This document shows positions 1 through 64,000 of a stretch of DNA of 64,000 bases, one piece after another. Source of the stretch: Sphingomonas sp. URHD0057 (lineage in GTDB: Bacteria; Pseudomonadota; Alphaproteobacteria; Sphingomonadales; Sphingomonadaceae); NCBI RefSeq assembly GCF_000620665.1, contig NZ_JIAU01000006.1, positions 186,001 through 250,000 on the forward strand, given 5' to 3'. A model generated the notes under the pieces. It saw only the letters and a program-made list of their open reading frames with translations. It ran no database searches and was not told where the DNA came from. How positions within the stretch are numbered: the stretch's first letter is position 1; each line of letters begins with the position of its first letter. Position numbers and translations under genes: made by a program.

Positions 1-2
1 AG

Positions 3-1352
3 CAGCTGGCTGCCAGCTCTGCGTGGGCATTGATTGCACTCAAGGATGAAAGCGAAGCCGCTGCCGCCATTCGCGAGGTCGGTCGCTGGCGCGCAAACCT
101 GTCCACTCGGGTCCTGGTCAAACGTGAGCTCGCGCAGTTCGAGCGGTGGCGGGCAAACCCGTCCGTAAGGTTCGTGAACGACAAGGAGCGCCATTTGTGG
201 CGGCAGAGCGAGACGATGCTGCGCATCGCCCAAAGCCGCGAGCCGAACCGGCCGGGCCGCTATGGCAACGGCCTGATCGTCGCCGCCTTGCCCGATGTCT
301 ATGCGACGCCCTGGGTCCGCGACATGGCCTGGGCCACGGTGGCGTTGGCGAGGATGGGTCACCGCGCGGAGGCACGCGCCGCTTTGCTCGCGTATTTCAA
401 TGCACGCCCAACCGGCAAAATGCGCGCCGAGGTCCATGGCGCCGACTATCAGGTCTCGGTCGTGCGTTACTTCGGCAACGGCGAGGAGGAGCCTTTCTTC
501 ACCCAGGAGGGCGCGACCAACATCGAATATGACGACTGGGGCGAAGTCCTGTGGGTGCTCGGCGAGTATCTGCGCAGGTACGATGACCCGGCACTGCTGG
601 AGACCGCGACCTATCGCGGACGGCTGTACGAAAGCGCGCGCGATTTCATCGTCCGGCCGCTCCTGGCCAACACCGAGCCCTATGGCGGGGGGCGGATCGT
701 CGCCGCGGATACCTCGATCTGGGAGGAGCGGCAGAAGGACAGGAAGCACTTCGCCTTCTCCACCGCTTTGGCGATCGTCGGGCTGCACAATTTCGCCGAG
801 GTCGCGCAGCGCGCCGGCGACCAGGCGGCAAGAAACAATGCGCTCGCCCAGGCAGCGCTGCTCGAGACGGGCTTTGCCGCCGCCTTCATCCGCGACGGCA
901 AGCTTCGCGGAACGCTCGAGGACGGCGTGAAGAACGACATCGACGGCGCGTTGCTGCCGATCATCAATTTCGGCGTGGTGCGCGACGCGAACGTGATCCG
1001 CGACACGGTGGATCGGATGGAATTGCTGAAGGTCGCGTCAGGCGGCTACCGCCGCGTTCGAAGCACCTACACCGATCCGAAAATCTTCGAATATTGGTAC
1101 GAGCGCCAAGAGTTCCTGTTCGTCGACCTGCACCTGGCGCAGCTGTACCACGCGCTCGGCCGCAAGAGCGACGCCGACGCGATGCTGCAGCGGATCGTGA
1201 ACAAGGCCGCGGCCGACCATAACATCATCCCGGAAATGTATGTCGCCGTCCCCTGCGCGCTGTTTCCCGGCAAGATCGGCGATCCCACGGGGGCGTTGCC
1301 GATGGTCGGGTACGGCGCAGGTGCGTACGTTCTGCACCTGCTCGATCGGTAA
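3..1352 (+). CDS. GH15-type glucoamylase-like glycoside hydrolase, 5' truncated by window edge
   Basis: The frame is open from the first full codon of the window, so the gene starts upstream and only the C-terminal part is visible; a TTG at 30 is an unsupported alternative start. The visible part resembles the (alpha/alpha)6-barrel catalytic domain of family 15 glycoside hydrolases, which release glucose from the non-reducing ends of alpha-glucans. Supporting patches are TPWVRDMAWATVALARMGH, IEYDDWGEVLWVLGEY, and the acidic patch SIWEERQKDRKHFAFS, which sits where the family carries its general-acid Glu. The C-terminal end, GALPMVGYGAGAYVLHLLDR, is also GH15-like. Substrate cannot be read from the sequence; a related trehalase or glucodextranase role is possible. 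Confidence 0.75.
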   Translation, partial: QLAASSAWALIALKDESEAAAAIREVGRWRANLSTRVLVKRELAQFERWRANPSVRFVNDKERHLWRQSETMLRIAQSREPNRPGRYGNGLIVAALPDVYATPWVRDMAWATVALARMGHRAEARAALLAYFNARPTGKMRAEVHGADYQVSVVRYFGNGEEEPFFTQEGATNIEYDDWGEVLWVLGEYLRRYDDPALLETATYRGRLYESARDFIVRPLLANTEPYGGGRIVAADTSIWEERQKDRKHFAFSTALAIVGLHNFAEVAQRAGDQAARNNALAQAALLETGFAAAFIRDGKLRGTLEDGVKNDIDGALLPIINFGVVRDANVIRDTVDRMELLKVASGGYRRVRSTYTDPKIFEYWYERQEFLFVDLHLAQLYHALGRKSDADAMLQRIVNKAAADHNIIPEMYVAVPCALFPGKIGDPTGALPMVGYGAGAYVLHLLDR

Positions 1353-1466
1353 CCCTCAACTCACTATCATATATCAGAAGTCGGAACCCGCGCGCGTGCG
1401 GGAAACTTTCGCATGGCTATGGCCGTTTTGGTCAAGCGGGCGGTTGTCGGCGTGCGCGGAGTTTTA

Positions 1467-3320
1467 ATGCGGCGAATCCTGGTTGGGGTCATCGCGGTCG
1501 TCATTCTCATTGCAGCGGTCGCTGCGGTGATCTGGACCCGCAAGCGGACCGCGACCGACGCGGACGAAGTTGCCCCCCCGGTAAACGCTGCCAAGGCCAT
1601 CCCTGCCCCTTCGGCGTCACCCCCCGATGACGGCAATTGGGCGATGCCGGGCAAGGATTATGCGGCGACGCGGTTCAGCGGCCTGCATCAAATCACGCCG
1701 GCGAACATCGGCGCGCTGAAGGTCGAATTCACTGTTTCGACGGGCACCACCGAGGGCTTCGAAGCGCCGCCGCTGGTGGTCGACAACACCATGTACGTGG
1801 TGACGCCGTGGCCCAACAATATCTTCGCACTCGACCTCACCAAGCCGGGTGCGCCGGCGAAATGGGTGTACAAGCCCAACCCGGCCGCCGCCGCCAAGGG
1901 CGTCGCCTGCTGCGGGCCGGTCAATCGCGGCGCCTCCTACTGGAACGGGCGGCTGTTCCTGAACCTGCTCGACGGCAACACGGTCGCGGTTGATGCCGCG
2001 ACCGGTAAGGAAGTCTGGCGGACCAAGCTCGGCGACATCCAGAAGGGCGAGACCATCACCATGGCGCCGCTCGTCGCCGAGGGTAAGGTCCTGGTCGGCA
2101 ATTCGGGCGGGGAGATGGGCGTCCGCGGCTGGCTCGCCGCGCTCGATGCCGGCACCGGCAAGCTCGCGTGGAAGGCGTACAGCACAGGACCCGACAAGGA
2201 CGTGCTGATCGGGTCCGGTTTCCGTGCGCCCTACGCGCAGGACCAGGGCCGCGACCTCGGTGTCAAAAGCTGGCCTCCGGACTATTGGAAGATCGGCGGC
2301 GGAACGGTGTGGGGCTGGCTCAGCTACGACCCGCAGCTCAAGACCATTTATTACGGGACGTCGAACCCGGGTCCGTGGAATGCCGAGCAGCGGCCGGGCG
2401 ACAACAAATGGACCGCCGGGGTCTTCGCGCGCGATATCGGCACCGGCCAGGCGCGCTGGTTCTATCAAAGCACGCCGCATGACGTTTACGACCACGACGA
2501 CATCAACGAGATCCTGCTGGTCGACTATCCGATTGGCGGCGGCCGGCGGATCCCGGCGCTGATCAGGCCGAGCCGGAACGGATTCTTCTACGTGCAGGAT
2601 CGCCGCACCGGCCGCGTCCTGTCGGCCAGGCCGTACAGCTTCCTCAACGTCTATAAGGGCGTCGACTTGAAGACGGGCCGGATCATTCCCACGCTCGGCA
2701 TGGAACCGGCGCATGGCCGCGCGGTCCGCAACATTTGCCCCGCCGCGCCGGGCGCCAAGGACTGGAACCCGTCGGCGTTCAGCCCGGTCACCGGCCTCGT
2801 CTATATCCCGCACCTCAACCTGTGCATGGACATGGGCGTCAAGAACGCCAACTACATCGCAGGCACCCCCTTCGTCGGCGCCGACGTGAAGATGTACGCC
2901 GGTCCCGGCGGCAATCGCGGCGTGTTCACCGCGTGGGACCCAGTCGCCCAGCGCAAGGTCTTCGAGATAAAGGAGGACCTGCCGCTGTGGAGCCCGGCCC
3001 TCGCAACGGCTGGCGGACTTGTCTTCTACGGCACCATGGACGGCTGGTTCAAAGCGATCGACGCGCGCACCGGCAAGCTGTTGTGGCAGTTCAAGACGGG
3101 CAGCGGAATCATCGGCCAGCCGATCAGCTACCGCGGGCCCGACGGGCGGCAGTATATCGCGGTCCCATCGGGCGTCGGCGGCTGGGCCGGCGCGATTGTG
3201 TCGGCGAAGCTCGACGCTCGTGATCCCACTGGAGCACTCGGTTTCAACAACGCCGTGAAAGACTTGCCGAAACGCGTTTCGGCAGGCGGAATGGTCTATG
3301 TGTTCGCGCTTCCGAAATAG
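1467..3320 (+). CDS. PQQ-dependent alcohol dehydrogenase, membrane-anchored, with Asp-x-Asp metal site
   Basis: Quinoprotein dehydrogenase of the methanol/ethanol dehydrogenase family (617 aa), which would oxidise an alcohol in the periplasm with pyrroloquinoline quinone and pass electrons to cytochrome c. I start it at ATG 1467 because GGAG lies just upstream and the product then begins with an N-terminal membrane segment (residues 4-23). Expected residues are present: the vicinal disulfide CC at 148-149, metal ligands Glu216 (GGEMG) and Asn300 (GTSNPGPWN), catalytic Asp342, and a second Asp344 two residues later (YDHDDINE). That extra Asp is the mark of lanthanide-dependent enzymes such as XoxF. 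It is the first gene of an overlapping operon with a cytochrome c and an oxidase. No PQQ synthesis genes are in the window. Confidence 0.93.
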   Translation: MRRILVGVIAVVILIAAVAAVIWTRKRTATDADEVAPPVNAAKAIPAPSASPPDDGNWAMPGKDYAATRFSGLHQITPANIGALKVEFTVSTGTTEGFEAPPLVVDNTMYVVTPWPNNIFALDLTKPGAPAKWVYKPNPAAAAKGVACCGPVNRGASYWNGRLFLNLLDGNTVAVDAATGKEVWRTKLGDIQKGETITMAPLVAEGKVLVGNSGGEMGVRGWLAALDAGTGKLAWKAYSTGPDKDVLIGSGFRAPYAQDQGRDLGVKSWPPDYWKIGGGTVWGWLSYDPQLKTIYYGTSNPGPWNAEQRPGDNKWTAGVFARDIGTGQARWFYQSTPHDVYDHDDINEILLVDYPIGGGRRIPALIRPSRNGFFYVQDRRTGRVLSARPYSFLNVYKGVDLKTGRIIPTLGMEPAHGRAVRNICPAAPGAKDWNPSAFSPVTGLVYIPHLNLCMDMGVKNANYIAGTPFVGADVKMYAGPGGNRGVFTAWDPVAQRKVFEIKEDLPLWSPALATAGGLVFYGTMDGWFKAIDARTGKLLWQFKTGSGIIGQPISYRGPDGRQYIAVPSGVGGWAGAIVSAKLDARDPTGALGFNNAVKDLPKRVSAGGMVYVFALPK

Positions 3321-3846
3321 CTTCGCCGCCATCGCGGCGCTCGCGCTGCTCGCCGGCTGCGATCGCGAGAACAGCGATCCGCGCGGCAAGCCGTTCGGCG
3401 AGACCGTGCCGAGCGCGAGCCCCGACACGGTGTTCCCGGGCGGTGGCAAGCCCGGCCCGCTCGATCCGCGGGCGGCGGCCTATGAGCGCAATGCCTTTGC
3501 CTTGTCCCAAGGGCAGCAGCTGTTCGGAGCGATGAACTGCGCCGGCTGTCACGCCCACGGCGGCGGCGGGATGGGCCCGGCGCTGATGGACGCCGAATGG
3601 CGTTACGGCGGTCGCATCGACCAGATCGCGACGAGCATCGCGCAGGGCCGGCCCAACGGCATGCCGGCGTGGGGCGGCAAGCTCACCGATCAGCAGATCT
3701 GGCAGTTGGCGGCTTACGTCCGAAGCCTGTCCGGCCAGGAGCCCAAGGACGCGGTCAGTGCCCGCGCCGACGAGCTGAGCAATACGCCGCCCCAAACGCA
3801 GACCAAGCGGGAGCCGGTCCTGCCATCGGATTCCGCGCAGCAATGA
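3298..3846 (+). CDS. Lipoprotein c-type cytochrome, electron acceptor of the PQQ dehydrogenase
   Basis: A 182-aa class I cytochrome c. A signal peptide ends in the lipobox LLAGC, so Cys21 should be lipidated and the protein tethered in the periplasm. One haem site, CAGCH at residues 81-85, and a likely distal Met in GMPAWGG around residue 120. A proline/glycine-rich linker separates anchor and haem domain, and the C-terminal tail is polar. Its start overlaps the dehydrogenase gene by 23 bases and its stop overlaps the oxidase subunit II start (ATGA), which argues for coupled translation and a role as the dedicated carrier between dehydrogenase and oxidase. Direct electron transfer is inferred. 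Confidence 0.9.
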   Translation: MCSRFRNSFAAIAALALLAGCDRENSDPRGKPFGETVPSASPDTVFPGGGKPGPLDPRAAAYERNAFALSQGQQLFGAMNCAGCHAHGGGGMGPALMDAEWRYGGRIDQIATSIAQGRPNGMPAWGGKLTDQQIWQLAAYVRSLSGQEPKDAVSARADELSNTPPQTQTKREPVLPSDSAQQ

Positions 3847-4853
3847 CCCGCCGGGGGCTCAGCGTCGGCGGCGTCCTCGCGCCGTGCCTGATGGGCTGCT
3901 CCGGAATCCAGACCGCGCTCGGCGGGTCGGGCGCGGACGATGCGAGCTTCGTCCGCCTGTTCGCGATTTTCCTTGGCGTGTGCGCGGTGATGTACGTGTT
4001 GGTGATCGCCGCTCTGGGCGGAGCGCTCGCCAACCGCCGCGGGCTCCGGACGGTGGACAACGGGGCCCATCACGAGAGCGCGCCGTGGCTGCGCTCGGCG
4101 CTGATCGGGTGGATCGTGTTGATCGGGCTCGGCCTGATCGGACTGACCCTGGCGAGCTTCTTCGCCGACCGTTCGGCGGCCGCGCGCGCCAAGACCGCTC
4201 AGTTCACGGTCAAGATCGTCGCCAATCAATGGTGGTGGGACGTCATCTACATGACCCCTGACGTCTCTCAGATCGTCCACACCGCGAACGAACTTCACCT
4301 GCCCGTCGGCGTCGAAGCCGAGGTCCAGCTGGAATCGAACGACGTCATCCACAGCTTCTGGGTGCCGAACCTCGCCGGCAAGCAGGACCTGATTCCGGGG
4401 CGGATGACCGACATCCAGCTGCTTCCCCAGAAGATCGGCCTCTACCGCGCGCAATGCGCCGAGTTCTGCGGGATCCAGCACGCCAACATGGCGCTGGTCG
4501 TCACCGTCGAAAGCAAGCCCGACTTCCTGCGCTGGATGGCGCAGCAGCGACGCCCGGCGTTCGCACCGACAACGCCGCTCGAGCTAGCCGGCTACCGCTA
4601 CTTCACAACCCGCGAGTGCAGCAGCTGCCACAATGTCGCGGGGACTCCGGCCAGCGGCCAGATCGGGCCCGATCTGACCCATCTCGCGAGCCGCCGCACG
4701 CTCGCCGCGGGCGCGCTGCCGATGAGCTCCGGCAATCTCTACGGCTGGGTTGCCGACCCGCAATCGCAGAAGCCCGGAAACAAGATGCCGACGATCGGGC
4801 TCGCGCCGAACGACCTGCACGCCGTCGTCGCTTATCTCGAGAGGCTGAAGTGA
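3843..4853 (+). CDS. coxB: Cytochrome c oxidase subunit II with fused C-terminal cytochrome c (caa3 type)
   Basis: Subunit II of a haem-copper oxidase (336 aa). The start at 3843 overlaps the upstream stop (ATGA). The N-terminus carries a possible lipobox (CLMGC), then two membrane segments (about residues 38-62 and 82-105), then the cupredoxin domain with the CuA ligands: a His in NDVIHSFWVPN and the cluster CAEFCGIQHANM. After that a cytochrome c domain with CSSCH and a distal Met in GNKMPTIGL is fused, which defines the caa3 layout. It receives electrons from cytochrome c and hands them to subunit I. The lipobox resembles that of quinol oxidase CyoA, but CuA and the haem domain make this a cytochrome c oxidase. 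Confidence 0.95.
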   Translation: MTRRGLSVGGVLAPCLMGCSGIQTALGGSGADDASFVRLFAIFLGVCAVMYVLVIAALGGALANRRGLRTVDNGAHHESAPWLRSALIGWIVLIGLGLIGLTLASFFADRSAAARAKTAQFTVKIVANQWWWDVIYMTPDVSQIVHTANELHLPVGVEAEVQLESNDVIHSFWVPNLAGKQDLIPGRMTDIQLLPQKIGLYRAQCAEFCGIQHANMALVVTVESKPDFLRWMAQQRRPAFAPTTPLELAGYRYFTTRECSSCHNVAGTPASGQIGPDLTHLASRRTLAAGALPMSSGNLYGWVADPQSQKPGNKMPTIGLAPNDLHAVVAYLERLK

Positions 4854-6784
4854 GCCGCCCCGCCAAGAAGCATCCGCGCGAAGTTCACGATGGGCCGAAG
4901 CTCACCGGCGCAGAGCTCGAGGCCCGTCTCACGGCGACCTGGGCTCGCCCCAAGGGCGTGATCGGCTGGCTCGCGACCGTCGACCACAAGGAGATCGGCC
5001 GCCGCTACATCGTCACCGCCCTCGCCTTCCTCGCTGCCGCCGGGCTGCTCGCCTTGCATATGCGGCTGCAGCTGATGCTGCCCGACAACGACCTGATGAC
5101 TCCGGGTGAGTTCAACGAAGCCTTCACGATGCACGGAACGACGATGATGTTCCTGTTCGCGGTGCCGGTGATGCAGGGCGTGCAGATCTATCTGACGCCG
5201 ATCATGGTCGGAACGCGGGCGATCGCGTTCCCGCGGCTGACCGCGTTCAGCTATTACATGTATTTGTTCGGCGGCCTGTTCCTGTGGGCCGCGCATTTCC
5301 TCCACTTCGGGCCGGACAACGGCTGGTTCAATTATGTGCCTTTGTCCGGCCCGCAATACGGCATCGGCAAGCGCTCGGACGCCTGGGCGCAGACCATCAC
5401 CTTCACGGAGATCGCCGGGCTCGCGGTCGCGGTGACGCTGGTCGCGACGATCCTCAAGCAGCGGGCGCCGGGCATGACCCTGGCGCGGATGCCGATCTTC
5501 GTCTGGGCGACGCTGGTGACCTCGCTGATGGTCATCTTCTCGATGCCGTCGGTGGCCCTCGTCTCAGGCCTGCTGCTGTCCGACCGGCTCGTGGGCACGC
5601 AATTCTTCAACCCGGCCGAGCACGGCGACCCGCTGCTGTACCAGCACCTGTTCTGGTTCTTCGGCCACCCGGAGGTCTACATCATCTTCCTGCCCGCGAC
5701 GGGCTTCGTCAGCGAAATCGTCTCGACCTTCTCGCGCCGTTCGATCTTCGGCTATCCGATCGTCGTCCTGTCGCTCGTCGCAACCGGGATCCTCGCCTTC
5801 GGCCTGTGGGTCCACCACATGTTCGCGACCGGCCTGCCGCGCGTCGGCTACAGCTTCTACACCGCGGCGAGCATGTCAGTGTCGATCCCCACGGGGCTGC
5901 AGATCTTCTGCTGGATCGCGACCATCTGGGAAGGCAGACCGCGACTGCAGGTCCCAATGCTTTACGTCATCGCATTCATCATCACCTTCGTCATCGGCGG
6001 GCTAAGCGGCGTGATGATTGCCGCCGTGCCGCTCGATCTCCAGGTCCACGACACCTACTTCATCGTCGCCCACTTCCATTATGTGCTGATCGGCGGCTCG
6101 GTCTTCCCGCTGCTCGGCGCGATTACGTACTGGTACCCGAAATTCACCGGGCGCCTGATGTCGGAGCGGTTGGGCAAGATCTCTTTCTGGACCATCTTCC
6201 TCGGCTTCCAGCTGGCCTTTTTCCCGATGCACATCGCGGGGCTGATGGGCATGCCGCGCCGGGTCTACACCTACCCGGCCGGCATGGGCCTGGAGCTGCC
6301 GAACATGCTGTCGACGATCGGGTCCGGGGTCGTTGCGATCGCCGTTTTGCTGTTCGTGATCAACATGGCGGTGTCGTTCTGGAACGGCCTGCGCGCCGGG
6401 CCCGACCCGTGGGATGCGCCATCGCTCGAATGGGCGACCGCGTCGCCGCCGCCGTGGTACAATTTCGCGCATATCCCGGTGGTCGACAGCCGGACTCCGC
6501 TGTGGGACGCGGGCGACAGCTTGCCCGTGGTTCACGGATTGCGCGTCGACGATCGCGAATTGCTGCTGACGACGGTTGTTTCCGCGGCCCCCGACCTGCG
6601 CGAGCCTAGCGCGACGCCGAGCATATGGCCGTTCGTTTCCGCGGTCGCTGTGGCTGTTTCGTTCATCGGCTCCGTCTTCAGTCCTTGGGCGCTGGTGTTC
6701 GGGGTTGTTCCGGTGGGCATCGCGCTGACCGCCTGGTTCTGGCCGAAAACGCCTGAGCCGTCTGCGGAGCCGATGATCACATGA
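4850..6784 (+). CDS. coxA: Cytochrome c oxidase subunit I
   Basis: Catalytic haem a / haem a3-CuB subunit (644 aa) that reduces oxygen and pumps protons. The start is GTG 4850, overlapping the subunit II stop as GTGA. Visible landmarks are VDHKEIGRRYI near the N-terminus, TMHGTTMMF (haem a His), WFFGHPEVYI (CuB His and the proton-channel Glu of A-type oxidases), WVHHMFATG (the two CuB His) and HDTYFIVAHFHYVL (haem a3 and haem a His). The C-terminus extends past the core helices with two additional hydrophobic stretches, as in caa3 oxidases. No haem A synthase (ctaA/ctaB) or cox11 is in this operon, so haem supply must come from elsewhere. Confidence 0.97.
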   Translation: MSRPAKKHPREVHDGPKLTGAELEARLTATWARPKGVIGWLATVDHKEIGRRYIVTALAFLAAAGLLALHMRLQLMLPDNDLMTPGEFNEAFTMHGTTMMFLFAVPVMQGVQIYLTPIMVGTRAIAFPRLTAFSYYMYLFGGLFLWAAHFLHFGPDNGWFNYVPLSGPQYGIGKRSDAWAQTITFTEIAGLAVAVTLVATILKQRAPGMTLARMPIFVWATLVTSLMVIFSMPSVALVSGLLLSDRLVGTQFFNPAEHGDPLLYQHLFWFFGHPEVYIIFLPATGFVSEIVSTFSRRSIFGYPIVVLSLVATGILAFGLWVHHMFATGLPRVGYSFYTAASMSVSIPTGLQIFCWIATIWEGRPRLQVPMLYVIAFIITFVIGGLSGVMIAAVPLDLQVHDTYFIVAHFHYVLIGGSVFPLLGAITYWYPKFTGRLMSERLGKISFWTIFLGFQLAFFPMHIAGLMGMPRRVYTYPAGMGLELPNMLSTIGSGVVAIAVLLFVINMAVSFWNGLRAGPDPWDAPSLEWATASPPPWYNFAHIPVVDSRTPLWDAGDSLPVVHGLRVDDRELLLTTVVSAAPDLREPSATPSIWPFVSAVAVAVSFIGSVFSPWALVFGVVPVGIALTAWFWPKTPEPSAEPMIT

Positions 6785-7398
6785 ACCGCCCGCCCGCCTT
6801 CAGCGAGGACGTCTCCGGCCTCCCAGATCACGCCTTCAGCTATCGCAGCCTGACCTGGTGGGGCGTGATCGACTTCATGATCATCGAGGGCCTGTTCTTC
6901 GCCCTTATGATCGCGGCTTACTTCTTCCTGATGAGCCACGAACAGCATTGGGCACCGGAACCGATCGACCCGCCGGGCCTGGTCGCCGGCAGCCTGTTCA
7001 CTCTCGTCATGCTGTTGAGCGAAATTCCCAACACGATGGTCAAGCGCGCCGCGACGGAAATGGACATCGTTAAGGTCCGCCGCCTGCTATTATTGATGTC
7101 CGCGATCGGCGGAGCGTTGCTCGTCATTCGCGGCTTCGAGTTCAATTCGCTGCATGTGCTGTGGTATTCGAACGCCTACGGCTCGGTCCTGTGGGGCCTG
7201 CTCGTCCTGCATACGACCCACGTCGCCACCGACCTCGGCGACACGATCGTACTCGCGTTCCTCATGCGCACGGCCCACGGCGAGACCCCGCGCCGGTTCA
7301 TCGATACCGACGAGAACGCGCTTTACTGGCGCTTCGTCTGGATAAGCTGGCTCCCGATCTACGCGCTCATTTACTGGGTGCCGAGGCTGTTCCGATGA
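6781..7398 (+). CDS. coxC: Cytochrome c oxidase subunit III
   Basis: Haem-copper oxidase subunit III (205 aa), a five-helix short form typical of caa3 and quinol oxidase operons. It is an integral membrane protein that stabilises subunit I and its proton channel. Hydrophobic segments fall at about residues 24-45, 63-82, 101-120, 133-155 and 184-203. The family pattern GSVLWGLLVLHTTHVATDLG is clear. The start overlaps the subunit I stop (ATGA) and the stop overlaps the next start (ATGA), consistent with stoichiometric coupled synthesis. Confidence 0.93.
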   Translation: MNRPPAFSEDVSGLPDHAFSYRSLTWWGVIDFMIIEGLFFALMIAAYFFLMSHEQHWAPEPIDPPGLVAGSLFTLVMLLSEIPNTMVKRAATEMDIVKVRRLLLLMSAIGGALLVIRGFEFNSLHVLWYSNAYGSVLWGLLVLHTTHVATDLGDTIVLAFLMRTAHGETPRRFIDTDENALYWRFVWISWLPIYALIYWVPRLFR

Positions 7399-7730
7399 AA
7401 CGGTCGAGCGAGTTCGCCGACCTGATACTGCCCTGGGCCGGGCTGATTACCGGCGTCGTGTCGGCCGGGTTCGCGCACCAGTTCGGCTCGGAAGGCGTGT
7501 TCGACCGGTGCATGTCGTTCAGCCCCGGCCCAGTGCTCATTGTCTCGGTCATTACGATTGCGGCGACCGTCGCCGGCGCATTTGTTTCCTGGGGCGTGCT
7601 GCGCAAGGATTCGGAAACGCCGGCGCGCAAGGTCGTGGCAGCAATCTCGGTCGGCGCCTCGGCGCTGTTCGTCCTCGCGATGATCCTGCCGATGATCGCG
7701 GCCGTGGTGATCCCGCCATGCTTCGAATGA
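7395..7730 (+). CDS. Small three-helix membrane protein of the oxidase operon, unknown function
   Basis: A 111-aa protein with three hydrophobic segments (about residues 10-30, 45-67 and 82-107), a Cys in the first loop (FDRCMSF) and a Cys near the C-terminus (IPPCFE). I do not recognise the family. The start (ATGA overlap with subunit III) and stop (ATGA overlap with ctaG) place it firmly in the oxidase operon between subunit III and the CtaG assembly factor, where some caa3 operons carry a small subunit IV. A subunit or assembly role is inference from position only. Confidence 0.75.
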   Translation: MKRSSEFADLILPWAGLITGVVSAGFAHQFGSEGVFDRCMSFSPGPVLIVSVITIAATVAGAFVSWGVLRKDSETPARKVVAAISVGASALFVLAMILPMIAAVVIPPCFE

Positions 7731-8599
7731 TCCGTCCGCTGCTAGCCATAGTGGCGCTGGCCGTGGCCACCGCAGCGTCGGCGCACGGCGGTGAGCACGG
7801 CGAGCACGTCGGCTGGACCTTCGACCCGTGGGTGACGGTCCCGCTCGCCGTGCTTCTGCTGGTATTTCTAGTCGGCCGCGAGCGGCTTGGCCGGCGGTCG
7901 ACCAAGTCCCCGCCGGGGCCGTGGGCCTTCCTAGGCGGCTGGACCGTCCTCACCTTGTCGTTGGTCTCGCCCCTGCACCAAGGCGGTGAGCAAAGCTTCA
8001 CCCTGCACATGATCGAGCATGAGCTGATCATGCTCGTTGCCACACTCCTGCTCGCCGCATCGCATTCCGGCGGTATTTTGGCCTGGGGACTGCCCGCTCC
8101 CGCACGCCGCTGGCTCGGCGGCAGCTGGAAGGCGCCGCTCTCGACCCTCTGGCGCCGCCTCACCGATCCGATCACCGCGACCGTCGTGCAATCGATCGTG
8201 ATGTGGGCGTGGCACGCGCCGGCGCTGTTCGATCGGGCGCTCGACAGCCGCGGCTGGCACATCGCGCAGCATATGAGCTTCATCATCGCCTCGCTGCTGT
8301 TCTGGTCGGCGATGCTCAATCCGCGGCGCGGCGGCTATTTGCTGTCGGCCGCCTGCCTGTTCGTGACATCGCTCGTCGAAGGCGCGCTCGGGGCGCTGAT
8401 GGCGCTGTCGCAGAGCCCCTGGTACGCCGCTTATGCGGCGATGGGCATGAGCGGCATCGGCGTCGACCCGACCACCGATCAGCAGCTGGCCGGCCTGGTG
8501 ATGTGGATTCCCGGCGGCGCGGTGCATGGCGCGGCGGCGGTATGGCTTCTCTATCGGTGGTTGAGCAGCGAGGGCGGCCGTGCCGTACGTTTCCGCTAG
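7727..8599 (+). CDS. ctaG: caa3-type cytochrome c oxidase assembly factor CtaG
   Basis: Polytopic membrane protein of the caa3_CtaG family (290 aa), which helps assemble the CuB/haem centre of caa3 oxidases; it is unrelated to the Cox11 protein also called CtaG. I use ATG 7727, which overlaps the upstream stop; ATG 7718 is possible. A signal-like first helix is followed by the His-rich HGGEHGEHVGW patch, then about six helices. Conserved patches include MIEHELIMLVATLLL, VMWAWHAPALFD and HIAQHMSFIIASLLFW, with several membrane-embedded His that could bind copper. The next gene begins 20 bases before this one ends. Confidence 0.88.
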   Translation: MIRPLLAIVALAVATAASAHGGEHGEHVGWTFDPWVTVPLAVLLLVFLVGRERLGRRSTKSPPGPWAFLGGWTVLTLSLVSPLHQGGEQSFTLHMIEHELIMLVATLLLAASHSGGILAWGLPAPARRWLGGSWKAPLSTLWRRLTDPITATVVQSIVMWAWHAPALFDRALDSRGWHIAQHMSFIIASLLFWSAMLNPRRGGYLLSAACLFVTSLVEGALGALMALSQSPWYAAYAAMGMSGIGVDPTTDQQLAGLVMWIPGGAVHGAAAVWLLYRWLSSEGGRAVRFR

Positions 8600-8996
8600 A
8601 GCCAGCTCCGTGGCACTCCTCGTCGTCGCGGCCGCGATCTTCGCGGCGGGCTTCTTGTACAACAAGGTCGACGATCGCCGCGATCTACGCGCGCACGCCG
8701 CGGCGACCGTCGACGGCGACCCCTCGCGCGGCGAGGCGATGTTCATCGACTATGGCTGCGGCTCCTGTCACAGGTTGAGCCATGTCCGCAAAGCAAGCGG
8801 GATGGTTGGGCCGACCCTCGACGGCATTGCCGAGCGCGCGATCGTCGCCGGCAAGCTGAACAATTCGCCGGAAAATCTGCAACGGTGGATTCGCGACCCG
8901 CAGGCGGTGACCCCGGGAACGGCGATGCCCGACCTCAACGTCGGGGCGCGCGACGCCCGCGACATCTCGGCCTTCCTCTACACGCGGACCGGGTAG
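8580..8996 (+). CDS. Membrane-anchored c-type cytochrome, last gene of the oxidase operon
   Basis: A 138-aa monohaem cytochrome c starting at GTG 8580, inside the end of ctaG. One N-terminal hydrophobic segment (about residues 9-27) has no lipobox and probably stays as an anchor. The haem site is CGSCH at 60-64 and the distal Met lies in GTAMPDLNVG. The protein matches small class I cytochromes that shuttle electrons to caa3 or cbb3 oxidases. With the lipoprotein cytochrome at 3298 and the domain fused to subunit II, this operon encodes three separate haem c centres. Order of electron flow is not visible. Confidence 0.88.
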   Translation: MPYVSARASSVALLVVAAAIFAAGFLYNKVDDRRDLRAHAAATVDGDPSRGEAMFIDYGCGSCHRLSHVRKASGMVGPTLDGIAERAIVAGKLNNSPENLQRWIRDPQAVTPGTAMPDLNVGARDARDISAFLYTRTG

Positions 8997-9000
8997 CTGC

Positions 9001-9114
9001 TCACCAGATGTCGTTGATCGTTGCGGCGACCGTCAACAGGCTGGTCAGCACGACCGCGACCAGCGCCCACGTCGCCCAGCTGGGCCACAGAAGGTCGCTG
9101 GACGGATGTTTCAT
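9001..9114 (-). CDS. Putative 37-residue single-helix membrane microprotein
   Basis: A short reading frame that fits exactly in the gap between the oxidase operon and the PRC-barrel gene. It has an ATG at 9114, a hydrophobic helix (about residues 14-31: WATWALVAVVLTSLLTVAA) and ends in INDIW. The layout, a short polar N-terminus, one helix and an aromatic C-terminus, resembles small accessory subunits of respiratory oxidases. It faces the oxidase operon and lacks a clear Shine-Dalgarno sequence, so translation is uncertain. Composition is plausible for a real membrane peptide rather than random GC-rich sequence. Confidence 0.4.
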   Translation of the reverse strand: MKHPSSDLLWPSWATWALVAVVLTSLLTVAATINDIW

Positions 9115-9146
9115 GCGTGTTCAAACGCGAACCGGCGCCGATCGTT

Positions 9147-9377
9147 TCAGCTAGGCGATCCATCGGAGATGACGACAGCGTCGTCGCCGATCCGGCGGAC
9201 CTGCTCCCACGGCACGCGTCGGCCCCCGGTCCGCCCGGTCCACCGCTCGAGAAAGCTCGCCGGTCCGCACATCAGGGCGGTCACTCGGCCAGCGTCGCAG
9301 TGCACTTCGTGGACGTGGCCGAACGTCTTGCCGTCGGGCGAGCGCACGATTTTGTCGCGAAGGTCGGACAGGCGCAT
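9147..9377 (-). CDS. PRC-barrel domain protein, short
   Basis: A 76-aa protein beginning at ATG 9377, where start and upstream stop share TGATG. The pattern MRLSDLRDKIVRSPDGKTFG followed by a V-H-E-V step and a C-terminal VPWEQVRRIGDDAVVI is that of a single PRC-barrel, a beta-barrel used as a regulatory or interaction module (RimM, reaction centre H subunit). It is the last gene of the Nramp operon. Together with its larger neighbour it may form a regulatory complex for the transporter; that is inference from operon order. Confidence 0.7.
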   Translation of the reverse strand: MRLSDLRDKIVRSPDGKTFGHVHEVHCDAGRVTALMCGPASFLERWTGRTGGRRVPWEQVRRIGDDAVVISDGSPS

Positions 9378-9721
9378 CAATATGCTCCCTTGCGGGGGAT
9401 CCAGCGTGCGGCGCGCTCCTCGCTCCTCGAGAGGCCCAGCTCCTTCGCGGGAACCTTGAGCTGCACCGCCGGGCCGATCGTGCGGATGGCTCCGAACGGG
9501 ACCTTGGTGAGGCGATCCCCGGCGACGAAACGGACCACTCCGGCCGCCCAGCCCGGCAGTCGGCCGGCATAAGCGCCGGGCCCGACCAGCAGCGCGGTCA
9601 GCTTCGCCGCCTTTCCGCTAAGCTCGACATCATCGACGATCCCGCAATACTTCCCGTCGCTGTCGATCAGCGGGAGGTCGAGCAGCTCGCTGACCAGCTT
9701 GATCCGGCCGTCGGGCTTCAT
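9377..9721 (-). CDS. PRC-barrel domain protein
   Basis: A 114-aa soluble protein with a PRC-barrel fold: RIKLVSELLDLPLIDSDGKY, then GIVDDVELSG, and the second strand set VPFGAIRTIGPAVQL. It starts with an ATGA overlap with the Nramp stop and ends overlapping the next PRC gene, so all are probably translated together. No membrane segment or signal peptide is visible, so it should be cytoplasmic. PRC-barrels often couple metal or ligand state to a partner; here the partner is presumably the transporter. Confidence 0.7.
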   Translation of the reverse strand: MKPDGRIKLVSELLDLPLIDSDGKYCGIVDDVELSGKAAKLTALLVGPGAYAGRLPGWAAGVVRFVAGDRLTKVPFGAIRTIGPAVQLKVPAKELGLSRSEERAARWIPRKGAY

Positions 9722-10953
9722 CCGTTCCCTCCGGACGTCAGGAAGTAGAGGGGCAAGGCGGCCAACGCCGCGATCGTCACGATCCAGAAATAGAGCCAGC
9801 CCAGCGTCTTTGCGACGGCGCCGTTGGCATGCTGGCCCATGACCTTGCGGTCGCCCGACAGCAGCAGCAGCGGCAAATAGGTCAGTGGCAGCACCAGGAT
9901 CGAGAAGAGCACGGCGAACTCGACCAGGGTCATCACATCCACGCCCGTCAGCACGATTCCGAGCGCGAGGACGAACAGCGCGATCCACGTGACGGTGAAG
10001 CGGGGCGCCTCCCACGGCTTCTTGTGGCGGCCCCATTTCCAGCCGAAGAACTGGGCGATGGAGTAGGCGTTGGCGAGGCACGTCTCGACCGCCGCCCCGG
10101 CGATGGCGAAGAACATTCCAAGGAGCGCCAGGATCAGGCCCCATTTGCCGAACGGGATCGCGGCCTCAAGCGCTGCGCTTCCCGGGATCGCGGGATCGAC
10201 ATTGGCCGGGCCGAACAGCTGCGCAGAATTGGCGAGGATCGAGATCGCGAGGAGCGAGCCGAGGCCCATGCCGACGATGCTCGTTACGCGGTTGGTCAGG
10301 AGGTCCTTGGGCGACCATTGCTCCTCGATCCCGCCGGACGAATAGAAATAGACCTCGTACGGAAACATCACGGCGCTGATGATCGCCACGGTGAAATAGG
10401 CGAAGGTCAGCAGCTCCTTCGTGCTGAGGCCCTGCGGCACCTGCGGCACGAAGCCCTTGGCGATCTGATCCCACGGTGGATGGATCGCCACCAGCGCGAC
10501 CGCGAACACGATCATGAACAGGCCGAGGAGGCCGTAGCTTCGTTCGATCCATTTGAACGGCAACACCCAGATCGAGACGATCAGCGCGAGCGTCAGCCCG
10601 GCGGCCGCCACCAGATATGGCGCGCCCGTCAGGTAATTGAGCACCAGCGCGATGCCGCCGATCTCCGCCGCGCAGGTAATGAGGTTGCTGATCGCCGAAG
10701 CCGCGAGAACGATCAGGCCAAGCTTCAGTCCGAGACGGTGCCGCATGAGGTTGAACACCGGCTGCTTGGCCACCGCCGCCACGCGCCCGCTGATCTCCGA
10801 GAAGGTCATGATCCCCACCGTGGAGAAGGCGAACACCCAGATCAGCGCATAGCCGAACGTCGACCCGGCCCGGGCGGCGAAGACGAGCTCGCTGATGTCG
10901 ACGAAACCGCCGACGGCAGTCATGATCCCCAGCGTCAGCTCAAGTGGATTCAA
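9718..10953 (-). CDS. Nramp-family divalent metal transporter with altered metal-site motifs
   Basis: A 411-aa, eleven-helix transporter of the Nramp/SLC11 family. Helix 1 aligns with E. coli MntH through the shared GxxFGYxLxWV pattern, but the DPGN metal motif reads DISE (residues 19-22). In helix 6 the MPH motif reads FPY followed by Glu (197-200), recognisable from the shared YxxSS that follows. The Asp is kept; the Asn and the soft Met ligand are gone and a Glu is gained in each helix. Loss of the Met is a known feature of Nramp-related magnesium transporters, so Mg2+ or another hard cation is a reasonable guess. Its start lies inside the upstream lipoprotein gene. Confidence 0.85.
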   Translation of the reverse strand: MNPLELTLGIMTAVGGFVDISELVFAARAGSTFGYALIWVFAFSTVGIMTFSEISGRVAAVAKQPVFNLMRHRLGLKLGLIVLAASAISNLITCAAEIGGIALVLNYLTGAPYLVAAAGLTLALIVSIWVLPFKWIERSYGLLGLFMIVFAVALVAIHPPWDQIAKGFVPQVPQGLSTKELLTFAYFTVAIISAVMFPYEVYFYSSGGIEEQWSPKDLLTNRVTSIVGMGLGSLLAISILANSAQLFGPANVDPAIPGSAALEAAIPFGKWGLILALLGMFFAIAGAAVETCLANAYSIAQFFGWKWGRHKKPWEAPRFTVTWIALFVLALGIVLTGVDVMTLVEFAVLFSILVLPLTYLPLLLLSGDRKVMGQHANGAVAKTLGWLYFWIVTIAALAALPLYFLTSGGNG

Positions 10954-11284
10954 GGCCGTCCTCGATCCGCTTCAGCGCTTCGCTGTGCGAGCGTAGTTGC
11001 TGCGGCGATGCGTCCGCCGGCTCGGCGAGGAGCAACTGCATCTCGGCTCCGTAGGCCGAGTTCGGCTCGGTCAACGATGAAGCAGCGGTTTGCAGATTGT
11101 CGTGCAGCCAATAATGCATCGACCGCGCGTACTTCGGCGTCACTCGGCGGGCCTGCGCCTGCTCGTTGATCAGCGCCCATTCCGCGCCGATCGACCGCGC
11201 TTGCTTGATATATTGAAGGTCGGCGGACCGGCCCGACGAGCAACCCGCGACGAAGAGCAGAAAACCGAGCCAGACGGGCCGCAT
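10940..11284 (-). CDS. Small lipoprotein heading the Nramp operon, unknown function
   Basis: A 114-aa protein with a short signal peptide and lipobox FVAGC, so Cys15 should be lipidated. The mature part is helical and polar, with no family I can name. The only good start is ATG 11284, and it overlaps the Nramp gene by 14 bases. The start codon lies only about ten bases from the predicted EcfG -10 element, so the message would be nearly leaderless. A role in metal binding or in sensing at the envelope is possible but not shown by any motif. Confidence 0.65.
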   Translation of the reverse strand: MRPVWLGFLLFVAGCSSGRSADLQYIKQARSIGAEWALINEQAQARRVTPKYARSMHYWLHDNLQTAASSLTEPNSAYGAEMQLLLAEPADASPQQLRSHSEALKRIEDGLEST

Positions 11285-11292
11285 GGAGCCAC

Positions 11293-11317
11293 AACTTCAG
11301 CGAGAAGATGGCGTTCC
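11293..11317 (-). promoter_or_regulatory. EcfG-type (general stress response) promoter of the Nramp operon
   Basis: On the minus strand GGAAC (11317-11313) is followed after 17 bases by GTT (11295-11293), matching the alphaproteobacterial EcfG consensus GGAAC-N16/17-GTT. A start site about seven bases further would fall at 11285-11287, immediately before the ATG at 11284. No Shine-Dalgarno sequence could fit, so the transcript would be leaderless or nearly so. Confidence 0.5.
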
Positions 11318-11343
11318 GTTCGAAGCGTGAGCGCCGGAGTGAA

Positions 11344-11793
11344 CTAGCCCCGCTCGCCCGGCGCTGAGGGCGGCGGCGGCGCGCTCTGGGTCAGCCGCGG
11401 GGCCTTTCCGGGGATCGCCCTGCGCGGCGGCTTGGCCGTGCGCGCCGGCGTTTTTGCCAATCGCGGCGAACCCTTCACCAGCTTCGCCGGAACCGGGCGC
11501 AAGACGGTGTTGCGGATGCAATTGTCGAAGCCGGCCCAATCGACGCGCAACCGCTGCCTCCCCGCGTTGCGGTTGCACATTTGCAACCGCCACAGCGGCG
11601 GCTGCGTCTGCCTCACATATTTGAGCGAGCGCTTCATCGCCTTGGTCTGCGACTTGATGCATTGCTGCTGCCACTGGCAATTGATGCCGATGTTCAGTGT
11701 TACCAGATCGCCCAGCGGCGGCCGCGCAGCCGCTGGTGCGGACGCAAGCGCGGCGCACAATCCAACGATTCCAAAAGGAAGCCCCCACCTCAT
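11344..11793 (-). CDS. Secreted hypothetical protein, basic and proline-rich
   Basis: A 149-aa protein from ATG 11793 (an upstream ATG at 11823 in the same frame is less likely because it would hide the signal peptide). The signal peptide runs to about residue 24 (ALASAPAAA). The mature part has four Cys (in NCQWQQQC, MCNRN and DNCIRN) that could form two disulfides, then a basic Arg/Lys/Pro tail. I do not recognise the family. It stands alone, divergent from the sedolisin gene with a palindromic element between them. Confidence 0.55.
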   Translation of the reverse strand: MRWGLPFGIVGLCAALASAPAAARPPLGDLVTLNIGINCQWQQQCIKSQTKAMKRSLKYVRQTQPPLWRLQMCNRNAGRQRLRVDWAGFDNCIRNTVLRPVPAKLVKGSPRLAKTPARTAKPPRRAIPGKAPRLTQSAPPPPSAPGERG

Positions 11794-11864
11794 CGCGCCT
11801 ATCGATGCCATTGCGCGAGACAATGGGCAAGTTTGGCAAGCACCGGATCAACCACGCTTGGTGT

Positions 11865-11896
11865 ATTAATCGTAAATTGTTGTTTTTACGATAAAT
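11865..11896. promoter_or_regulatory. AT-rich inverted repeat between divergent secreted-protein genes
   Basis: ATCGTAAA and TTTACGAT form a perfect 8-base inverted repeat separated by 8 bases (11869-11876 and 11885-11892). With one mismatch the arms extend to 12 bases (11865-11896). It lies in the unusually AT-rich 220-base gap between the minus-strand gene at 11793 and the protease gene at 12015. The spacing suits a dimeric repressor or activator operator; no regulator gene is adjacent. Confidence 0.4.
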
Positions 11897-12014
11897 TGCA
11901 CGTGAATTCGGGTGAACCGAGCAACCTTGTCGGCAAACCGTCGCGCTGTTGGTTGCTTTTTTACCTTTAGTTGCCACTGTCCTGGTTTAGTTTGCGTATT
12001 TTGGGAGGGTTTTC

Positions 12015-13217
12015 ATGCGCTTAGCTAAGTTGGCGACCATCGTCGCGATGGCGGGCCTGCCGGCGTTTTCGGGCGCGATGGCAGCCGCTCCGCTCGCAAA
12101 AATCGAGCGGTGGGGGAATATCTACACGAGGAACGCTTGCACCCAGGCCCCCACAACGGGTCAGGCGCGTTGCTTCTCCAAGGTCGTGACCGATTCCCAG
12201 GGGGTCATCCGGCCCGGCAAAACTCAGGCTCAGCTGCTTCTGCCGCGCGCCGTTCCGCAGGGCTTTGGCCCCGCCGACCTGCGCAGCGCCTATAAGGTCA
12301 CGGGCAGCGGCAGCTCCGGCTACACCATCGCGATTGTCGACGCCTATGGCTATGCGAACGCCGAGAAGGACCTGGCGACCTATCGCGCGCAATATGGACT
12401 GCCCGCCTGCACCACCGCGAACGGCTGCTTCAAGAAGGTCAACCAGAGCGGCTTGACCAGCAGCTATCCCCGCGGCGACACGGGTTGGGCGCAGGAGCAG
12501 GCGCTCGACCTCGACATGGCGAGCGCGATGTGCCCGAACTGCAAGATCCTGCTCGTCCAGAGCAAGGACAGCTATCTCAACAACCTCGCCGCAGCGGTGA
12601 ACATGGCTTATCGCCTCGGCGCCAAGGCCATTTCCAACAGCTATGGCGGCGGCGAGACCGGCACCGCGAGCTACGAGACCGCATACAACCATCCCGGCGT
12701 CGCGATCACCGTCAGCTCGGGCGACTATGGCTATGGCGTGCAATTCCCGGCCTCCTCGCCGCACGTGACAGCGGTCGGCGGCACGAGCCTCAGCCGCTCG
12801 TCGACAACCCGCGGCTGGAACGAAACCGTGTGGAACGGCGCCGGCAGCGGCTGCAGCAAGGTCTATGCGAAGCCGACCTGGCAGAAGGACGCGCTGTGCG
12901 CACGCCGCACGGTCGCCGACGTCTCGGCAGTCGCCAATCCGAGCACCGGCGTGGCCGTCTATGGGCCGACATCCTCAACCACCAGCGGCTGGATGATCTT
13001 CGGCGGCACCAGCGTTGCCGCCCCGGTGATCGCTGGCATCTACGGCGTCAACGGAACTGCCGACGCAACCAACGCCAGTCTGTATGGCTCGACGTTCCAC
13101 TTCGACGTCACCAGCGGCAGCAACGGCAGCTGCGGCGGAACGTATCTGTGCACCGGCGCGGTCGGCTATGACGGCCCGACCGGCCTCGGCACACCGAACG
13201 GCGCCAGCGCTTACTGA
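12015..13217 (+). CDS. Sedolisin-like (S53) secreted serine-carboxyl peptidase
   Basis: A 400-aa secreted protease with a signal peptide to about residue 24 and GGAGGG nine bases before the ATG. The sedolisin catalytic set is visible: Glu and Asp in WAQEQALDLDM, the oxyanion Asp in VSSGDYG, and the nucleophile Ser in FGGTSVAAP. The propeptide is very short compared with classical S53 enzymes, and the C-terminal calcium loop is of the YDGPTGLGTPNG type, as in many bacterial S8/S53 relatives. Members act at acid pH on extracellular protein. The gene is followed directly by a strong terminator and is therefore monocistronic. Confidence 0.85.
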   Translation: MRLAKLATIVAMAGLPAFSGAMAAAPLAKIERWGNIYTRNACTQAPTTGQARCFSKVVTDSQGVIRPGKTQAQLLLPRAVPQGFGPADLRSAYKVTGSGSSGYTIAIVDAYGYANAEKDLATYRAQYGLPACTTANGCFKKVNQSGLTSSYPRGDTGWAQEQALDLDMASAMCPNCKILLVQSKDSYLNNLAAAVNMAYRLGAKAISNSYGGGETGTASYETAYNHPGVAITVSSGDYGYGVQFPASSPHVTAVGGTSLSRSSTTRGWNETVWNGAGSGCSKVYAKPTWQKDALCARRTVADVSAVANPSTGVAVYGPTSSTTSGWMIFGGTSVAAPVIAGIYGVNGTADATNASLYGSTFHFDVTSGSNGSCGGTYLCTGAVGYDGPTGLGTPNGASAY

Positions 13218-13235
13218 CGCACTTGATCAAGAATG

Positions 13236-13271
13236 GTGCGGGCGTCGTTACGGCGCCCGCACTTGCTTTTT
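13236..13271 (+). terminator. Intrinsic terminator after the sedolisin gene
   Basis: A perfect 9-base stem, GTGCGGGCG (13236-13244) with CGCCCGCAC (13254-13262), and a 9-base loop, followed by TTGCTTTTT. It starts 18 bases after the protease stop and precedes the secretin gene on the same strand. Confidence 0.8.
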
Positions 13272-13302
13272 GGGGCAATCCCGGTTTCGTTGAACTGATT
13301 TG

Positions 13303-14946
13303 ATGACTCGCTTCCTCCTGCTGTTTGAACCGCTGAGCCGCGCCATCGCTGCTCACGTGGCGGTGGCATTCCTGCTGTTGTTCGCGGCGCCGGCTGTCGC
13401 GGCCGCAGCACAGACCCGTCCGCAGCCGGTGCCGGTCGCGCTGACCAACGTCCGGCTGCTCAGCGAAAGCGCCGACGAATCCCGCTTCGAACTGGCCTTC
13501 GATCCGACCGCTACCAGCTTCGCCCCCATTGCCAGCCAGCCGACTCAGCCTTCGATTGGGTTCGCGCTTGCCAGCCGGGGGCCGCACGCAGTCCAGCCCT
13601 CCGGAATGAAAGGCCTCGTGCGCGGGATCAGCTTCGAGCAAGCGGACACGGTGCTCATCATGCGCTTCGCCGTCGGCCAGGCTGCAAGCCTGTCGGCCGT
13701 CCAGACCGGCGGCCGGACGGTCGAGATCACGGTCACCACCGGCAAGGCCGCGGCCAAGGATTATGGTGGTGCGGGCGCGCCCGCAGCCGCCGGCGGCCTC
13801 CCTCCGGCTTACGCCCCAGCCGTGGGCGAGGATGGCTACGAGCTGGTGCTTCTCAAATATGCCGACGTGTCCGAAGTCGTCGGCCTGCTAACCGACGGGC
13901 TCACGGTCAAGTCCAACGACGTCTTCATCCCGAGCGAGCCGGGCTTCGGATCGAACAGCCTGACGGGGCAAAATTACAACCCGCAGCCGTCGGCGCAGGC
14001 GCCGGGCGGAAGCGACGAGCCGCTCGGCCAATCGGTCGACGCTTCGATGGGCATCGACCGACGGCTGAACGCCATCTGGCTCAAGGGCTCGCCCGACCGA
14101 ATCGCGCGCATGAAGCAGATGATCTCGAGGATCGACATCCCGGTCGACAGCGTGGTCATCGAAACCCAGTTCGTCGAGTTGACCGAGCGGGGCGAGAAGG
14201 CCCTCGGCATCGATTTCGCCAACGCCAACGGGCAGATCGGCCTGGTCACCTTCCACTCCGGCGAGGCGGTCATCCCGGGGGTCGTCCAGGGCTGCAATGC
14301 GGACGGCAGCAATTGCTCGGGCCACGTCACCAGTGCCGGTTTCCAGGCTGCGCTCTATGCCCAGATCAGCAAGGGCAACGGGCGGATCGTGTCGCGGCCG
14401 CGAATTGCCGCGCAGAGCGGCTCAACCGCCAAAATCATCACCGGCGATGCGATTCCGATCCTGACCGCAATCACCCTTTCGGGCGTCAACGGCGTGTCGC
14501 AGCAAGTGCAATATGTGAACGTCGGCGTCACGCTGCAGATCGCGCCGCGGGTCAGCGGCGACGGGTTCGTCTCGAGCCATGTGTTCTGTGTGGTGTCGAG
14601 CGTGACCGGGGTCAGCCAGGGCTATCCGACGATCAGCCAGCGCGAGGCCGAAACTTCGGCGACCGTGCGCGACGGTGATTCATTCGTGATCGGCGGGCTG
14701 ACTCAGGACGAGAACACCACGACCAAGACCAAGGTCCCGCTGCTCGGCGACCTGCCCATCGTCGGACAAGCGTTCCGCACCGATCGCAGCACGAAGATAA
14801 AGACCGAGCTCTACATCGTCGTGACACCGCGGATCGTCCATCGCGTCGGGACCCGGCCGGGAATCGTGCCCGCGAATGCGCCGCTCTACGCGCCGACGAC
14901 GCAGACGACGATCCCGATCGCTCCCGAAGCCCCGCCGCAGCGCTGA
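13303..14946 (+). CDS. Orphan secretin (PilQ/GspD-type outer-membrane channel protein)
   Basis: A 547-aa secretin-family protein starting at ATG 13303. After the signal peptide (to about residue 38) comes an AMIN-like beta domain (VALTNVRLLSE... to about 145), then an N1-type domain (YELVLLKYADVSEVVGLLTDG), a linker, and the secretin core starting at RLNAIWLKGSPDRIARMKQM. Core marks are VETQF-type VVIETQFVELTERG, the VPLLGDLPIVGQAF motif and the final TELYIVVTPRIV. Secretins form dodecameric pores for type II/IV machines or filamentous phage. No pilus or secretion partner genes are adjacent apart from a Flp pilin in the opposite direction, so the machine it serves is unknown. Confidence 0.88.
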   Translation: MTRFLLLFEPLSRAIAAHVAVAFLLLFAAPAVAAAAQTRPQPVPVALTNVRLLSESADESRFELAFDPTATSFAPIASQPTQPSIGFALASRGPHAVQPSGMKGLVRGISFEQADTVLIMRFAVGQAASLSAVQTGGRTVEITVTTGKAAAKDYGGAGAPAAAGGLPPAYAPAVGEDGYELVLLKYADVSEVVGLLTDGLTVKSNDVFIPSEPGFGSNSLTGQNYNPQPSAQAPGGSDEPLGQSVDASMGIDRRLNAIWLKGSPDRIARMKQMISRIDIPVDSVVIETQFVELTERGEKALGIDFANANGQIGLVTFHSGEAVIPGVVQGCNADGSNCSGHVTSAGFQAALYAQISKGNGRIVSRPRIAAQSGSTAKIITGDAIPILTAITLSGVNGVSQQVQYVNVGVTLQIAPRVSGDGFVSSHVFCVVSSVTGVSQGYPTISQREAETSATVRDGDSFVIGGLTQDENTTTKTKVPLLGDLPIVGQAFRTDRSTKIKTELYIVVTPRIVHRVGTRPGIVPANAPLYAPTTQTTIPIAPEAPPQR

Positions 14947-14951
14947 CAAAG

Positions 14952-14980
14952 AAAAACGGCGGCGCCTTTCGGCACCGCCG
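14952..14980 (-). terminator. Terminator between secretin and Flp pilin, strongest on the minus strand
   Basis: A 10-base stem with one mismatch and a 4-base loop (14957-14980). On the minus strand it is followed by TTTTTCTTTG, a good U-tract for the pilin transcript; on the plus strand only CTTCCTTCG follows, a weaker end for the secretin transcript. Confidence 0.75.
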
Positions 14981-15004
14981 CTTCCTTCGCCTTGGCGAAT
15001 CCGA

Positions 15005-15166
15005 TTAGTTCAGGCTGTTCGAGACGTTGTTGAACGTCGTGTTCAGCTTGTTGCCGATGCCCTGCATCGCACCAATCGCCGCAACGGCGATCAGGGCCGC
15101 GATGAGACCATATTCAATGGCCGTCGCGCCCTCGTCGTTGTTCAGAAGCTTCAAAAACTTGGTCAT
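15005..15166 (-). CDS. Flp/Fap-type pilin
   Basis: A 53-aa type IVb pilin precursor from ATG 15166, with GGGAG eight bases before it. The leader ends at Gly13 (DEG), and the mature protein starts ATAIEYGLIAALIAVAAIG, with the Glu at position +5 that class IV pilins need for prepilin peptidase processing and assembly. Flp pilins make thin adhesive pili through the Tad machinery. No tad/cpa genes are in the window, so processing and assembly depend on loci elsewhere. The intergenic region upstream (15167-15312) holds no further gene. Confidence 0.9.
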   Translation of the reverse strand: MTKFLKLLNNDEGATAIEYGLIAALIAVAAIGAMQGIGNKLNTTFNNVSNSLN

Positions 15167-15312
15167 CTCAAGACTCCCAAAGGCCCGTGCAAACACTCCC
15201 CCACCTGCGATTGCACTCCTGCAGGTTGATCGGTTTTTCGGACTTTTGGGTTGAGAAATTATTAAGCTCAGGGGTTACCTGACGTTAACGACGACTTGCC
15301 GCCGGCCATCTG

Positions 15313-17280
15313 TCAGCGAGCGAAGACTTCCTCGATCTTCCTGGCGAGGTCGCGAAGGTCCTTGGTCCCGTCGCTCCATTCGGGCGGTAGCGGACTCTTG
15401 CGCTCGCGCCTGGGCACCTGGAATCTGGCCGGCAGGTCGGGACCACGCTGGTGATCCACGGCGAGCGCCGAGGTCATGAAATTGCGCCAGATCTGCGCCG
15501 GCACCGTGCCGCCGCTGATCTTCCCGAGCGAGCCGTTATCGTCTCGGCCGACCCACACCCCGACGACGAGGTTCCCGGCGAACCCGACGAACAGCGCGTC
15601 GCGATTCTCCTGCGAGGTGCCGGTTTTCCCAAAGGTCGACACGGCGAGCGCGGCGCGATGGCCCGTTCCATTGTTGGCGGCGGCGTACAGGAGGTCGAGA
15701 ACCGGAACCCAATCGCGGCGCTGGTCGAGCGCGCCCTGGCTGCGGAACAGCGCCGAAAGGCCTTCCGGCTTCGGCGCTTCGGGAAGCCCGTGAGCGAGGA
15801 TCGGGTAGCGGCCGCTGGCGACCGCGGCGTACGCCGATGTCAGCTCGAGCAGGCTGACGCCGGCCGTGCCGAGCGCGAGGCTGGGTTTGTCCGGCAGCGG
15901 CGTGGTGATGCCGAGATCGCGCGCGGCGCGCATCACATTGCCCCGGCCCGCTGCTTCCGACAGGCGCACCGTGGCGGCGTTACTCGACCGGGCGAACGCC
16001 TCGCGTACCGTGATCTGGCCGCGATAAACGCCGTCGCTGTTGACTGGCGTCCAACCATCGATGGTGATTGGCTTGTCCTCGATCAGGCTGTCCGGAGTCC
16101 ACCCCGCGCGCAGTGCGGCAAGATAGACGAACAGCTTGAATGCCGAACCGGGCTGGCGCCGAGCCTGAGTCACGCGGTTGAACGGCGAATCCTTGTAGCT
16201 CTTGCCGCCCACCATTGCGACGACGGTCCCGTCGGGGCGCATGGCGACCAGTGCCGCCTGGGCGTTGCCGATCGCCCCCCGGCCGACCGCGCGGACGGCG
16301 AGCCGCTGAAGGTTCGCGTCGAGGGTCGTGCCCACCTTCACCTCGCCGAAATCCGAGTCGAACGCTTTCTGGGCGTAAGGCGCGACCCAATCGGCGAAAT
16401 AGGTGCCGGCCGGAACCCTGGCGGATTGCCAGACCGGCCGCGCGAGCACCGTCCGTTGCGCCCGCGCGGGGCTGATGGCCGCGGTGTCCGCCATCGCTTT
16501 CAGCACCAGCTCGGAACGGGCCTGAGCCAGCTTCAGATGCTGCGTCGGCGCGAGCCGCGAAGGCGCCTGCACCAGCCCCGCCAGCATCGCCGATTGGGCG
16601 AGGTTCAAATGCTCCGGGTCGCGGTTGAAATAGTGATGCGCCGCCGCGCGCAGGCCATAGACCCCGTCTCCGAAATAAACGCTCGAGAGGTAGCGCGAGA
16701 GGATCTCCTGCTTGGTCAGCCACGCCTCCAGCCAGAAGGCGATGATCACTTCCTGCGCCTTGCGCTTGATCGTTCGATCGCCCGACAGGAAGTTGGTCTT
16801 GGCCAGCTGCTGGGTGATCGTGCTTCCGCCCTGGCGCACCCCGCCGCCGCGCATGTTGGCGACCATCGCCCGGCCGATCCCGCGCGGGTCGATGCCCCAG
16901 TGGCGATAGAAGCGCCGGTCCTCGATGGCGACAAACGCGGCGGGGGTGAGCGGGTTGAGCCTGGTGACGTCGACCGGCGCTTCCTTGACCGCGCCGCGGC
17001 GCGCGATCGGGCGGCCGTTGTCGCTGAGCAGCAGCAGCGCCGGATCGTCGAGCGGCTCAAGCGCGCGCGACAGAGGTGCGGTGAGCACCAGCCAGATGAG
17101 CGTGAGAAAGAGGATGCCCGCAATCGAATAGAGGGCGATCGGCCACCATCGCCGCTTTGGCTGCGTTGTCTCGTTCGCCTCGGCCGATGGATCGAAGCCG
17201 GAGTCGTTCGCGACGAACAGGTCGGGCAGTTCCTCGACGTTAACGCCCCCGCGACTCCAGATACCGTCCCTCTCGGCCAC
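15313..17280 (-). CDS. Class A penicillin-binding protein (PBP1A-type transglycosylase/transpeptidase)
   Basis: A bifunctional peptidoglycan synthase (655 aa). I start it at GTG 17280 because AGGAAG lies just upstream; the open frame continues much further, but only as antisense of the next gene. An N-terminal cytoplasmic tail of about 45 residues precedes one membrane helix. The GT51 domain shows EDRRFYRHWGIDPRG and GGSTITQQLAKTNFLSGDRT. The transpeptidase domain carries the active Ser in PGSAFKLF (SxxK), the SxN motif in ARSSNAATV and the KTGTS triad. It polymerises and crosslinks the cell wall in the periplasm. It is divergent from the solute-binding gene, sharing a gap of about 105 bases. 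Confidence 0.93.
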   Translation of the reverse strand: MAERDGIWSRGGVNVEELPDLFVANDSGFDPSAEANETTQPKRRWWPIALYSIAGILFLTLIWLVLTAPLSRALEPLDDPALLLLSDNGRPIARRGAVKEAPVDVTRLNPLTPAAFVAIEDRRFYRHWGIDPRGIGRAMVANMRGGGVRQGGSTITQQLAKTNFLSGDRTIKRKAQEVIIAFWLEAWLTKQEILSRYLSSVYFGDGVYGLRAAAHHYFNRDPEHLNLAQSAMLAGLVQAPSRLAPTQHLKLAQARSELVLKAMADTAAISPARAQRTVLARPVWQSARVPAGTYFADWVAPYAQKAFDSDFGEVKVGTTLDANLQRLAVRAVGRGAIGNAQAALVAMRPDGTVVAMVGGKSYKDSPFNRVTQARRQPGSAFKLFVYLAALRAGWTPDSLIEDKPITIDGWTPVNSDGVYRGQITVREAFARSSNAATVRLSEAAGRGNVMRAARDLGITTPLPDKPSLALGTAGVSLLELTSAYAAVASGRYPILAHGLPEAPKPEGLSALFRSQGALDQRRDWVPVLDLLYAAANNGTGHRAALAVSTFGKTGTSQENRDALFVGFAGNLVVGVWVGRDDNGSLGKISGGTVPAQIWRNFMTSALAVDHQRGPDLPARFQVPRRERKSPLPPEWSDGTKDLRDLARKIEEVFAR

Positions 17281-17385
17281 CTTCTTCCTCGCGCGGCGTT
17301 CGACAACTGCTTTACCTAAGTAAGACAGTTGGCGGGATATATCCAGATGCTTGCTGAATGGGTCATTGCGGCTAAACGGACGGCC

Positions 17386-18852
17386 ATGCGGCGCTTGCTG
17401 GCACTGCTGGTAATCCCTGCGCTGGCGCTGGCGCCCGCGGCTTGCCGGCCGAGCGCGAAAGGCGCGGTCAAGGTCGTCGTGATCGGCGGCGACCCGCGCC
17501 TCGCCGATCCGGCCCAGGGCCCGCTGGCCGCGCCGACTGCCGTTCTCCTGCAGAATGTCGCGCAAGGCCTGGTCAGGTTCGACGCGGTCGGCAACATCGT
17601 TCCCGGCCTCGCCGAACGCTGGAACGTCAGCGACGATGGTCTCAGCTACATCTTTCGAGTCGCCGCGGCGGACTGGCCGGACGGGCGAAAGGTGACTGCT
17701 CAGCAAGTCGCGCGATTGCTGAAGCGTCAGCTTGCGGCGCGCAGCAAGAACCCGCTCAAGGACCCGCTCGGCGCGGTCGAGGACGTGGTCGCGATGACCG
17801 ACCGGGTCATCGAAATCCGGCTGATCGCGCCCCGCCCCAATCTCCTGCCGCTGCTGGCCCAGCCCGAATTCGCCATCCTTCGCGACGGCCGGCTCGGCAC
17901 CGGGCCGTTTGCGGCGAGGCCCGCCAGCGACGGACACGGCGTTCGCCTGACCCGCGAAATCACCTCGGGCGACGAGGAATCGGCGCGGCGGGAGGACGTG
18001 CTGCTCGCCGGCGGCAAGGCCGACAGCGCCGTTGCTGACTTCATCGCCGGCAAGTCCGCTCTCGTGCTTGGCGGCACGTTCGCCGACTTGCCGCTGGCGC
18101 AGCGCGCTCGGGCTCCGCGCGGAAGCCTTCAGTTCGATCCAGCCTCGGGCCTGTTCGGGCTGGTCCCGCTGAAGTCTGGCGGCGGCCTCGACGATCCCGA
18201 GCTGCGCCATTTGCTCAGCCAGGCGATCAACCGCGATCGCCTCGTCGCGGCGTTCGCGGTTCCCAATCTGGCGCCGCGGGTCACTCTGCTCGAGCCAGGG
18301 CTGGATGGCATGCCGGCGCCGGTCACCCCGGCGTGGACCGGCACTCCGCTCGGCGACCGCCTGCCGGCGCTGCGCGCGCAGGCCGACCGCATGTTCGGCG
18401 CCGTGAACAAGCCGACGATTCACCTGGCCCTGCCGGAAGGCCCCGGCGCCGAGCTGTTGCTGCGCGCGCTGGTGCTCGACTGGGGAACACTCGGCTTCAA
18501 GGTGGAGCGCGCCGCGAGCCCGGACAGTGCCGACTTCGCCATCGTCGACGAGGTCGCGCCGTCGTCGTCAGCCGCCTGGTTCGTCCGCCGCTTTCGGTGC
18601 GGGGCGGCGCCGGTCTGCAATTCCGACATGAACGAGCTGCTCGAATCGGCGCGGAGCACGCCCATCCCGGCGCAGCGCTACGCTTTGCTCGCCCAGGCCG
18701 CCGGCATGATCGAGGAGCGGCAGCTGTTCATTCCGATCACCGCGCCCATCCGCTGGTCGCTCGTTTCCAGGCGCATCCAGGGCTTCGCGGGGAACCGCTT
18801 CGCCCGTCACACGCTCACCGGCCTGGAAGACAAGCCGGGCAGCGGAGACTGA
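17386..18852 (+). CDS. Orphan family 5 (peptide-type) ABC solute-binding lipoprotein
   Basis: A 488-aa periplasmic binding protein of the SBP_bac_5 family, starting at ATG 17386 with a signal peptide and lipobox APAAC. The family pattern LLQNVAQGLVRFDAVGNIVPGLAERW followed by DGLSYIFRVAAADWPDGRKVTA in residues 55-115 is typical of DppA/OppA proteins (shown here in pieces of one continuous stretch). The central part is shorter than in DppA and there is no adjacent permease or ATPase gene. The next gene, on the same strand two bases after the stop, is an unrelated DUF4112 protein. A sensing or chaperone role instead of import is possible. Confidence 0.8.
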   Translation: MRRLLALLVIPALALAPAACRPSAKGAVKVVVIGGDPRLADPAQGPLAAPTAVLLQNVAQGLVRFDAVGNIVPGLAERWNVSDDGLSYIFRVAAADWPDGRKVTAQQVARLLKRQLAARSKNPLKDPLGAVEDVVAMTDRVIEIRLIAPRPNLLPLLAQPEFAILRDGRLGTGPFAARPASDGHGVRLTREITSGDEESARREDVLLAGGKADSAVADFIAGKSALVLGGTFADLPLAQRARAPRGSLQFDPASGLFGLVPLKSGGGLDDPELRHLLSQAINRDRLVAAFAVPNLAPRVTLLEPGLDGMPAPVTPAWTGTPLGDRLPALRAQADRMFGAVNKPTIHLALPEGPGAELLLRALVLDWGTLGFKVERAASPDSADFAIVDEVAPSSSAAWFVRRFRCGAAPVCNSDMNELLESARSTPIPAQRYALLAQAAGMIEERQLFIPITAPIRWSLVSRRIQGFAGNRFARHTLTGLEDKPGSGD

Positions 18853-18854
18853 CA

Positions 18855-19283
18855 ATGACCATCACGGACAAGGAGAAGCGCCGGTTCCCCGGATTCGGCT
18901 CGGATCCTCACTCCGTGCGCCGACGCGTCGAGGCGATGGAGCAGCTCCTCGAGCGGGTGTTCGTCATCCCCGGCATCAACCAGCCGATCGGCCTCGACGT
19001 CATCCTCGACCTCGTTCCGGGCGTCGGCGACGTCGCCGGAGCGGCGCTCGGCAGCTACATGGTATGGGAAGCCCGCAACCTCGGCATGACCAAATGGCAG
19101 ATGGGGCGGATGGCCGGCAACGTCGGATTCGACTTCCTGCTCGGCCTGATCCCGTGGGTCGGCGCCATCCCCGATTTCTTCTTCCGCTCGAACAGCCGCA
19201 ACCTCAAGATCATCAAGCGGCATCTCGACAAGCATCACGCCGCGACCGCGACGATCGAGGCGCAGGCGACCCGCGCGCCCTAA
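18855..19283 (+). CDS. DUF4112 membrane protein
   Basis: A 142-aa protein of the DUF4112 family, recognised by VIPGINQPIGLDVILDLVPG and GDVAGAALGSYMVWEARNLG, then GLIPWVGAIPDFFFRSNSRN. Two hydrophobic regions are separated by charged stretches; the N-terminal 30 residues are cytoplasmic and basic. Function unknown. It follows the solute-binding gene by two bases and is probably co-transcribed with it. The end overlaps the convergent CAP gene by four bases. Confidence 0.85.
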   Translation: MTITDKEKRRFPGFGSDPHSVRRRVEAMEQLLERVFVIPGINQPIGLDVILDLVPGVGDVAGAALGSYMVWEARNLGMTKWQMGRMAGNVGFDFLLGLIPWVGAIPDFFFRSNSRNLKIIKRHLDKHHAATATIEAQATRAP

Positions 19284-19816
19284 GGGACTCGGCGCCCGTC
19301 GATGTTGCCTGCGGGCGAATAGCGGCAAACCAGATAATCTGCGGCCCGGTTCGAACCGAGCGCGCAGCCGATGCGCGTCGTGGTCGGCCAGATCATCTGG
19401 CTATAATGGCCGACCGCGGCCCAATTGCCATTGCGGCTGACACGCGGAAACACGCCGCGCACGAACATCGCCTTCTCCGACACCCACGAGCCGATCATCT
19501 GCTCGAGGCTGTAGGCGCCCCGCGTGCCCATCCACAAATTCTCGCCGGCCCCGCCCCGGCTCGCGCGATCCGAATGGGCGAACCTGCCGGTCAGCGCGAG
19601 GCCGCGCGCGTAGCTCGCCGCGCCGGCTTCCAGCATCGGATCCCACGTTAGGGGCGCCGCTCCCACCGCCGCGCGCTCACGATTGTGGGCGGCAACAATG
19701 CGCGTCGCGAAATTGTTCGAATTGGCAACTTGAGTCCGAGTCGCTAGCGGCGCGGCCGCGGCGCAACCTGCAAGTTCGGCGAACGCGATCGCACTCAAGA
19801 GCTTGAAACTATCCAT
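19280..19816 (-). CDS. CAP-superfamily (SCP/PR-1-like) secreted protein
   Basis: A 178-aa protein with a signal peptide, possibly a lipoprotein (ELAGC at residue 18). The CAP domain is clear: AAHNRERAAVGAAPLTWDP, then FAHSDRASRGGAGENLWMG, VGHYSQMIWPTTTRIGCALG, and the final LVCRYSPAGNIDG. The His and Glu of the CAP cavity are present (HSDR, GEN, GHYSQM). Bacterial members are secreted proteins of largely unknown role, some in stress or envelope functions. Monocistronic, divergent from the MAPEG gene. Confidence 0.88.
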   Translation of the reverse strand: MDSFKLLSAIAFAELAGCAAAAPLATRTQVANSNNFATRIVAAHNRERAAVGAAPLTWDPMLEAGAASYARGLALTGRFAHSDRASRGGAGENLWMGTRGAYSLEQMIGSWVSEKAMFVRGVFPRVSRNGNWAAVGHYSQMIWPTTTRIGCALGSNRAADYLVCRYSPAGNIDGRRVP

Positions 19817-19873
19817 TCGCGGCTCCTCCGGTCGTGCTACAATGCGCGAGTGCGCTTTTCAGGGGAAAGCCTC

Positions 19874-20386
19874 ATGACAAAAGATCAACGGACCGTCCTC
19901 GTCGGCGCGTTGAGCGGGATCATCGGGATGATCCTGCTGGTGTGGCTGCTGTCGCGGCTGATCCACCCTCCCTTCATCGACGATCAGGCCGCCGCCCGGC
20001 TCGCTTATGCGCTGAAGTGGGCGGTGGTGGCGGCCGTGCCGTTCTTCGCGATGATCGTCGTCGTCGGCAACGAGCGCTTCCTCAGCGAAGCGATCGATCC
20101 GACGCTCCATAAGGAAGATGCGAAGATGCAGGTCAACGGCCGGGTCGCCGACAACGCGCAGCAACAGCTGCTGCTGTTCGTGATCGGGCTGCTCGCATTG
20201 TCGGTCAGCATGCCGTTCGAGCGGCTGAGCTTCGTCCCGGCGCTCGCGATCACCTTCGTCATCGCCCGGATCATCTTCTGGATCGGCTACCGCATCCACC
20301 CGCTCTATCGCGCGCCCGGCTTCTCCTCGCTCGCCTACATGAACTTGTTCATGTTCGTCGCCGTCTTCTGGCTGTGGCTGCGCTGA
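19874..20386 (+). CDS. MAPEG family membrane protein
   Basis: A 170-aa, four-helix membrane protein, starting at ATG 19874 with AGGGGA eight bases upstream (a GTG at 19850 is possible). The conserved pattern is a helix with polar VNGRVADNAQQQLLLFVIGL, matching the eicosanoid/glutathione-metabolism MAPEG family where a conserved Asn-x-x-Glu is common; here it reads DNAQQQ, so glutathione transferase activity is uncertain. It is convergent with the S9 peptidase, whose stop lies two bases away. Confidence 0.7.
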   Translation: MTKDQRTVLVGALSGIIGMILLVWLLSRLIHPPFIDDQAAARLAYALKWAVVAAVPFFAMIVVVGNERFLSEAIDPTLHKEDAKMQVNGRVADNAQQQLLLFVIGLLALSVSMPFERLSFVPALAITFVIARIIFWIGYRIHPLYRAPGFSSLAYMNLFMFVAVFWLWLR

Positions 20387-20387
20387 T

Positions 20388-22514
20388 TTAGCGGCCGCGC
20401 TCCCCTGGCCGGGACGCAGGCGCTCCGCCAAGCTCGCGATCGAGGTACATCAGCAGCATCGCCGAGCGCTTGGCATCTTCGGCATTGTCGGCTCCAACCG
20501 AATGCCCGCCCTCCATATATTCGTGGAAGTAGACGCGGTTGCCATATTCGATGAAGCGCGCCGCGGCTTTCCTCGCGTGCCCCGGATGGACGCGGTCGTC
20601 CTTGGTCGATCCGTAGATGAACACAGGCGGGTAGCGAACGTCCTTTCGCATGTTCTGATACGGCGAATATTTGGATAGATAAGCCCACTGCTCAGGCTTG
20701 TCCGGGTCGCCATATTCGTCGATCCAGGATGCGCCTGCGAGCAAGTGCGAATAGCGCTTCATGTCCCACAGGGGCGATCCGATGATCGCGGCCGAATAAA
20801 GATCCGGGCGCTGGTTGAGCGCAGCGCCGAGCAGCACCCCGCCGTTCGACCGCCCGGAGATCGCGACCTTCGACGCAACGCCGGTGTGCTTAACGTCCTC
20901 GGCCACCGCGTGAAGGTCGTCAAAGCTGTTCTGCCGTTTCTCGCGCAGCGCCGCGTCATGCCACCGCGGCCCATATTCGCCGCCGCCGCGGATGTTGGCG
21001 AGGACATAGGCATTGCCCTGCTCGACCCAGAACAAAGCAAGCGGCCCGGCGCGGTACGGCTGGCCGGTCAGGTACCCAGGCGTCTGCGCGACGCGAAACC
21101 CGCCATAAGCGTGGATCAGCGTCGGCACCGGGCCCGCGGTCCCGCGCTTCGTGACGAGGAAGTAAGGCACGCGCGTCCCATCCTTCGAGGTCGCGAAGCG
21201 CTGCTCCACCTCATAGGCGCCGGCGTCGAACCTGGCGGGCAGGCTCTGCACGGCCGCCGGCGATTCATTGGGCGTGAGCGCGTAAAGCGTCGGCGGGGTC
21301 AGCATCCCTTCGACGGTCGCGAAGGCGAGGTCGCGGTCGTCGCTGGTCTGGAGCAAATGAATGGTGCTGTTGCCCGGCAGCGGGATCGCCTTGCTGCCCC
21401 ACGCGGCGCCTGCGGTACGCGGCCACAATACGACCATCTTGCCCGAGACATCGTCGAGCGCCTTCACCCACAACATGCCCTTCGAAGCCGCGACTTCTTC
21501 GATCGCCTGGTGCTCGTTCGGGACCATCACCACCTCGGGCGTCGCCGAGCGGCCCGCGGCGATGTCCGCCATCGGCCAGGCGACCAGTGCCCCGGCGGGA
21601 ATGTTGCCGAGCGGCTCGTTGAGGGTCGCGATCAGCCGACCCGCGACGATGTCGTTGACGCTCGCCGTGTCGGGCACCGGGGTTGGCACCGCGGTGCCCT
21701 GCGCGGTCACCAGCAATACGTCATTCTTCCATGTCGACTTCGAGCGGTTGACGAAGCTCCACCGTTGGTCGCCGTCGACATAGGTGAAGGGTGAGCTGCT
21801 GACGTCTTCAGCGGCTGCCGTGAACACGGTCTTGGCCGAAGCGAGCGGCGTGCCGCGGGCCCACAGTTTGACGATCCGCGCGTAACCCGAGCTGGTCAGC
21901 GTCCCCGGACCGAAATCGGTTGCCACCAGGATGTGGTTTGCATCGGCCCAGCTGGTGTTCGTCTTGGCATCGGGCAAGCTGAACCCGCCGGCGACGAACT
22001 TGCCCGACGGGATGTCAAACTCGCGCACCACGTCGGCATCGGTCCCGCCCGGGCTGAGGGACACCAGGCAGCGGCGGTACACCGGCCCCAGGCAGTTGGC
22101 ACCATGCCACACCCAGCTCTTGCCCTCGGCCTTCCCCAGCGCGTCGACATCGATCAGCGTGCGCCACTGCGGCTTGCCGGCGGCGTAGGTTTCGAGCGAG
22201 GCGATGCGCCACAGCCCGCGCGGGTTCTTCGCGTCGCGCCACAGATTGGTGACCTGGTTGCCGAGAACGTCCTCGGGCTCGGCGATCTGCTGCTCGTCAT
22301 CGAGGATGGCGAGCGCGCGCTTGCGATATTGCTCGAACGTCGGCCCCGTCGCGACCAGCGCTTCGGTCGCTGCATTCCACTGCTTGACCTGCGCGACCGC
22401 TCGCGGCCCGTCGATGTCCTCGAGCCACAAATAAGGATCGTCGCTCGTCGCGGTTTGCGCGAGCGCCGCGCCCCCGAGAACCGCCGCCGCCACGGCAAGA
22501 ATAAGCTTGCGCAA
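20388..22514 (-). CDS. Prolyl oligopeptidase family (S9A) serine peptidase, secreted
   Basis: A 708-aa peptidase with an N-terminal signal peptide (KLILAVAAAVLGGAALA). I start it at TTG 22514 since GGAGG lies seven bases before; the frame continues upstream only as the shadow of nadA. The N-terminal beta-propeller domain covers about residues 25-430 (DPYLWLEDIDG at its start). The alpha/beta-hydrolase domain has the catalytic Ser in GRSNGGVLLG, Asp in STKDDRVHPGH and His in MEGGHSVGAD. Such enzymes cleave short proline-containing peptides, here in the periplasm. It stands alone between MAPEG and nadA. Confidence 0.92.
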   Translation of the reverse strand: MRKLILAVAAAVLGGAALAQTATSDDPYLWLEDIDGPRAVAQVKQWNAATEALVATGPTFEQYRKRALAILDDEQQIAEPEDVLGNQVTNLWRDAKNPRGLWRIASLETYAAGKPQWRTLIDVDALGKAEGKSWVWHGANCLGPVYRRCLVSLSPGGTDADVVREFDIPSGKFVAGGFSLPDAKTNTSWADANHILVATDFGPGTLTSSGYARIVKLWARGTPLASAKTVFTAAAEDVSSSPFTYVDGDQRWSFVNRSKSTWKNDVLLVTAQGTAVPTPVPDTASVNDIVAGRLIATLNEPLGNIPAGALVAWPMADIAAGRSATPEVVMVPNEHQAIEEVAASKGMLWVKALDDVSGKMVVLWPRTAGAAWGSKAIPLPGNSTIHLLQTSDDRDLAFATVEGMLTPPTLYALTPNESPAAVQSLPARFDAGAYEVEQRFATSKDGTRVPYFLVTKRGTAGPVPTLIHAYGGFRVAQTPGYLTGQPYRAGPLALFWVEQGNAYVLANIRGGGEYGPRWHDAALREKRQNSFDDLHAVAEDVKHTGVASKVAISGRSNGGVLLGAALNQRPDLYSAAIIGSPLWDMKRYSHLLAGASWIDEYGDPDKPEQWAYLSKYSPYQNMRKDVRYPPVFIYGSTKDDRVHPGHARKAAARFIEYGNRVYFHEYMEGGHSVGADNAEDAKRSAMLLMYLDRELGGAPASRPGERGR

Positions 22515-22603
22515 AATCGGGCCTCCGTACGTTTCAGCCGGTGCCGTGGAAGGCCCCGCCGTGATCGTCAACGCATCCTTCGACGAACGGGGGAATGGGA
22601 ACC

Positions 22604-23635
22604 TCAGTCGCCGCTGATGCGGGGGTCGATGTTCGCCGGGTCGTCCACGATCGGCGTGCCGACGTCGCCCTGCCCGACGGTCCGCCCCGCCATTTGCAGC
22701 ATCCGTTCCAGCGGCACGCGCGCGCGGTCCATGATCTCGAGCGACAGTTCGATCCGGGGCTCTAGGTCGCGCAGCGCGACGTAGAGCTTCTCGAGCGTGT
22801 TCAGCGCCATGTACGGACACATGTTGCAATTGCAGGCGCCGTCGCCGCCCGGCACTCCGATGAAGGTCTTGTGCGGCGCCGCTTTCTCCATCTGGTGGAT
22901 GATATGTGGCTCGGTCGCGACGAGAATCGTTTCCGCCGGTGAGGTCAGCGCGAAATCGAGGATCGATTTGGTCGATCCGACGTGATCGGCATGGTCGATG
23001 ATGTGGGGCGGACATTCAGGGTGCGCCGCGACTGGCGCGCCCGGGTGCTCGGCCTTGAGCTTGAGGAGCTCGGTTTCGGAAAAGGCCTGGTGGACGATGC
23101 AGATGCCGGGCCACAGCAACATGTCGCGGCCGGTCTTGCGCGCGAGATAGCCGCCGAGATGGCGGTCGGGGCCGAAGATGATCTTCTGGTCCTTGGGAAT
23201 CTGGTCGAGGATCACCTTTGCCGACGAGCTGGTGACGATGATGTCGCTGAGCGCTTTCACCGCCGCCGAGCAATTGATGTAGGTCAGCGCGATATGATCG
23301 GGGTGGGCCTTGCGGAAGGCTGCGAACTGGTCGGGCGGGCAGCTATCCTCGAGGCTGCAACCGGCGTCCATGTCGGGCAGGATGACGGTCTTGTCGGGCG
23401 ACAGGATCTTTGCCGTTTCGGCCATGAAGCGCACGCCGCAGAACGCGATCACCTCGGCATCCGTCGCCGCCGCCTTGCGTGACAGATCGAGGCTGTCACC
23501 AACGAAATCGGCGAGGTCCTGGATCTCCGGCTTCTGGTAGTAATGCGCAAGGATCACCGCGTTACGCTCACGCTTGAGGCGAGCGATTTCGTCAAGCAGG
23601 TCGACGCCTTTGAGGCTGTGCGGCTGTGCGGTCAT
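22604..23635 (-). CDS. nadA: Quinolinate synthase
   Basis: NadA (343 aa) condenses iminoaspartate with dihydroxyacetone phosphate to make quinolinate for NAD. The three [4Fe-4S] cysteines are visible: in YINCSAAVKA, in AHPECPPHI, and in the CNCNMCPYM cluster near residue 280. Other marks are ILAHYYQKPEIQDLADF and CGVRFMAETAKILSP. It is cytoplasmic. nadB and nadC are not adjacent. Its start overlaps the DUF4230 gene stop by four bases, so the two are probably co-transcribed. Confidence 0.96.
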   Translation of the reverse strand: MTAQPHSLKGVDLLDEIARLKRERNAVILAHYYQKPEIQDLADFVGDSLDLSRKAAATDAEVIAFCGVRFMAETAKILSPDKTVILPDMDAGCSLEDSCPPDQFAAFRKAHPDHIALTYINCSAAVKALSDIIVTSSSAKVILDQIPKDQKIIFGPDRHLGGYLARKTGRDMLLWPGICIVHQAFSETELLKLKAEHPGAPVAAHPECPPHIIDHADHVGSTKSILDFALTSPAETILVATEPHIIHQMEKAAPHKTFIGVPGGDGACNCNMCPYMALNTLEKLYVALRDLEPRIELSLEIMDRARVPLERMLQMAGRTVGQGDVGTPIVDDPANIDPRISGD

Positions 23636-24354
23636 TTGCTTCCCTGCGCGCGGCGGCGCTCAGCTTCCTCGATTGCCTGGTTATATGGGGTGGAAAGGTC
23701 GAGGTAACTAGGCTCTTCGCTGCCTTCGGTCGGGAAGCGCGCGACCACCTTCACGTCCTTGAAGCCGGCGGCGAGCAGCGGCATCGCGAAGCTGCGCTCG
23801 ACCGCCTGCCGCGCCGCCTGGCGCGCGAGCCGCATCGGCACCTCGCCGGTCGCCTGCTTGCGAAGGTCGGTGACGGCCCGGGCGCGGTTGGTCTGGTCGA
23901 GCTGCTGGTTGGCATTGGTCAGCGCCGACAGCACGCCGTTCCCGCCATATTCCTTGACCGCGTTGATATCGACGTCAGGCCCGGCGATTTCGATCTCGGG
24001 CAAACGCACCTGAAGAACGTGGCTCGATCCGTCCCACCTGACATCATTCGGCTGGAGCTTCGATAGATCCAGCTCGTAGCGCACGTCCCCGGGCAGGATC
24101 AGGGTTCGCTCGGAGCTGACGAGGCCGCCGAGCCGCTGCTGCTCGCTGCTCACCACCGACACATAGCGCGCGACGAAGGCAATCAGCCGGTTCTGCGCCC
24201 GCATCGATTCAAGGCTAGCGCTGGCGATAGTCTTCGGGTTGGGCCCGCCGAGAATCCAGTCGGCAACGCCGGCGGTCATGCCGACGATGACCCCGAGCAC
24301 CAGCGCGACAATGATCGCGAGAATGGCGATTGGCTTGGTTAGACGGCTGTCCAT
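23632..24354 (-). CDS. DUF4230 protein, single-pass membrane
   Basis: A 240-aa protein with an N-terminal helix (about residues 8-30) and a DUF4230 domain in the periplasm: NRLIAFVARYVSVVSSEQQR, then LPEIEIAGPDVDINAVKEYG, and the C-terminal RQAVERSFAMPLLAAGFKDV. Function unknown. Its start overlaps the MBL hydrolase stop by 16 bases and its stop overlaps nadA, giving a three-gene unit. Confidence 0.85.
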   Translation of the reverse strand: MDSRLTKPIAILAIIVALVLGVIVGMTAGVADWILGGPNPKTIASASLESMRAQNRLIAFVARYVSVVSSEQQRLGGLVSSERTLILPGDVRYELDLSKLQPNDVRWDGSSHVLQVRLPEIEIAGPDVDINAVKEYGGNGVLSALTNANQQLDQTNRARAVTDLRKQATGEVPMRLARQAARQAVERSFAMPLLAAGFKDVKVVARFPTEGSEEPSYLDLSTPYNQAIEEAERRRAQGSK

Positions 24355-25184
24355 GACTCTCCGTCGCGTTCAACGAGACCGCGCCGCTCGAGGTCCACGA
24401 GATGGGCGAACACCGATCCGCCCGCGGCCACGACGAGCCGCGGATCTAGGCCCGGATAGGCGCTGGCGACGATGTCCGGGATGGGGCGCGGTTGTTCGCC
24501 GACGATCTTCAGGATCTGCTTCTCGCGCTGCATGCGGTGGCCGATCAGGTGACGCACATATTGGCCGGGATTGGTCACTGGCGGTCCATGCGCCGGGTAA
24601 TAGATGCGATCGTCGCGGTGCCGGAGCCGGTCGAGGCTCTGCATATAGGCCGCCATATCGCCGTCGGGGGGCACGACGACCGTCGTCGACCAGCCCATCA
24701 CATGATCGCCGGTGAACAGCGCGCCTTCGTATGCGAAGCAAAGATGGTTCGAGGTGTGGCCGGGCGTGGCGACCGCCGCAACTGGCTTGCCGTCGACCTC
24801 GATCACCTCGCCGTCGGCGAGAACGCGATCCGCTGCATAGTCCCCGTCGAAGCTGGCATCCGCGCGCGGCCCGACCGTCTCCAGCGCCAGTGGAGCGCAG
24901 CCGACGATCGGTGCGCCAGTCGCCTGCGCCAGCGGCCTTGCTGCAGGACTGTGGTCGCGGTGGGTGTGGGTGCACATGATGGCCGCTACCGGCCGCCCCG
25001 CGATGGCCGTCTCCAGTGCGTCGAGATGCTCGGGCAGATCCGGCCCCGGGTCGATCACTGCGAGCTCCCGCTCGCCGATCAGATAGGTCTGCGTCCCGTA
25101 GTAGGTGAACGCCGATGGATTGTGCGCAAGGACCCGCCCAATCCCGGGCTCGAGCTGTTCCAACTTCGCGTAGGGCGCATCCAC
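24339..25184 (-). CDS. Metallo-beta-lactamase-fold hydrolase (LACTB2/glyoxalase II-like)
   Basis: A 281-aa cytoplasmic hydrolase. I use GTG 25184, preceded by GGAG at seven bases; an upstream start would run into the neighbouring gene. The two-metal motif THTHRDHSPAARPL is complete, followed by TPGHTSNHLCF and FTGDHVMGWSTTVV, then YPAHGPPV. The C-terminal winged-helix-like tail (EKQILKIVGEQPRPIPDIV to VERDG) is that of the LACTB2 group, known for endoribonuclease activity in eukaryotes. Substrate unknown here. Confidence 0.88.
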   Translation of the reverse strand: MDAPYAKLEQLEPGIGRVLAHNPSAFTYYGTQTYLIGERELAVIDPGPDLPEHLDALETAIAGRPVAAIMCTHTHRDHSPAARPLAQATGAPIVGCAPLALETVGPRADASFDGDYAADRVLADGEVIEVDGKPVAAVATPGHTSNHLCFAYEGALFTGDHVMGWSTTVVVPPDGDMAAYMQSLDRLRHRDDRIYYPAHGPPVTNPGQYVRHLIGHRMQREKQILKIVGEQPRPIPDIVASAYPGLDPRLVVAAGGSVFAHLVDLERRGLVERDGESWTAV

Positions 25185-25218
25185 AGCAGCGCTCCTGCCA
25201 TGACCCGAGGGGCGTTGG

Positions 25219-26094
25219 CTAGCAGTGCAGGTCGTACGGCCCGAGTCGGTCGACCACTTGCCCGGCATCGTTCGGGCCCTTTGCTCGGCGGACGACTTCG
25301 ATCTCCACCTCGCTGTTGGCGACGCCCTGGCAGACGCCAGCCGGAAGCGCGAACCGCGTCGACTGACCGGCCCGAAGCTGGGCCAGCTTCACTTCGGCGC
25401 GTTCATCGCCCCGGCGAAGAAAGCGAAGACTGGTGTCGCTAAACGCCTCGTCGGCATGAATCGTAAACAGCGAGTTGGTAATGATTTTGCCGCACCTCCC
25501 GACGTCCTTGGGGTCATCGGTGGTCGAGCATTCGAGGGTCATGCGGGGAGCGGGCACCGAGGGTAGAACTGTTCCGATGGCGCCTGCCGCCGCGACCACC
25601 GTCGGCGCGGGCAGCGGCGGCAGTCCTCCATAATCTTGCGACAATGGGCGAGCGGCAACCGTCGCGGCGCCCGCAGCAGCGCGCGGCGCGAGCGCGGCCA
25701 GCGGCGACGATGCCGCGGGCGGCGCGACGATGCTGGGCGACGGCGCCGAGTTGGCGATCAACGCCATGCTGTCCGGATGCCCCAGGCGCTCGAGCTCCGC
25801 GTCGATCGCGGTCACGATCTGCGCCCGCGTCTCAGGCGCCATTTTATCGTTCGCCTTGACCTTCGCCGCGGCGTCCCTGAGCGTGACGGTCCACGCCGCG
25901 TCGCTCTGGCCTTTGGTGCCGCACAGCTTGACCTTCGACTGATGCGGCGTGCCGCCGACCACGGTGTCGACCACCGTCTCGAACTTATGCGCGTCGCAAT
26001 CCTGGAGCAGCTTTTCCATCTGGGCCGTCGGTGCGTCCGAACCGGCTGCGGCCGGCGCCTCGGCCGCCATTGCCAGGAAAAACAGCGGAATCAT
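25219..26094 (-). CDS. Periplasmic hypothetical protein with Ala/Pro-rich linker
   Basis: A 291-aa protein from ATG 26094, with a signal peptide to about residue 16. The N-terminal domain (to about residue 110) has paired Cys (LLQDCDAHKFETVV and KVKLCGTKGQSD), then comes an Ala/Pro-rich linker to about 190, and a C-terminal domain with CSTTDDPKDVGRCG, two more Cys pairs and DLHC at the end. I cannot name the family. A periplasmic, disulfide-stabilised role is likely from the Cys count. Upstream is the GT4 gene, about 70 bases away on the same strand. Confidence 0.6.
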   Translation of the reverse strand: MIPLFFLAMAAEAPAAAGSDAPTAQMEKLLQDCDAHKFETVVDTVVGGTPHQSKVKLCGTKGQSDAAWTVTLRDAAAKVKANDKMAPETRAQIVTAIDAELERLGHPDSMALIANSAPSPSIVAPPAASSPLAALAPRAAAGAATVAARPLSQDYGGLPPLPAPTVVAAAGAIGTVLPSVPAPRMTLECSTTDDPKDVGRCGKIITNSLFTIHADEAFSDTSLRFLRRGDERAEVKLAQLRAGQSTRFALPAGVCQGVANSEVEIEVVRRAKGPNDAGQVVDRLGPYDLHC

Positions 26095-26164
26095 CAAGGC
26101 TTGTCCCCATTTACGCGTGCGGCACCATCCTTCGATACCACCAAGTGAATGCGTCTTGAACCGG

Positions 26165-27403
26165 CTAAGCGGCGAGCGGAGCAGTGGCCGGCGCGGTCGC
26201 GACCTCGCCCGTCCGATGCGCCATGGCCGCCGGGTAAACGCGGCCGAACAGCGCCTCCATGCTATGCTCCCAGCTGAACTGAAGCGCATGGCTGCGCGCC
26301 GCCTGGGTCATCGCCGCTTTATCCGCGTGAAGGACGTCGAGAATGTTGGCCGCCATGGCCGCGACATCCCCGACCGGTCCCAACCGCCCGACTTCGGCGG
26401 TTACGCGGTCGATCATCGCCCCGGCCGCCACACCGACCACCGGCAGCCCCGAGGCTTGCGCCTCGACGATCGACACCCCGAACGTTTCGTCGGCCATGCC
26501 CGAAACGTAGATGTCCGCGCTCGCGAGCCAGCGCGACAGCTCGGCGCGGTCCTTGACGTAGCCGGGCATTATGATGCGCTCGTCGCCGAGCGCAGCGATT
26601 TCGCTCTTCAGCGGCCCCTCGCCGATGAGGGCCAGGCGAGCGCCGAGCGCGCGCGGCAGGCGGCGGAATGCGTCGGCGACGACGTCGGGCTTCTTCTCCC
26701 CGTCGAGACGGCCGACATAGATCAGCAGCGGCTGGCTATCGCTGAGGCCGAGCTTGGCGCGCAATCGTTCGTCGCGGCGGGTCGGACCGAACTCGCCGAC
26801 TTCGACGCCGAGCGGCACGACCTCGACGGGATCGATGCCAAGGCTCCTGAGCTTGGCTGCGCCGCCGTTCTCGCTCAGCGTAAACACCGCGTCGAAGCGG
26901 CGGTAGAGAATGCCGCAATAGGTATAGCAAATCTTCGCGCACAGCTGGGCGAGCGGGTTGGTAATGAACTTGCGGAACGGCCGCTCGACGTAAACCGTCG
27001 GGAAGTCCGTCATGTACGCGGCAACCAGCGCCGTCTCGGGATAGCGCTTGCGATGGGCAATCGCCGCCCACGGCAGGACATAGGCATCCTGGCACTCGAT
27101 CAGGTCCGGGCGGAACCGCTCGAGCGCCCGACGAACCGCGCCGGTTCGCAGCAGCAAACGGTAATTGGGACTTCCGGGGACATGCGGCGAGGCGATGGTG
27201 ACGGTCACCGCGCGATCTTCCTCGATGACCTCGTCGCTCGCGCCTGGAATGATCATCAAATGGCGATGCGGGGTGGAGCCGAGGATATGTCGCCGCTTGT
27301 GCAGCAAATAGGTGCGCACGCCGCCGCCGACCTCGGACCAGCTCTGGGTGAGATCGCAGTATAGCTGCGGCGCCGAAGCACGGATTCGCTCGGGTCGGTT
27401 CAC
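26165..27403 (-). CDS. Family 4 glycosyltransferase
   Basis: A 412-aa GT-B glycosyltransferase. The N-terminal SWSEVGGGVRTYLLHKRRHIL is the acceptor-side nucleotide-free loop; the donor domain has PLLIYVGRLDGEKKPDVVAD, LALIGEGPLK, and the E-x7-E motif DETFGVSIVEAQASGLPVVG. These transfer a sugar from an NDP donor to lipid or glycan acceptors. I use GTG 27403 as start; ATG 27502 would add 33 residues that do not look like the family. It is isolated from other polysaccharide genes. The donor and acceptor cannot be inferred. Confidence 0.85.
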   Translation of the reverse strand: MNRPERIRASAPQLYCDLTQSWSEVGGGVRTYLLHKRRHILGSTPHRHLMIIPGASDEVIEEDRAVTVTIASPHVPGSPNYRLLLRTGAVRRALERFRPDLIECQDAYVLPWAAIAHRKRYPETALVAAYMTDFPTVYVERPFRKFITNPLAQLCAKICYTYCGILYRRFDAVFTLSENGGAAKLRSLGIDPVEVVPLGVEVGEFGPTRRDERLRAKLGLSDSQPLLIYVGRLDGEKKPDVVADAFRRLPRALGARLALIGEGPLKSEIAALGDERIIMPGYVKDRAELSRWLASADIYVSGMADETFGVSIVEAQASGLPVVGVAAGAMIDRVTAEVGRLGPVGDVAAMAANILDVLHADKAAMTQAARSHALQFSWEHSMEALFGRVYPAAMAHRTGEVATAPATAPLAA

Positions 27404-27540
27404 TTGCCTGTCAAACCTCGAAACGGCCGGGAAGTGCCAACGGCCGTAAGGCTCGCTTCTGTCGGAATATTTTACGCAATCCGGTCGATCCCTTTCAGGC
27501 ATTTTCGCTAAAACCGCAGAAATCTGCCGTTTATTCGAAT

Positions 27541-27556
27541 TGGCACGCCCATTGCT
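27541..27556 (+). promoter_or_regulatory. Consensus sigma-54 promoter
   Basis: TGGCACG (27541-27547), four spacer bases, then TTGCT (27552-27556). The GG at 27542-27543 and the GC at 27554-27555 are ten bases apart, as required for the -24/-12 elements. It matches TGGCACG-N4-TTGCW with no mismatch. The expected start site is about 27566. No coding gene lies on this strand in the next kilobase, only the terminator at 27592. Confidence 0.65.
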
Positions 27557-27565
27557 ACTATGTTT

Positions 27566-27644
27566 GCGTCCACACTTGGTTCCACGCCACGAAGGGGCGG
27601 TGCAGCGGTTCTCTGGTCCAGCTGCTCCGCCCCTTCCTCTTTTT
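27566..27644 (+). ncRNA. Candidate sigma-54-dependent small RNA
   Basis: A plus-strand transcript of about 79 bases predicted from the sigma-54 promoter to the U-tract of the intrinsic terminator. About 26 unstructured bases come first, then a long hairpin that makes up most of the RNA. Both flanking genes (GT4 and grxD) are on the minus strand and end or start outside it, except that the last two bases overlap the grxD stop codon. Analogous sigma-54-driven small RNAs (for example nitrogen-regulated NrsZ in Pseudomonas) exist, but no family match can be claimed. Confidence 0.55.
27592..27644 (+). terminator. Strong intrinsic terminator of the candidate small RNA
   Basis: A 15-base stem with one T-T mismatch pairs 27592-27606 with 27621-27635, a 14-base loop, then CCTCTTTTT. 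The U-tract is on the plus strand; the minus strand has no T-run after the stem, so it does not serve grxD. Confidence 0.85.
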
Positions 27645-27957
27645 AGGCTTCGGCCCCCAGCAGCTGCTGAAGCTCACCGCTCTCGAACATCTCCATCATG
27701 ATGTCGGAACCGCCGACGAACTCGCCCTTCACGTAGAGCTGGGGGATCGTCGGCCACTCGGAATAGTCCTTGATCCCGGCGCGGATCTCCTGGTCCTGGA
27801 GCACGTCGACGGTCTCGTATTTGGCGCCGAGCCGGTCGAGGATCGCGATTGCGCGGCTGGAAAAGCCGCACTGCGGAAACAGCGCGGTGCCCTTCATGAA
27901 CAGGACGATGTCGTTCTGCTTGACGAGGTCGTCGATGCGGCTGGTAGCATTAGTCAC
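27643..27957 (-). CDS. grxD: Monothiol glutaredoxin
   Basis: A 104-aa CGFS-type glutaredoxin, starting at GTG 27957 with GGAG seven bases before. The active-site CGFS occurs in FPQCGFSSRAIAIL; further marks are SEWPTIPQLYVKGEFVGGSD, the glutathione-binding TIP and GGSD parts. Monothiol glutaredoxins carry [2Fe-2S] clusters with glutathione and work with BolA in iron-sulfur delivery; bolA is directly upstream and overlaps by eight bases. Stop codon is TAA. Confidence 0.96.
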   Translation of the reverse strand: MTNATSRIDDLVKQNDIVLFMKGTALFPQCGFSSRAIAILDRLGAKYETVDVLQDQEIRAGIKDYSEWPTIPQLYVKGEFVGGSDIMMEMFESGELQQLLGAEA

Positions 27958-28201
27958 CGATAGTCTCCGTGTTCGGCACTGCGGTTTCGAGCTGCAGTGC
28001 GTGAAGCTCACCCCCAACGCGCCCCCCGAGCGCGGCATATACGGCCTGATGCTGCTTGATCCGGCTCAGTCCGGCGAAGCTGTGGCTGACGACGCGCGCG
28101 GCATAATGGTCGCCGTCGCCGGCGAGATCGCGGATGGTCACCTCGGCGTCCGGGATGGACGTCTTGATGAGTGCCTCGATCTCGCTCGCCGCCATGGCCA
28201 T
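27950..28201 (-). CDS. bolA: BolA-family protein
   Basis: An 83-aa BolA/IbaG-type protein. The start at 28201 shares a base with the upstream stop; the downstream ATG at 28195 is also possible. The BolA fold pattern SHSFAGLSRIKQHQAVYAAL with the invariant His and the C-terminal VGGELHALQLETAVP is clear. BolA partners with monothiol glutaredoxin through a shared [2Fe-2S] cluster. This gene overlaps grxD, supporting joint function. Confidence 0.92.
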   Translation of the reverse strand: MAMAASEIEALIKTSIPDAEVTIRDLAGDGDHYAARVVSHSFAGLSRIKQHQAVYAALGGRVGGELHALQLETAVPNTETIGD

Positions 28202-28530
28202 TATAGATTGGTGCTCTCGATGATCTGGCGCCGCGCCTCGATCTCCTTGTTGCGGAGCGCTTCGGCGAGCGTGTCCTCGTCGCACTCGACGCCGGCGCCG
28301 GTGAGGTCTCCGAGCACTTTGCGGATCACGTCATGGTCGCCGGCCTCCTCGAAGTCCGAGCGAACCACGTCCTTGGCGTAGGATTCCGTCTCGGCCTCGG
28401 ATAGGCCCATTTGACGTGCCGCCCACTGGCCGAGCAGCTTGTTGCGCCGGGCGGTGATACGGAACTTCATTTCCTCGTCGTGCGCGAACTTGGTCTCAAA
28501 GGCGCGTTCGCGGTCGTCAAACTGGGTCAT
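28201..28530 (-). CDS. DUF1476 protein, F1-ATPase inhibitor subunit zeta family
   Basis: A 109-aa soluble helical protein from ATG 28530, preceded by AGGGGA. The family pattern FDDRERAFETKFAHDEEMKF is at the N-terminus, followed by ARRNKLLGQWAARQMGLSE. In Paracoccus a member inhibits the F1F0 ATP synthase by its N-terminal helix, an alphaproteobacterial trait. Here the N-terminus begins TQFDDRERAFE, so the inhibitory segment looks intact. It heads the bolA-grxD unit. Confidence 0.9.
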   Translation of the reverse strand: MTQFDDRERAFETKFAHDEEMKFRITARRNKLLGQWAARQMGLSEAETESYAKDVVRSDFEEAGDHDVIRKVLGDLTGAGVECDEDTLAEALRNKEIEARRQIIESTNL

Positions 28531-28644
28531 GCGATCCCCTTGGTCGTTGCGAGGGCGAGATAGGAGCGCCGCCTGCTTCCGTCCAGCGGCGATGGACAGG
28601 AGCGCCGCCGCCGCTACGCTTCGCAAAAGAAACGGGGGATTAAG

Positions 28645-29508
28645 ATGCGCGCACTGGCACTAGCTCTGATGATTGCTTTGGCTCCGGCCCAGGCAGGCGC
28701 CGCCACGTCGGCGGGCTCGGCCATCGCCGATCCGCCCCGCGACGCCCGTTACCCGTCGGCGAACAAGCAGCTGCTGATCCCTTCGCACGGCGTCGGCATG
28801 AACGCGCTGCTGTTTCAGGCGTCGGGGAAAGGTCCGCATCGCACCGTCATCTTGATGCACGGGCTTCCAGGCAACGAGCGTAACCTCGACCTCGCCCAGG
28901 CGATCCGCCGCGCCGGCTGGGACGTGCTGACCTTCACTTACCGCGGCGCCTGGGGCTCGCCGGGCGATTTCTCGATCGCCAATGCGGTGGAGGACACGCG
29001 CGCGGCGCTCGATTTCGCGCGCTCGCCGGAGGGCGCGAAGCTCGGCATCGATCCACGGCACATCGTGCTCGCCGGCCATTCCATGGGGGGTGCGACCGCT
29101 GAGCTGACGGCGGCACGGGTCCGTGGTCTCGATGGGCTGATCCTGCTCGACGCCTGGGATATCGCCGCCGACGCGCGCTCGATGAACCGGGCGGAGATGA
29201 TTGCCCAGTCGGACGACTTTGGAAATTCGCTCCATAATGCGACCCCCGAGAGTATCGCGGATGAAATCATCGACCGCGGCCGCGAATGGGATCTGGTCGT
29301 GGGGGCGGCGCGGCTGCGCGATACGCCGGTCCTCACCGTCACGGCGAAACACGCCGGGGCGGCCCAGAACCGTCCCGTAACGGCGGCTATGCGCAAGGCC
29401 GGGAACCGGCGCGTGGCGGCGATCGAGATGGATACCGACCATCCCTTCTCGGATCACCGGATCGCGCTTGCTTCAGCTGTCGTGCGCTGGCTTCAGGGCC
29501 TCCGCTGA
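28645..29508 (+). CDS. Secreted alpha/beta hydrolase
   Basis: A 287-aa hydrolase with a signal peptide to about residue 19. The fold shows VILMHGLPGNERNLD (oxyanion strand), DVLTFTYRGAWGSPG, and the nucleophile Ser in LAGHSMGGATAEL; the His is probably in DTDHPFSDHR near the C-terminus. The substrate is unknown; dipeptidyl-peptidase-like or esterase activity are options. Divergent from the DUF1476 gene. Confidence 0.8.
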   Translation: MRALALALMIALAPAQAGAATSAGSAIADPPRDARYPSANKQLLIPSHGVGMNALLFQASGKGPHRTVILMHGLPGNERNLDLAQAIRRAGWDVLTFTYRGAWGSPGDFSIANAVEDTRAALDFARSPEGAKLGIDPRHIVLAGHSMGGATAELTAARVRGLDGLILLDAWDIAADARSMNRAEMIAQSDDFGNSLHNATPESIADEIIDRGREWDLVVGAARLRDTPVLTVTAKHAGAAQNRPVTAAMRKAGNRRVAAIEMDTDHPFSDHRIALASAVVRWLQGLR

Positions 29509-30065
29509 CCTCCGAGCCACCGGGTCCAGTCGACGCGCATCAGCAGGATGAGCCCTACAATCACCAGCAGTTGCACAGCGATTCCGAGTGGGCTGGTGAG
29601 TTGACCCCGGAAATCGTCGAGAAGCCTATTTGCGCTCAGCTGGCGAGCCGTAAAGGCGTAGAGCGTGTAATAGCCGAGCCGTCCGACGAAGAATGCCAGC
29701 GTGCACGGCCACAGGGGAACGCCGATCAACCCGGCCGCTTCGAATAGTTGCGCTGACGGGACGGGCGCAAAGACGAACAGTAACAGCCCGATCAAGCGGT
29801 TCGCGGGCCGGCGCTCGACAAGCTCGCCCGCCGCGTCGAGGTTCTTGCGCAACCGAGCCGGAAAACGGTGCTCGAAGATCCTGGTCGCGCGGGCGAGCAC
29901 GTGACGTCCCAGCGCGGCCGCGATCGCGGCGGTGACCACCAGCAGCGGCATCGGCAGGCTCGTGTTGACGGCATAAAGCGCGATCACCGGCCACGTCGGC
30001 GGCGTGAATGCGGGCGCCAGGTGAATGGCGGAGACGATTAGGAAAAGAAGCGCCAGCTGGCCCAT
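29493..30065 (-). CDS. Integral membrane protein, possibly VTT/DedA-like
   Basis: A 190-aa protein with about four hydrophobic regions (residues 4-22, 33-52, 88-130 and 153-176). The helix-loop APVPSAQLFEAAGLIGVP resembles the proline/glycine re-entrant motif of DedA/VTT proteins, which flip lipids, but the match is partial. It overlaps the convergent hydrolase gene by 16 bases. A good start is ATG 30065; the scoB stop is 12 bases upstream, so it could be co-transcribed with the sco genes. Confidence 0.5.
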   Translation of the reverse strand: MGQLALLFLIVSAIHLAPAFTPPTWPVIALYAVNTSLPMPLLVVTAAIAAALGRHVLARATRIFEHRFPARLRKNLDAAGELVERRPANRLIGLLLFVFAPVPSAQLFEAAGLIGVPLWPCTLAFFVGRLGYYTLYAFTARQLSANRLLDDFRGQLTSPLGIAVQLLVIVGLILLMRVDWTRWLGGQRRP

Positions 30066-30077
30066 CGAGGCCCGGCT

Positions 30078-30734
30078 TCAGTCTTCGTACTTGGCCGTGG
30101 TCTTCTCACCGACTTCCTCGGGCGTCACGCCGGGCGCCAATTCGATCAGCTTGAACGGGCTGTCGTGATCGACCCGGTGGAACACCGCGAGGTCGGTGAT
30201 GATCAGGTCGACCACGTTCTTGCCGGTCAGCGGCAACGTGCATTCGGGGATGAACTTGGGATCGCCGCCCTTCGAAGTATGCTCCATCACGACGATGATC
30301 TTCTTGACTCCGGCGACGAGGTCCATCGCCCCGCCCATCCCCTTGATCATCTTGCCCGGCACCATCCAGTTGGCGAGATCGCCGTCCTGGCTGACCTCCA
30401 TCCCGCCGAGCACGGCGAGGTCGATATGCCCGCCGCGGATCATCGCGAAGCTGGCGGCGCTGTCGAAATAGCTGGTCTGCGGCAGCTCGCTGACTGTCTG
30501 CTTGCCGGCGTTGATGAGGTCCGGGTCGACCTCGTCCTCGTAGGGGAACGGCCCGATGCCGAGCATCCCGTTCTCGCTTTGCAGAGTGACGGTCATTCCC
30601 GCCGGCACGTGGTTCGCGACGAGCGTCGGAATGCCAATGCCGAGATTGACATAATAACCGTCGCGCAGCTCCTTGGCCGCGCGTTGCGCCATCTGGTCGC
30701 GAGTCCAGCCCTTGGTGATCGTCTCCGTGGTCAT
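30078..30734 (-). CDS. scoB: 3-oxoacid CoA-transferase subunit B
   Basis: Beta subunit (218 aa) of a succinyl-CoA:3-oxoacid/acetoacetate CoA-transferase. I use ATG 30734, which overlaps the stop of the upstream gene as ATGA. The family motif [17 protein letters not shown] and the catalytic Glu in [10 protein letters not shown] are present, with [14 protein letters not shown] and [12 protein letters not shown] further on. The enzyme moves CoA from succinyl-CoA to acetoacetate, so it feeds ketone bodies or short-chain acids into central metabolism. It needs ScoA, which is encoded three genes upstream on the same strand. Confidence 0.95.
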
Positions 30735-31180
30735 TGCGCTTTCCATTCCTCTCCGATCGCCACGAGCTCTTCGAGCGATGTGGTTGTACGGCCGTCGAGA
30801 CGCTGCATCAGATATTGAAAGCCAGGGCGCATGTCCGGGGTGATGCGTTCGCTAGATTCATCGGATTCTTGCCCAACATGAATGGGAAATTTCGCGACTT
30901 TGTGCGGCTCGTTGCTCAGCGTCATGAACGTCCTGAGAAGATCGGCATCGTTTCCGGGCTTCATGCCAAGGAGGCCGAGGGTTTCCTGAACGTCGTACTT
31001 ATCCCGCGGCTCGACCATTTGGCTGCTCGGCCACACCGGGACATCGAATAGCTCGAACACGCTACGAATTTCGCTGACCAGGTCGCTGACCAACGACGCG
31101 TATCGGGGACCAGGATCGATATCGATCGATCCGTCCGCGGGAACCAGCGGGAGCGGAATGGTCAACAGCTCTTCTCTCAC
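30731..31180 (-). CDS. Hypothetical protein inserted between scoA and scoB
   Basis: A 149-aa acidic protein starting at GTG 31180, without a clear ribosome-binding site of its own; its start overlaps the stop of a 12-codon minicistron as GTGA. No signal, no membrane helix, no domain I recognise. The middle part, [19 protein letters not shown] then [13 protein letters not shown], looks like a folded soluble domain. The position between the two subunits of one enzyme is unusual and suggests coupled translation rather than a related function. Confidence 0.6.
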
Positions 31181-31215
31181 GCCGCCACACGCCAGCGCAT
31201 TCCTTCAGTCGCCAT
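31177..31215 (-). other. 12-codon minicistron linking DUF5076 and the next gene
   Basis: ATG at 31215 shares TGATG with the DUF5076 stop, encodes [12 protein letters not shown] and ends in a TGA that overlaps the following GTG start as GTGA. An internal ATG has a GAAGGA just ahead. It may be a translational coupling device, or the true 5' end of the downstream gene separated by a frameshift. Confidence 0.3.
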
Positions 31216-31541
31216 CAGTTGGGCTTTCCCTCGGGATCGATCTGGCGCGGCTCATCGGTTGGCGAGTCCCGTTCCGCATCGAAGCCCTCCCAAATCCGGC
31301 CGAGCGCATGCTCCTCGCTGATTCCGGCGGCATGCGCATAGGCCTTGGCCCCGTGCCGGATCGCATCGACCATCGCCATGCCGAAGACAAACGGGTCCGC
31401 GCCGATCGCGCGCGGTTCGATGAGGCAGGTCAGCCCTTCTTGCTCGCCATTCCACATGCGCAGGAATTCCTGCGAGCCCCGCAGCCAATCGAGCGCCGAT
31501 ATGTCGATCTCACCCTGGTTCGCTTTTCCGCTCCCGAACAT
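31215..31541 (-). CDS. DUF5076 protein
   Basis: A 108-aa soluble protein from ATG 31541, overlapping the scoA stop as TGATG. It resembles DUF5076 proteins (NQGEIDISALDW near the N-terminus, then FVFGMAMVDAIRHGAKAYA). Function unknown; alphaproteobacteria carry it in varied contexts. Strongly acidic C-terminal tail. It is translated between ScoA and the unknown 149-aa protein. Confidence 0.7.
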   Translation of the reverse strand: MFGSGKANQGEIDISALDWLRGSQEFLRMWNGEQEGLTCLIEPRAIGADPFVFGMAMVDAIRHGAKAYAHAAGISEEHALGRIWEGFDAERDSPTDEPRQIDPEGKPN

Positions 31542-32248
31542 CACGCCGCCTCCCTCTCGCGCACGGTCTTGAACTCGATCCTTTTCTCGTAAGGGCCGCC
31601 GAGGATCAGCCGGTTCACGTAGATCGACGGCAAATGCACGCAGTCCGGATCGAGGCTCCCGACCGGCACGATCTCCTCGACCTCGGCAACGCAGACCTTG
31701 CCGCAGGTCGCCGCTGGGAAGTTGAAGTTGCGCGCGGTCTTGCGGAAGATAATGTTGCCGGTCTCATCCGCCTTCCACCCTTTGACCAGGCTCAAGTCGG
31801 CGAAGATGCCGCGCTCGAGCACATAGGTCTCGCCGTCGAAGTCCTTCAGCTCCTTGCCCTCGGCCACCTGGGTGCCGACGCCGGTCTTCGTATAGAATCC
31901 CGGGATCCCCGCGCCGCCTGCGCGCATCCGCTCGGCGAGCGTGCCCTGGGGCGCGAACTCGACCTCCAGCTCGCCGGCCAGGAACTGTCGCTCGAACTCC
32001 TTGTTCTCGCCGACGTAGGAGCTGATCATCTTCTTGACCTGCCGCGTGCGCAACAGCTTGCCCAGGCCCTCATTGTCGATGCCGGCATTGTTCGAGGCGA
32101 TCGTCAGATCCTTGATCCCGCTGGCGACGACCGCGTCGATCAGCCGCTCGGGGATACCGCACAGGCCGAAACCGCCGGCGGCAATGGTCATGCCGTCGCG
32201 AAGCAGCCCTTCTAGCGCGGCGCCGGCATCGGGATAGATTTTCTGCAT
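31541..32248 (-). CDS. scoA: 3-oxoacid CoA-transferase subunit A
   Basis: Alpha subunit (235 aa) of the CoA-transferase, from ATG 32248. Motifs are MTIAAGGFGLCGIPERLIDA (the CoA-binding glycine loop), NNAGIDNEGLG, and the KMISSYVGENKEFERQ segment, then GIPGFYTKTGVGT. It forms a heteromer with ScoB. In most bacteria scoA and scoB are adjacent; here two genes separate them, all overlapping. The frame continues upstream only as antisense of the GlcG-like gene. Confidence 0.95.
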   Translation of the reverse strand: MQKIYPDAGAALEGLLRDGMTIAAGGFGLCGIPERLIDAVVASGIKDLTIASNNAGIDNEGLGKLLRTRQVKKMISSYVGENKEFERQFLAGELEVEFAPQGTLAERMRAGGAGIPGFYTKTGVGTQVAEGKELKDFDGETYVLERGIFADLSLVKGWKADETGNIIFRKTARNFNFPAATCGKVCVAEVEEIVPVGSLDPDCVHLPSIYVNRLILGGPYEKRIEFKTVREREAA

Positions 32249-32279
32249 GCCGCGCCAATAGAGGCGGTGCGGCGCTTGC

Positions 32280-32756
32280 TCAAGGACGGGCGGAGCGCAG
32301 TCCCGCGGCGGCGATCCCGGCGGCGACGCAGGCGGCGTCGTCCTCCGGCGCTTCGCCCGAGGCTCCGGCGGCACCGAGCCGCGTCCTGCCGTCCGCGCTG
32401 TAGATCGGAACGCCGCCGGCAACCGTCACGACATGCGGCGCAAAGGCGAAGCCCGGCGTGCCCTTGGCTCCCTCGACCATGTCGGCGGTCGAAAAGCCCC
32501 AGGCGGCGACCGCTTGCGCTTTTGCCAGCGCGAAATCCATCATGCCCGAGCCGTTGCCGTCCATTCTCAGGGCCGCGACGAGGTGACCGCCGGTGTCCAC
32601 AACCGCGATGGCGTGGCTCTGCTTCTTGCCCGCCGCTTGCGCCGCGCAGCCGTTGACGATTGCCTGCGCGGTCCTGGCATCGAGGAGCGGCGGGGTCTGC
32701 GATTGTGCCGGTACGGCGGCCACAGCTGCGGCAGCGATCATCAGGATGTAGCGCAT
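32280..32756 (-). CDS. GlcG/HbpS-family secreted protein
   Basis: A 158-aa protein from ATG 32756 with a signal peptide to about residue 20. The family pattern is HAIAVVDTGGHLVAALRMDG followed by FALAKAQAVAAWGFSTADM and GGVPIYSADGRTRLGAAGAS. GlcG/HbpS proteins bind haem or cobalamin-like ligands or act as extracytoplasmic sensors; the ligand here is not readable. It follows the M13 homologue on the same strand. Confidence 0.8.
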   Translation of the reverse strand: MRYILMIAAAAVAAVPAQSQTPPLLDARTAQAIVNGCAAQAAGKKQSHAIAVVDTGGHLVAALRMDGNGSGMMDFALAKAQAVAAWGFSTADMVEGAKGTPGFAFAPHVVTVAGGVPIYSADGRTRLGAAGASGEAPEDDAACVAAGIAAAGLRSARP

Positions 32757-32843
32757 AACCCCTCCCTCGTGGCGCAACCAACTGGCCCTCAGCGGGGCAC
32801 GGACACAACAACGGATCGACGAAGGGGCGAAGTGGCGGACGAG

Positions 32844-34898
32844 CTACCAGAGTCGCACGCGGTCCCCGGCAGGAAGGTAGAGTTTGTCGCCGGGCCGAAC
32901 CCCGAACGCCTCGTACCATTCGTCGACGTTCGGCAGCGGGCCATTGACCCGCATCCACGGGATGGCGTTGCTGCCCTGGGTCAGCTGGTTGCGGACGGCG
33001 TCGTCGGTGAAACGTGCGCGCCAGCTCTGCGCGCGGCCGAGGAAGAAGCGCTGGTCGCCGGTCAGGCCGTCGACGGTCGGCGCGGGTCTTCCACCCAGCG
33101 ATGCCCGATAAGCATCGAGCGCGATCTCGAGCGCGCCGATGTCCGACAGCGCTTCGTCGCTCAGGACCTTGCCGCGCGGATGCACGCCGGCCAGCGGCTC
33201 GAACGCCGAATAGCGGTCGGCGAGCATTCCGCCGATGGCGTTCAGATGCGCGAGCTCGTCAGGCTTGAGCCAGTCTCTCAGCTTTCCCGAAGAATCGTAC
33301 TTGGCGCCGCTCAGGTTGAACGCGTCGATCATCTTCGACGCGACGATCGTCCCGACTGCGCCAAAATTGACCGCATCATCGGCGGCGGCATCGAAGAAGG
33401 GCGGCTGGAACAGCGCCACCGACACCTCGGCGGCGTTCGACTGCGGGTCGTAAGCATATTGCGGATACATCGGCGGAAGGAGCCAGCGGGAACGATCGAA
33501 AGGCCGATCGAGCCGCTTGGCCAGCTCGCGCCATTCGTAACGTGCAGCTTCGTGGACGTCGGCGTAAAGGCCGTTTCCGCGAATGCTCAGCCCGACATAA
33601 TCGTCGAACCGATCCGGATAGCCGATGCGGATCTGCATTGCGGCGACCTTGCGCCGCGCCTCGGCCCTCGATTCCTCGCTCAACCAGGTGGCGCGCGCAA
33701 AACGCGCATCCAAGGCGGCACGCAAGGCCTCTGCCATGGCTTTCGCCCGCCCATTGACTTCGAGCGGAACGAACCGCTCCACATAAATGGCGCCAAGAAC
33801 GTCCGGCGTGATCGCCTCGACGAGCCTCTCGGCGCCGTCCTTGCGGTTGCGCGCCGCCAGTGACGGCGTGTTGAGCACATTGGTGCGGAATGCGACCTTG
33901 GCCGCGTATAGGTCCCTGCCGAGCAGCGCGGCGTTGTAATCCGCCGCTGCGAACGCCTGGCGGGCGCGGAGCATTCGAACATCGGCTGCTCCGAACAGCG
34001 CGGCCATTCGCCGGAATGCGCGCGGATCGTCGATAATCATTCGTTCGGGCGGAGCGATCCCGGCGCCCGCGAAATAGGACGCCCAGCCGAAGCCTGGCGT
34101 GAGACCTCTCAATTCGGCGTAGCTGACCGCGTGATAGGCCTGCGCGGGATCGTTCAGTTGCTCGAGCGGAGTCCGCACCGCCGCGATGTTCGTCTCGAAG
34201 GCGAGGATTGCGTCGGCGCGTGCAGCCGGTTCGGCCCAGCCGATCAAGCGCAATATCTGCTCGATATAGGTCCTGTACTTGGCGCGAATGTCCGCGACTT
34301 CCTCGGCCGAATAGTAACTGGGATCCGGCAGCATGATGCCGCCCTGCGAGAGATAGAGTGCGCTTTGCTCAGGGTGGCGCGCGTCCTGCGCGACGTTTAT
34401 CAGGAACAGGCCGCGGCCAAAGCCATCCTGCATGTTCGCGCCCCGAAGAGTCTCTGGGCCCTCCATATGACCCATGATGCCGGCGAACTCGGCCCGTGTT
34501 TGCGCGGCCCGAATGATGCTGAGCTCAGGCTCCAGCGGTGCCAGGCCAAGACACTCGATCGCCGCCTCGTCCAGATATTCGCGATAGAGAGACGCGGCCT
34601 TGCGCAATGGTGCGCTCTGCGTGCCCGGCGCTGCCGCCGACAGCTCATCGAGGATCGCCGTGAGACGCGCCGGCGCGGTGGTCCGAACGTCCCGCCAATA
34701 GGACATGAAAGGATGCTTCACGTCCGGCGCGGCGCGCGCCACCCAGGCTCCGTTTTGGTAGCGGTAGAAGTCGTCGCCCGGCCGCACCGACCGGTCCTGG
34801 TCGGACAAGTCGATCCCCCACGTCCCGATCGCCGCCGCACGGGCGGGCACCGGCACAATCGCAAGCATCAGCGCGACGGACCAGAATATACGTCTCAT
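32844..34898 (-). CDS. M13 (neprilysin) family protein lacking the zinc-binding HExxH motif
   Basis: A 684-aa protein from ATG 34898 with GAGGTGAG just upstream and a signal peptide to about residue 22. The whole M13 peptidase architecture aligns: DDFYRYQNGAW near the N-terminus, IRIGYPDRFDDY, and the C-terminal half. However the zinc site normally written HExxH reads SKMID (residues 521-525, in NFGAVGTIVASKMID), and the NAYY substrate motif reads NAAE. The third ligand region keeps DEALSD (Glu582, Asp586). It therefore looks like a secreted pseudo-peptidase with a binding or regulatory role. Confidence 0.85.
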   Translation of the reverse strand: MRRIFWSVALMLAIVPVPARAAAIGTWGIDLSDQDRSVRPGDDFYRYQNGAWVARAAPDVKHPFMSYWRDVRTTAPARLTAILDELSAAAPGTQSAPLRKAASLYREYLDEAAIECLGLAPLEPELSIIRAAQTRAEFAGIMGHMEGPETLRGANMQDGFGRGLFLINVAQDARHPEQSALYLSQGGIMLPDPSYYSAEEVADIRAKYRTYIEQILRLIGWAEPAARADAILAFETNIAAVRTPLEQLNDPAQAYHAVSYAELRGLTPGFGWASYFAGAGIAPPERMIIDDPRAFRRMAALFGAADVRMLRARQAFAAADYNAALLGRDLYAAKVAFRTNVLNTPSLAARNRKDGAERLVEAITPDVLGAIYVERFVPLEVNGRAKAMAEALRAALDARFARATWLSEESRAEARRKVAAMQIRIGYPDRFDDYVGLSIRGNGLYADVHEAARYEWRELAKRLDRPFDRSRWLLPPMYPQYAYDPQSNAAEVSVALFQPPFFDAAADDAVNFGAVGTIVASKMIDAFNLSGAKYDSSGKLRDWLKPDELAHLNAIGGMLADRYSAFEPLAGVHPRGKVLSDEALSDIGALEIALDAYRASLGGRPAPTVDGLTGDQRFFLGRAQSWRARFTDDAVRNQLTQGSNAIPWMRVNGPLPNVDEWYEAFGVRPGDKLYLPAGDRVRLW

Positions 34899-34944
34899 TC
34901 TCACCTCTTCTGCCTGTGCGGCGATCGGGACCGTGCGCCCTGCT

Positions 34945-35922
34945 TCACTCGAGCATTTCGAAGGTCTGCTCGAACGGATTGCCGGGTACGGGCGGGATGG
35001 TGAACCGTATGAGGTAAGGCGGCGCCTCGCTGATCCAGAATCGCTGCACGCCGCCTTGTGGGTCCGGACATTCCACAATCCATGCTTTGATGAAGCCGCG
35101 ACTTCCCGCCTTGACTGACTCGCGGCCCACCACTCGGAAGGGAAGGGTTTCATAGCCTTTTTCCGCGTCAAAGAATTCAGGCATGACTCCCGAATAACCA
35201 AGTTGCAGACGCTGAGCCGCGAAAAAGGTCGGCCACATTCCGCCCGTAAAATCGAATGCCGGGGTCAGTGTTTCGAATGTCTTCGTCTGCACCTGACCTC
35301 CCGGATCCTGGCTACGTACCTCCACGTGTTTCCCGTCAAAAGTCAGGGTCTCTTTGGACCCGTCAAAATGGACATGTTCGCTTTTGACTGGCGCCAAGGT
35401 CGCCGCATCCAAGACATTGATGTCGGCGATGTACCCAGCGATTGACAGGTCTTTCCTGCGGAAACCCAATGTTCCGGCGGTCCTGATAAGTACTTTCCGG
35501 CCGTTTAGATCGTCCAGGCGGAGCTGCTGCGTCCAGATGCTGCCCTCAATAGTTTGGCCATCGGCTCCTCGAAATGTCACGCGCCATGCCACGCGATAGG
35601 GTTGGAGCCGCGCACCCAAGAGGGTGCCATCTCCAATCGACATCGTTGGCTGCGCCAGAGGAGCAGCTGGAATTGGGACGCGCGGAGATTCCGGTGAACC
35701 ACTAGCCAGCTGCCCGTATGCACCCGCGGGAGTCATTAACGCGCACCACCCCCAGCCTGCATTGAAGCTCTTCCAGCATTTGCGCAGCATGTTCATAAAG
35801 GCGACCCGGCCTTCGACTCTCGAGCGAGACGTTCGCACACTCCACTTCGTCAGGAGGAGTGTCGCTGAAAGTGACGCTCGCGTTTTCATTTTCAGCTTCT
35901 CGATCTCAAAGTTTTTGACCAT
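34945..35922 (-). CDS. Hypothetical secreted protein
   Basis: A 325-aa protein of unknown family. The start is uncertain: ATG 35922 overlaps the upstream gene by 17 bases, while a shorter start near 35796 would leave the hydrophobic stretch at about residues 50-70 as a signal peptide. The mature part is beta-rich, with a domain from about residue 105 (RVAWRVTFRGADGQTIEGSI) to a C-terminal stretch RGFIKAWIVECPDPQG and RFTIPPVPGNPFEQTFEML. This layout is reminiscent of DUF3108-type periplasmic proteins, but I cannot assign it. Confidence 0.5.
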   Translation of the reverse strand: MVKNFEIEKLKMKTRASLSATLLLTKWSVRTSRSRVEGRVAFMNMLRKCWKSFNAGWGWCALMTPAGAYGQLASGSPESPRVPIPAAPLAQPTMSIGDGTLLGARLQPYRVAWRVTFRGADGQTIEGSIWTQQLRLDDLNGRKVLIRTAGTLGFRRKDLSIAGYIADINVLDAATLAPVKSEHVHFDGSKETLTFDGKHVEVRSQDPGGQVQTKTFETLTPAFDFTGGMWPTFFAAQRLQLGYSGVMPEFFDAEKGYETLPFRVVGRESVKAGSRGFIKAWIVECPDPQGGVQRFWISEAPPYLIRFTIPPVPGNPFEQTFEMLE

Positions 35923-36457
35923 GCGAGACGTAGACGGCGTCGAAGCCCGTGTGCCATGCGACGCCGTCGCGCGAGACCTGGATTTCCTGGTGGACCCGCC
36001 CGCCCGGCAGGGCGGTCAGGATCGTGCGGTCGTAATAGACGGCGCCGCTCTTGCCCTCGATCTCGCCCTGGAAGGTCGTGCTGGTCGGCGTGTGGGCGCG
36101 CAGCACCTTGGCCTTGATGCCGCCCGGAAGGCCGCTGTTGTCGGTAACCCAGGTTTGCGTCCACAGATCCTTGCGCGCGTCATAAGCGAATAGGCTGAAG
36201 CCGTCGCCACCATCGCTGCCGCGCCAACGCTCGGTTATTCCACAACCGCCGAGGACGCGCTCGACCCGGTCGGTGCCGTCGAGCTCGGAACCGGCATAGA
36301 CGTCCCAATCGCCGAGCCAGAAGTCGAGGTTGCGGGAAACCTCGGTGGCGCGGCATGGAGTCGGTTGAGGGGCGACCGGCGCCGGCGCTGGAGGCGGCGC
36401 ACTTGGGGCAGTCGCCAGGCCGTTGGCGACCATTGCCGCGAGCAGATACACGAGCAT
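35906..36457 (-). CDS. Secreted hypothetical protein, DUF1579-like beta-barrel
   Basis: A 183-aa protein with a short signal peptide and a proline-rich linker, then a domain opening with LDFWLGDWDVYAGSELDG, the WLxGxW pattern of small lipocalin-like (DUF1579-type) proteins. Further marks are GITERWRGSDGGDGFSLFAY and TWVTDNSGLPGG. One Cys pair (PTPC, GGCG). Function unknown. It overlaps the downstream 325-aa gene by 17 bases, so they form a unit. Confidence 0.6.
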   Translation of the reverse strand: MLVYLLAAMVANGLATAPSAPPPAPAPVAPQPTPCRATEVSRNLDFWLGDWDVYAGSELDGTDRVERVLGGCGITERWRGSDGGDGFSLFAYDARKDLWTQTWVTDNSGLPGGIKAKVLRAHTPTSTTFQGEIEGKSGAVYYDRTILTALPGGRVHQEIQVSRDGVAWHTGFDAVYVSHGQKL

Positions 36458-36571
36458 CCGGGCGCCCCTCCTTCCTGGACTACGCTCTCAGGGAGACGCG
36501 GCCCGGTTGATGGCTAGGACGGCCCGCAGGCCTTATCCAATATCCACTTTTGCAGGTCGGGAGGTAACCAG

Positions 36572-38047
36572 TCAGCCGCGCTGCGCGCTCCGCAACAGGC
36601 CGATCAGCCGTTCGAGCGCGTCGCCGAATTCGGCTTCGGCCCAACCCGCATAGCCGAGCAGGAAGCCGCACTCGCCAGTTCCCGCTGCATACTGGCCCGA
36701 CAGCGGCAGCAGCACGAGGCCCTCGGCCGCGGCGCGCTCGGACAGCGCCACGTCGCTAATCCGCTTTGCGATCGCGTCCGCGAGCCGGACGGTGACGTGC
36801 ATTCCGACCTCCTGCGGCAGCACGTCGACGAGGTCGCCGGCCTCGCGCTGAAGCGTCTCGACCAGCACCAGCCGCCGGCGCGTGAGATTGGAGCGAAGCG
36901 CGCGCAGGTGGCGCGCGAATGCGCCCGTCGCGATGAATTCGGCAAACGCCGCCTGGGCCGGGGTCGGGACCAGGCTGTAGGACGTCCGCCGGCATTCTGC
37001 GAGCCGCGCGATGAGGTCTGCCGGGCCCGCGACATAGCCGAGCCGCAAGCCGGCGAACGTAAGCTTGGAGAAGCTCCCGAGAGTCAGGACGCGGGCCGCG
37101 GGATCGAGGCTGGCGAGCGACTGCAGCGGCCGTCCGGCGAAGCGTATTTCCCCGTCATAATCGTCGTCGAGGACGATCGCTCCGGTGCGCCGCGCCCACT
37201 CGAGCAGCGCGAGGCGCCGCGGCAGGCTGAGCGGCATGCCGAGCGGAAACTGACGCGTCGGCGTGACCAGCGCCAGCGCGGCATCGGGCGCGAGGCGCTC
37301 CCCTTCCTCGATGCGCAGGCCGTCCGCGTCGACCGGCACCGGCACGACCCGGATTCCGTTCCGGCCGAGGACCTGACGCGACGTGCCGAGTCCTGGGTCC
37401 TCGACCCAGCCGTCAACCTCACCGTCCTTGCTCACGGCGCGGCCGACGAGCGCCAGCGTATCGACCATGCCCGCGGTGATCATCACCTGGTCCGGTCCAA
37501 GCGCCACCCCGCGGAGCGCGCGGAGATGCTCGACCAGCGCGCTCCTCAGCGCCGGCAGCCCGAGCCAGTGCCGTTCGAGCGCGGAAGCCTGATGGCGGCG
37601 CCAGCCACGGCCGAGCATCCGGCCCCAAAGCTGGCTGGGGAACAGCTCGACGGCCTGCCACGACGGATCGAACGGGCGCCCGGTCGCGCTCCAGATCGAA
37701 TCCTCCGGGGCGTCGATCGCCGCCGCGATTCCCGGCGTCGGGCTCGCCTGCGGAAGCCGCAGCTGCGCAACATAATGTCCCGAGCCGAGCCGCGTCTCGA
37801 GGAACCCTTCGGCGGTAAGTTGACCGAAGGCCTCCAATGTCACGGTGCGCGACACCGCGAGCTCGCGCGACAGCTTGCGGGTCGACGGCAGCCGCGCGCC
37901 CGGCGCGATCCGCCGCGTCAGGATCAGCTCGCGGAGGTGATGGTAGAGCTGCCGGACGAGGGGCTGCGCGCCTTTGCGGTCGAGCGTAACCGAAAGCAGC
38001 GCGATCGTTGCGTCGCTTTCGGGCGTCCCGGACACGCGCTCATCCAT
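36572..38047 (-). CDS. MocR/PdxR-type transcriptional regulator (GntR-aminotransferase fusion)
   Basis: A 491-aa regulator. The N-terminal winged helix (residues 15-95) has LRELILTRRIAPGARLPSTR and the recognition part RELAVSRTVTLEAFGQL. The C-terminal part is a fold type I aminotransferase domain with the PLP Asp in VLDDDYDGE and the Lys in TLGSFSKLTFAGLRLGY. MocR regulators bind a PLP or amino ligand and control vitamin B6, GABA or taurine genes. The target is not clear: the flanking genes are an SCP2 protein and two secreted unknowns. Cytoplasmic. Confidence 0.9.
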   Translation of the reverse strand: MDERVSGTPESDATIALLSVTLDRKGAQPLVRQLYHHLRELILTRRIAPGARLPSTRKLSRELAVSRTVTLEAFGQLTAEGFLETRLGSGHYVAQLRLPQASPTPGIAAAIDAPEDSIWSATGRPFDPSWQAVELFPSQLWGRMLGRGWRRHQASALERHWLGLPALRSALVEHLRALRGVALGPDQVMITAGMVDTLALVGRAVSKDGEVDGWVEDPGLGTSRQVLGRNGIRVVPVPVDADGLRIEEGERLAPDAALALVTPTRQFPLGMPLSLPRRLALLEWARRTGAIVLDDDYDGEIRFAGRPLQSLASLDPAARVLTLGSFSKLTFAGLRLGYVAGPADLIARLAECRRTSYSLVPTPAQAAFAEFIATGAFARHLRALRSNLTRRRLVLVETLQREAGDLVDVLPQEVGMHVTVRLADAIAKRISDVALSERAAAEGLVLLPLSGQYAAGTGECGFLLGYAGWAEAEFGDALERLIGLLRSAQRG

Positions 38048-38060
38048 CGGTCGGGATGCT

Positions 38061-38360
38061 TCAGCCCTTGAGCTTGGCGAGGACGCCCTGCAGCTGCATC
38101 GCGTTCGACATGTCGCCTTCGACCTTGAGCTTGCCCATCATGAACGCGGTCATGCCGTCGAGCTGGCCGGCAGCCAGCTGCTGCCAGTCGTCCCAGCCGA
38201 CGCGGATCGTCGTCTCCGCATCGCCATCGTCCTCGCTGACCTGGCTCGCCGCACCGTCGAGCATGACGGCGCCCTGATCGCCGAAGTCGATCTTGACGCG
38301 CTTGCCGGGCACCCACGCCTGGCCTTCCCGCATCCTGGCGATCAGTTCCTGCTTGGTCAT
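38061..38360 (-). CDS. SCP2 sterol-transfer family protein
   Basis: A 99-aa single-domain protein with the SCP2 pattern: IDFGDQGAVMLDGAASQ, then ETTIRVGWDDWQQLAAGQLD and AFMMGKLKVEGDMSNAMQLQ. The domain binds fatty acyl-CoA or other hydrophobic ligands in the cytoplasm. It is 13 bases upstream of the MocR gene on the same strand and could be its partner or target. Confidence 0.85.
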   Translation of the reverse strand: MTKQELIARMREGQAWVPGKRVKIDFGDQGAVMLDGAASQVSEDDGDAETTIRVGWDDWQQLAAGQLDGMTAFMMGKLKVEGDMSNAMQLQGVLAKLKG

Positions 38361-38433
38361 CGGCCTCGTTCTCCTCGCCCGACCGCCTAGCGGCGGCGGG
38401 CAGAGGACGCAATTCGAGCCATTTGACCTCGGT

Positions 38434-39408
38434 CTATTGTCCGATTGGGGGCGGGCGCCGGTAGATCAAGGGAACCGCCCTCTGGCGCCGAACAGGATCA
38501 AGCGCGAGCACCAGCCTCGCGGCCTCCGGAGATCGCTCGTCGAGGAGGAAATGGCCGCCGCTGAACATGTGGACCTGCGCGGCAGGATCGGCGTGCTTGT
38601 AGCAATCCGCGTCGTCGGGAGAATAGACCGGACTATCCTTGCCCCACAGGATGAGGAGTGGCGGCCGATGCGCCCGCAGATAGCTTCGCCACTCCGCATA
38701 ACGGGCGTCCTCGTGGCCAAAAGCATACATTAGCTCGACCTGGATATCCTTCCGTCCCGGCTGGTCGAGATGATATTGGTCGACGATCCAGGCCTCTGGC
38801 GGAATCGCCTCGGGGTCGACGGCCCCCAGCTTGTGATACTTGATGCGCGTCGTCACCTCGTAGGAATTGCGCAGCCGCGCCTCAGCGGCGGCATCGCGTC
38901 GCTCCCAGAACGGATCGAGCCAAACTTTCGGCTTGCTCGGATCCTTGCAGATCACGCCATTCTGGACAGCCAGTATGGTCACCTTGGCCGGGTCGGCCGC
39001 CGCAAGCCGAAATCCGACCGACACGCCCCAGTCATGCATCAGGAGCCCGTATCGGCTGATACCCAGCACGACGAGAAGGTCCCGAGTTACCTGCGTCAGG
39101 TGATCGAAGGTGTAAGCGAACTGGGCGGGCGCAGGCGCACTGCTCTCGCCGAACCCGGGCAAGTCGGGGGCGATCACATGATACTTACCGCCGAGCAGGG
39201 GAATGATGCGCTCGAACTCGCGCGACGACGTCTCGCGGCCGTGCAGGAGGATGAGCGTCGGAGCGCCTGGTTTCCCGGCCTCGCGATAGAAGATCTGCAA
39301 TCCGTCGACCGTCACCGTGCGGTAATGCACCGTGGTCCGCGCAGCCGCGCTGCATGAAGATGCGCCAAGCAGCGCGGCGACGGCGGTCGCCATCATCGTC
39401 AATCCCAT
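38434..39408 (-). CDS. Epoxide-hydrolase-like alpha/beta hydrolase, secreted or lipoprotein
   Basis: A 324-aa hydrolase with a signal peptide (possible lipobox SSC). The fold is that of epoxide hydrolases and haloalkane dehalogenases: LILLHGRETSSREFERIIP, PDLPGFGESSAP, and the nucleophile Asp rather than Ser in LLMHDWGVSVGFRLA. The acid/base pair is probably Asp in WGKDSPVY and His in GGHFLLDE. The oxyanion HGR replaces the usual HGFP/HGNP. Substrate unknown. Monocistronic. Confidence 0.82.
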   Translation of the reverse strand: MGLTMMATAVAALLGASSCSAAARTTVHYRTVTVDGLQIFYREAGKPGAPTLILLHGRETSSREFERIIPLLGGKYHVIAPDLPGFGESSAPAPAQFAYTFDHLTQVTRDLLVVLGISRYGLLMHDWGVSVGFRLAAADPAKVTILAVQNGVICKDPSKPKVWLDPFWERRDAAAEARLRNSYEVTTRIKYHKLGAVDPEAIPPEAWIVDQYHLDQPGRKDIQVELMYAFGHEDARYAEWRSYLRAHRPPLLILWGKDSPVYSPDDADCYKHADPAAQVHMFSGGHFLLDERSPEAARLVLALDPVRRQRAVPLIYRRPPPIGQ

Positions 39409-39481
39409 CGCTCGGTGCTTTCCCGCACCGCGCCGTCACCGCAAACGAGTCTTGCTCACCTTCGCACAAGATATTCGACGG

Positions 39482-40432
39482 TCACTTCGGCTCTGCCGCA
39501 GCCTCGCTCAGCACCCAATTGCGAAAGGCGCGGATTCTCGCCTCCTGCGAACGATCGCGGCGGCACAGCAGCCAGTAGGAGAAGGCGTCCGGGATCGAAA
39601 TGTCGAAAGGTTGCGCCAACCGTCCCGAATGAAGGTCGTCGATCACCAGGATTTCGGGAGTGAGCGCCAGCCCCTGGCCGGCCATTGCGGCCTCGACCGT
39701 GAGCTGAGTGCTGCCGAAGTGCGGCCCGAGCGGAGCATCGTCGCCAAGCCCCGCGGCGTTGAGCCACGTCGCCCAGTTGAGGCGCCTGAAAAGCTCTCCC
39801 CCGGCGGCCCGCGGCGTCGGCTGGGCCGTCCGCAGTAAGCTGAAGCGAAGCACGTCGGCGGGATCCCGAAGCTCGCCGCGCTCGACGATCGCCGGTGCGC
39901 ACACCATCACGATCTTGCCCGGGGCCCAAAGCTGAATCACCTCGACCCCATGGTCGTCCGGCTCCGGCCCATAGCGCAGCGCGACATCGGTCCCGGGTTC
40001 CCGCGCCAGGTCGACGCGACGGTCTTCGCCTTGCAGGCGCAAGTCGATATGCGGATGGAGCGTATGGAAACGGTGCAACCGCGGGGCCAGCCATTTGGCG
40101 GCAATGGAGGTTGCCGCCGATACGCTCAAGGAAGCGGGACCGCCCAGCTTCCCCTGGTCCGCAAGCGAGGACAAGCTGCGCTCGAGCGTTCGAAAGGCCT
40201 CGTGCGCGGCACGAGCCAGCTGTTCCCCGGCGGGGGTCAGCCGCAACGATCGGTGAAGCCGCTCGAACAGGCTGAGCGCGAGCGCGGCTTCCAGGCTCTT
40301 GATCTGGTGACTAACCGCGGCCGGGGTCACCGCCAGCTCGGTCGCCGCGGCCTTGAAGCTGCCGAGCCGTGACGCCGCCTCGAATGCACGCAGGGCGCCG
40401 ATCGGCAGCGAGTTCAGGCGGGATCGCGACAC
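39482..40432 (-). CDS. LysR-family transcriptional regulator (GcvA-like)
   Basis: A 316-aa LysR regulator. The winged helix covers residues 8-66 (LRAFEAASRLGSFKAAATEL, then VTPAAVSHQIKSLE, the recognition helix) and the ligand-binding domain follows. GcvA-like, with a long N-terminal helix. Divergent from the oxidoreductase-RidA-aldehyde dehydrogenase operon with 80 bases between; a T-N11-A box (40442-40454) in that gap suits LysR binding. It probably controls the operon and itself; the inducer is unknown. Confidence 0.9.
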   Translation of the reverse strand: MSRSRLNSLPIGALRAFEAASRLGSFKAAATELAVTPAAVSHQIKSLEAALALSLFERLHRSLRLTPAGEQLARAAHEAFRTLERSLSSLADQGKLGGPASLSVSAATSIAAKWLAPRLHRFHTLHPHIDLRLQGEDRRVDLAREPGTDVALRYGPEPDDHGVEVIQLWAPGKIVMVCAPAIVERGELRDPADVLRFSLLRTAQPTPRAAGGELFRRLNWATWLNAAGLGDDAPLGPHFGSTQLTVEAAMAGQGLALTPEILVIDDLHSGRLAQPFDISIPDAFSYWLLCRRDRSQEARIRAFRNWVLSEAAAEPK

Positions 40433-40512
40433 GTCTTCGGGTTAGCTGAGTTAATGCGAGCGGCAAAATATTGTCGTTTGCCGGCCGGCGGAGTGGCTGC
40501 CACTCGACCAGC

Positions 40513-41136
40513 ATGATTGATGGAAATCGCAGCCCTTCGACGGAACTGGCGACACGCCGCTTCCTGTTTCTGCTCACCGGCAGCCGCCGCGATGGCAACA
40601 GCGAAGCGCTCGCCCGGCGCGCGGCCGAGCACCTGCGTGAGAATTCGGCGCAGCGCTGGCTGAGTTTGCTCGATCTCGATTTGCCGCCTTTCGAAGATGT
40701 TCGCCACGCGGCGTCCGGCGAATACCCCTTCCCCGATGAGCCGGGTGCAACGCTTCTCGACGCGACTTTGTGGGCGACCGACCTCGTGCTGGTCGCTCCG
40801 CTCTATTGGTATGACGTCCCGGCGCGGGCGAAGAACTACCTTGATCACTGGAGCGGCTGGATGCGCGTTCCGGGCATCGCGTTTCAAGACAACATGGCCG
40901 GCAAGACCATGTGGGCAGTAACGGCGCTCAGCGACGAGGACTATCGCGTCGCCGAGCCGCTTCTGGGCACCTTGCGGCTGTCGGCGGCCTATATGCGCAT
41001 GGGCTGGGGCGGTGAGCTGCTCGGCTACGGCAATCGCCCCGGCGATATCCTCAACGACGCGGCCGCGCTTGAAAAGGCGACGTCCTTCTTCGCGCCTGCC
41101 GTAGCGAACCGTCGGCTACGGACCGCGTCCAGATGA
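40513..41136 (+). CDS. Flavodoxin-like NAD(P)H-dependent oxidoreductase
   Basis: A 207-aa FMN reductase-like protein from ATG 40513 (a TTG at 40471 is possible). The flavodoxin fold shows FLLTGSRRDGNSEALARRA (FMN phosphate loop), ATDLVLVAPLYWYDVPARAK, and KTMWAVTALSD. Likely reduces quinones or nitro/azo groups with NAD(P)H. First gene of a LysR-controlled unit; its stop overlaps the RidA start as ATGA. Confidence 0.85.
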   Translation: MIDGNRSPSTELATRRFLFLLTGSRRDGNSEALARRAAEHLRENSAQRWLSLLDLDLPPFEDVRHAASGEYPFPDEPGATLLDATLWATDLVLVAPLYWYDVPARAKNYLDHWSGWMRVPGIAFQDNMAGKTMWAVTALSDEDYRVAEPLLGTLRLSAAYMRMGWGGELLGYGNRPGDILNDAAALEKATSFFAPAVANRRLRTASR

Positions 41137-41525
41137 ACGTCCGATTCAATTCCATGCCCGTGACGCCGGGTTTCGAGACCATTTATTCGGACGCCGTCGA
41201 GGTTCCCGCCGACAGCCGAATCCTCACCGTCTCGGGCCAAATCGGAAGACGCGCCGATGGGTCGGTACCGGCGTCCTTCGAGGAGCAGTTCAGGCTGGCG
41301 ATCGCCAATCTCGAGGCTGTCCTGGCCGTCACCGGCATGGCGATCGCGGACATCGTCAAGCTGACCTTCTATCTCACGCGCGCGGCGGATCTCGAAACGC
41401 TGGGTAAGGTGAGGCGCGAATTGTTGGCGGTCGCGCCCGCCGTGACCACGCTGGTCATTTCCGGGCTAGCCGCTCCGAATCTGCTGGTTGAAGTCGAAGC
41501 GATCGCGGCAAGGCTGGCGCGTTGA
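41133..41525 (+). CDS. RidA/YjgF family imine deaminase
   Basis: A 130-aa member of the RidA family, which hydrolyses reactive enamines and imines made by PLP enzymes and dehydrogenases. The pattern is SRILTVSGQIGRRADG, then VLAVTGMAIADIVKLTFYLT and ALSGL-type TLVISGLAAPNLLVEVEAIA. The Arg that binds the substrate carboxylate in canonical RidA is not at the usual C-terminal position; the divergent GLAAPNLLVEVE end places it in an outlier subgroup. The aldehyde dehydrogenase gene follows 32 bases later. Confidence 0.88.
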   Translation: MNVRFNSMPVTPGFETIYSDAVEVPADSRILTVSGQIGRRADGSVPASFEEQFRLAIANLEAVLAVTGMAIADIVKLTFYLTRAADLETLGKVRRELLAVAPAVTTLVISGLAAPNLLVEVEAIAARLAR

Positions 41526-41557
41526 AGACTGGCGCGGGCCAGCGTAGAGGGCGCGCC

Positions 41558-42985
41558 ATGGGATATGAAACCTCGCTCAAGCTCTTCATCGACGGCGTGT
41601 GGAAATCGGGCGAAGGCCGCGATTGCCACGATGTCATCAACCCGGCCGACGCGCAGCCGATCGCCGCTTTGCCCTATGCGACCAAGGCCGACCTCGACGA
41701 GGCGCTCGCCGCGACGGACCGGGCCTGGCCCGAATGGCGCGCGCTCGACGTCGAGAAGCGCGGCGCCATCCTGCACAAGGCCGCAGCGCTGCTGCGCGAG
41801 CGCGCCGACCTCATCGCCCGGACGATGACTCAGGAGCAGGGCAAGCCGCTCAATGAGGCCAAGCTCGAAGTGCTCGCCTCGGCGCAACTGTTCGACTGGT
41901 ACGCCGAAGATGCCAAGCGCGATTACGGCCGCACCCTCGTCCGCCCCGCCGGGCAGCTCAGCCGCGTGATCCGCCAGCCGGTCGGCCCGACCGCGACCTT
42001 TACGCCATGGAATTTTCCGCTCTACCTGCTGGCGAAGAAGGTCAGCGCCGCGCTCGCCGCGGGCTGCACCATCATCTCGCGCCCGCCGCATGAGACGCCG
42101 GGTGTCGGGACCGAGATGTTCCGTGCGCTCGCCGACGCCGGCATTCCGGCCGGCGTTGCCCAGCTGGTCCATGGCGACAGCGCCCTGGTCAGCGAGACGC
42201 TGATCGCCAGCCGGGTGATCCGCAAGATCAGCTTCACCGGCTCAACCAATGTGGGCAAGCATTTGATGCGGCTATGCGCGGACTCGATGACCCGGCTGAC
42301 GCTGGAATTGGGCGGCCACGCGCCGGTCCTGATCTTCGACGATTGCGACCTCGAGAAGACGCTCGATACGGTCGTCCCCCAAAAATTCCGGAACGCCGGC
42401 CAGGTGTGCGTCTCGCCGACCCGCTTCTACGTCCAGAGCGGCATCTATGACGCTTTCATCAAGGGCTTCGCCCAGCGCACCGCGAAGGTGAAGGTTGGCA
42501 ACGGCCTCGAGGATGGCGTGAAGATGGGTCCGCTCGCCAACAAGCGCCGGCCGGACGCCATCGATGCTTTGGTGCAGGACGCCAAGGCCAAGGGCGCGCG
42601 GGTCATGGCCGGCGGCGAGCGCGGAGAAGGCGGCTTCTTCTTCCAGCCGACCCTGCTCGCCGATGTCCCCAACGAGGCGAACATCATGAACGACGAGCCG
42701 TTCGGCCCGGTCGCGGTGTCGCGGCCATTCGACACGTTCGAGGAAGCGATCGAGCAGGCCAACCGCCTGCCCTACGGCCTAGCTGCCTTTGCCTTCACCG
42801 AAAACGGCCGCCGCGCTAATTTGATCGGCGACCTGGTCGAGAGCGGCATGGTCGGCATCAACACCTTCGCCATCAGCGGCGCCGACACGCCGTTCGGCGG
42901 GGTCAAGGATTCAGGCTTCGGTTCCGAAGGCGGCAAGGAAGGACTGGAGAGCTACCAGGTGGTGAAGGCGGTTCATCAGGCTTAG
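41558..42985 (+). CDS. NAD(P)-dependent aldehyde dehydrogenase (succinate-semialdehyde type)
   Basis: A 475-aa aldehyde dehydrogenase from ATG 41558 (AGAGGG upstream); a TTG at 41522 would add 12 residues. Landmarks are TFTPWNFPLYLLAKKVSAAL, KISFTGSTNVGKHLM, the catalytic Glu in LELGGHAPVL and the catalytic Cys in NAGQVCVSPTRFY. Closest in pattern to GabD/betaine-type enzymes that make succinate from succinate semialdehyde. With the RidA protein and the oxidoreductase it may detoxify a semialdehyde and its imine. The substrate is inference. Confidence 0.9.
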   Translation: MGYETSLKLFIDGVWKSGEGRDCHDVINPADAQPIAALPYATKADLDEALAATDRAWPEWRALDVEKRGAILHKAAALLRERADLIARTMTQEQGKPLNEAKLEVLASAQLFDWYAEDAKRDYGRTLVRPAGQLSRVIRQPVGPTATFTPWNFPLYLLAKKVSAALAAGCTIISRPPHETPGVGTEMFRALADAGIPAGVAQLVHGDSALVSETLIASRVIRKISFTGSTNVGKHLMRLCADSMTRLTLELGGHAPVLIFDDCDLEKTLDTVVPQKFRNAGQVCVSPTRFYVQSGIYDAFIKGFAQRTAKVKVGNGLEDGVKMGPLANKRRPDAIDALVQDAKAKGARVMAGGERGEGGFFFQPTLLADVPNEANIMNDEPFGPVAVSRPFDTFEEAIEQANRLPYGLAAFAFTENGRRANLIGDLVESGMVGINTFAISGADTPFGGVKDSGFGSEGGKEGLESYQVVKAVHQA

Positions 42986-42998
42986 GTCAAAGGCGCGA

Positions 42999-43580
42999 TC
43001 AGCTGTCCGGGTGCTCGCTTTCGAACCGCCATTTTCGAAAAGCCTGCACTGCCGCAAACAGCACGATGAGCGGCGGAAGAACAATCCACCGCCGATCCCA
43101 ATGACCGTTGATAGTATGAATGACGGAGGCGGCGCCCACTAGGGCAACAAACGCAAGTCTCCCGTAACTCATCTTCCCGAGAATGACTGCGCGCACTTCC
43201 TCGGCGGAGCGCGCGTCGGCGACTGCAGCGCGGTCCTGCAATGCGCGTGCCGGGGAACCGTAGATCCACAGCATCAATGCCGTCCCCACCAGACTGATCG
43301 CGACCATGCCGGCGAGGAACTGAACGCGCGGCACCTTGGCAACCGCGCCAGTGCCAGTCCCCAAGATCAGCACGCCGAGCAGGACCGTCACAGCGACCAC
43401 CATCACGCTGAGGATGATGTAAATGCGAACAACATATTGCCTGATGAAACGGTCGCGCTCTTCCGCCGTGACGGGAATTGCCGCGGCTTTCCAGTTGCGG
43501 CGGTACAAATAGCCGCCTTCCCCGGTTGCTTCGAACTGCCATTCGAAGCGCTGCCGCATTCTAGGAACGTTGAACGCCAT
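42999..43580 (-). CDS. Membrane hypothetical protein
   Basis: A 193-aa protein with four hydrophobic regions (about residues 50-76, 88-107, 137-155 and 165-182) and a long polar N-terminus containing YLYRRNWKAAAIPVTAEERD. I do not recognise the family. ATG 43580 is the first in-frame start. It is divergent from the large membrane protein at 43689 with about 108 bases between. Confidence 0.6.
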   Translation of the reverse strand: MAFNVPRMRQRFEWQFEATGEGGYLYRRNWKAAAIPVTAEERDRFIRQYVVRIYIILSVMVVAVTVLLGVLILGTGTGAVAKVPRVQFLAGMVAISLVGTALMLWIYGSPARALQDRAAVADARSAEEVRAVILGKMSYGRLAFVALVGAASVIHTINGHWDRRWIVLPPLIVLFAAVQAFRKWRFESEHPDS

Positions 43581-43688
43581 CGCCGAACAGTATCGCGGCC
43601 CGGTCCACGGTCAAACACGCGCAATCGCAACCTTGCCCAAACGCCTTGGCTCCTAGAAGCCTGTCGGCGGAGTAAGGCCGGGGGGTTC

Positions 43689-45437
43689 ATGTTCAAGACT
43701 GCGTTGATCGTCAGCGGCGTGCTCGCGCTGATCGCCTTGGCCGCACCGGGGCTGGTGATCCTCGGCTTTTTCCTGCTCATTATTCCGGGCCTGATCCTGT
43801 CGCTGGCGCCGACGGTCTTCGTCTATCTGCTCCTCATCGCGATCATCCGCGCGGTCGCGCCAGTTCCTCCCGGCGCAATCGGTTGGATCGCTTCGGTCGC
43901 GCTCGCGGCGGGCATCGGCTGGGCAGCGACGCTGCCGCTGCGCGAGGCGCAAACGCTGCGCTGGCGCGCTCAGCTCAAGCCCGAAGTGATTCCCGCGGCC
44001 CCGCTCCAGCTGGCCGGCGACATCTCGCTCGATCTTCCACCGCCGTTCCGCCGCAAGCGCGACGGATCGGGCTGCGATTATCTGTGCGCTGCGCTACTCG
44101 ACACGGCGGGTGTCACCAGCGTCACCGTTTCCGACGGGGAGCTCCGGCAGCGCTTCCGGCTGGTGCCGCGTGGCACGGCGCCCGACACGGGCCTTCGCCC
44201 CGACTCTCCCGAGGGCATCTCCAACGTCTTCGACACCATCGATCACAAGCAACGCGCCAAGCGCGGCATGATCCGGCCATGGGAGCAGACCAAGGCCATG
44301 CGCGAGGCCATCGCCGCCGCATGGACGCTTCGGCTCAACACCCGCGAAACGCTGGTCGCCGAGCCGGTCGGGGACGAGGTAAAAACCGATTGGGCAATCA
44401 AGATCATTCGCGACGACAAACGCGGCGATCCAAAGGTCGAGCGGGTCGAGGTGCTCGACCGTGACGGCAAGGCGCGGCTCCGCCGTTCGCTCGTCACCCA
44501 TCGAATTCTGGCGGATTTCTTCGCCTTCGATTTCGTCGGCGGGATCGAAAATGCGCATTGGGCGATCGCCCGCAAGACGCTGTCGACCGGCAGCAAATAC
44601 GCCTCGTTCGACGCACCTTACGAGCTGGTCTCGCACGTCGTCCTCGCCCGGCCGGCCGCGCCGGCGGACGCCAAGGCGACGCTGCGGGCCGCGGTCGTCG
44701 CCGCGCTCGACGACCCCAATGCCGGCCCCGAGCGCCTGCTCGCAGCGCGCGATTGGCTAAAGTCGCTTGGGTTCAAGCTGCAGCCCGAGGACGAGCAGCT
44801 CGTCGTCCGTATCGTTGAAGATCGGCGCGTGCCGGACATTGCGCGATTGCTCTACGCGTTCCTGAACGAGGAGGCCCCGGTCGCTTTCCGTCGCGGCTTC
44901 GTTGCGCGGATCGTCAATCCCGCAACCAGCGCCGACGACCGCGGCTATTATGCGCGGTGGCTGGCGCGGATGCCGGTCGGCACTTTCGCCAACCCCACTG
45001 CGGACGAGCAAAAGATCTGGGCGGACCGGACCATGTATACCGACGCGGCCCCGTTCCTCGCGCGCCTTGCCGATACCGGCCAGCCCGGCCTCGAGCGGAT
45101 GATTGTGCTCATCCAGGAAGCGGCGGCGATCGATTCCTGGCCAAAGCGGAGGCCGCTGGTGCGTGAAATCCGCCGCGGCTTCGCGCGCATGGGAGCGCCT
45201 GCGGCACCGGCGCTTCCGGTCGTCCTCCCACTGTACAAGCTACGCTCGTCGCCGCTGATGAATGAATGGCGTGAACGGCAGCTGTGGCAAATGACTTTGG
45301 TGCGGATGGGCCTGCCGATCGATCAGATGCCCTACCCGTCCAACTTTACGCCCGAGGACATCGCCAAGGAGCAAAAGGAGACACTCGAAGCCGTCGGGAA
45401 GTATGATCCCGACCAGCGCGACGGCTACAATTACTAG
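43689..45437 (+). CDS. Large membrane-anchored hypothetical protein
   Basis: A 582-aa protein from ATG 43689 (purine-rich sequence before). Three hydrophobic segments open the protein (about residues 4-30, 33-56 and 60-82), followed by a soluble domain of about 480 residues, probably periplasmic. The soluble part has a Cys pair (SGCDYLCAALL), a HILADFFAFDFVGGIENAH stretch, and a helical repeat-like C-terminus. I do not recognise a family, and it has no close paralogue here. Monocistronic. Confidence 0.6.
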   Translation: MFKTALIVSGVLALIALAAPGLVILGFFLLIIPGLILSLAPTVFVYLLLIAIIRAVAPVPPGAIGWIASVALAAGIGWAATLPLREAQTLRWRAQLKPEVIPAAPLQLAGDISLDLPPPFRRKRDGSGCDYLCAALLDTAGVTSVTVSDGELRQRFRLVPRGTAPDTGLRPDSPEGISNVFDTIDHKQRAKRGMIRPWEQTKAMREAIAAAWTLRLNTRETLVAEPVGDEVKTDWAIKIIRDDKRGDPKVERVEVLDRDGKARLRRSLVTHRILADFFAFDFVGGIENAHWAIARKTLSTGSKYASFDAPYELVSHVVLARPAAPADAKATLRAAVVAALDDPNAGPERLLAARDWLKSLGFKLQPEDEQLVVRIVEDRRVPDIARLLYAFLNEEAPVAFRRGFVARIVNPATSADDRGYYARWLARMPVGTFANPTADEQKIWADRTMYTDAAPFLARLADTGQPGLERMIVLIQEAAAIDSWPKRRPLVREIRRGFARMGAPAAPALPVVLPLYKLRSSPLMNEWRERQLWQMTLVRMGLPIDQMPYPSNFTPEDIAKEQKETLEAVGKYDPDQRDGYNY

Positions 45438-45448
45438 CTTGTGCTGCG

Positions 45449-45784
45449 CTACTCGCTCTCGGTGGTGACGACGCCGTTGGCAACGCTCAGGGAGGTCGGC
45501 GACAGGTTGAGGAAGTTCCCCGCCGCCGAGATCGCGACCACCTTGCGGATCGAACCGTCACTGGCGGTCACTATCTTGCTCACTCGTCCGATCGGCTTGC
45601 CGCCGCTGTTTTGAACCGGCAACCCGGGCGCCAATCCCGCAAGTGCGCTCGCCGGGACCGATTCTTGAGTCATCCGCTGCGGGCGAGGCCGCGAGGCCCA
45701 AATGCCCCCGTCCTGCGCTGCGGCCGCGTCGGCAGCGAACAGCGTCGAAACGACGGCAAGCGCCGTCAAACCCTTGTAACGCAT
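45449..45784 (-). CDS. Small periplasmic PRC-barrel-like protein
   Basis: A 111-aa protein from ATG 45784 with SD AAGGGG and a signal peptide to about residue 21. After the opening QDGGIWASRPRP comes PGLPVQNSGGKPIGRVSKIV followed by a Ser/Ile-Arg-Lys step, a PRC-barrel-like repeat. A second protein (48107-48580) shares the pattern GIWAxR, then GxxVxxSDGxxxGKVSxVxxxxDGSIxKV. Function unknown. An EcfG-type promoter lies just upstream, so it is probably a general stress gene. Confidence 0.6.
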   Translation of the reverse strand: MRYKGLTALAVVSTLFAADAAAAQDGGIWASRPRPQRMTQESVPASALAGLAPGLPVQNSGGKPIGRVSKIVTASDGSIRKVVAISAAGNFLNLSPTSLSVANGVVTTESE

Positions 45785-45803
45785 CCGAACCCCTTCGATG
45801 CAA

Positions 45804-45827
45804 AACCTGACCAGAACAACCGGTTCC
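45804..45827 (-). promoter_or_regulatory. EcfG-type promoter of the periplasmic PRC-like gene
   Basis: On the minus strand GGAAC (45827-45823), 16 bases, GTT (45806-45804), matching GGAAC-N16/17-GTT. The start site would fall at about 45796 and leave AAGGGG as a Shine-Dalgarno site before ATG 45784. Confidence 0.5.
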
Positions 45828-46024
45828 GCCACCATGTGAGCGCACCGCTGATGCCGGAGGAATTATCCGGGGCTTCTTGCAGAGTCAAAGCGCCAAGGCC
45901 CGATCGGCCCCGCGCCGACCTGGGGGCCAATTCGTCCCACGGCGGGACAAACCTCCCGCCGCCTTAACCTTTTCTAAGAACCCCGCGCCGAAAGTCGCGA
46001 CTCAAACGCGAGGGGAAGCACAGG

Positions 46025-47506
46025 ATGGGCGCGCCCGTTCCACACATGAATCCGGTCGAGGACGCCTCGGCCGAAGCCTTGTTGAGCTCGCTAAGGACGA
46101 TTGCCGCAGCCGAGCGCCGCAAGCACGCCAGCGTGTTCAATTACTGGCTGTCGATTCGCCGCGACCGCCAGTTCCCGCCGATCCGCGATCTCGACCCGCT
46201 CGAAATCTCCGACGCCGGGCCGTACAGCCTCCTGCTCGAGATGATCGGCGGCGGCGAGGACGCCGAGATCCGCCACATCGGCCATGCCATCAAGAATGGC
46301 ATCGATGTCACCAAGGTCGGCGACGCGCCGAACCCGTCGCTCCTGTCGTGCGTGGCGAGCCGCTTGCCCGTCGTCGCCGCGTGCCGCGAGGCGTTCGCGT
46401 TCGAGGACAAGTTCGAGACCCCCGAGGGCAAGGTCCGCTGCTGGGTCACGCTGCTGCCGTTCAGCGCCACCGGAACCTGGATCGATTACGTCTACGGCTT
46501 TGTCAGCCTCGACCCCGCGGCAGGCGAAGTGACGGCCGAAGCGGAAGTCGCCGAAGAAACGGCGACACAAGCTACGACGTCGATCGAGGAAGCTCCTTCC
46601 CAGCCGATTTGGGAAGCCGTCGCGGAGCTCGCAGAGCCCGAAGCTGCCGAGGAGGTTTCCCAGCTCGAACCGGAAACTGCCCCGAAGCCGGACGCGGCGA
46701 TGGAGCCGCAAGCGATCGCCGAGACCGACTCTGACTTTGAGCCGGAGCCCGGCACTGCGCCGGTCGCGTCCGCTGGCAAGGCCGGCTTCTCCAAGAAATT
46801 CTTCGAGAGCCTCGCCAGCGGCTTCTACGGCCGTCCCGCCGAGGTCGAACTCGACATGGACACCGCGCGCCTCGAGGCGGGCGAGCCGGACGAGCAGGCG
46901 GTGGTCGAGGGACCGCCCAAAGAGGAGCCGATCGTAATCGAAGAAGCGCCTGAGCTGGAGCCAAATGCGATCGTGGAAATGCCTGAGCCCGGGCCCGAGC
47001 CCGCCGCAATCGAGGAAGCTTCCGAGCCGGTCGCGGATGAAGCGCCGGAGCTCGCAGCCGAGCCCGAACCGGTCGCAATCGATGAGCCGGTTGAAATGGA
47101 ACTCATAACCCAGGTCGAATCAACACCGGAGGGGACCTTGCAAAGCAAACTGACTGATGTCCGCGCTAAGGCGGACGAAGCGCGCCAGGCCAAGCTCCGC
47201 GCCAATGCGGCGCTCTACGAGGGCCTCAGCGCGGCCTACGATTTCGCGCTCGACGCGGAAGACGCGCCGGAAGACTATCTGCGGCTGGTCGAGGCCCAGG
47301 GCCTGAAGATCCAGCTGCGCTCGCCGATGAAGCCCGTCGTCAAGCTCGCGTTCGACGGCATGTGCGACGATGCGACGATCAAGCAGCTCGAAGCGATCCT
47401 CGCCTGGGCGTTCGACGAGGAGCTGCCGCGCGGCACGCTCGCCGAGCGCATCGAATCCGAGGGAGGAATCGCGCCAATCCTGACCGGTCAGAAGCGCGCC
47501 GCCTGA
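46025..47506 (+). CDS. PAS-domain protein with long acidic linker
   Basis: A 493-aa cytoplasmic protein. Residues 20-155 resemble the PAS_5-type domain (KHASVFNYWLSIRRDRQFPP, then FAFEDKFETPEGKVRCWVTL), in which a Trp and basic patches are typical. Residues 165-375 are extremely rich in Glu, Ala and Pro. The C-terminal 115 residues form a second folded part with AKLRANAALYEGLSAAYDFA and VKLAFDGMCDDATIKQLEA. Function unknown; the family is common in Caulobacterales/Sphingomonadales. AGGGGAAG stands before ATG 46025. Convergent with a PilZ gene. Confidence 0.6.
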   Translation: MGAPVPHMNPVEDASAEALLSSLRTIAAAERRKHASVFNYWLSIRRDRQFPPIRDLDPLEISDAGPYSLLLEMIGGGEDAEIRHIGHAIKNGIDVTKVGDAPNPSLLSCVASRLPVVAACREAFAFEDKFETPEGKVRCWVTLLPFSATGTWIDYVYGFVSLDPAAGEVTAEAEVAEETATQATTSIEEAPSQPIWEAVAELAEPEAAEEVSQLEPETAPKPDAAMEPQAIAETDSDFEPEPGTAPVASAGKAGFSKKFFESLASGFYGRPAEVELDMDTARLEAGEPDEQAVVEGPPKEEPIVIEEAPELEPNAIVEMPEPGPEPAAIEEASEPVADEAPELAAEPEPVAIDEPVEMELITQVESTPEGTLQSKLTDVRAKADEARQAKLRANAALYEGLSAAYDFALDAEDAPEDYLRLVEAQGLKIQLRSPMKPVVKLAFDGMCDDATIKQLEAILAWAFDEELPRGTLAERIESEGGIAPILTGQKRAA

Positions 47507-47513
47507 CGAATCA

Positions 47514-47535
47514 CCTCTCCCGATCGCGGGAGAGG
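47514..47535. repeat. Palindromic hairpin between convergent PAS and PilZ genes
   Basis: CCTCTCCCG (47514-47522), loop ATCG, CGGGAGAGG (47527-47535): a perfect 9-base stem. There is no T-run on either side. The CTCTCCCG/CGGGAGAG pair is of a common REP-like type in proteobacteria; it lies four bases before the PilZ stop and may act as a bidirectional transcript stabiliser or terminator. Confidence 0.45.
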
Positions 47536-47538
47536 GTC

Positions 47539-48027
47539 TCAGCCTTTCGCCTGTTTGGCTTCGCCGAGGCGCAGGCCCTCGACCACCGCATCGACCGCGC
47601 ATTTGCGCGACAGCTCGGTCAGCGTCTGCCGGTCATCGGCCTCCTGGACCGACAAATGGTGCGCGCGATTGGCGATTGCGCGAAGCTCGCTGATCGTGGT
47701 CTCCGACAGCTCCTGCTGGTCCTGCAGGAGGCGCTCGAGGACCGCCTCGGCGAGCGGCGTCGCAAATTCGATGCCGGCAAATTCGTGGCAGCGCCAAACG
47801 ACGCGGCAATATTGGGTCTCGAGGCCGGCGATGCTGAGCATGACCCATGTGTCTTGCGATGCGCCCGAGGTAATCTCAACGCGGCAACCGTGCATTGAAA
47901 TGTCGATCAGCTTGGCGCCGGTGCGGCTGCGGCCGGGCTCCCGGATCGATGCGTTGAGCCGAATCGCCATGCGCGGCGCGCGGCGCCGATCGGTCGAACC
48001 ATCGAATCGTGCGGCAGAATCGGTCAT
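47539..48027 (-). CDS. PilZ-domain protein (c-di-GMP receptor)
   Basis: A 162-aa protein from ATG 48027. The PilZ signature is complete: RRRAPRMAIRLNASI (the RxxxR loop) and DISMHGCRVEI (D/NxSxxG), which together bind cyclic di-GMP; the barrel continues with VVWRCHEFAGIEFATPL. The C-terminal helical part from about residue 95 (LLQDQQELSETTISELRAIA) has no known motif. It is convergent with the PAS protein and next to a small periplasmic gene. Confidence 0.88.
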   Translation of the reverse strand: MTDSAARFDGSTDRRRAPRMAIRLNASIREPGRSRTGAKLIDISMHGCRVEITSGASQDTWVMLSIAGLETQYCRVVWRCHEFAGIEFATPLAEAVLERLLQDQQELSETTISELRAIANRAHHLSVQEADDRQTLTELSRKCAVDAVVEGLRLGEAKQAKG

Positions 48028-48106
48028 GGCGAGCTCACTCTCGCCACTTGGATGCGCCCCTAGGGTGAACAAATGGTTCTCAAACGGGCAGATTCAGACC
48101 TTTGGC

Positions 48107-48580
48107 CTACTGCCCGCTGCTGTCGGTGACGATCACCGCTCCACCGGAAACGCTGAGCTTGCCCGCGGCCACCGGAAAGCTGCGGCCGGTTGACGACGTG
48201 ACGATCACCTTGCTGATCGACCCGTCCGGCCCCTTCATGACCTGGCTGACCTTGCCGAGAACCGATCCGTCGCTGCCTTTGACAGCCTGACCGGCGGCGA
48301 TTCCGGCAATGCTGGATGCGCCAAGCGCGCCGGCGCCCGCGACGACCGCGGCGTTCGCATCCGCTGCAACCGCGCTATTCGCGTTAGCGTTGGCGGCCGG
48401 GGCCGCGTCGGCGGCAGGCGTCGGATCTTTCGCCTTCTTGTCGGCCGGCTTGGCCTTGCCGCCCTTCGGCAAGTTGCAGCGCGCGGCCCAGATGCCGCCG
48501 CACTCCGTCTGGGCGCCCGCCGCGCCTTGAACCATGATCAGCGCCCCCGCTGCCGCCAGCATGAGTGGTTTGCGCAACAT
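48107..48580 (-). CDS. Small periplasmic PRC-barrel-like protein, Ala-rich
   Basis: A 157-aa protein from ATG 48580 with GAGGAAC just upstream and a signal peptide to about residue 22. It begins ECGGIWAARCNLPKGGKAK, then a Lys/Ala-rich linker with many NAN and ADA units, and a C-terminal domain VKGSDGSVLGKVSQVMKGPD that repeats the pattern of the gene at 45449. The two are related in their C-terminal domain and signal region, suggesting a small paralogous family. No EcfG motif was seen upstream. Confidence 0.6.
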   Translation of the reverse strand: MLRKPLMLAAAGALIMVQGAAGAQTECGGIWAARCNLPKGGKAKPADKKAKDPTPAADAAPAANANANSAVAADANAAVVAGAGALGASSIAGIAAGQAVKGSDGSVLGKVSQVMKGPDGSISKVIVTSSTGRSFPVAAGKLSVSGGAVIVTDSSGQ

Positions 48581-48737
48581 GAGTTCCTCCTGATTTCTGA
48601 CTTTCGTCGTGCAAATCAAACTCATGAGCGAAGATGAAGTTTGCATTTCTGCGGTGCGTTGCCTTTGTCAAGCGACGGACACTTGCCGCGCCTTCGCGGG
48701 GGTGACGGGTGAGAGCGCCGAAGCTACAGCGCCGCGC

Positions 48738-50402
48738 ATGACGATACGCACCGGGGGCCGCATCCTCGTCGACCAGCTCAAGATCCAGGGCTGCGACCGC
48801 ATTTTCACCGTGCCCGGCGAGAGCTTCCTCGCCGTTCTCGACGCGCTCCACGACACGCCCGAGATCGACCTCGTCGTTTGTCGGCAGGAAGGCGGCGTCG
48901 CCTACATGGCCGACGCCGACGGCAAGATGACCGGCCGTCCGGGCGTCGCCTTCGTCACCCGCGGGCCCGGCGCGACCAACGCCAGCGGCGGAGTCCATGT
49001 CGCGATGCAGGATTCGACCCCGATGATCCTGTTCATCGGCGATGTCGCGCGCGGCGACCGCGACCGCGAGGCGTTCCAGGAAATCGACTTCCCGGACTTC
49101 TTCGGCCCGATCGCGAAATGGGCAGCGCGGATCGAGGATGCCCGGCGAATTCCTGAATATGTCGCCCGCGCCTGGCGTGTCGCGACGGCCGGGCGCCCCG
49201 GCCCGGTCGTGCTCGCGCTGCCCGAGGACATGCTTCGCGATGAGGTCGAAACGGCGGATCGCCCCGCCGTGCCGCCGCTGGCGGAAGCGCCCGATCCCGG
49301 CGCAGTGCAGGCGATGTTCGAGCTTCTGAAGGATGCGACGAATCCCGTTGCGATCGTCGGCGGCGCCGACTGGAGCCCCCGCGCCGGTCACCATTTCGCC
49401 AATTTCGCCTTCCGCCACGGAATTCCGGTCGCCGCCGCGTTCCGGCGTCAAGACGCCATCGACAATGCCTGCGGCGTCTATGCCGGCAACCTCGGTTACG
49501 GACCCAACCCCGTGCTCCAGCAGCGTATCCGCGACGCCGATTTGGTCCTCGCTATCGGCCCCCGGCTGGGCGAAGCGACCACCGACGGGTACACGCTGAT
49601 CACCCCCGATCACCCGGGCCAGACGCTGGTTCACGTCCATCCCGACCCCAACGAACTCGGCCGCGTCTATCACGCCGACCTGCCGATCTGCGCCGACATG
49701 GGCGAGTTCGCCGAGATGATCGACGAGTGGATGGATCCCGACTGCGTGCGCTTCTCATGTGGGGAGGACGCGCACCGGCAATGGCTTGACTGGTCCGAGC
49801 CCACGGCGCGCGACGGAGTCGCCCTCGACCTCGGCCCGTGCGTTGCGGCAATGCGCGACAAGCTCCCGCCGAACGCGATCATCTGCAACGGCGCCGGCAA
49901 TTTCTCCGGCTGGTGGCACCGCTACTGGCGCTACGGCGCGATGCCGACCCAGCTCGCGCCGACCAGCGGGACCATGGGCTATGGCGTTCCGGCCGCGGTC
50001 GCGGGCGCCCTGCGGTTCAAAGACCGGCCGGTCGTGGCGGTCGCCGGCGACGGCGATTTCCTGATGAACGGCCAGGAGCTCGCCACCGCCGTTCAGCATG
50101 GCGCGAACCTGCTCGTGATCGTCGTCGACAACGGCAGCTACGGCACCATCCGCATGCACCAGGAGCGCGACTATCCCGAGCGAATTTCGGGCACCGGCCT
50201 CAGCAATCCCGACTTCGCGGCGCTGGCCAGGGCCTATGGTGCAAGCGTTGCCGAAACGGTGACCAGGACCGACGAGTTCGCGCCCGCGCTCGACCGTACG
50301 CTCGGCGCCAAGGGCCTGCGCCTGATCCACTGCAAGACCGACGTCGAGCAGATCACCAATGCGACGACCATCTCGAAATTGCGCGCGAAATCCAAGGGCT
50401 GA
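48738..50402 (+). CDS. Thiamine diphosphate-dependent enzyme (acetolactate synthase/decarboxylase-like)
   Basis: A 554-aa TPP enzyme from ATG 48738. The catalytic Glu is in CRQEGGVAYMADADGK, the PP/middle domain follows (AGRPGPVVLALPEDMLRDE), and the TPP-binding motif is GDGDFLMNGQELATAVQHGA with NGSYG. It belongs to the group of acetolactate synthase, oxalyl-CoA decarboxylase and benzoylformate decarboxylase; the tail QERDYPERISGTGLSNPDF fits. No small subunit gene is near, so classical acetolactate synthase is unlikely. Substrate unknown. Confidence 0.88.
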   Translation: MTIRTGGRILVDQLKIQGCDRIFTVPGESFLAVLDALHDTPEIDLVVCRQEGGVAYMADADGKMTGRPGVAFVTRGPGATNASGGVHVAMQDSTPMILFIGDVARGDRDREAFQEIDFPDFFGPIAKWAARIEDARRIPEYVARAWRVATAGRPGPVVLALPEDMLRDEVETADRPAVPPLAEAPDPGAVQAMFELLKDATNPVAIVGGADWSPRAGHHFANFAFRHGIPVAAAFRRQDAIDNACGVYAGNLGYGPNPVLQQRIRDADLVLAIGPRLGEATTDGYTLITPDHPGQTLVHVHPDPNELGRVYHADLPICADMGEFAEMIDEWMDPDCVRFSCGEDAHRQWLDWSEPTARDGVALDLGPCVAAMRDKLPPNAIICNGAGNFSGWWHRYWRYGAMPTQLAPTSGTMGYGVPAAVAGALRFKDRPVVAVAGDGDFLMNGQELATAVQHGANLLVIVVDNGSYGTIRMHQERDYPERISGTGLSNPDFAALARAYGASVAETVTRTDEFAPALDRTLGAKGLRLIHCKTDVEQITNATTISKLRAKSKG

Positions 50403-50403
50403 A

Positions 50404-50880
50404 TTGGCCGCCGACATCCGCATTGCCGAAGAACCCGTCACCAGCCCAACGGCGCAACATTGCCTGGAGCGCTATTATAGCGAGCTGCGAAAGCGCTTCG
50501 AGGAAGGCTTCGATCCGGGCAAGAGCATCCTCCATACGCTCGACGAATTCGCGCCGCCGAACGGCTGCTTTCTTGTGATCTACGCCGATGGAGCGCCGGT
50601 CGCGTGTGGCGGATTCACGCCGCTTGGCGCCGACGCTGCTTACCTGAAGCGCATGTGGGTGGCTCCCGAGGCTCGCGGATTGGGCGTTGGGCGGAAGCTA
50701 CTGAGTGCGCTGGAAGAAAAGGCCCAGTCGCTCGGATATCGCTTCGCCAGGCTCGAGACGCACAAGGCGCTCGCCGAGGCGCAACGGCTCTACCGCTCGT
50801 CGGGCTATACGGAAGTCGAGCCCTTCAACGATGAACTCTACGCTCATCATTGGTTCGAGAAGGCGCTCAACCGCGCTTAG
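50404..50880 (+). CDS. GNAT family N-acetyltransferase
   Basis: A 158-aa acetyltransferase. I start it at TTG 50404, two bases after the TPP gene stop, with AAGGG before it. The acetyl-CoA loop is RGLGVGRKLLSALEEKA, with YLKRMWVAPEA before it, and a final LYRSSGYTEVEPFND. Its acceptor is unknown. Co-transcription with the TPP enzyme is likely from spacing. Confidence 0.82.
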   Translation: MAADIRIAEEPVTSPTAQHCLERYYSELRKRFEEGFDPGKSILHTLDEFAPPNGCFLVIYADGAPVACGGFTPLGADAAYLKRMWVAPEARGLGVGRKLLSALEEKAQSLGYRFARLETHKALAEAQRLYRSSGYTEVEPFNDELYAHHWFEKALNRA

Positions 50881-51065
50881 CCGTCGGTGCGGTCCAGGCG
50901 CCATGCTTGTTCGAACAACGCGGCATGCACGTCGAGCTTCTCCTTCTGCTTACGATCGCGCGCCCCGCGATTGCTCGGCTTCGTCTCCAGCTCCGGAAAC
51001 TGGTCCACCAGCTCGTCGAAGTGACCGCCGAAGCTGCCCTTCTTGACCTTTCGTCTATGCGGCAT
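50877..51065 (-). CDS. Small basic hypothetical protein
   Basis: A 62-aa protein from ATG 51065 with GCGAGGG directly before. Basic N-terminus (MPHRRKVKKGSFGG), then DELVDQFPELETKP and a charged C-terminal helix. No recognised family. It is convergent with the GNAT gene and its stop overlaps that gene's end by four bases. The composition is that of a plausible small cytoplasmic protein. Confidence 0.45.
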   Translation of the reverse strand: MPHRRKVKKGSFGGHFDELVDQFPELETKPSNRGARDRKQKEKLDVHAALFEQAWRLDRTDG

Positions 51066-51165
51066 TCCCTCGCTCCGCGACAAATATCCCGAGCACGCAA
51101 TCGGATACGCGCGATAGCGACGATTCGCTCCCGGAATGTTTGTCCAGTGTGAAGAAATTCCCGGA

Positions 51166-51540
51166 TTAGGTCACGAGGTTGGCGTCGCGGAACAAACGCC
51201 AGCGGCCATCATCGCACCGTTTGAGGATGGTCAGGGTGTAGCTGGCGCGGTGAACGGGCTCGCCCCCGGCCGGCGTCATCGTCATGTCGAGGCGGTTGCG
51301 GATCCAGGCGCGGTCTCCGAGCACCTCGATCTCGACCGTGTCGGCGCGGCCATCGATCTCCATGCCCTTGAGCGACGCCGATTGAGCCGCGAACTGCTCC
51401 TTGCCAAACGGCTCGCGGCCGGGCGTCATGAAGATCACGTCGTCGGTCATGAGGTCGAGCACGGCCGGGGTATCGCCCGCCCTGCTCGCCGCCATCCACC
51501 GATCCACGACGTCACGGATCGCGCGCTCGTCGTCGCTCAT
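51166..51540 (-). CDS. SnoaL-like/DUF4440 (NTF2-fold) protein
   Basis: A 124-aa protein of the NTF2-like fold (SgcJ/EcaC or DUF4440 group): VVDRWMAASRAGDTPAVLDL, then MTDDVIFMTPGREPFGKEQF, and a beta part AWIRNRLDMTMTPAGGEP. The pocket could bind a small hydrophobic ligand. Its stop lies about 100 bases from the small basic gene, and its start about 10 bases from the erythromycin-esterase stop; both on the same strand. Confidence 0.82.
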   Translation of the reverse strand: MSDDERAIRDVVDRWMAASRAGDTPAVLDLMTDDVIFMTPGREPFGKEQFAAQSASLKGMEIDGRADTVEIEVLGDRAWIRNRLDMTMTPAGGEPVHRASYTLTILKRCDDGRWRLFRDANLVT

Positions 51541-51550
51541 GTCGCCTCCT

Positions 51551-52891
51551 TCACAGGCCGAACGGATAGGTCTCTTCGTCGCCGCTCAGCACATGCGGCT
51601 CGCCGGGCCGCTGCGCGCCCGGCAGCGGTGTCACGGCATGCGTCTCGTCGAACCATACCCACGCATCGAACTGTTTCGGCAGGATCGCCTCGCTGTAGTG
51701 GCTCCAGCGCTCGGACTCGGGCCGATAGATGACGCCGATGAACCGCTCGAGCCGCGGCTTCATCAGCTCGCTCGCGAGCCCCTCGTCGCGCTCGCCTTCG
51801 CGCAGGTCGAGGAGGAAGCTCGGCACTTCGCTGTCATGGCTCATCCGCTCATGGCTCTCGGGCATCGAGGGGCGGACTCGCTTGATCTTCATCGGTCCGT
51901 CCCAATCGTCGGCGGCGGCGACGGTGCCGGTATGCGTGCCGAAGCCGACCAGCCGCGCCTCGGCGCCGAATTTCTCCTTCGCCAGCTGGCCGATGTTGAG
52001 CTCGTCGCGGTGCATTCCCATGTCGGTGAAGGCGGCGTTGCCGATATGGCTGTTGTGCGCCCACACGATCGCCTTCGCATTGGGGCCCTTGGCGTCGAGG
52101 ATCATGTTCAGCGTCTCGAACATGTGCGTGTCGCGCAAATTCCAGCTCTCCGCCGCTCCGTGGTACATGACGCGGTAATAGGCCTCGGCATTCTTCACCA
52201 GCCGCGCATTGGCCTGCGCGTCGAGCCACTCGTCGCACTCCTCGGCGAAGCAATCGACGTCGCGCTGGAGGAGGTCCTTGAGCATCTGGATCACCCCGAC
52301 CTCGCACCGCGCATAGCCCTCAATTAGCGAATGGCGGCCGTAGAGCGCCGGCTCCTCGGCCCAGGGGTCGAGGCAGCCGTAACGGCGATGCGCGAGGCGG
52401 GCGAGCTCGGGATCCTCATGCTCGAGGAAGTCGATCACCGCGCGCATCGACGCGGACAAATTGTAGAGGTCGAGTCCGTAGAAGCCCGCCATCTTGTCGT
52501 AGGCGCGCTCCTCATTGTGGCCGCGGAGCCAGCGGATGAACGCATCGACCTCCTCGTTGCGCCACATCCAGGTCGGGAAGCGTTCGAAGGCGCGAAACTC
52601 GCCTTCGCGCGGCGGCCGGTGGCGGACGTAGCGGTCGAGCGTCGCCGCATCGGGCCAGTCGCCCTCGACCGCGACGATGGTGAACCCGTGCTTCTCGATC
52701 AGGTGGCGAGAAATAGCCGCACGGGCGCGATAGAATTCGCTCGTTCCGTGGCTCGCCTCGCCCAGGAACACGACGCGCGCGTCGGCGAACCGGTCGAAGA
52801 ACTCGCCGAAGGTGCGATCGTCGATTTCGGGCAGCGGCTCGGCCGCCTGCGCGATCAGCCGCGGCAACAGGTCGAGGTCGGCGTCAATCAT
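51551..52891 (-). CDS. Erythromycin esterase-like protein
   Basis: A 446-aa protein of the EreA/erythromycin esterase-like family. Marks are FLGEASHGTSEFYRARAAIS (with the His involved in catalysis), VEGDWPDAATLDRYV, and IVWAHNSHIGNAAFTDMGMH. In Gram-negative environmental bacteria many members are not resistance genes but may hydrolyse other cyclic esters, and some are linked to succinoglycan. The start overlaps the pcm stop by eight bases. Cytoplasmic. Confidence 0.85.
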   Translation of the reverse strand: MIDADLDLLPRLIAQAAEPLPEIDDRTFGEFFDRFADARVVFLGEASHGTSEFYRARAAISRHLIEKHGFTIVAVEGDWPDAATLDRYVRHRPPREGEFRAFERFPTWMWRNEEVDAFIRWLRGHNEERAYDKMAGFYGLDLYNLSASMRAVIDFLEHEDPELARLAHRRYGCLDPWAEEPALYGRHSLIEGYARCEVGVIQMLKDLLQRDVDCFAEECDEWLDAQANARLVKNAEAYYRVMYHGAAESWNLRDTHMFETLNMILDAKGPNAKAIVWAHNSHIGNAAFTDMGMHRDELNIGQLAKEKFGAEARLVGFGTHTGTVAAADDWDGPMKIKRVRPSMPESHERMSHDSEVPSFLLDLREGERDEGLASELMKPRLERFIGVIYRPESERWSHYSEAILPKQFDAWVWFDETHAVTPLPGAQRPGEPHVLSGDEETYPFGL

Positions 52892-53549
52892 CCTTCCAGC
52901 CCTCCTCGCCGATCAACGGCACGAAGCGGACCCCGCCAAGGTTCTCCTGACGCAGGATGCCGTCGTCCTTCTTGGTCACCTTGACCAGCTCCTGCACCCA
53001 ACCCGAATCGCCGATCGGCATCACGATGCGGCCATTGGGCGCGAGCTGCCCGACCAGCGCCCGCGGCACGTGGCTCCCGCTTGCCGCGGCGAGGATCGCA
53101 TCGAACGGCGCCCGATCGGGACAGCCTTTGGTGCCGTCCCCCTCGACGATCTCGACATTGTCATAGCCGAGCCGCTCGAGCCGCTGGCGCGCGAGCTCAA
53201 TGAGATCGTGCTGCCGCTCGATCGCGATCACCTGCCCGGCGATGCGGCTGATCACGGCCGCCGCGTAGCCCGAGCCGGCGCCTACCTCGAGCACCTGGTC
53301 GCCGCCCTTGATCGCCGCCGCCTGGATCATCAACGCGACGACATAGGGCTGCGAGATGGTCTGCCCCGCCTCGATCGGCAGTGGATGGTCGCCGTAGGCG
53401 AGATGCGCATAGTCCGGGCTGACGAATTCCTCGCGCGGCACCGCGAGAAAGGCATTGACGATATGCGGCTCGGTAATCCCGCGGCGCTTCAGGTGGCGCT
53501 CGACCATCGCCTCGCGCTCGCGGGAAAAGTCTGTCATGCCCAGGACCAT
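52884..53549 (-). CDS. pcm: Protein-L-isoaspartate O-methyltransferase
   Basis: A 221-aa Pcm enzyme that repairs isoaspartyl residues using SAM. I use ATG 53549, with GGAGGT six bases upstream. The conserved PREEFVSPDYAHLAYGDHPL, the SAM loop VLEVGAGSGYAAAVIS, and GRIVMPIGDSGWVQEL are present. The long frame upstream of 53549 is an antisense shadow. It overlaps the EreA-like gene. Confidence 0.94.
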   Translation of the reverse strand: MVLGMTDFSREREAMVERHLKRRGITEPHIVNAFLAVPREEFVSPDYAHLAYGDHPLPIEAGQTISQPYVVALMIQAAAIKGGDQVLEVGAGSGYAAAVISRIAGQVIAIERQHDLIELARQRLERLGYDNVEIVEGDGTKGCPDRAPFDAILAAASGSHVPRALVGQLAPNGRIVMPIGDSGWVQELVKVTKKDDGILRQENLGGVRFVPLIGEEGWKDD

Positions 53550-53600
53550 GGGTCCACCTCCGGACGGATGGGAAACCCGCGAGCGAAGGGGGCCGTTCCG

Positions 53601-54407
53601 ATGAAAGACCAGGAGTTGAGATTTTCCGGGTCCGTGCCGGTCAGCTACGACCGGCTCATGGTCCCGCTTATTTTCCGCCCCTACGCGGAAGAGCTGGCGC
53701 GGCGCGCGAGCGAGTTTCGCCCGCAGCGGATCCTGGAGACCGCGGCCGGGACCGGGGCCGTCACCGAAGCGCTTCACGAGGCGCTGCCCGGCGCCGAGAT
53801 CGTCGCTACCGACCTCAACCAGCCGATGCTCGACGTCGCTGCCGAGCGGCTCGGGTCGAACCAGGTCCGCTACGTCGCGGCGGACGCTCAGGAGCTGCCG
53901 TTCGAGGATGCGAGCTTCGACCTGGTCGTCTGCCAGTTCGGCGCGATGTTCTTCCCCGACCGGGTCCGCGCGCATTCCGAAGCGCGCCGCGTGTTGCGCA
54001 GCGGCGGGCACTATCTGCTGGCGATTTGGGACCGGATCGAGAGCTGCTCGCTGAGCGATATTGCGCAGCAGACGCTAGTCGAGCTGTTTCCCGAAGATCC
54101 GCCGCTGTTCATGCGCGAAGGCCCGTATTGCTATGCCGACCCGGCGATGATCGAGGGCGACCTTCGTGCCGCCGGATTCGCCGACATTCGCGTCGAGACC
54201 GTCGAGAAGCGGAGCCGCAGCGCCTCCGCTCATGATGCGGCCTCCGCGCTTTGCTACGGCACGCCGATGGGCGTCGAGTTGCAGGATCGCGAGCCCGGGA
54301 GCCTCGAGCGGGCGATGGAGATGATCGAGCGCAAGTTCCGCGCGTTCGAGCAGGATGGAGCAATCGACGCGCCAATGTCGGCGCATATCGTCACCGCCAC
54401 GCACTAA
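53601..54407 (+). CDS. Class I SAM-dependent methyltransferase
   Basis: A 268-aa Methyltransf_11/UbiE-like methyltransferase from ATG 53601. SAM motif I is RILETAAGTGAVTEAL, motif II IVATDLNQPMLDVAAERL, then YVAADAQELPFEDASFDLVV. The substrate is unknown. Divergent from pcm with about 50 bases between, a space that must hold both promoters. It is followed by the SGNH pair 38 bases later. Confidence 0.87.
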   Translation: MKDQELRFSGSVPVSYDRLMVPLIFRPYAEELARRASEFRPQRILETAAGTGAVTEALHEALPGAEIVATDLNQPMLDVAAERLGSNQVRYVAADAQELPFEDASFDLVVCQFGAMFFPDRVRAHSEARRVLRSGGHYLLAIWDRIESCSLSDIAQQTLVELFPEDPPLFMREGPYCYADPAMIEGDLRAAGFADIRVETVEKRSRSASAHDAASALCYGTPMGVELQDREPGSLERAMEMIERKFRAFEQDGAIDAPMSAHIVTATH

Positions 54408-54444
54408 CGCTTGGCGAACGTCTCACTTTCGCTAAGCTAAGCCC

Positions 54445-55389
54445 ATGGCGAACTATCAAAAACTGGTGCGGCAGCAGCCGATGCTGCGAGAATTCATCCA
54501 AAATCGCGAGTGGGTGCACCGCGGAGAGGCGCTCGTTTACAAGCCGAATGTGAACTGTGGCGCCTTTTCAATCGATGGCGCGGGTTTTCGGCATTCAACC
54601 TGCAACGGCGCGCGATTTTCCCTCGCAGATTGCCAGAAAAGCGATCGCTACGGAGTCGTGCTTGGCGCGAGCAACATTTACGGTTTCGGCGTTGTCGGAA
54701 ACGAAAATACCCTGCCGTCGCTGCTGGCGGAGCGCTTCGGGTTTCCGTTCGCGAACCTGGGGATGCCGGCGGGCAATAGCCGGAACCTCTATACCTTGCT
54801 GATGAGCCTGCTCCCGCGGAGCGCCCAGCCCCCGGCGGCGGTGGTTCATTTCAGCGGCGGCGATTACTCAAGCTTCTGCCGCACATCGTCGTCCGATCCG
54901 GTGTTCGGATCGCCGGGCAGGCTCGTGTTCAAGGCCGCCGTGCAAGAGGGTCAACCATTTCGCGACCCCGACCGGCATCTGCCCGACCTGCTTGCCTTCT
55001 CGTCGCTATGGATTGCGGCAATCGTCGAGGCCTGCCGCGCGCATAACGTTCCGGTAGTCCTGGGGCACGACAGCACCTTCTTCGACAAGTCCTCCGCCAG
55101 CGCTGGCGAGACGGAATTCGGGCTGGGCAAACCGGTGAACAAGGTGCAAGTCCGCCAATTCCAGAACCACCGCCGCTTCGGCGACGCCTTCTACGGCCGG
55201 CGCAAGGAAGTCGCGGATCAGCTGAATGTGCCCCTGGCGGGCTTGGCGCTCACCAATGACATGACCTTCGTCGACGAGTTTCATTGTGATGCGCCTGGCA
55301 CTCGCCTGCTGGCCAACGCGGTCGGCGATGCACTGGAACCGCTGCTCAAGGCGAATTCGGCGACGGCGGCCCTGGCGAGCGCTGAATGA
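54445..55389 (+). CDS. SGNH-hydrolase-like protein, first of a tandem pair
   Basis: A 314-aa protein with no signal peptide. Block I of SGNH/GDSL hydrolases, normally GDS, reads GAS (residues 74-76) in VLGASNIYGFGVVGNENTLP; the Ser is kept. The block II Gly/Asn region NLGMPAGNSRNL and a C-terminal DEFH (277-280, the Asp-x-x-His of block V) also fit. Unusual N-terminal part: WVHRGEALVYKP at 23-34. It is clearly duplicated by the next gene with the same features at the same positions. Function unknown; esterase activity is possible. Confidence 0.6.
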   Translation: MANYQKLVRQQPMLREFIQNREWVHRGEALVYKPNVNCGAFSIDGAGFRHSTCNGARFSLADCQKSDRYGVVLGASNIYGFGVVGNENTLPSLLAERFGFPFANLGMPAGNSRNLYTLLMSLLPRSAQPPAAVVHFSGGDYSSFCRTSSSDPVFGSPGRLVFKAAVQEGQPFRDPDRHLPDLLAFSSLWIAAIVEACRAHNVPVVLGHDSTFFDKSSASAGETEFGLGKPVNKVQVRQFQNHRRFGDAFYGRRKEVADQLNVPLAGLALTNDMTFVDEFHCDAPGTRLLANAVGDALEPLLKANSATAALASAE

Positions 55390-55410
55390 CGGTCATTCCA
55401 GGCTAAGGTT

Positions 55411-56319
55411 TTGGCCAATTATCAAAATATCATGCGGCTTCGCCCGGAAGTCCGCCAGTTCATCCGCAATCGCCGCTGGGTTCACCGCGGCGATGTCGTC
55501 TTTTACGGCACCAACCTCCGCTGCGATGCCTTTTCGACCGATCGTGGCGGCTTCCGCCACAGCAGCTTCAAGGGCGAGACTCTAAGCGTCGCCGATTGCA
55601 CCAAACGCGACCGCTACGGGCTCGTGCTCGGGCCGAGCAGTGTTTATGGTTTTGGGCTTGGCGGCAATGAGAACACCATGCCGTCACTGCTGGCCGAGCG
55701 GTTCGGCTTTCCGTTCGCCAATGTCGGCCTTCCTGAAGGCAATAGCCGCAACCTCTTCTCGATCCTGCTCAGCATCATCGCGCGATCGGCCGAGCCGCCC
55801 GCCGCCGTCGTCCACATCAGCGGCGGCGACTTCACCAGCTTTTGCTACACCTCGATTGCCGATCCGATTTTCGGCCCGCCCAACCTCAAGCAGATCCAGA
55901 TGGTCCTGAAGGAACGCGGCGGGCGCCCGGCAGCGAAGCAGCAGATGCCTGCCCTGCTCAACTTCACCTCGCTGTGGATCCGCTCCGTCGCCCAGGTCTG
56001 CCGCGCCAACAAAATTGCGCTGGTGCTCGCCGACGACACGACCTTCTTCGAAAAGACGAACCCGAGCGAGCTCGAGATCCAGTCCGAGCTGGGCAAGCCC
56101 TTCAACCCCAGCCAGGAACGGCAGTTCGCGACCCACCGGAGCTTCGTCGAGGACTATCACTCGCGGCGCAAAGCGGTGGCCGAGGCGCTCGGCGTGCCTC
56201 TAGCGGGTCCGGGCAAGACCAACGCCATCGGTTTCATCGACGAATTCCACTATGACGCCGACGGCACCCGCGCCCTTTGCCAGGATTTCGGAAACGCGCT
56301 GGAGCCGCTGTTGCGCTAG
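55411..56319 (+). CDS. SGNH-hydrolase-like protein, second of a tandem pair
   Basis: A 302-aa paralogue of the preceding gene, alignable over its whole length. It starts at TTG 55411, 21 bases after the upstream stop; the first codons encode ANYQNIMRLR, matching ANYQKLVRQQ of the neighbour. Block I reads GPS (74-76) in VLGPSSVYGFGLGGNENTMP, block V DEFH, and NVGLPEGNSRNL is shared. It ends four bases inside the convergent vapC gene. Tandem duplication seems recent enough to keep residue numbering. Confidence 0.6.
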   Translation: MANYQNIMRLRPEVRQFIRNRRWVHRGDVVFYGTNLRCDAFSTDRGGFRHSSFKGETLSVADCTKRDRYGLVLGPSSVYGFGLGGNENTMPSLLAERFGFPFANVGLPEGNSRNLFSILLSIIARSAEPPAAVVHISGGDFTSFCYTSIADPIFGPPNLKQIQMVLKERGGRPAAKQQMPALLNFTSLWIRSVAQVCRANKIALVLADDTTFFEKTNPSELEIQSELGKPFNPSQERQFATHRSFVEDYHSRRKAVAEALGVPLAGPGKTNAIGFIDEFHYDADGTRALCQDFGNALEPLLR

Positions 56320-56708
56320 GCCGACCAATCCTCGATCATCAACCCTGGAATATCGCGAAAATCGCGCGAATTGAGCGTCGCCAATGTCAGATCGTTGGCA
56401 AGCGCGGTGGCGCCGATCATCCGGTCGACGACGAGCCGGCGGGAAAACCCTGTTGCAGCGATGATCCGCTCATATGCCTCGACCTCGAGCTGATCGAAAG
56501 GCAGTTCTTCCACTTCGCCAAGAAACGAGGTGAGACGGTCGGCACGATCGCGCCGCAGCTTTCCCTCAACATAAAGCCCGGGAATTAGCTCAACACGTGA
56601 GACCGCGGAAAGGTAAGCGGTGTCGTTCTGATCGCGCCTGCGCTCGATTAAGGCGGGAGCGCCCTCAAGCAACGCTACGGCAACGCTCGTATCCAGAAGG
56701 ATGGGCAA
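56316..56708 (-). CDS. vapC: VapC-type PIN-domain toxin
   Basis: A 130-aa PIN-domain ribonuclease from TTG 56708, immediately after the vapB stop. Acidic residues of the PIN site are seen in ILLDTSVAVALL (Asp), SRVELIPG (Glu), and VVDRMIGATALANDLTLATL followed by NSRDF (Asp residues). VapC toxins cleave tRNA or rRNA until bound by VapB. Small enough and complete, so it is probably active. It is the second gene of a two-gene unit. Confidence 0.9.
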   Translation of the reverse strand: MPILLDTSVAVALLEGAPALIERRRDQNDTAYLSAVSRVELIPGLYVEGKLRRDRADRLTSFLGEVEELPFDQLEVEAYERIIAATGFSRRLVVDRMIGATALANDLTLATLNSRDFRDIPGLMIEDWSA

Positions 56709-56951
56709 TCAGTCCCACTTGCGCTTGGGGAAGATGATCCGCTCACGCTTCCACGGTTTGTCGGGCTTCGGCAGGCGCTCGAGCGCGGCAATGAGGCCTG
56801 CGATCGTCTTTTTGCGTTTCGGAGCAATCGTTAGCGTGTCGCCGACCTTGCGAATCGTGACCTCGATGTCAGGGCCGAGCGCAACTTCTTTCGGCAATCT
56901 GACAGCCTCGCTGTTGCCGCTCTTGAATGTTTTGCTGTCGACCTCAATCAT
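56709..56951 (-). CDS. vapB: VapB-type AbrB/SpoVT antitoxin
   Basis: An 80-aa antitoxin with the swapped-hairpin AbrB DNA-binding domain at the N-terminus: DSKTFKSGNSEAVRLPKEV, then GPDIEVTIRKVGDTLTI. The C-terminal basic tail should wrap VapC. The gene lies 27 bases after the thiG stop and begins right at a 20-base palindrome, so it should be autorepressed. ATG 56951 would be at or near the transcription start. Confidence 0.9.
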   Translation of the reverse strand: MIEVDSKTFKSGNSEAVRLPKEVALGPDIEVTIRKVGDTLTIAPKRKKTIAGLIAALERLPKPDKPWKRERIIFPKRKWD

Positions 56952-56956
56952 CTCTA

Positions 56957-56987
56957 TGTATATACGCGTATATACACCCTAAATCAA
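56957..56987 (-). promoter_or_regulatory. vapBC promoter with overlapping palindromic operator
   Basis: The perfect 20-base palindrome 56957-56976 (TGTATATACGCGTATATACA) is the likely VapBC operator. On the minus strand a -35 box TTGATT (56987-56982) lies 17 bases from the -10 box TATATA (56964-56959); the -10 box is in the palindrome. The start site would fall at 56951-56952, at the vapB ATG, so the mRNA would be leaderless. The -35 box lies inside the last codons of thiG. Confidence 0.6.
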
Positions 56988-57770
56988 TCCCGCCAGCGGG
57001 CTGCTCGGGTCGGCGTAAAGCCGCTTTTGCATGCGTCCGGCGAGGTAGGCGAGCCGCCCCGCCTCGACCGCGGCCTTCATCGCCCGCGCCATCAGCACCG
57101 GCTCCTTGGCCTCGGCGATGGCCGTGTTCATGAGGACACCGTCGCAGCCCAGCTCCATCGCCTGCGCAGCGTCGCTCGCCGTGCCCACGCCGGCGTCGAC
57201 CAGCACCGGCACGCTGGCGCCCTCGACGATCAGGCGGATGGTCACGCGGTTCTGGATGCCGAGGCCCGAACCGATTGGCGCCCCGAGCGGCATGATCGCG
57301 ACTGCACCCGCTTCTTCGAGCTGCTTGGCGGCGATCGGGTCATCGACGCAATACACCATCGGCTCGAAACCCTCTTTCACGAGGGTCTCGGTCGCTTTCA
57401 GAGTTTCGCGCATGTCGGGGTAGAGCGTCTTGGCCTCGCCGAGCACCTCGAGCTTGACGAGATTCCAGCCGCCCGCCTCGCGCGCGAGGCGCAATGTCCG
57501 GATCGCGTCCTCGGCCGTGAAGCAGCCGGCGGTGTTGGGCAGATAGGTGACCTTGTTCGGGTCGATGAAGTCGGTCAGCCGCGGCTGGCTCGGGTCCGAG
57601 ATGTTGACGCGGCGAACGGCGACGGTGACGATCTCCGCGCCCGACGCCTCGACCGCGGCCGCGTTCTCTTCGAGGCTCTTGTACTTGCCGGTGCCGACGA
57701 TGAGCCGCGAGGTGAAAGTCCGTCCGGCGACGGTCCACGCATCGGATTGAACTGATTGCGGAGCGTTCAC
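56979..57770 (-). CDS. thiG: Thiazole synthase
   Basis: ThiG (263 aa) builds the thiazole ring of thiamine from dehydroglycine, deoxyxylulose phosphate and ThiS-thiocarboxylate. It starts at GTG 57770, abutting the thiS stop. Marks are [20 protein letters not shown], the Schiff-base Lys in [29 protein letters not shown] and the phosphate loop [20 protein letters not shown]. The enzyme is cytoplasmic. thiO, thiF or thiE are not adjacent. Confidence 0.96.
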
Positions 57771-57989
57771 TCAGCCGCCTCCCACGAAATGCACGATCTC
57801 ATAATCGTCGCCCTCTTCGACGCCGACCTGGCCGAGCGTCGAACGAGGGACGATCTCCAGGTTGCGCTCGACGGCGACCCGCAACGGGTCGAGCCCAAGC
57901 TCGCCCAGCATCTCGGCGATGCTGAGTCCGCTCGGCACCCGGCGCTGCTCGCCGTTCACCCTTATCCCCAGGCTTTGCAGGTCCGACAT
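57771..57989 (-). CDS. thiS: Sulfur carrier protein ThiS
   Basis: A 72-aa ubiquitin-fold sulfur carrier with the C-terminal Gly-Gly that is thiocarboxylated (the end reads IVHFVGGG; three Gly). Start is ATG 57989. Sulfur is delivered to ThiG, encoded directly downstream with no gap. A long frame upstream is antisense to aroQ and not real. Only 39 bases separate it from aroQ, too few for a TPP riboswitch. Confidence 0.95.
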   Translation of the reverse strand: MSDLQSLGIRVNGEQRRVPSGLSIAEMLGELGLDPLRVAVERNLEIVPRSTLGQVGVEEGDDYEIVHFVGGG

Positions 57990-58028
57990 TGACAAAGTGC
58001 AGATAGGAAGGTCCACGCGGCGCTGCAA

Positions 58029-58499
58029 ATGACCGACCTTGTTTTCGTACTGAACGGCCCGAACCTCAACCTGCTCGGAAGCCGCGAGCCGCGCCTCTAC
58101 GGCACCCAGACCCTCGACGACATCCGCGGGATGATGGAGCAGCGCGCCAAGGCGCTGAAGCTCCAGCTCGACGTCCGCCAGTCCAACCACGAGGGCGTGA
58201 TGGTCGACTGGGTCCAGGAAGCGATGGCCAAGGCCTCGGCGGTCGTGATCAATGCCGGCGCCTACGCCCACAGCTCGATCGCGATCCGCGACGCCGTCGC
58301 CGCGCTGCCGATCCCGGTGATCGAGGTTCACCTGACCAATATCTACGCCCGCGAGGGCTTTCGTCGCACCAGCCTTCTTGGCCAGGTCGCGCGCGGCTCG
58401 ATCGTCGGCCTTGGGGCCTTGGGGTACCTCCTCGCACTGGACGCGGCGGCGCACCTCTGCAAGGGAGCGGCCACGCAGGCCAAGGGCCAGATTCAATAG
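58029..58499 (+). CDS. aroQ: Type II 3-dehydroquinate dehydratase
   Basis: A 156-aa type II dehydroquinase of the shikimate pathway, dodecameric in the cytoplasm. The sequence has LNGPNLNLLGSREPRLYG (active-site Asn and the flexible lid Arg/Tyr), VRQSNHEGVMVDWVQEA with catalytic parts, and NAGAYAHSSIAIRDA, VHLTNIYAREGFRRTS. It is upstream of accB-accC, an arrangement seen in many bacteria. Confidence 0.96.
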   Translation: MTDLVFVLNGPNLNLLGSREPRLYGTQTLDDIRGMMEQRAKALKLQLDVRQSNHEGVMVDWVQEAMAKASAVVINAGAYAHSSIAIRDAVAALPIPVIEVHLTNIYAREGFRRTSLLGQVARGSIVGLGALGYLLALDAAAHLCKGAATQAKGQIQ

Positions 58500-58511
58500 G
58501 GGATGCAAGCC

Positions 58512-59009
58512 ATGGCCCAATCGCCCAAACCTGCGAAAAATGGCGACATGCAGATCGATCCCGCTTTGGTGCGCGAGCTTGCGCGCCTGCTTACCGACAA
58601 TGAGCTGACGGAGATCGAAGTCCAGGACGGCGCGCGACGGATCAAGGTCAGCCGCGAGCCGGCGCCAATCTATGGTTCGGCGCCAATGATGGCCCCGCCC
58701 GCCGTCGCGCCCGCGCTTTCGGGCCCGCCGGCGCATGCCAAGGAAGATCTCGGGACGCAGGAAGAGGAAGTTTCGGGCCACGCGGTCAAATCGCCGATGG
58801 TCGGCACTGCGTTTCTGTCACCCGAGCCGGGCGCGAAGCCGTTCATCGAGGTCGGCAAGCCGGTCAAAGCCGGCGACACCCTGTGCATCATTGAGGCGAT
58901 GAAGGTGATGAACCCGATCACCGCGCCGGAGGGCGGCGTCGTGAAGGAGATCATGGTCGCCGACGCGCAGCCGGTCGAGTTCGACCAACCGCTGCTGATC
59001 ATCGGCTAG
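58512..59009 (+). CDS. accB: Acetyl-CoA carboxylase biotin carboxyl carrier protein
   Basis: The AccB carrier (165 aa from ATG 58512, with AGGGG ten bases before; ATG 58503 is too close to that site). The biotinylated Lys is in [14 protein letters not shown]; the linker is proline/alanine-rich (about residues 55-85) and the N-terminal helix [20 protein letters not shown] carries dimerisation. It carries CO2 between biotin carboxylase and carboxyltransferase in fatty acid synthesis. accC follows after a ten-base gap. Confidence 0.96.
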
Positions 59010-59019
59010 GACCGTCGGC

Positions 59020-60363
59020 GTGAAGATCCAGAAGCTGCTGATCGCCAACCGCGGCGAGATCGCGCTCAGGATCCACCGCGCCTGCCACGAAATGGGTATC
59101 AAGACGGTCGCGGTTCACTCGACCGCCGATGCCGACGCGATGCACGTCCGCCTCGCCGACGAGACCGTCTGCATCGGCCCGCCGCCGGCGACCGAATCCT
59201 ACCTCAACATTCCCAACATCATCTCGGCCGCCGAGATCGTCCACGCCGACGCGATCCACCCCGGCTACGGCTTCCTGTCCGAGAACGCGCAGTTCGCGGA
59301 GATCGTCGAGAGCCACAACATCATCTGGGTCGGGCCCAAGCCGGAGCACATCCGGATGATGGGCGACAAGATCGAGGCCAAGCGAACGGCGGCCAAGCTC
59401 GGCCTGCCCCTCGTTCCGGGCTCCGAAGGCGCGATCGTAAGCGTCAAGCAAGCGCATGAGCTCGCGGACGAGATCGGCTATCCGGTCCTCATCAAGGCGG
59501 CATCGGGCGGCGGCGGCCGGGGCATGAAGGTCGTCGAGGCCGAAGACCAGCTCGAAAGCCTGATGAGCCAGGCCGCAGCGGAAGCGCGCTCCGCCTTCGG
59601 CGACGACACCGTCTACATGGAGAAGTATCTCGCCGACCCGCGGCACATCGAGTTTCAGGTGTTCGGCGACGGCGAGGGCAATGCGATCCATTTGGGCGAG
59701 CGCGACTGCTCGCTCCAGCGCCGCCACCAGAAGGTGCTCGAGGAAGCGCCCTCGCCCGCGCTCAGCAAGAAAGAGCGCCACCGGATGGGCGAGATCGTCC
59801 GCACCGCGATGAGCGAGATGAGCTATCGCGGCGCCGGGACGATCGAGTTCCTCTACGAGAACGGCGAATTCTACTTCATCGAGATGAATACTCGGCTCCA
59901 GGTCGAGCATCCGGTGACCGAGATGATCAGCGACATCGACCTGGTGCGCGAGCAGATCCGCGTCGCTTCCGGCGAAGGGCTGTCCTGCACCCAGGACCAG
60001 GTCCATCTGCACGGCCATGCCATGGAATGCCGGATCAACGCCGAGGACCCCGTCACCTTCGCGCCCTCGCCCGGCCTGGTGAAGAATTATGTAGCCCCAG
60101 GTGGCATGCATGTCCGCGTCGATAGCGGCCTCTACACCGGCTATAAGGTCCCGCCTTATTACGACAGCATGATCGGGAAGCTGATCGTTTACGGGATGAC
60201 GCGCGAGGACTGCATCATGCGCATGCGCCGCGCGCTCGAGGAGTTCGTCGTCGAGGGCATGAAGACCACCATCCCGCTCCACCAGAAGCTGGTCCGCGAC
60301 CCCGAGTTCCTGGCCGGCGATTACACCATCAAATGGCTAGAGGCATGGCTGGAGAAAGCCTGA
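59020..60363 (+). CDS. accC: Acetyl-CoA carboxylase biotin carboxylase subunit
   Basis: Biotin carboxylase (447 aa, GTG start at 59020). ATP-grasp marks include [36 protein letters not shown], the glycine-rich loop [14 protein letters not shown], and [16 protein letters not shown] with catalytic Glu and Arg. It carboxylates the biotin of AccB using ATP and bicarbonate. Its length fits the family. The next gene starts inside its end. Confidence 0.97.
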
Positions 60364-60737
60364 GCCCCGACGGCGGCGAGACCGATCTTCAGCGGTTGCT
60401 CGCCGGCCTCGCGCCGGCGGTGGACGCCCGGCGGTTCACCTTCACGTTGGCGAGCGGAGCGACGCTCGACAGCAACGCGTTCGCGCTCATCCGCGAGGAG
60501 GAGGCGACGACTCTGGTCAAGGTCGATCCCGAAGGCGACTGGGCCCGGATCACGCTCAAGATCCACTCGAGCCTGAGCTCGGTCGGGCTGACCGCCGCGG
60601 TTGCCGCCTCGCTTGCCGACCGGCGCATCCCGTCGAACGTCATCGCCGCAACCTTCCACGATCATCTGTTCGTGCCCTGGAACCTACGCGACGAAGCGCT
60701 TGGGGCGCTTCACGCTTTGTCGCACGGACGCAGCTAG
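60345..60737 (+). CDS. ACT-domain protein
   Basis: A 130-aa soluble protein with ACT-like beta-alpha folds, similar to small ACT-domain (ACT_7) proteins. It begins inside accC by 19 bases at ATG 60345 (AGAGG before; ATG 60333 is an option). Recognisable stretches are [20 protein letters not shown], then [20 protein letters not shown] and [22 protein letters not shown] domains sense amino acids; with accC it may tie fatty acid synthesis to amino acid supply, which is inference. Confidence 0.65.
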
Positions 60738-60791
60738 CCCCGCGCAAACTTTCCGCCTCCGCGCGCGTTTCCAAGCGCGAGGAACACTTTC

Positions 60792-61502
60792 GTGTCGACC
60801 TATCGCGCAACCGCCGATCGCCCGGACAAGGCGAAAGCCGTCACGGCGGTCGTCGCCGTCCATGCCGCGCTCGCCTTCATCATCCTCTCCGGCCTCAATG
60901 TGCGCATGGTCAGCAGTGTCGTCGAGCAGCTGAAGACCTTCGACGTTACCCCGCCCCCGCCCCCGCCGCCGCCCGAGCCCCCTCCCCCCAAGCCAAGGCC
61001 GGAGCAGGCCAAGCACGAAGCCGGCGCGCCGGCCAAAAGGGCGGAGCCGACGCCGATCGTCGCGCCGCAGCCGCGCATCCCGGTCCAGTCGCCGATCCCT
61101 GCCGCCAAGATCGCCGGCACCGGCAGCGCGTCGAGCTCAGGTGCGGGAACTTCGGGCACGGGCACCGGCGCGGGCGGCGCGGGCAACGGGCCGGGCGGCG
61201 GCGGCAGCGGCGATTACTCGGGTTATATTCCGGCTCGCTTGGTCCGGAATCTCAGTAGGGGCGATTATCGCTCCATTACCGGAGGATCGATGCCCGTCGG
61301 CTCTGCAGACGTCGCCATCGTTGTTTCAGCGCGTGGCGCCGTGTCCGGCTGCCGCCTTATTCGGTCGAGCGGCAACGCAATGGTGGATGCGCGGCTTTGC
61401 CCATTGATCCAACAACGCCTCGCATTCCGGCCTGCATTGGACGCAACTGGACGCCCAATCGATTTCCGAACCAACTTCCACGCCAGCTGGTCAGTCGGTT
61501 AG
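60792..61502 (+). CDS. TonB-family energy transducer
   Basis: A 236-aa TonB-like protein from GTG 60792. A membrane helix (about residues 15-37) is followed by a proline-rich region (PPPPPPPPEPPPPKPRPEQ) and a Gly/Ser-rich linker, then the C-terminal TonB domain (VAIVVSARGAVSGCRLIRSS, CPLIQQRLAFRPALDATGRP). It energises outer membrane receptors through ExbBD, which are not adjacent. Sphingomonads often carry several such genes. Confidence 0.87.
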   Translation: MSTYRATADRPDKAKAVTAVVAVHAALAFIILSGLNVRMVSSVVEQLKTFDVTPPPPPPPPEPPPPKPRPEQAKHEAGAPAKRAEPTPIVAPQPRIPVQSPIPAAKIAGTGSASSSGAGTSGTGTGAGGAGNGPGGGGSGDYSGYIPARLVRNLSRGDYRSITGGSMPVGSADVAIVVSARGAVSGCRLIRSSGNAMVDARLCPLIQQRLAFRPALDATGRPIDFRTNFHASWSVG

Positions 61503-61507
61503 CACTC

Positions 61508-62881
61508 TCAGCGGCTGGCGACCGAGCTTCCGTCACCCTGCGCCGACGTCGCCGCGAGCTTGGGCGCGTCCCGCCCGTAGGCGTCGTCGTAATAAGCCAC
61601 CGCCTCGCCGTCGGGCATCGCGGTCAGATAGGTGATGTAGACCGGCACCGGCGCGTTCAGCATCACCGGCTCCTCGGGAGCGGCGCCTTCCCACGTCAGA
61701 TCGCGCCCGAACAGCCACTTGCTCAGCCGCCACGCATCTTCCAGCCGCACGCAGCCCCCGCTGAAATAGCGTGTCGACTCCTTGAACAGCTCGCGGCGCG
61801 GATTGTCATGAAGGTAGACCCCGAACTGGTTAGGAAACATGAACTTGACGCGGCCCATGAAATTCTTCGGGCCGGGCTTCTGGCGGATCATCACGTTGAC
61901 GGTGCCGTCGTTCACGCCCTTCCAGTCAACCGTCTTGGGATCGATGATCGCCGGGTTGCGGGTCCAGTCTGAGACGATTTCGTATCCGTAATCGTCAAGA
62001 TATTTGAGGCCGAACTTGGTCACGTACTGACCGACGTCCTCGCCGGCGAGATCGGGCGGCACATACCAATAAGGGTTGAGCGCGGCGAAGCGGATATAGG
62101 CGGTCAGCATCGGGGTCGGCCACTTGGGCTTGCCGACCACGACGACCATCGAATCGACCGGCTTGCCGCCGTCGTACATGTAGAGCCGCTGCTGCGCGGC
62201 GTTCACCAGCACATATTTGCCACGGCTGGCGGGGAGCGCCCGCGCGCGCTGCAGGTTGAGCTGGATCAGCTCGCGCTGGCGGTCGTCGCTATATTTGTGC
62301 TCGGCAAGCGCGCCGCGGAGCTGCCCGTAGAAGGGATGCATCCAGCCGACGTTGCGAAGGTAGTCGCCGAGCGAGGGCTGCGCGGCGGCTTCGAGGAGAG
62401 CTGCCAGCGGGGTCGGCGGCGCCGGCCGAAGCCCGGGATCGACGTAAGTTATGCCGACGCCGGGATCGCGCTTCACGTCCGCGACATAGGCGGCATACGC
62501 GATGGACAGCGCTTTGTCGGCGCGCTCGACATGCTTGCGTTTGCCGGACCGGGCCGCCTGCACCAGCTCTTGCGTTTCCGGGGTCAGATATTTGCGCGGG
62601 TCGAACCCGTCGAAGGTCGCGGTGCCGAGCAGGGTGATCAGCTGCTGGGCGGCGTCGCCGGCCGTCGGCGAATACCACAGCAACGCGTCCTTGCGCGCGC
62701 GGTAGAAGTCCTCGACGCTTTGACCGTTTTGCGGTCGGCTGGCCACAGCAGCGGCAGTCGCCGCGGTTTGCTGCGCCTGCGCCGGGCTGAACGGAGTCGC
62801 CGCCAGGACCAGCCCGGCTGCCGCACCCCCCAGCCGTTTAAAAAAGTGCACCGGCACGAGGCCGGTGCACCCATTACGCAC
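61508..62881 (-). CDS. L,D-transpeptidase (YcbB/LdtD-like)
   Basis: A periplasmic L,D-transpeptidase making 3-3 crosslinks in peptidoglycan. The start is uncertain because no ATG precedes the signal peptide (hydrophobic run about GGAAAGLVLAATPF); GTG 62881 is used, with GTG 62857 or 62851 possible. The N-terminal SxLxxxL-type domain region (WYSPTAGDAAQQLITLLGTA) precedes the YkuD domain with VLVNAAQQRLYMYDGGKPVD, NPYWYVPPD and the catalytic Cys in FSGGCVRLEDAWRLSKWLFG. The usual SHGC reads SGGC. A terminator hairpin overlaps its 5' end. Confidence 0.85.
   Translation of the reverse strand: MRNGCTGLVPVHFFKRLGGAAAGLVLAATPFSPAQAQQTAATAAAVASRPQNGQSVEDFYRARKDALLWYSPTAGDAAQQLITLLGTATFDGFDPRKYLTPETQELVQAARSGKRKHVERADKALSIAYAAYVADVKRDPGVGITYVDPGLRPAPPTPLAALLEAAAQPSLGDYLRNVGWMHPFYGQLRGALAEHKYSDDRQRELIQLNLQRARALPASRGKYVLVNAAQQRLYMYDGGKPVDSMVVVVGKPKWPTPMLTAYIRFAALNPYWYVPPDLAGEDVGQYVTKFGLKYLDDYGYEIVSDWTRNPAIIDPKTVDWKGVNDGTVNVMIRQKPGPKNFMGRVKFMFPNQFGVYLHDNPRRELFKESTRYFSGGCVRLEDAWRLSKWLFGRDLTWEGAAPEEPVMLNAPVPVYITYLTAMPDGEAVAYYDDAYGRDAPKLAATSAQGDGSSVASR
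62840..62870 (-). terminator. Intrinsic terminator hairpin at the 5' end of the L,D-transpeptidase
   Basis: A perfect 10-base stem GTGCACCGGC/GCCGGTGCAC (62846-62870) with a 5-base loop, followed on the minus strand by six T (62845-62840). It ends the upstream glycine-zipper transcript 80-100 bases after its stop, but the last codons also fall in the first codons of the transpeptidase. Confidence 0.75.
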
Positions 62882-62947
62882 TTCGTTCACTACGTCTCCG
62901 ATCAACGGTTGCCCGCCGAAGCCCAAGCTCCGGCGGGACCCCGTAAT

Positions 62948-63517
62948 TTAGCCGCGCTCACCGCTGCGGGCCGGAGCCGCATAAGTCGGCGCCGGAGCCG
63001 GCATCGGAGCAGCAGACGGCCCACCGGCATAATATTGCCCGTTATAGACGTATCCGTCCACTACGCCGTCATTGTTGCGGTCGGCCCAGATCGCGCCGGC
63101 GAGACCGCCGACGGCCGCGCCGATCACCGCGCCCTGGAGAATGCTGACGCCCGGGATCACCGCGCCGGCCGCCGCGCCAAGCGCTGCGCCGCCGAGGGCT
63201 CCGGTCGCCGCACTGCCGAGAACGCTGCGGGTGTTCGGGTCATAACCGGACGGCGAGCCGGCATAATATTGGCCATTGTACATATAGCCGTCGACGTAAC
63301 CGTCATTGTTGCTGTCGGACCACACCGCGCCGGCAAGACCGCCGATCGCCGCGCCGACCGCGGCGCCTTCGATTACGCTCACGCCGGGGACGACCGCGCC
63401 AACCGCCGCGCCGCCGAGCCCGCCGATCGCCGCATCCTGCGCGACGCGCGGATTCGAAGCGCATGCGCTGAGCGTGACCGTGCCTGCCAGCGCCAGGGCC
63501 AAAATGGATTTCTGCAT
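62948..63517 (-). CDS. Glycine-zipper lipoprotein with two EF-hand-like loops
   Basis: A 189-aa lipoprotein (lipobox LSAC, Cys19), GGGAG before ATG 63517. It consists of two copies of a unit: a glycine-zipper (GGLGGAAVGAVVPGVSVIEG, and again about 80 residues on) that can pack into membranes, followed by DSNNDGYVDG and DRNNDGVVDG, an Asp/Asn-rich loop similar to an EF-hand or dockerin calcium loop, then YMYNGQYYAG / YVYNGQYYAG. The two copies are clearly duplicated. Related to envelope stress proteins (Rick_17kDa/OsmB-like). C-terminus is Pro/Ala rich. Confidence 0.8.
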   Translation of the reverse strand: MQKSILALALAGTVTLSACASNPRVAQDAAIGGLGGAAVGAVVPGVSVIEGAAVGAAIGGLAGAVWSDSNNDGYVDGYMYNGQYYAGSPSGYDPNTRSVLGSAATGALGGAALGAAAGAVIPGVSILQGAVIGAAVGGLAGAIWADRNNDGVVDGYVYNGQYYAGGPSAAPMPAPAPTYAAPARSGERG

Positions 63518-63601
63518 CGTCTTTCTCCCGTTTATTAAGCTTGCGGACTGTGCTCGAGGCGCTGGGAATTACCCCCGGCCTCGGGGCATGTCACATGCGC
63601 A

Positions 63602-63628
63602 GGAACGACGATATCGCGTCATCGTTCC
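63602..63628. promoter_or_regulatory. Symmetric EcfG-type promoter element for both flanking genes
   Basis: GGAAC (63602-63606), 17 bases, GTTCC (63624-63628). Read either way, it gives GGAAC-N17-GTT, so both strands carry a full EcfG-type match in the same 27 bases. The plus direction points to arsC (ATG 63720), the minus direction to the glycine-zipper gene (ATG 63517). Confidence 0.5.
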
Positions 63629-63719
63629 GCAACCGCGACAATGCAATTTGAAGAAACTGCCGGACGGCGGTTAAATGATTGTTTAACCGATTGAATCTCC
63701 GCGAGGAACTCCAACGAAA

Positions 63720-64000
63720 ATGAAGGCAACTATTTATCACAATCCGACGTGCGGGACGTCGCGCAAGACGCTCGAAATCCTCCGCGACAGCGGGTTCGAC
63801 GTGTCGATTCACGAATATCTCAAGACCCCGCCCAGCCGCGCCGAGCTGGCGCGGCTGTATGATCGCGCTGGAATCACTCCGCGCGACGGCTTGCGCGCCA
63901 AGGAACCGCTGGCCGAACAGCTCGACCTCACCCGCCCGGACGTGACCGACGAAGAGGTACTCGACGCGATGGTCGCGCACCCGATCCTCATCAATCGCCC
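63720..64000 (+). CDS. arsC: Arsenate reductase (ArsC-type), 3' end beyond the window
   Basis: The first 93 codons of a thioredoxin-fold, glutathione/glutaredoxin-dependent arsenate reductase; the gene runs off the window. ATG 63720 starts IYHNPTCGTSRKTLEILRD with the catalytic Cys in the NPxCGTSR motif; further IHEYLKTPPSRAEL and the DGLRAKEPLAEQL segment fit the family. It reduces arsenate to arsenite in the cytoplasm; some members act on other substrates. No other ars gene is visible. A symmetric EcfG element is upstream. Confidence 0.92.
   Translation, partial: MKATIYHNPTCGTSRKTLEILRDSGFDVSIHEYLKTPPSRAELARLYDRAGITPRDGLRAKEPLAEQLDLTRPDVTDEEVLDAMVAHPILINR

Follow-up and report, generated by a model that had tools for sequence, protein, structure and literature searches.

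A probable PrsR/sigma-54-activated small RNA beside grxD in Sphingomonas and related genera

The locus and its predicted transcript

The window analysed here is a stretch of 64,000 nucleotides (64 kb) from Sphingomonas sp. URHD0057. Within it, two neighbouring genes lie on the minus strand: a GT4-like ORF and, at 27643-27957 in the ORF list, a monothiol glutaredoxin gene which we take to be grxD, the name used in a preliminary description of this DNA. Between them lies a plus-strand sigma-54 promoter, TTGGCACGCCCATTGCT (27540-27556), with a predicted start at 27566-27567, towards which grxD is convergent. The box reads TTGGCACG-CCCA-TTGCT with correct GG-N10-GC spacing, and the exact string TGGCACGNNNNTTGCW occurs only once in the 64-kb window, in agreement with the perfect promoter that the preliminary description had proposed. 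Matches with at most one mismatch number three in the window, where shuffles average 0.62; three are also reached in 2/100 shuffles, so the box by itself is not decisive. TGGCAC and TGC are both present at the proper distance, and rpoN and enhancer-binding proteins are encoded in the window's genome, as expected of a sigma-54-dependent transcription unit.

Downstream of the box, the covariance model R1 places an sRNA of 77 nt at 27566-27642 on the plus strand (84.8 bits, the window's own sequence being inside the model). This is close to the transcript of about 79 bases put forward earlier; its start is predicted and the RNA is presumed to be expressed. The 5′ element, GUCCACACUUGGUUCCACGCCA (27568-27589), carries a first C/U-rich motif, UGGUUCC, may form a small hairpin and is mostly invariant in 44 aligned genus sequences (L014, at a contig end, was left out of this RNA alignment), with AAACC and ACC variants on its 3′ side. 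The main hairpin occupies 27591-27636, as seen in the fold, the genus alignment and the covariation. It comprises 10 + 5 pairs with one T/T mismatch between them, or 17 pairs in the predicted fold, and in the genus alignment its loop, GGUUCUCUGGUCC (27607-27619), bears a second motif, CUGGUCC. A T-rich terminator tail, CTCTTTTT, follows at 27637-27644. For the 80-nt RNA the predicted folding energy is -38.4 kcal/mol (z = -5.1), a value that 0/200 shuffles equalled, and the stem and U-tract described earlier behind the promoter are borne out. A simple terminator scan of the window did not report the hairpin at 27591-27636, the likely cause being the scan's 8-base loop limit.

No coding gene was recognised on the plus strand at the RNA, where the sole overlap is a frame of 53 aa from 27540. 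We rejected a coding function, since this frame begins within the promoter and loop lengths differ by single bases. The earlier view of a plus strand free of genes between two minus-strand neighbours therefore stands.

Conservation in the genus and across the family

A BLAST search of 27503-27650 against 61 genomes (the window's own and 60 relatives) gave a match in 30, namely the own genome, 28 of the 36 same-genus relatives and one unrelated match of 24 nt. Scanning a named collection with a sequence pattern gave 32 stretches. Sphingomonas or Sphingomicrobium is the label of 28, and two are chance matches (L072, Prevotella; L079, Donghicola), which were dropped together with the unrelated L031. 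The divergent L078 was left out of the genus alignments and kept in the count of 97 upstream regions given below. The 61 loci reduced to 48 distinct sequences, 45 of which were used for upstream and promoter conservation. The TGC at -12, which is absent from the selecting pattern, is invariant in 45/45 genus sequences. The 100% presence of TGGCA(C/T) in pattern-selected loci carries no weight because the selecting pattern required it.

Model R1 found the RNA in 27/27 same-genus genomes (own included, E ≤ 8.7e-12) within a draw of 396 genomes of the order. Moreover, it recovered six of the eight same-genus relatives missed by BLAST, two of these six (G013 and G018) being members of the model. 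All 27 same-genus loci were fetched and each has the sigma-54 box and an adjoining grxD. The preliminary description had named conserved flanking genes without the promoter or hairpin as the pattern that would tell against it; the opposite is found, the box and the RNA being kept beside grxD. An alignment of 46 genus sequences has the stem paired in 98.8% of its cells, and at 5/9 pairs both partners have changed. Of five covariation measures, the one for further pair types did not exceed shuffles (167/500).

Outside the genus, R1 matched 29 genomes at 25-36 bits. Three of these loci were fetched: L206 is an unrelated terminator, and L207 and L208, both of genus g45, are true. We also compared 30 grxD loci from 30 genera, the best 30 of 68 genomes with a match. 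In 24 a hairpin RNA comes after a sigma-54 box, the resemblance being loose in L219, L226, L227, L231 and L234, and in six (L211, L218, L225, L230, L235 and L237) none was found in the stretch examined beside grxD. With 24/30 of these loci carrying box and RNA, a unit of this kind is older than the genus. The common family form is approximately CCCGAA-UGGUCUUCGA-GAGGCGG...CUGGUCUCC...CCGCCUC-CCCGAA with a separate terminator after it, and its motifs UGGUCUUC and CUGGUCUCC occupy the positions that UGGUUCC and CUGGUCC have in the window's genus. Across the forms, the motif types are UGGUCC, CCGAUC and UGGUCUCC.

A second model, R2, was built from the 13 of 18 aligned sequences that aligned well, a choice that favours its stem. 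In these 13 family sequences both sides change at 10/11 pairs, and 0/500 shuffles score as high. Covariation of the stem in related genomes, suggested earlier as a check on the hairpin, is thus seen in genus and family alike. R2 detected a related RNA in 116/396 genomes of the order, one in each, from 21 genera that all belong to the window's family, and across the 396 genomes it gave no match in the window's own genus. The kinship of the genus and family forms thus rests on their position, their promoter, the upstream motif 1 described below and their paired motifs, with g45 intermediate. Among the best 30 of the 116 R2 loci the sigma-54 box is present in 30/30 (that of L263 by a separate alignment) and grxD is convergent in 30/30. 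Rfam 15 gave nothing at or above the gathering threshold in the window, the best sub-threshold matches being far below it, and on 19 family loci it returned tRNAs only.

These loci bear on whether the hairpin acts only in cis, as a two-way terminator of grxD, the plus-strand RNA being simply antisense to the grxD 3′ end. In the window the T-run does overlap the grxD stop codon (27643-27645), and some relatives are, by eye, T-rich on both hairpin strands. However, a terminator needs no conserved loop or 5′ element, antisense pairing is automatic for any sequence, and in the 30 R2 loci, all from other genera, the RNA starts 127-449 nt from grxD, which makes this reading very improbable. Judged by sequence comparison the hairpin is more than a terminator, its loop being largely invariant in the genus and other genera adding a separate terminator-like hairpin. 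Still less credible, and hardly to be entertained, is a chance sigma-54 match that happens to precede an ordinary terminator: the motif is short and two further one-mismatch matches lie within the window, but the box, motif 1, their spacing and a covarying stem are all conserved. The unit is therefore beyond chance, as the preliminary description had argued from the promoter and terminator. Taken together, the anatomy of the RNA, its conservation and the class of its promoter are established at the level of comparison between genomes.

Motif 1 and the activator

Upstream conservation also led to an element absent from the preliminary description. Motif 1, TGTCGGAATATTTTACG (27460-27476, plus strand), is a 17-nt inverted repeat of the form TGTCGG-N5-TTKACR (TGT-N11-ACR) and a predicted PrsR upstream activating site, with a 63-nt spacer to the box and some 98 nt ahead of the point where the transcript is predicted to begin. 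The window's copy ends in TTTACG and has 0 mismatches to the degenerate consensus. At -80 to -83 from TGGCAC, motif 1 is found with at most one mismatch in 92/97 distinct sRNA upstream regions and with at most two in 97/97, against 0/97 within one mismatch and 3/97 with two for a reversed-string control; the counts at sRNA loci are partly circular because the consensus was derived from those loci. The sites at the prs operon and the published promoter layout, both considered below, are independent of that consensus. Loose matches (at most two mismatches) number 11 in the window against 2.47 expected, and the window's genome has 20 matches with at most one mismatch where a control has 3, most such matches elsewhere being unexplained. 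Of the nine sigma-54-like boxes in this genome, the sRNA box alone is accompanied by motif 1 at a distance of up to 140 nt (0 mismatches; the next best has 4).

We rejected motif 1 (the -75 element) as a promoter of GT4, since GT4 is the left neighbour only at the window's own locus among 60 (L209-L268; tblastn E ≤ 1e-10) and the distance from element to box is constant. As the left neighbour is not GT4 at the 59 other loci, motif 1 seems to be part of the sRNA unit. In one genome (G013, locus L276), motif 1 and a sigma-54 box also occur on the reverse strand near 1501, with their starts 59 nt apart, and downstream of them lies what may be a small membrane protein.

The available text of Haft et al. 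2006 (PMC1569441) describes PEP-CTERM genes preceded by a 17-nt motif ending TTTACA and then a sigma-54 motif, with a mean spacer of 62.8 nt (S.D. 10.6). It points to PrsR as the binder from phylogenetic profiles and terms the PrsK signal obscure. An RpoN-dependent PEP-CTERM gene has been demonstrated in Aquincola, according to the available text of PMC9850573. Judged against the text of PMC1569441, the 17-nt motif of this promoter class is present in the window and, with at most two mismatches, in 97/97 regions; the 63-nt spacer in the window lies within the corresponding range of 32-92 nt, and motif starts span 4 nt over the 97 regions. PrsR itself is encoded in the window's genome, where it scores 677 bits against TIGR02915 (cut-off 502.6). 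It is one of five strong enhancer-binding proteins there, namely PspF, NtrX, PrsR (with PrsK adjoining) and two unnamed ones. No plausible PEP-CTERM protein gene lies downstream of the box on the plus strand, and the sRNA is therefore a member of the PrsR promoter class and not of the gene class.

The same repeat recurs at the prs operon. A search for it in 15 genus genomes led to prsK, which adjoins motif 1 in 7/30 fetched loci, and in the window's own genome motif 1 stands beside prsK too. In 20-kb stretches around prsR (20 genomes, 18 genera), motif 1 lies upstream, at the operon's far end, in 17/20. The total over these stretches is 36 sites, compared with 5 for reversed controls, and L327, L337 and L338 show no clear prs site. 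When only the 1.7-3.1 kb upstream of prsR was considered motif 1 was missing in 17/20, mostly because the site is further upstream. At the loci checked it stands just before a glycosyltransferase gene (L321 and L325, the protein of the latter passing TIGR03013) or prsK (own genome). No sigma-54 box was found at the prs-operon motif 1 site, so another factor could bind both loci. PrsR (E ≤ 1e-140) occurs in 325/396 genomes of the order, and its co-occurrence with the sRNA, in 115/116 family-form and 27/27 genus-form genomes, is weak evidence because PrsR is so common. The exceptions are G351, with the sRNA and no detected PrsR, and G350, with PrsR and no detected sRNA. In genus g24 the RNA is present in 38/39 PrsR-positive genomes and, among those listed, in neither of two without PrsR. 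By eye, the leaders of glycosyltransferase-prsK-prsR operons (L321, L325, L328 and L329) have inverted repeats around the Shine-Dalgarno sequence; an alignment of 10 prs-operon leaders gave no consensus structure.

Could a sigma-54 sRNA of this kind answer to a different activator, be it PspF, NtrX, an unnamed NtrC-like regulator or an unknown binder of motif 1? The genome does encode five strong enhancer-binding proteins, motif 1 occurs at the prs operon without a sigma-54 box, and a second palindrome, CGCAGAAATCTGCC (also given as GGCNGAAATCNGCC; 27515-27528), lies by the promoter, and between pspF and pspA the window's genome has TCAGAAATCTGACC, which resembles its core. In the 45 genus sequences this palindrome stands out as an island of conservation (-30 to -9), and it is weaker in 48 sequences mostly of other genera. 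When palindrome and box were sought at fixed spacing in 41 genus genomes, 33 matched, the matches being sRNA loci, one PspC gene (G014) and many unrelated singles. Given such mixed matches we did not retain the palindrome as an activator site; its function is unexplained and it may be the site of a second regulator or an architectural one. Against PspF, most of the correctly oriented pspF upstream regions (those of about 16 of 30 loci) have another recurrent palindrome, one like TGGTGGNAAATCCCACCA, and the sigma-54 promoters of stand-alone PspC genes are without the sRNA palindrome, except in G014, and in the window's genome without motif 1. PspF is therefore not favoured. Against other activators in general, the layout of motif 1 is that of the PrsR-class promoter in the available text of PMC1569441, and we regard control by a regulator other than PrsR as improbable.

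Since motif 1 and its spacing match the published layout and the repeat recurs ahead of prsR, activation of this sRNA by PrsR and sigma-54 is the most likely reading, the shared site pointing to PrsR control. The preliminary description had looked to nitrogen- or carbon-limited growth and to rpoN; the sigma-54 part of that context is supported, with PrsR, and not a regulator of nitrogen or carbon, as the likely activator.

Several other sigma-54 promoters came to light. Stand-alone PspC-domain genes have a conserved sigma-54 promoter in 29/30 fetched genus loci (L149-L178), the case in the window's genome (L082:3177-3531, C3:969176 on) being without motif 1, and a PspF regulon outside pspABC is possible. 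Elsewhere in the window's genome (L048, C7:164037) a sigma-54-like box stands directly before a gene whose product of 231 aa is, as judged by eye, EF-hand-like and probably exported. At L081:3239-4965 an unnamed NtrC-type response regulator points away from both a sigma-54 box and an efflux adaptor/ABC transporter locus.

Proposed action and relation to known systems

We consider it probable that the locus encodes an sRNA of about 77-79 nt, made by sigma-54, switched by PrsR at 27460-27476, ended by the hairpin and pairing with mRNAs. PrsR, the response regulator of PEP-CTERM/exosortase exopolysaccharide, would sit at motif 1 and turn the RNA on, sigma-54 RNA polymerase would start it at about 27566 and the transcript would stop at the hairpin terminator. 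UGGUUCC in the 5′ element and CUGGUCC in the loop would then base-pair, probably with Hfq, with mRNAs from other loci at their G-rich ribosome-binding regions, and this pairing would lower the translation of surface or envelope genes while PrsK-PrsR is active. Duplex energies of the sRNA against prs-operon leaders in 9 genomes gave no signal (z -1.8 to +2.1).

The RNA could instead bind a protein or another RNA as a sponge or decoy, its twin motifs being two copies of one ligand site. Two similar motifs do occur in both RNA forms, and in L207 of genus g45 they both shift alike relative to the window's genus, to CGAUCC in the 5′ element and CCGAUC in the loop. However, in L208, of the same genus, CCGAUC is seen in the loop alone and the 5′ element differs. 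C/U-rich motifs adjoining a Rho-independent terminator are usual in pairing sRNAs, and no result points to a protein partner. We thus hold a sponge or decoy to be unlikely, and action by base pairing at the two C/U-rich motifs to be the probable one.

More tentatively, and short of an expectation, we propose that the PEP-CTERM/exosortase regulon may have a non-coding arm, in which, over much of the sphingomonad family, one grxD-side sRNA per genome, turned on by PrsK-PrsR and sigma-54, retunes many mRNAs through its twin motifs. If so, the building of exopolysaccharide and the expression of envelope or redox genes would shift as one programme, and in the window's genome the sRNA might account for most of what PrsR drives through sigma-54. 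Being present in multiple genera with a precisely readable promoter, it could serve as a direct reporter for the PrsK signal. Moreover, it would offer a way into the post-transcriptional control of sphingomonads, a group with pollutant degraders and producers of gellan-type polymers among its members, and it is a candidate for a new RNA-database family.

The Qrr and CrcZ sRNAs are likewise driven by sigma-54 with an enhancer-binding protein (LuxO and CbrB, respectively). Their promoter logic is alike, whereas the regulators, sequences and hosts are different. Alphaproteobacterial sRNAs of the CcsR/cuckoo type, which have CUCCUCCC loops, resemble the window's RNA in being short, with two hairpins and exposed C-rich motifs. 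The window's RNA differs from them in its motif, UGGUYYC, its sigma-54 promoter and its lack of an Rfam match. In the open-access literature, with subscription papers largely outside its scope, we found no description of such a sphingomonad RNA, none tied to PrsR and no RNA of the PEP-CTERM/exosortase system.

PrsR-class PEP-CTERM promoters, as set out in the available text of PMC1569441, share with this locus the 17-nt motif, a spacer of about 63 nt, the sigma-54 box and PrsK-PrsR; they drive protein genes, whereas the window's promoter would drive a non-coding RNA. SuhB of Sphingopyxis (PMC6563040), compared by description and not by sequence, is also a sphingomonad sRNA, itself trans-acting and Hfq-dependent; it is 61 nt long and itself under growth-rate control, and RpoN/sigma54 is unmentioned in the available text. 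GlmY of enterobacteria, under GlrR/QseF (available text of PMC6075780), is likewise a sigma-54 sRNA with a two-component enhancer-binding protein, a TGT-N-ACA repeat and an envelope theme. However, its upstream activating site is TGT-N12-ACA and not TGT-N11-ACR, its locus is different and its mechanism probably so; unlike the GlmY type, the gene described here does not lie beside the kinase-regulator operon, the sRNA being on contig C5 and prs on C8. Outside the sequence comparison lie SuhB and the Zymomonas Zms RNAs; with this scope, the RNA is a new family within a known kind, that of sRNAs governed by sigma-54 and enhancer-binding proteins such as GlmY, and it brings into that kind a regulator, PrsR, previously unlinked to any RNA in the searchable open-access literature.
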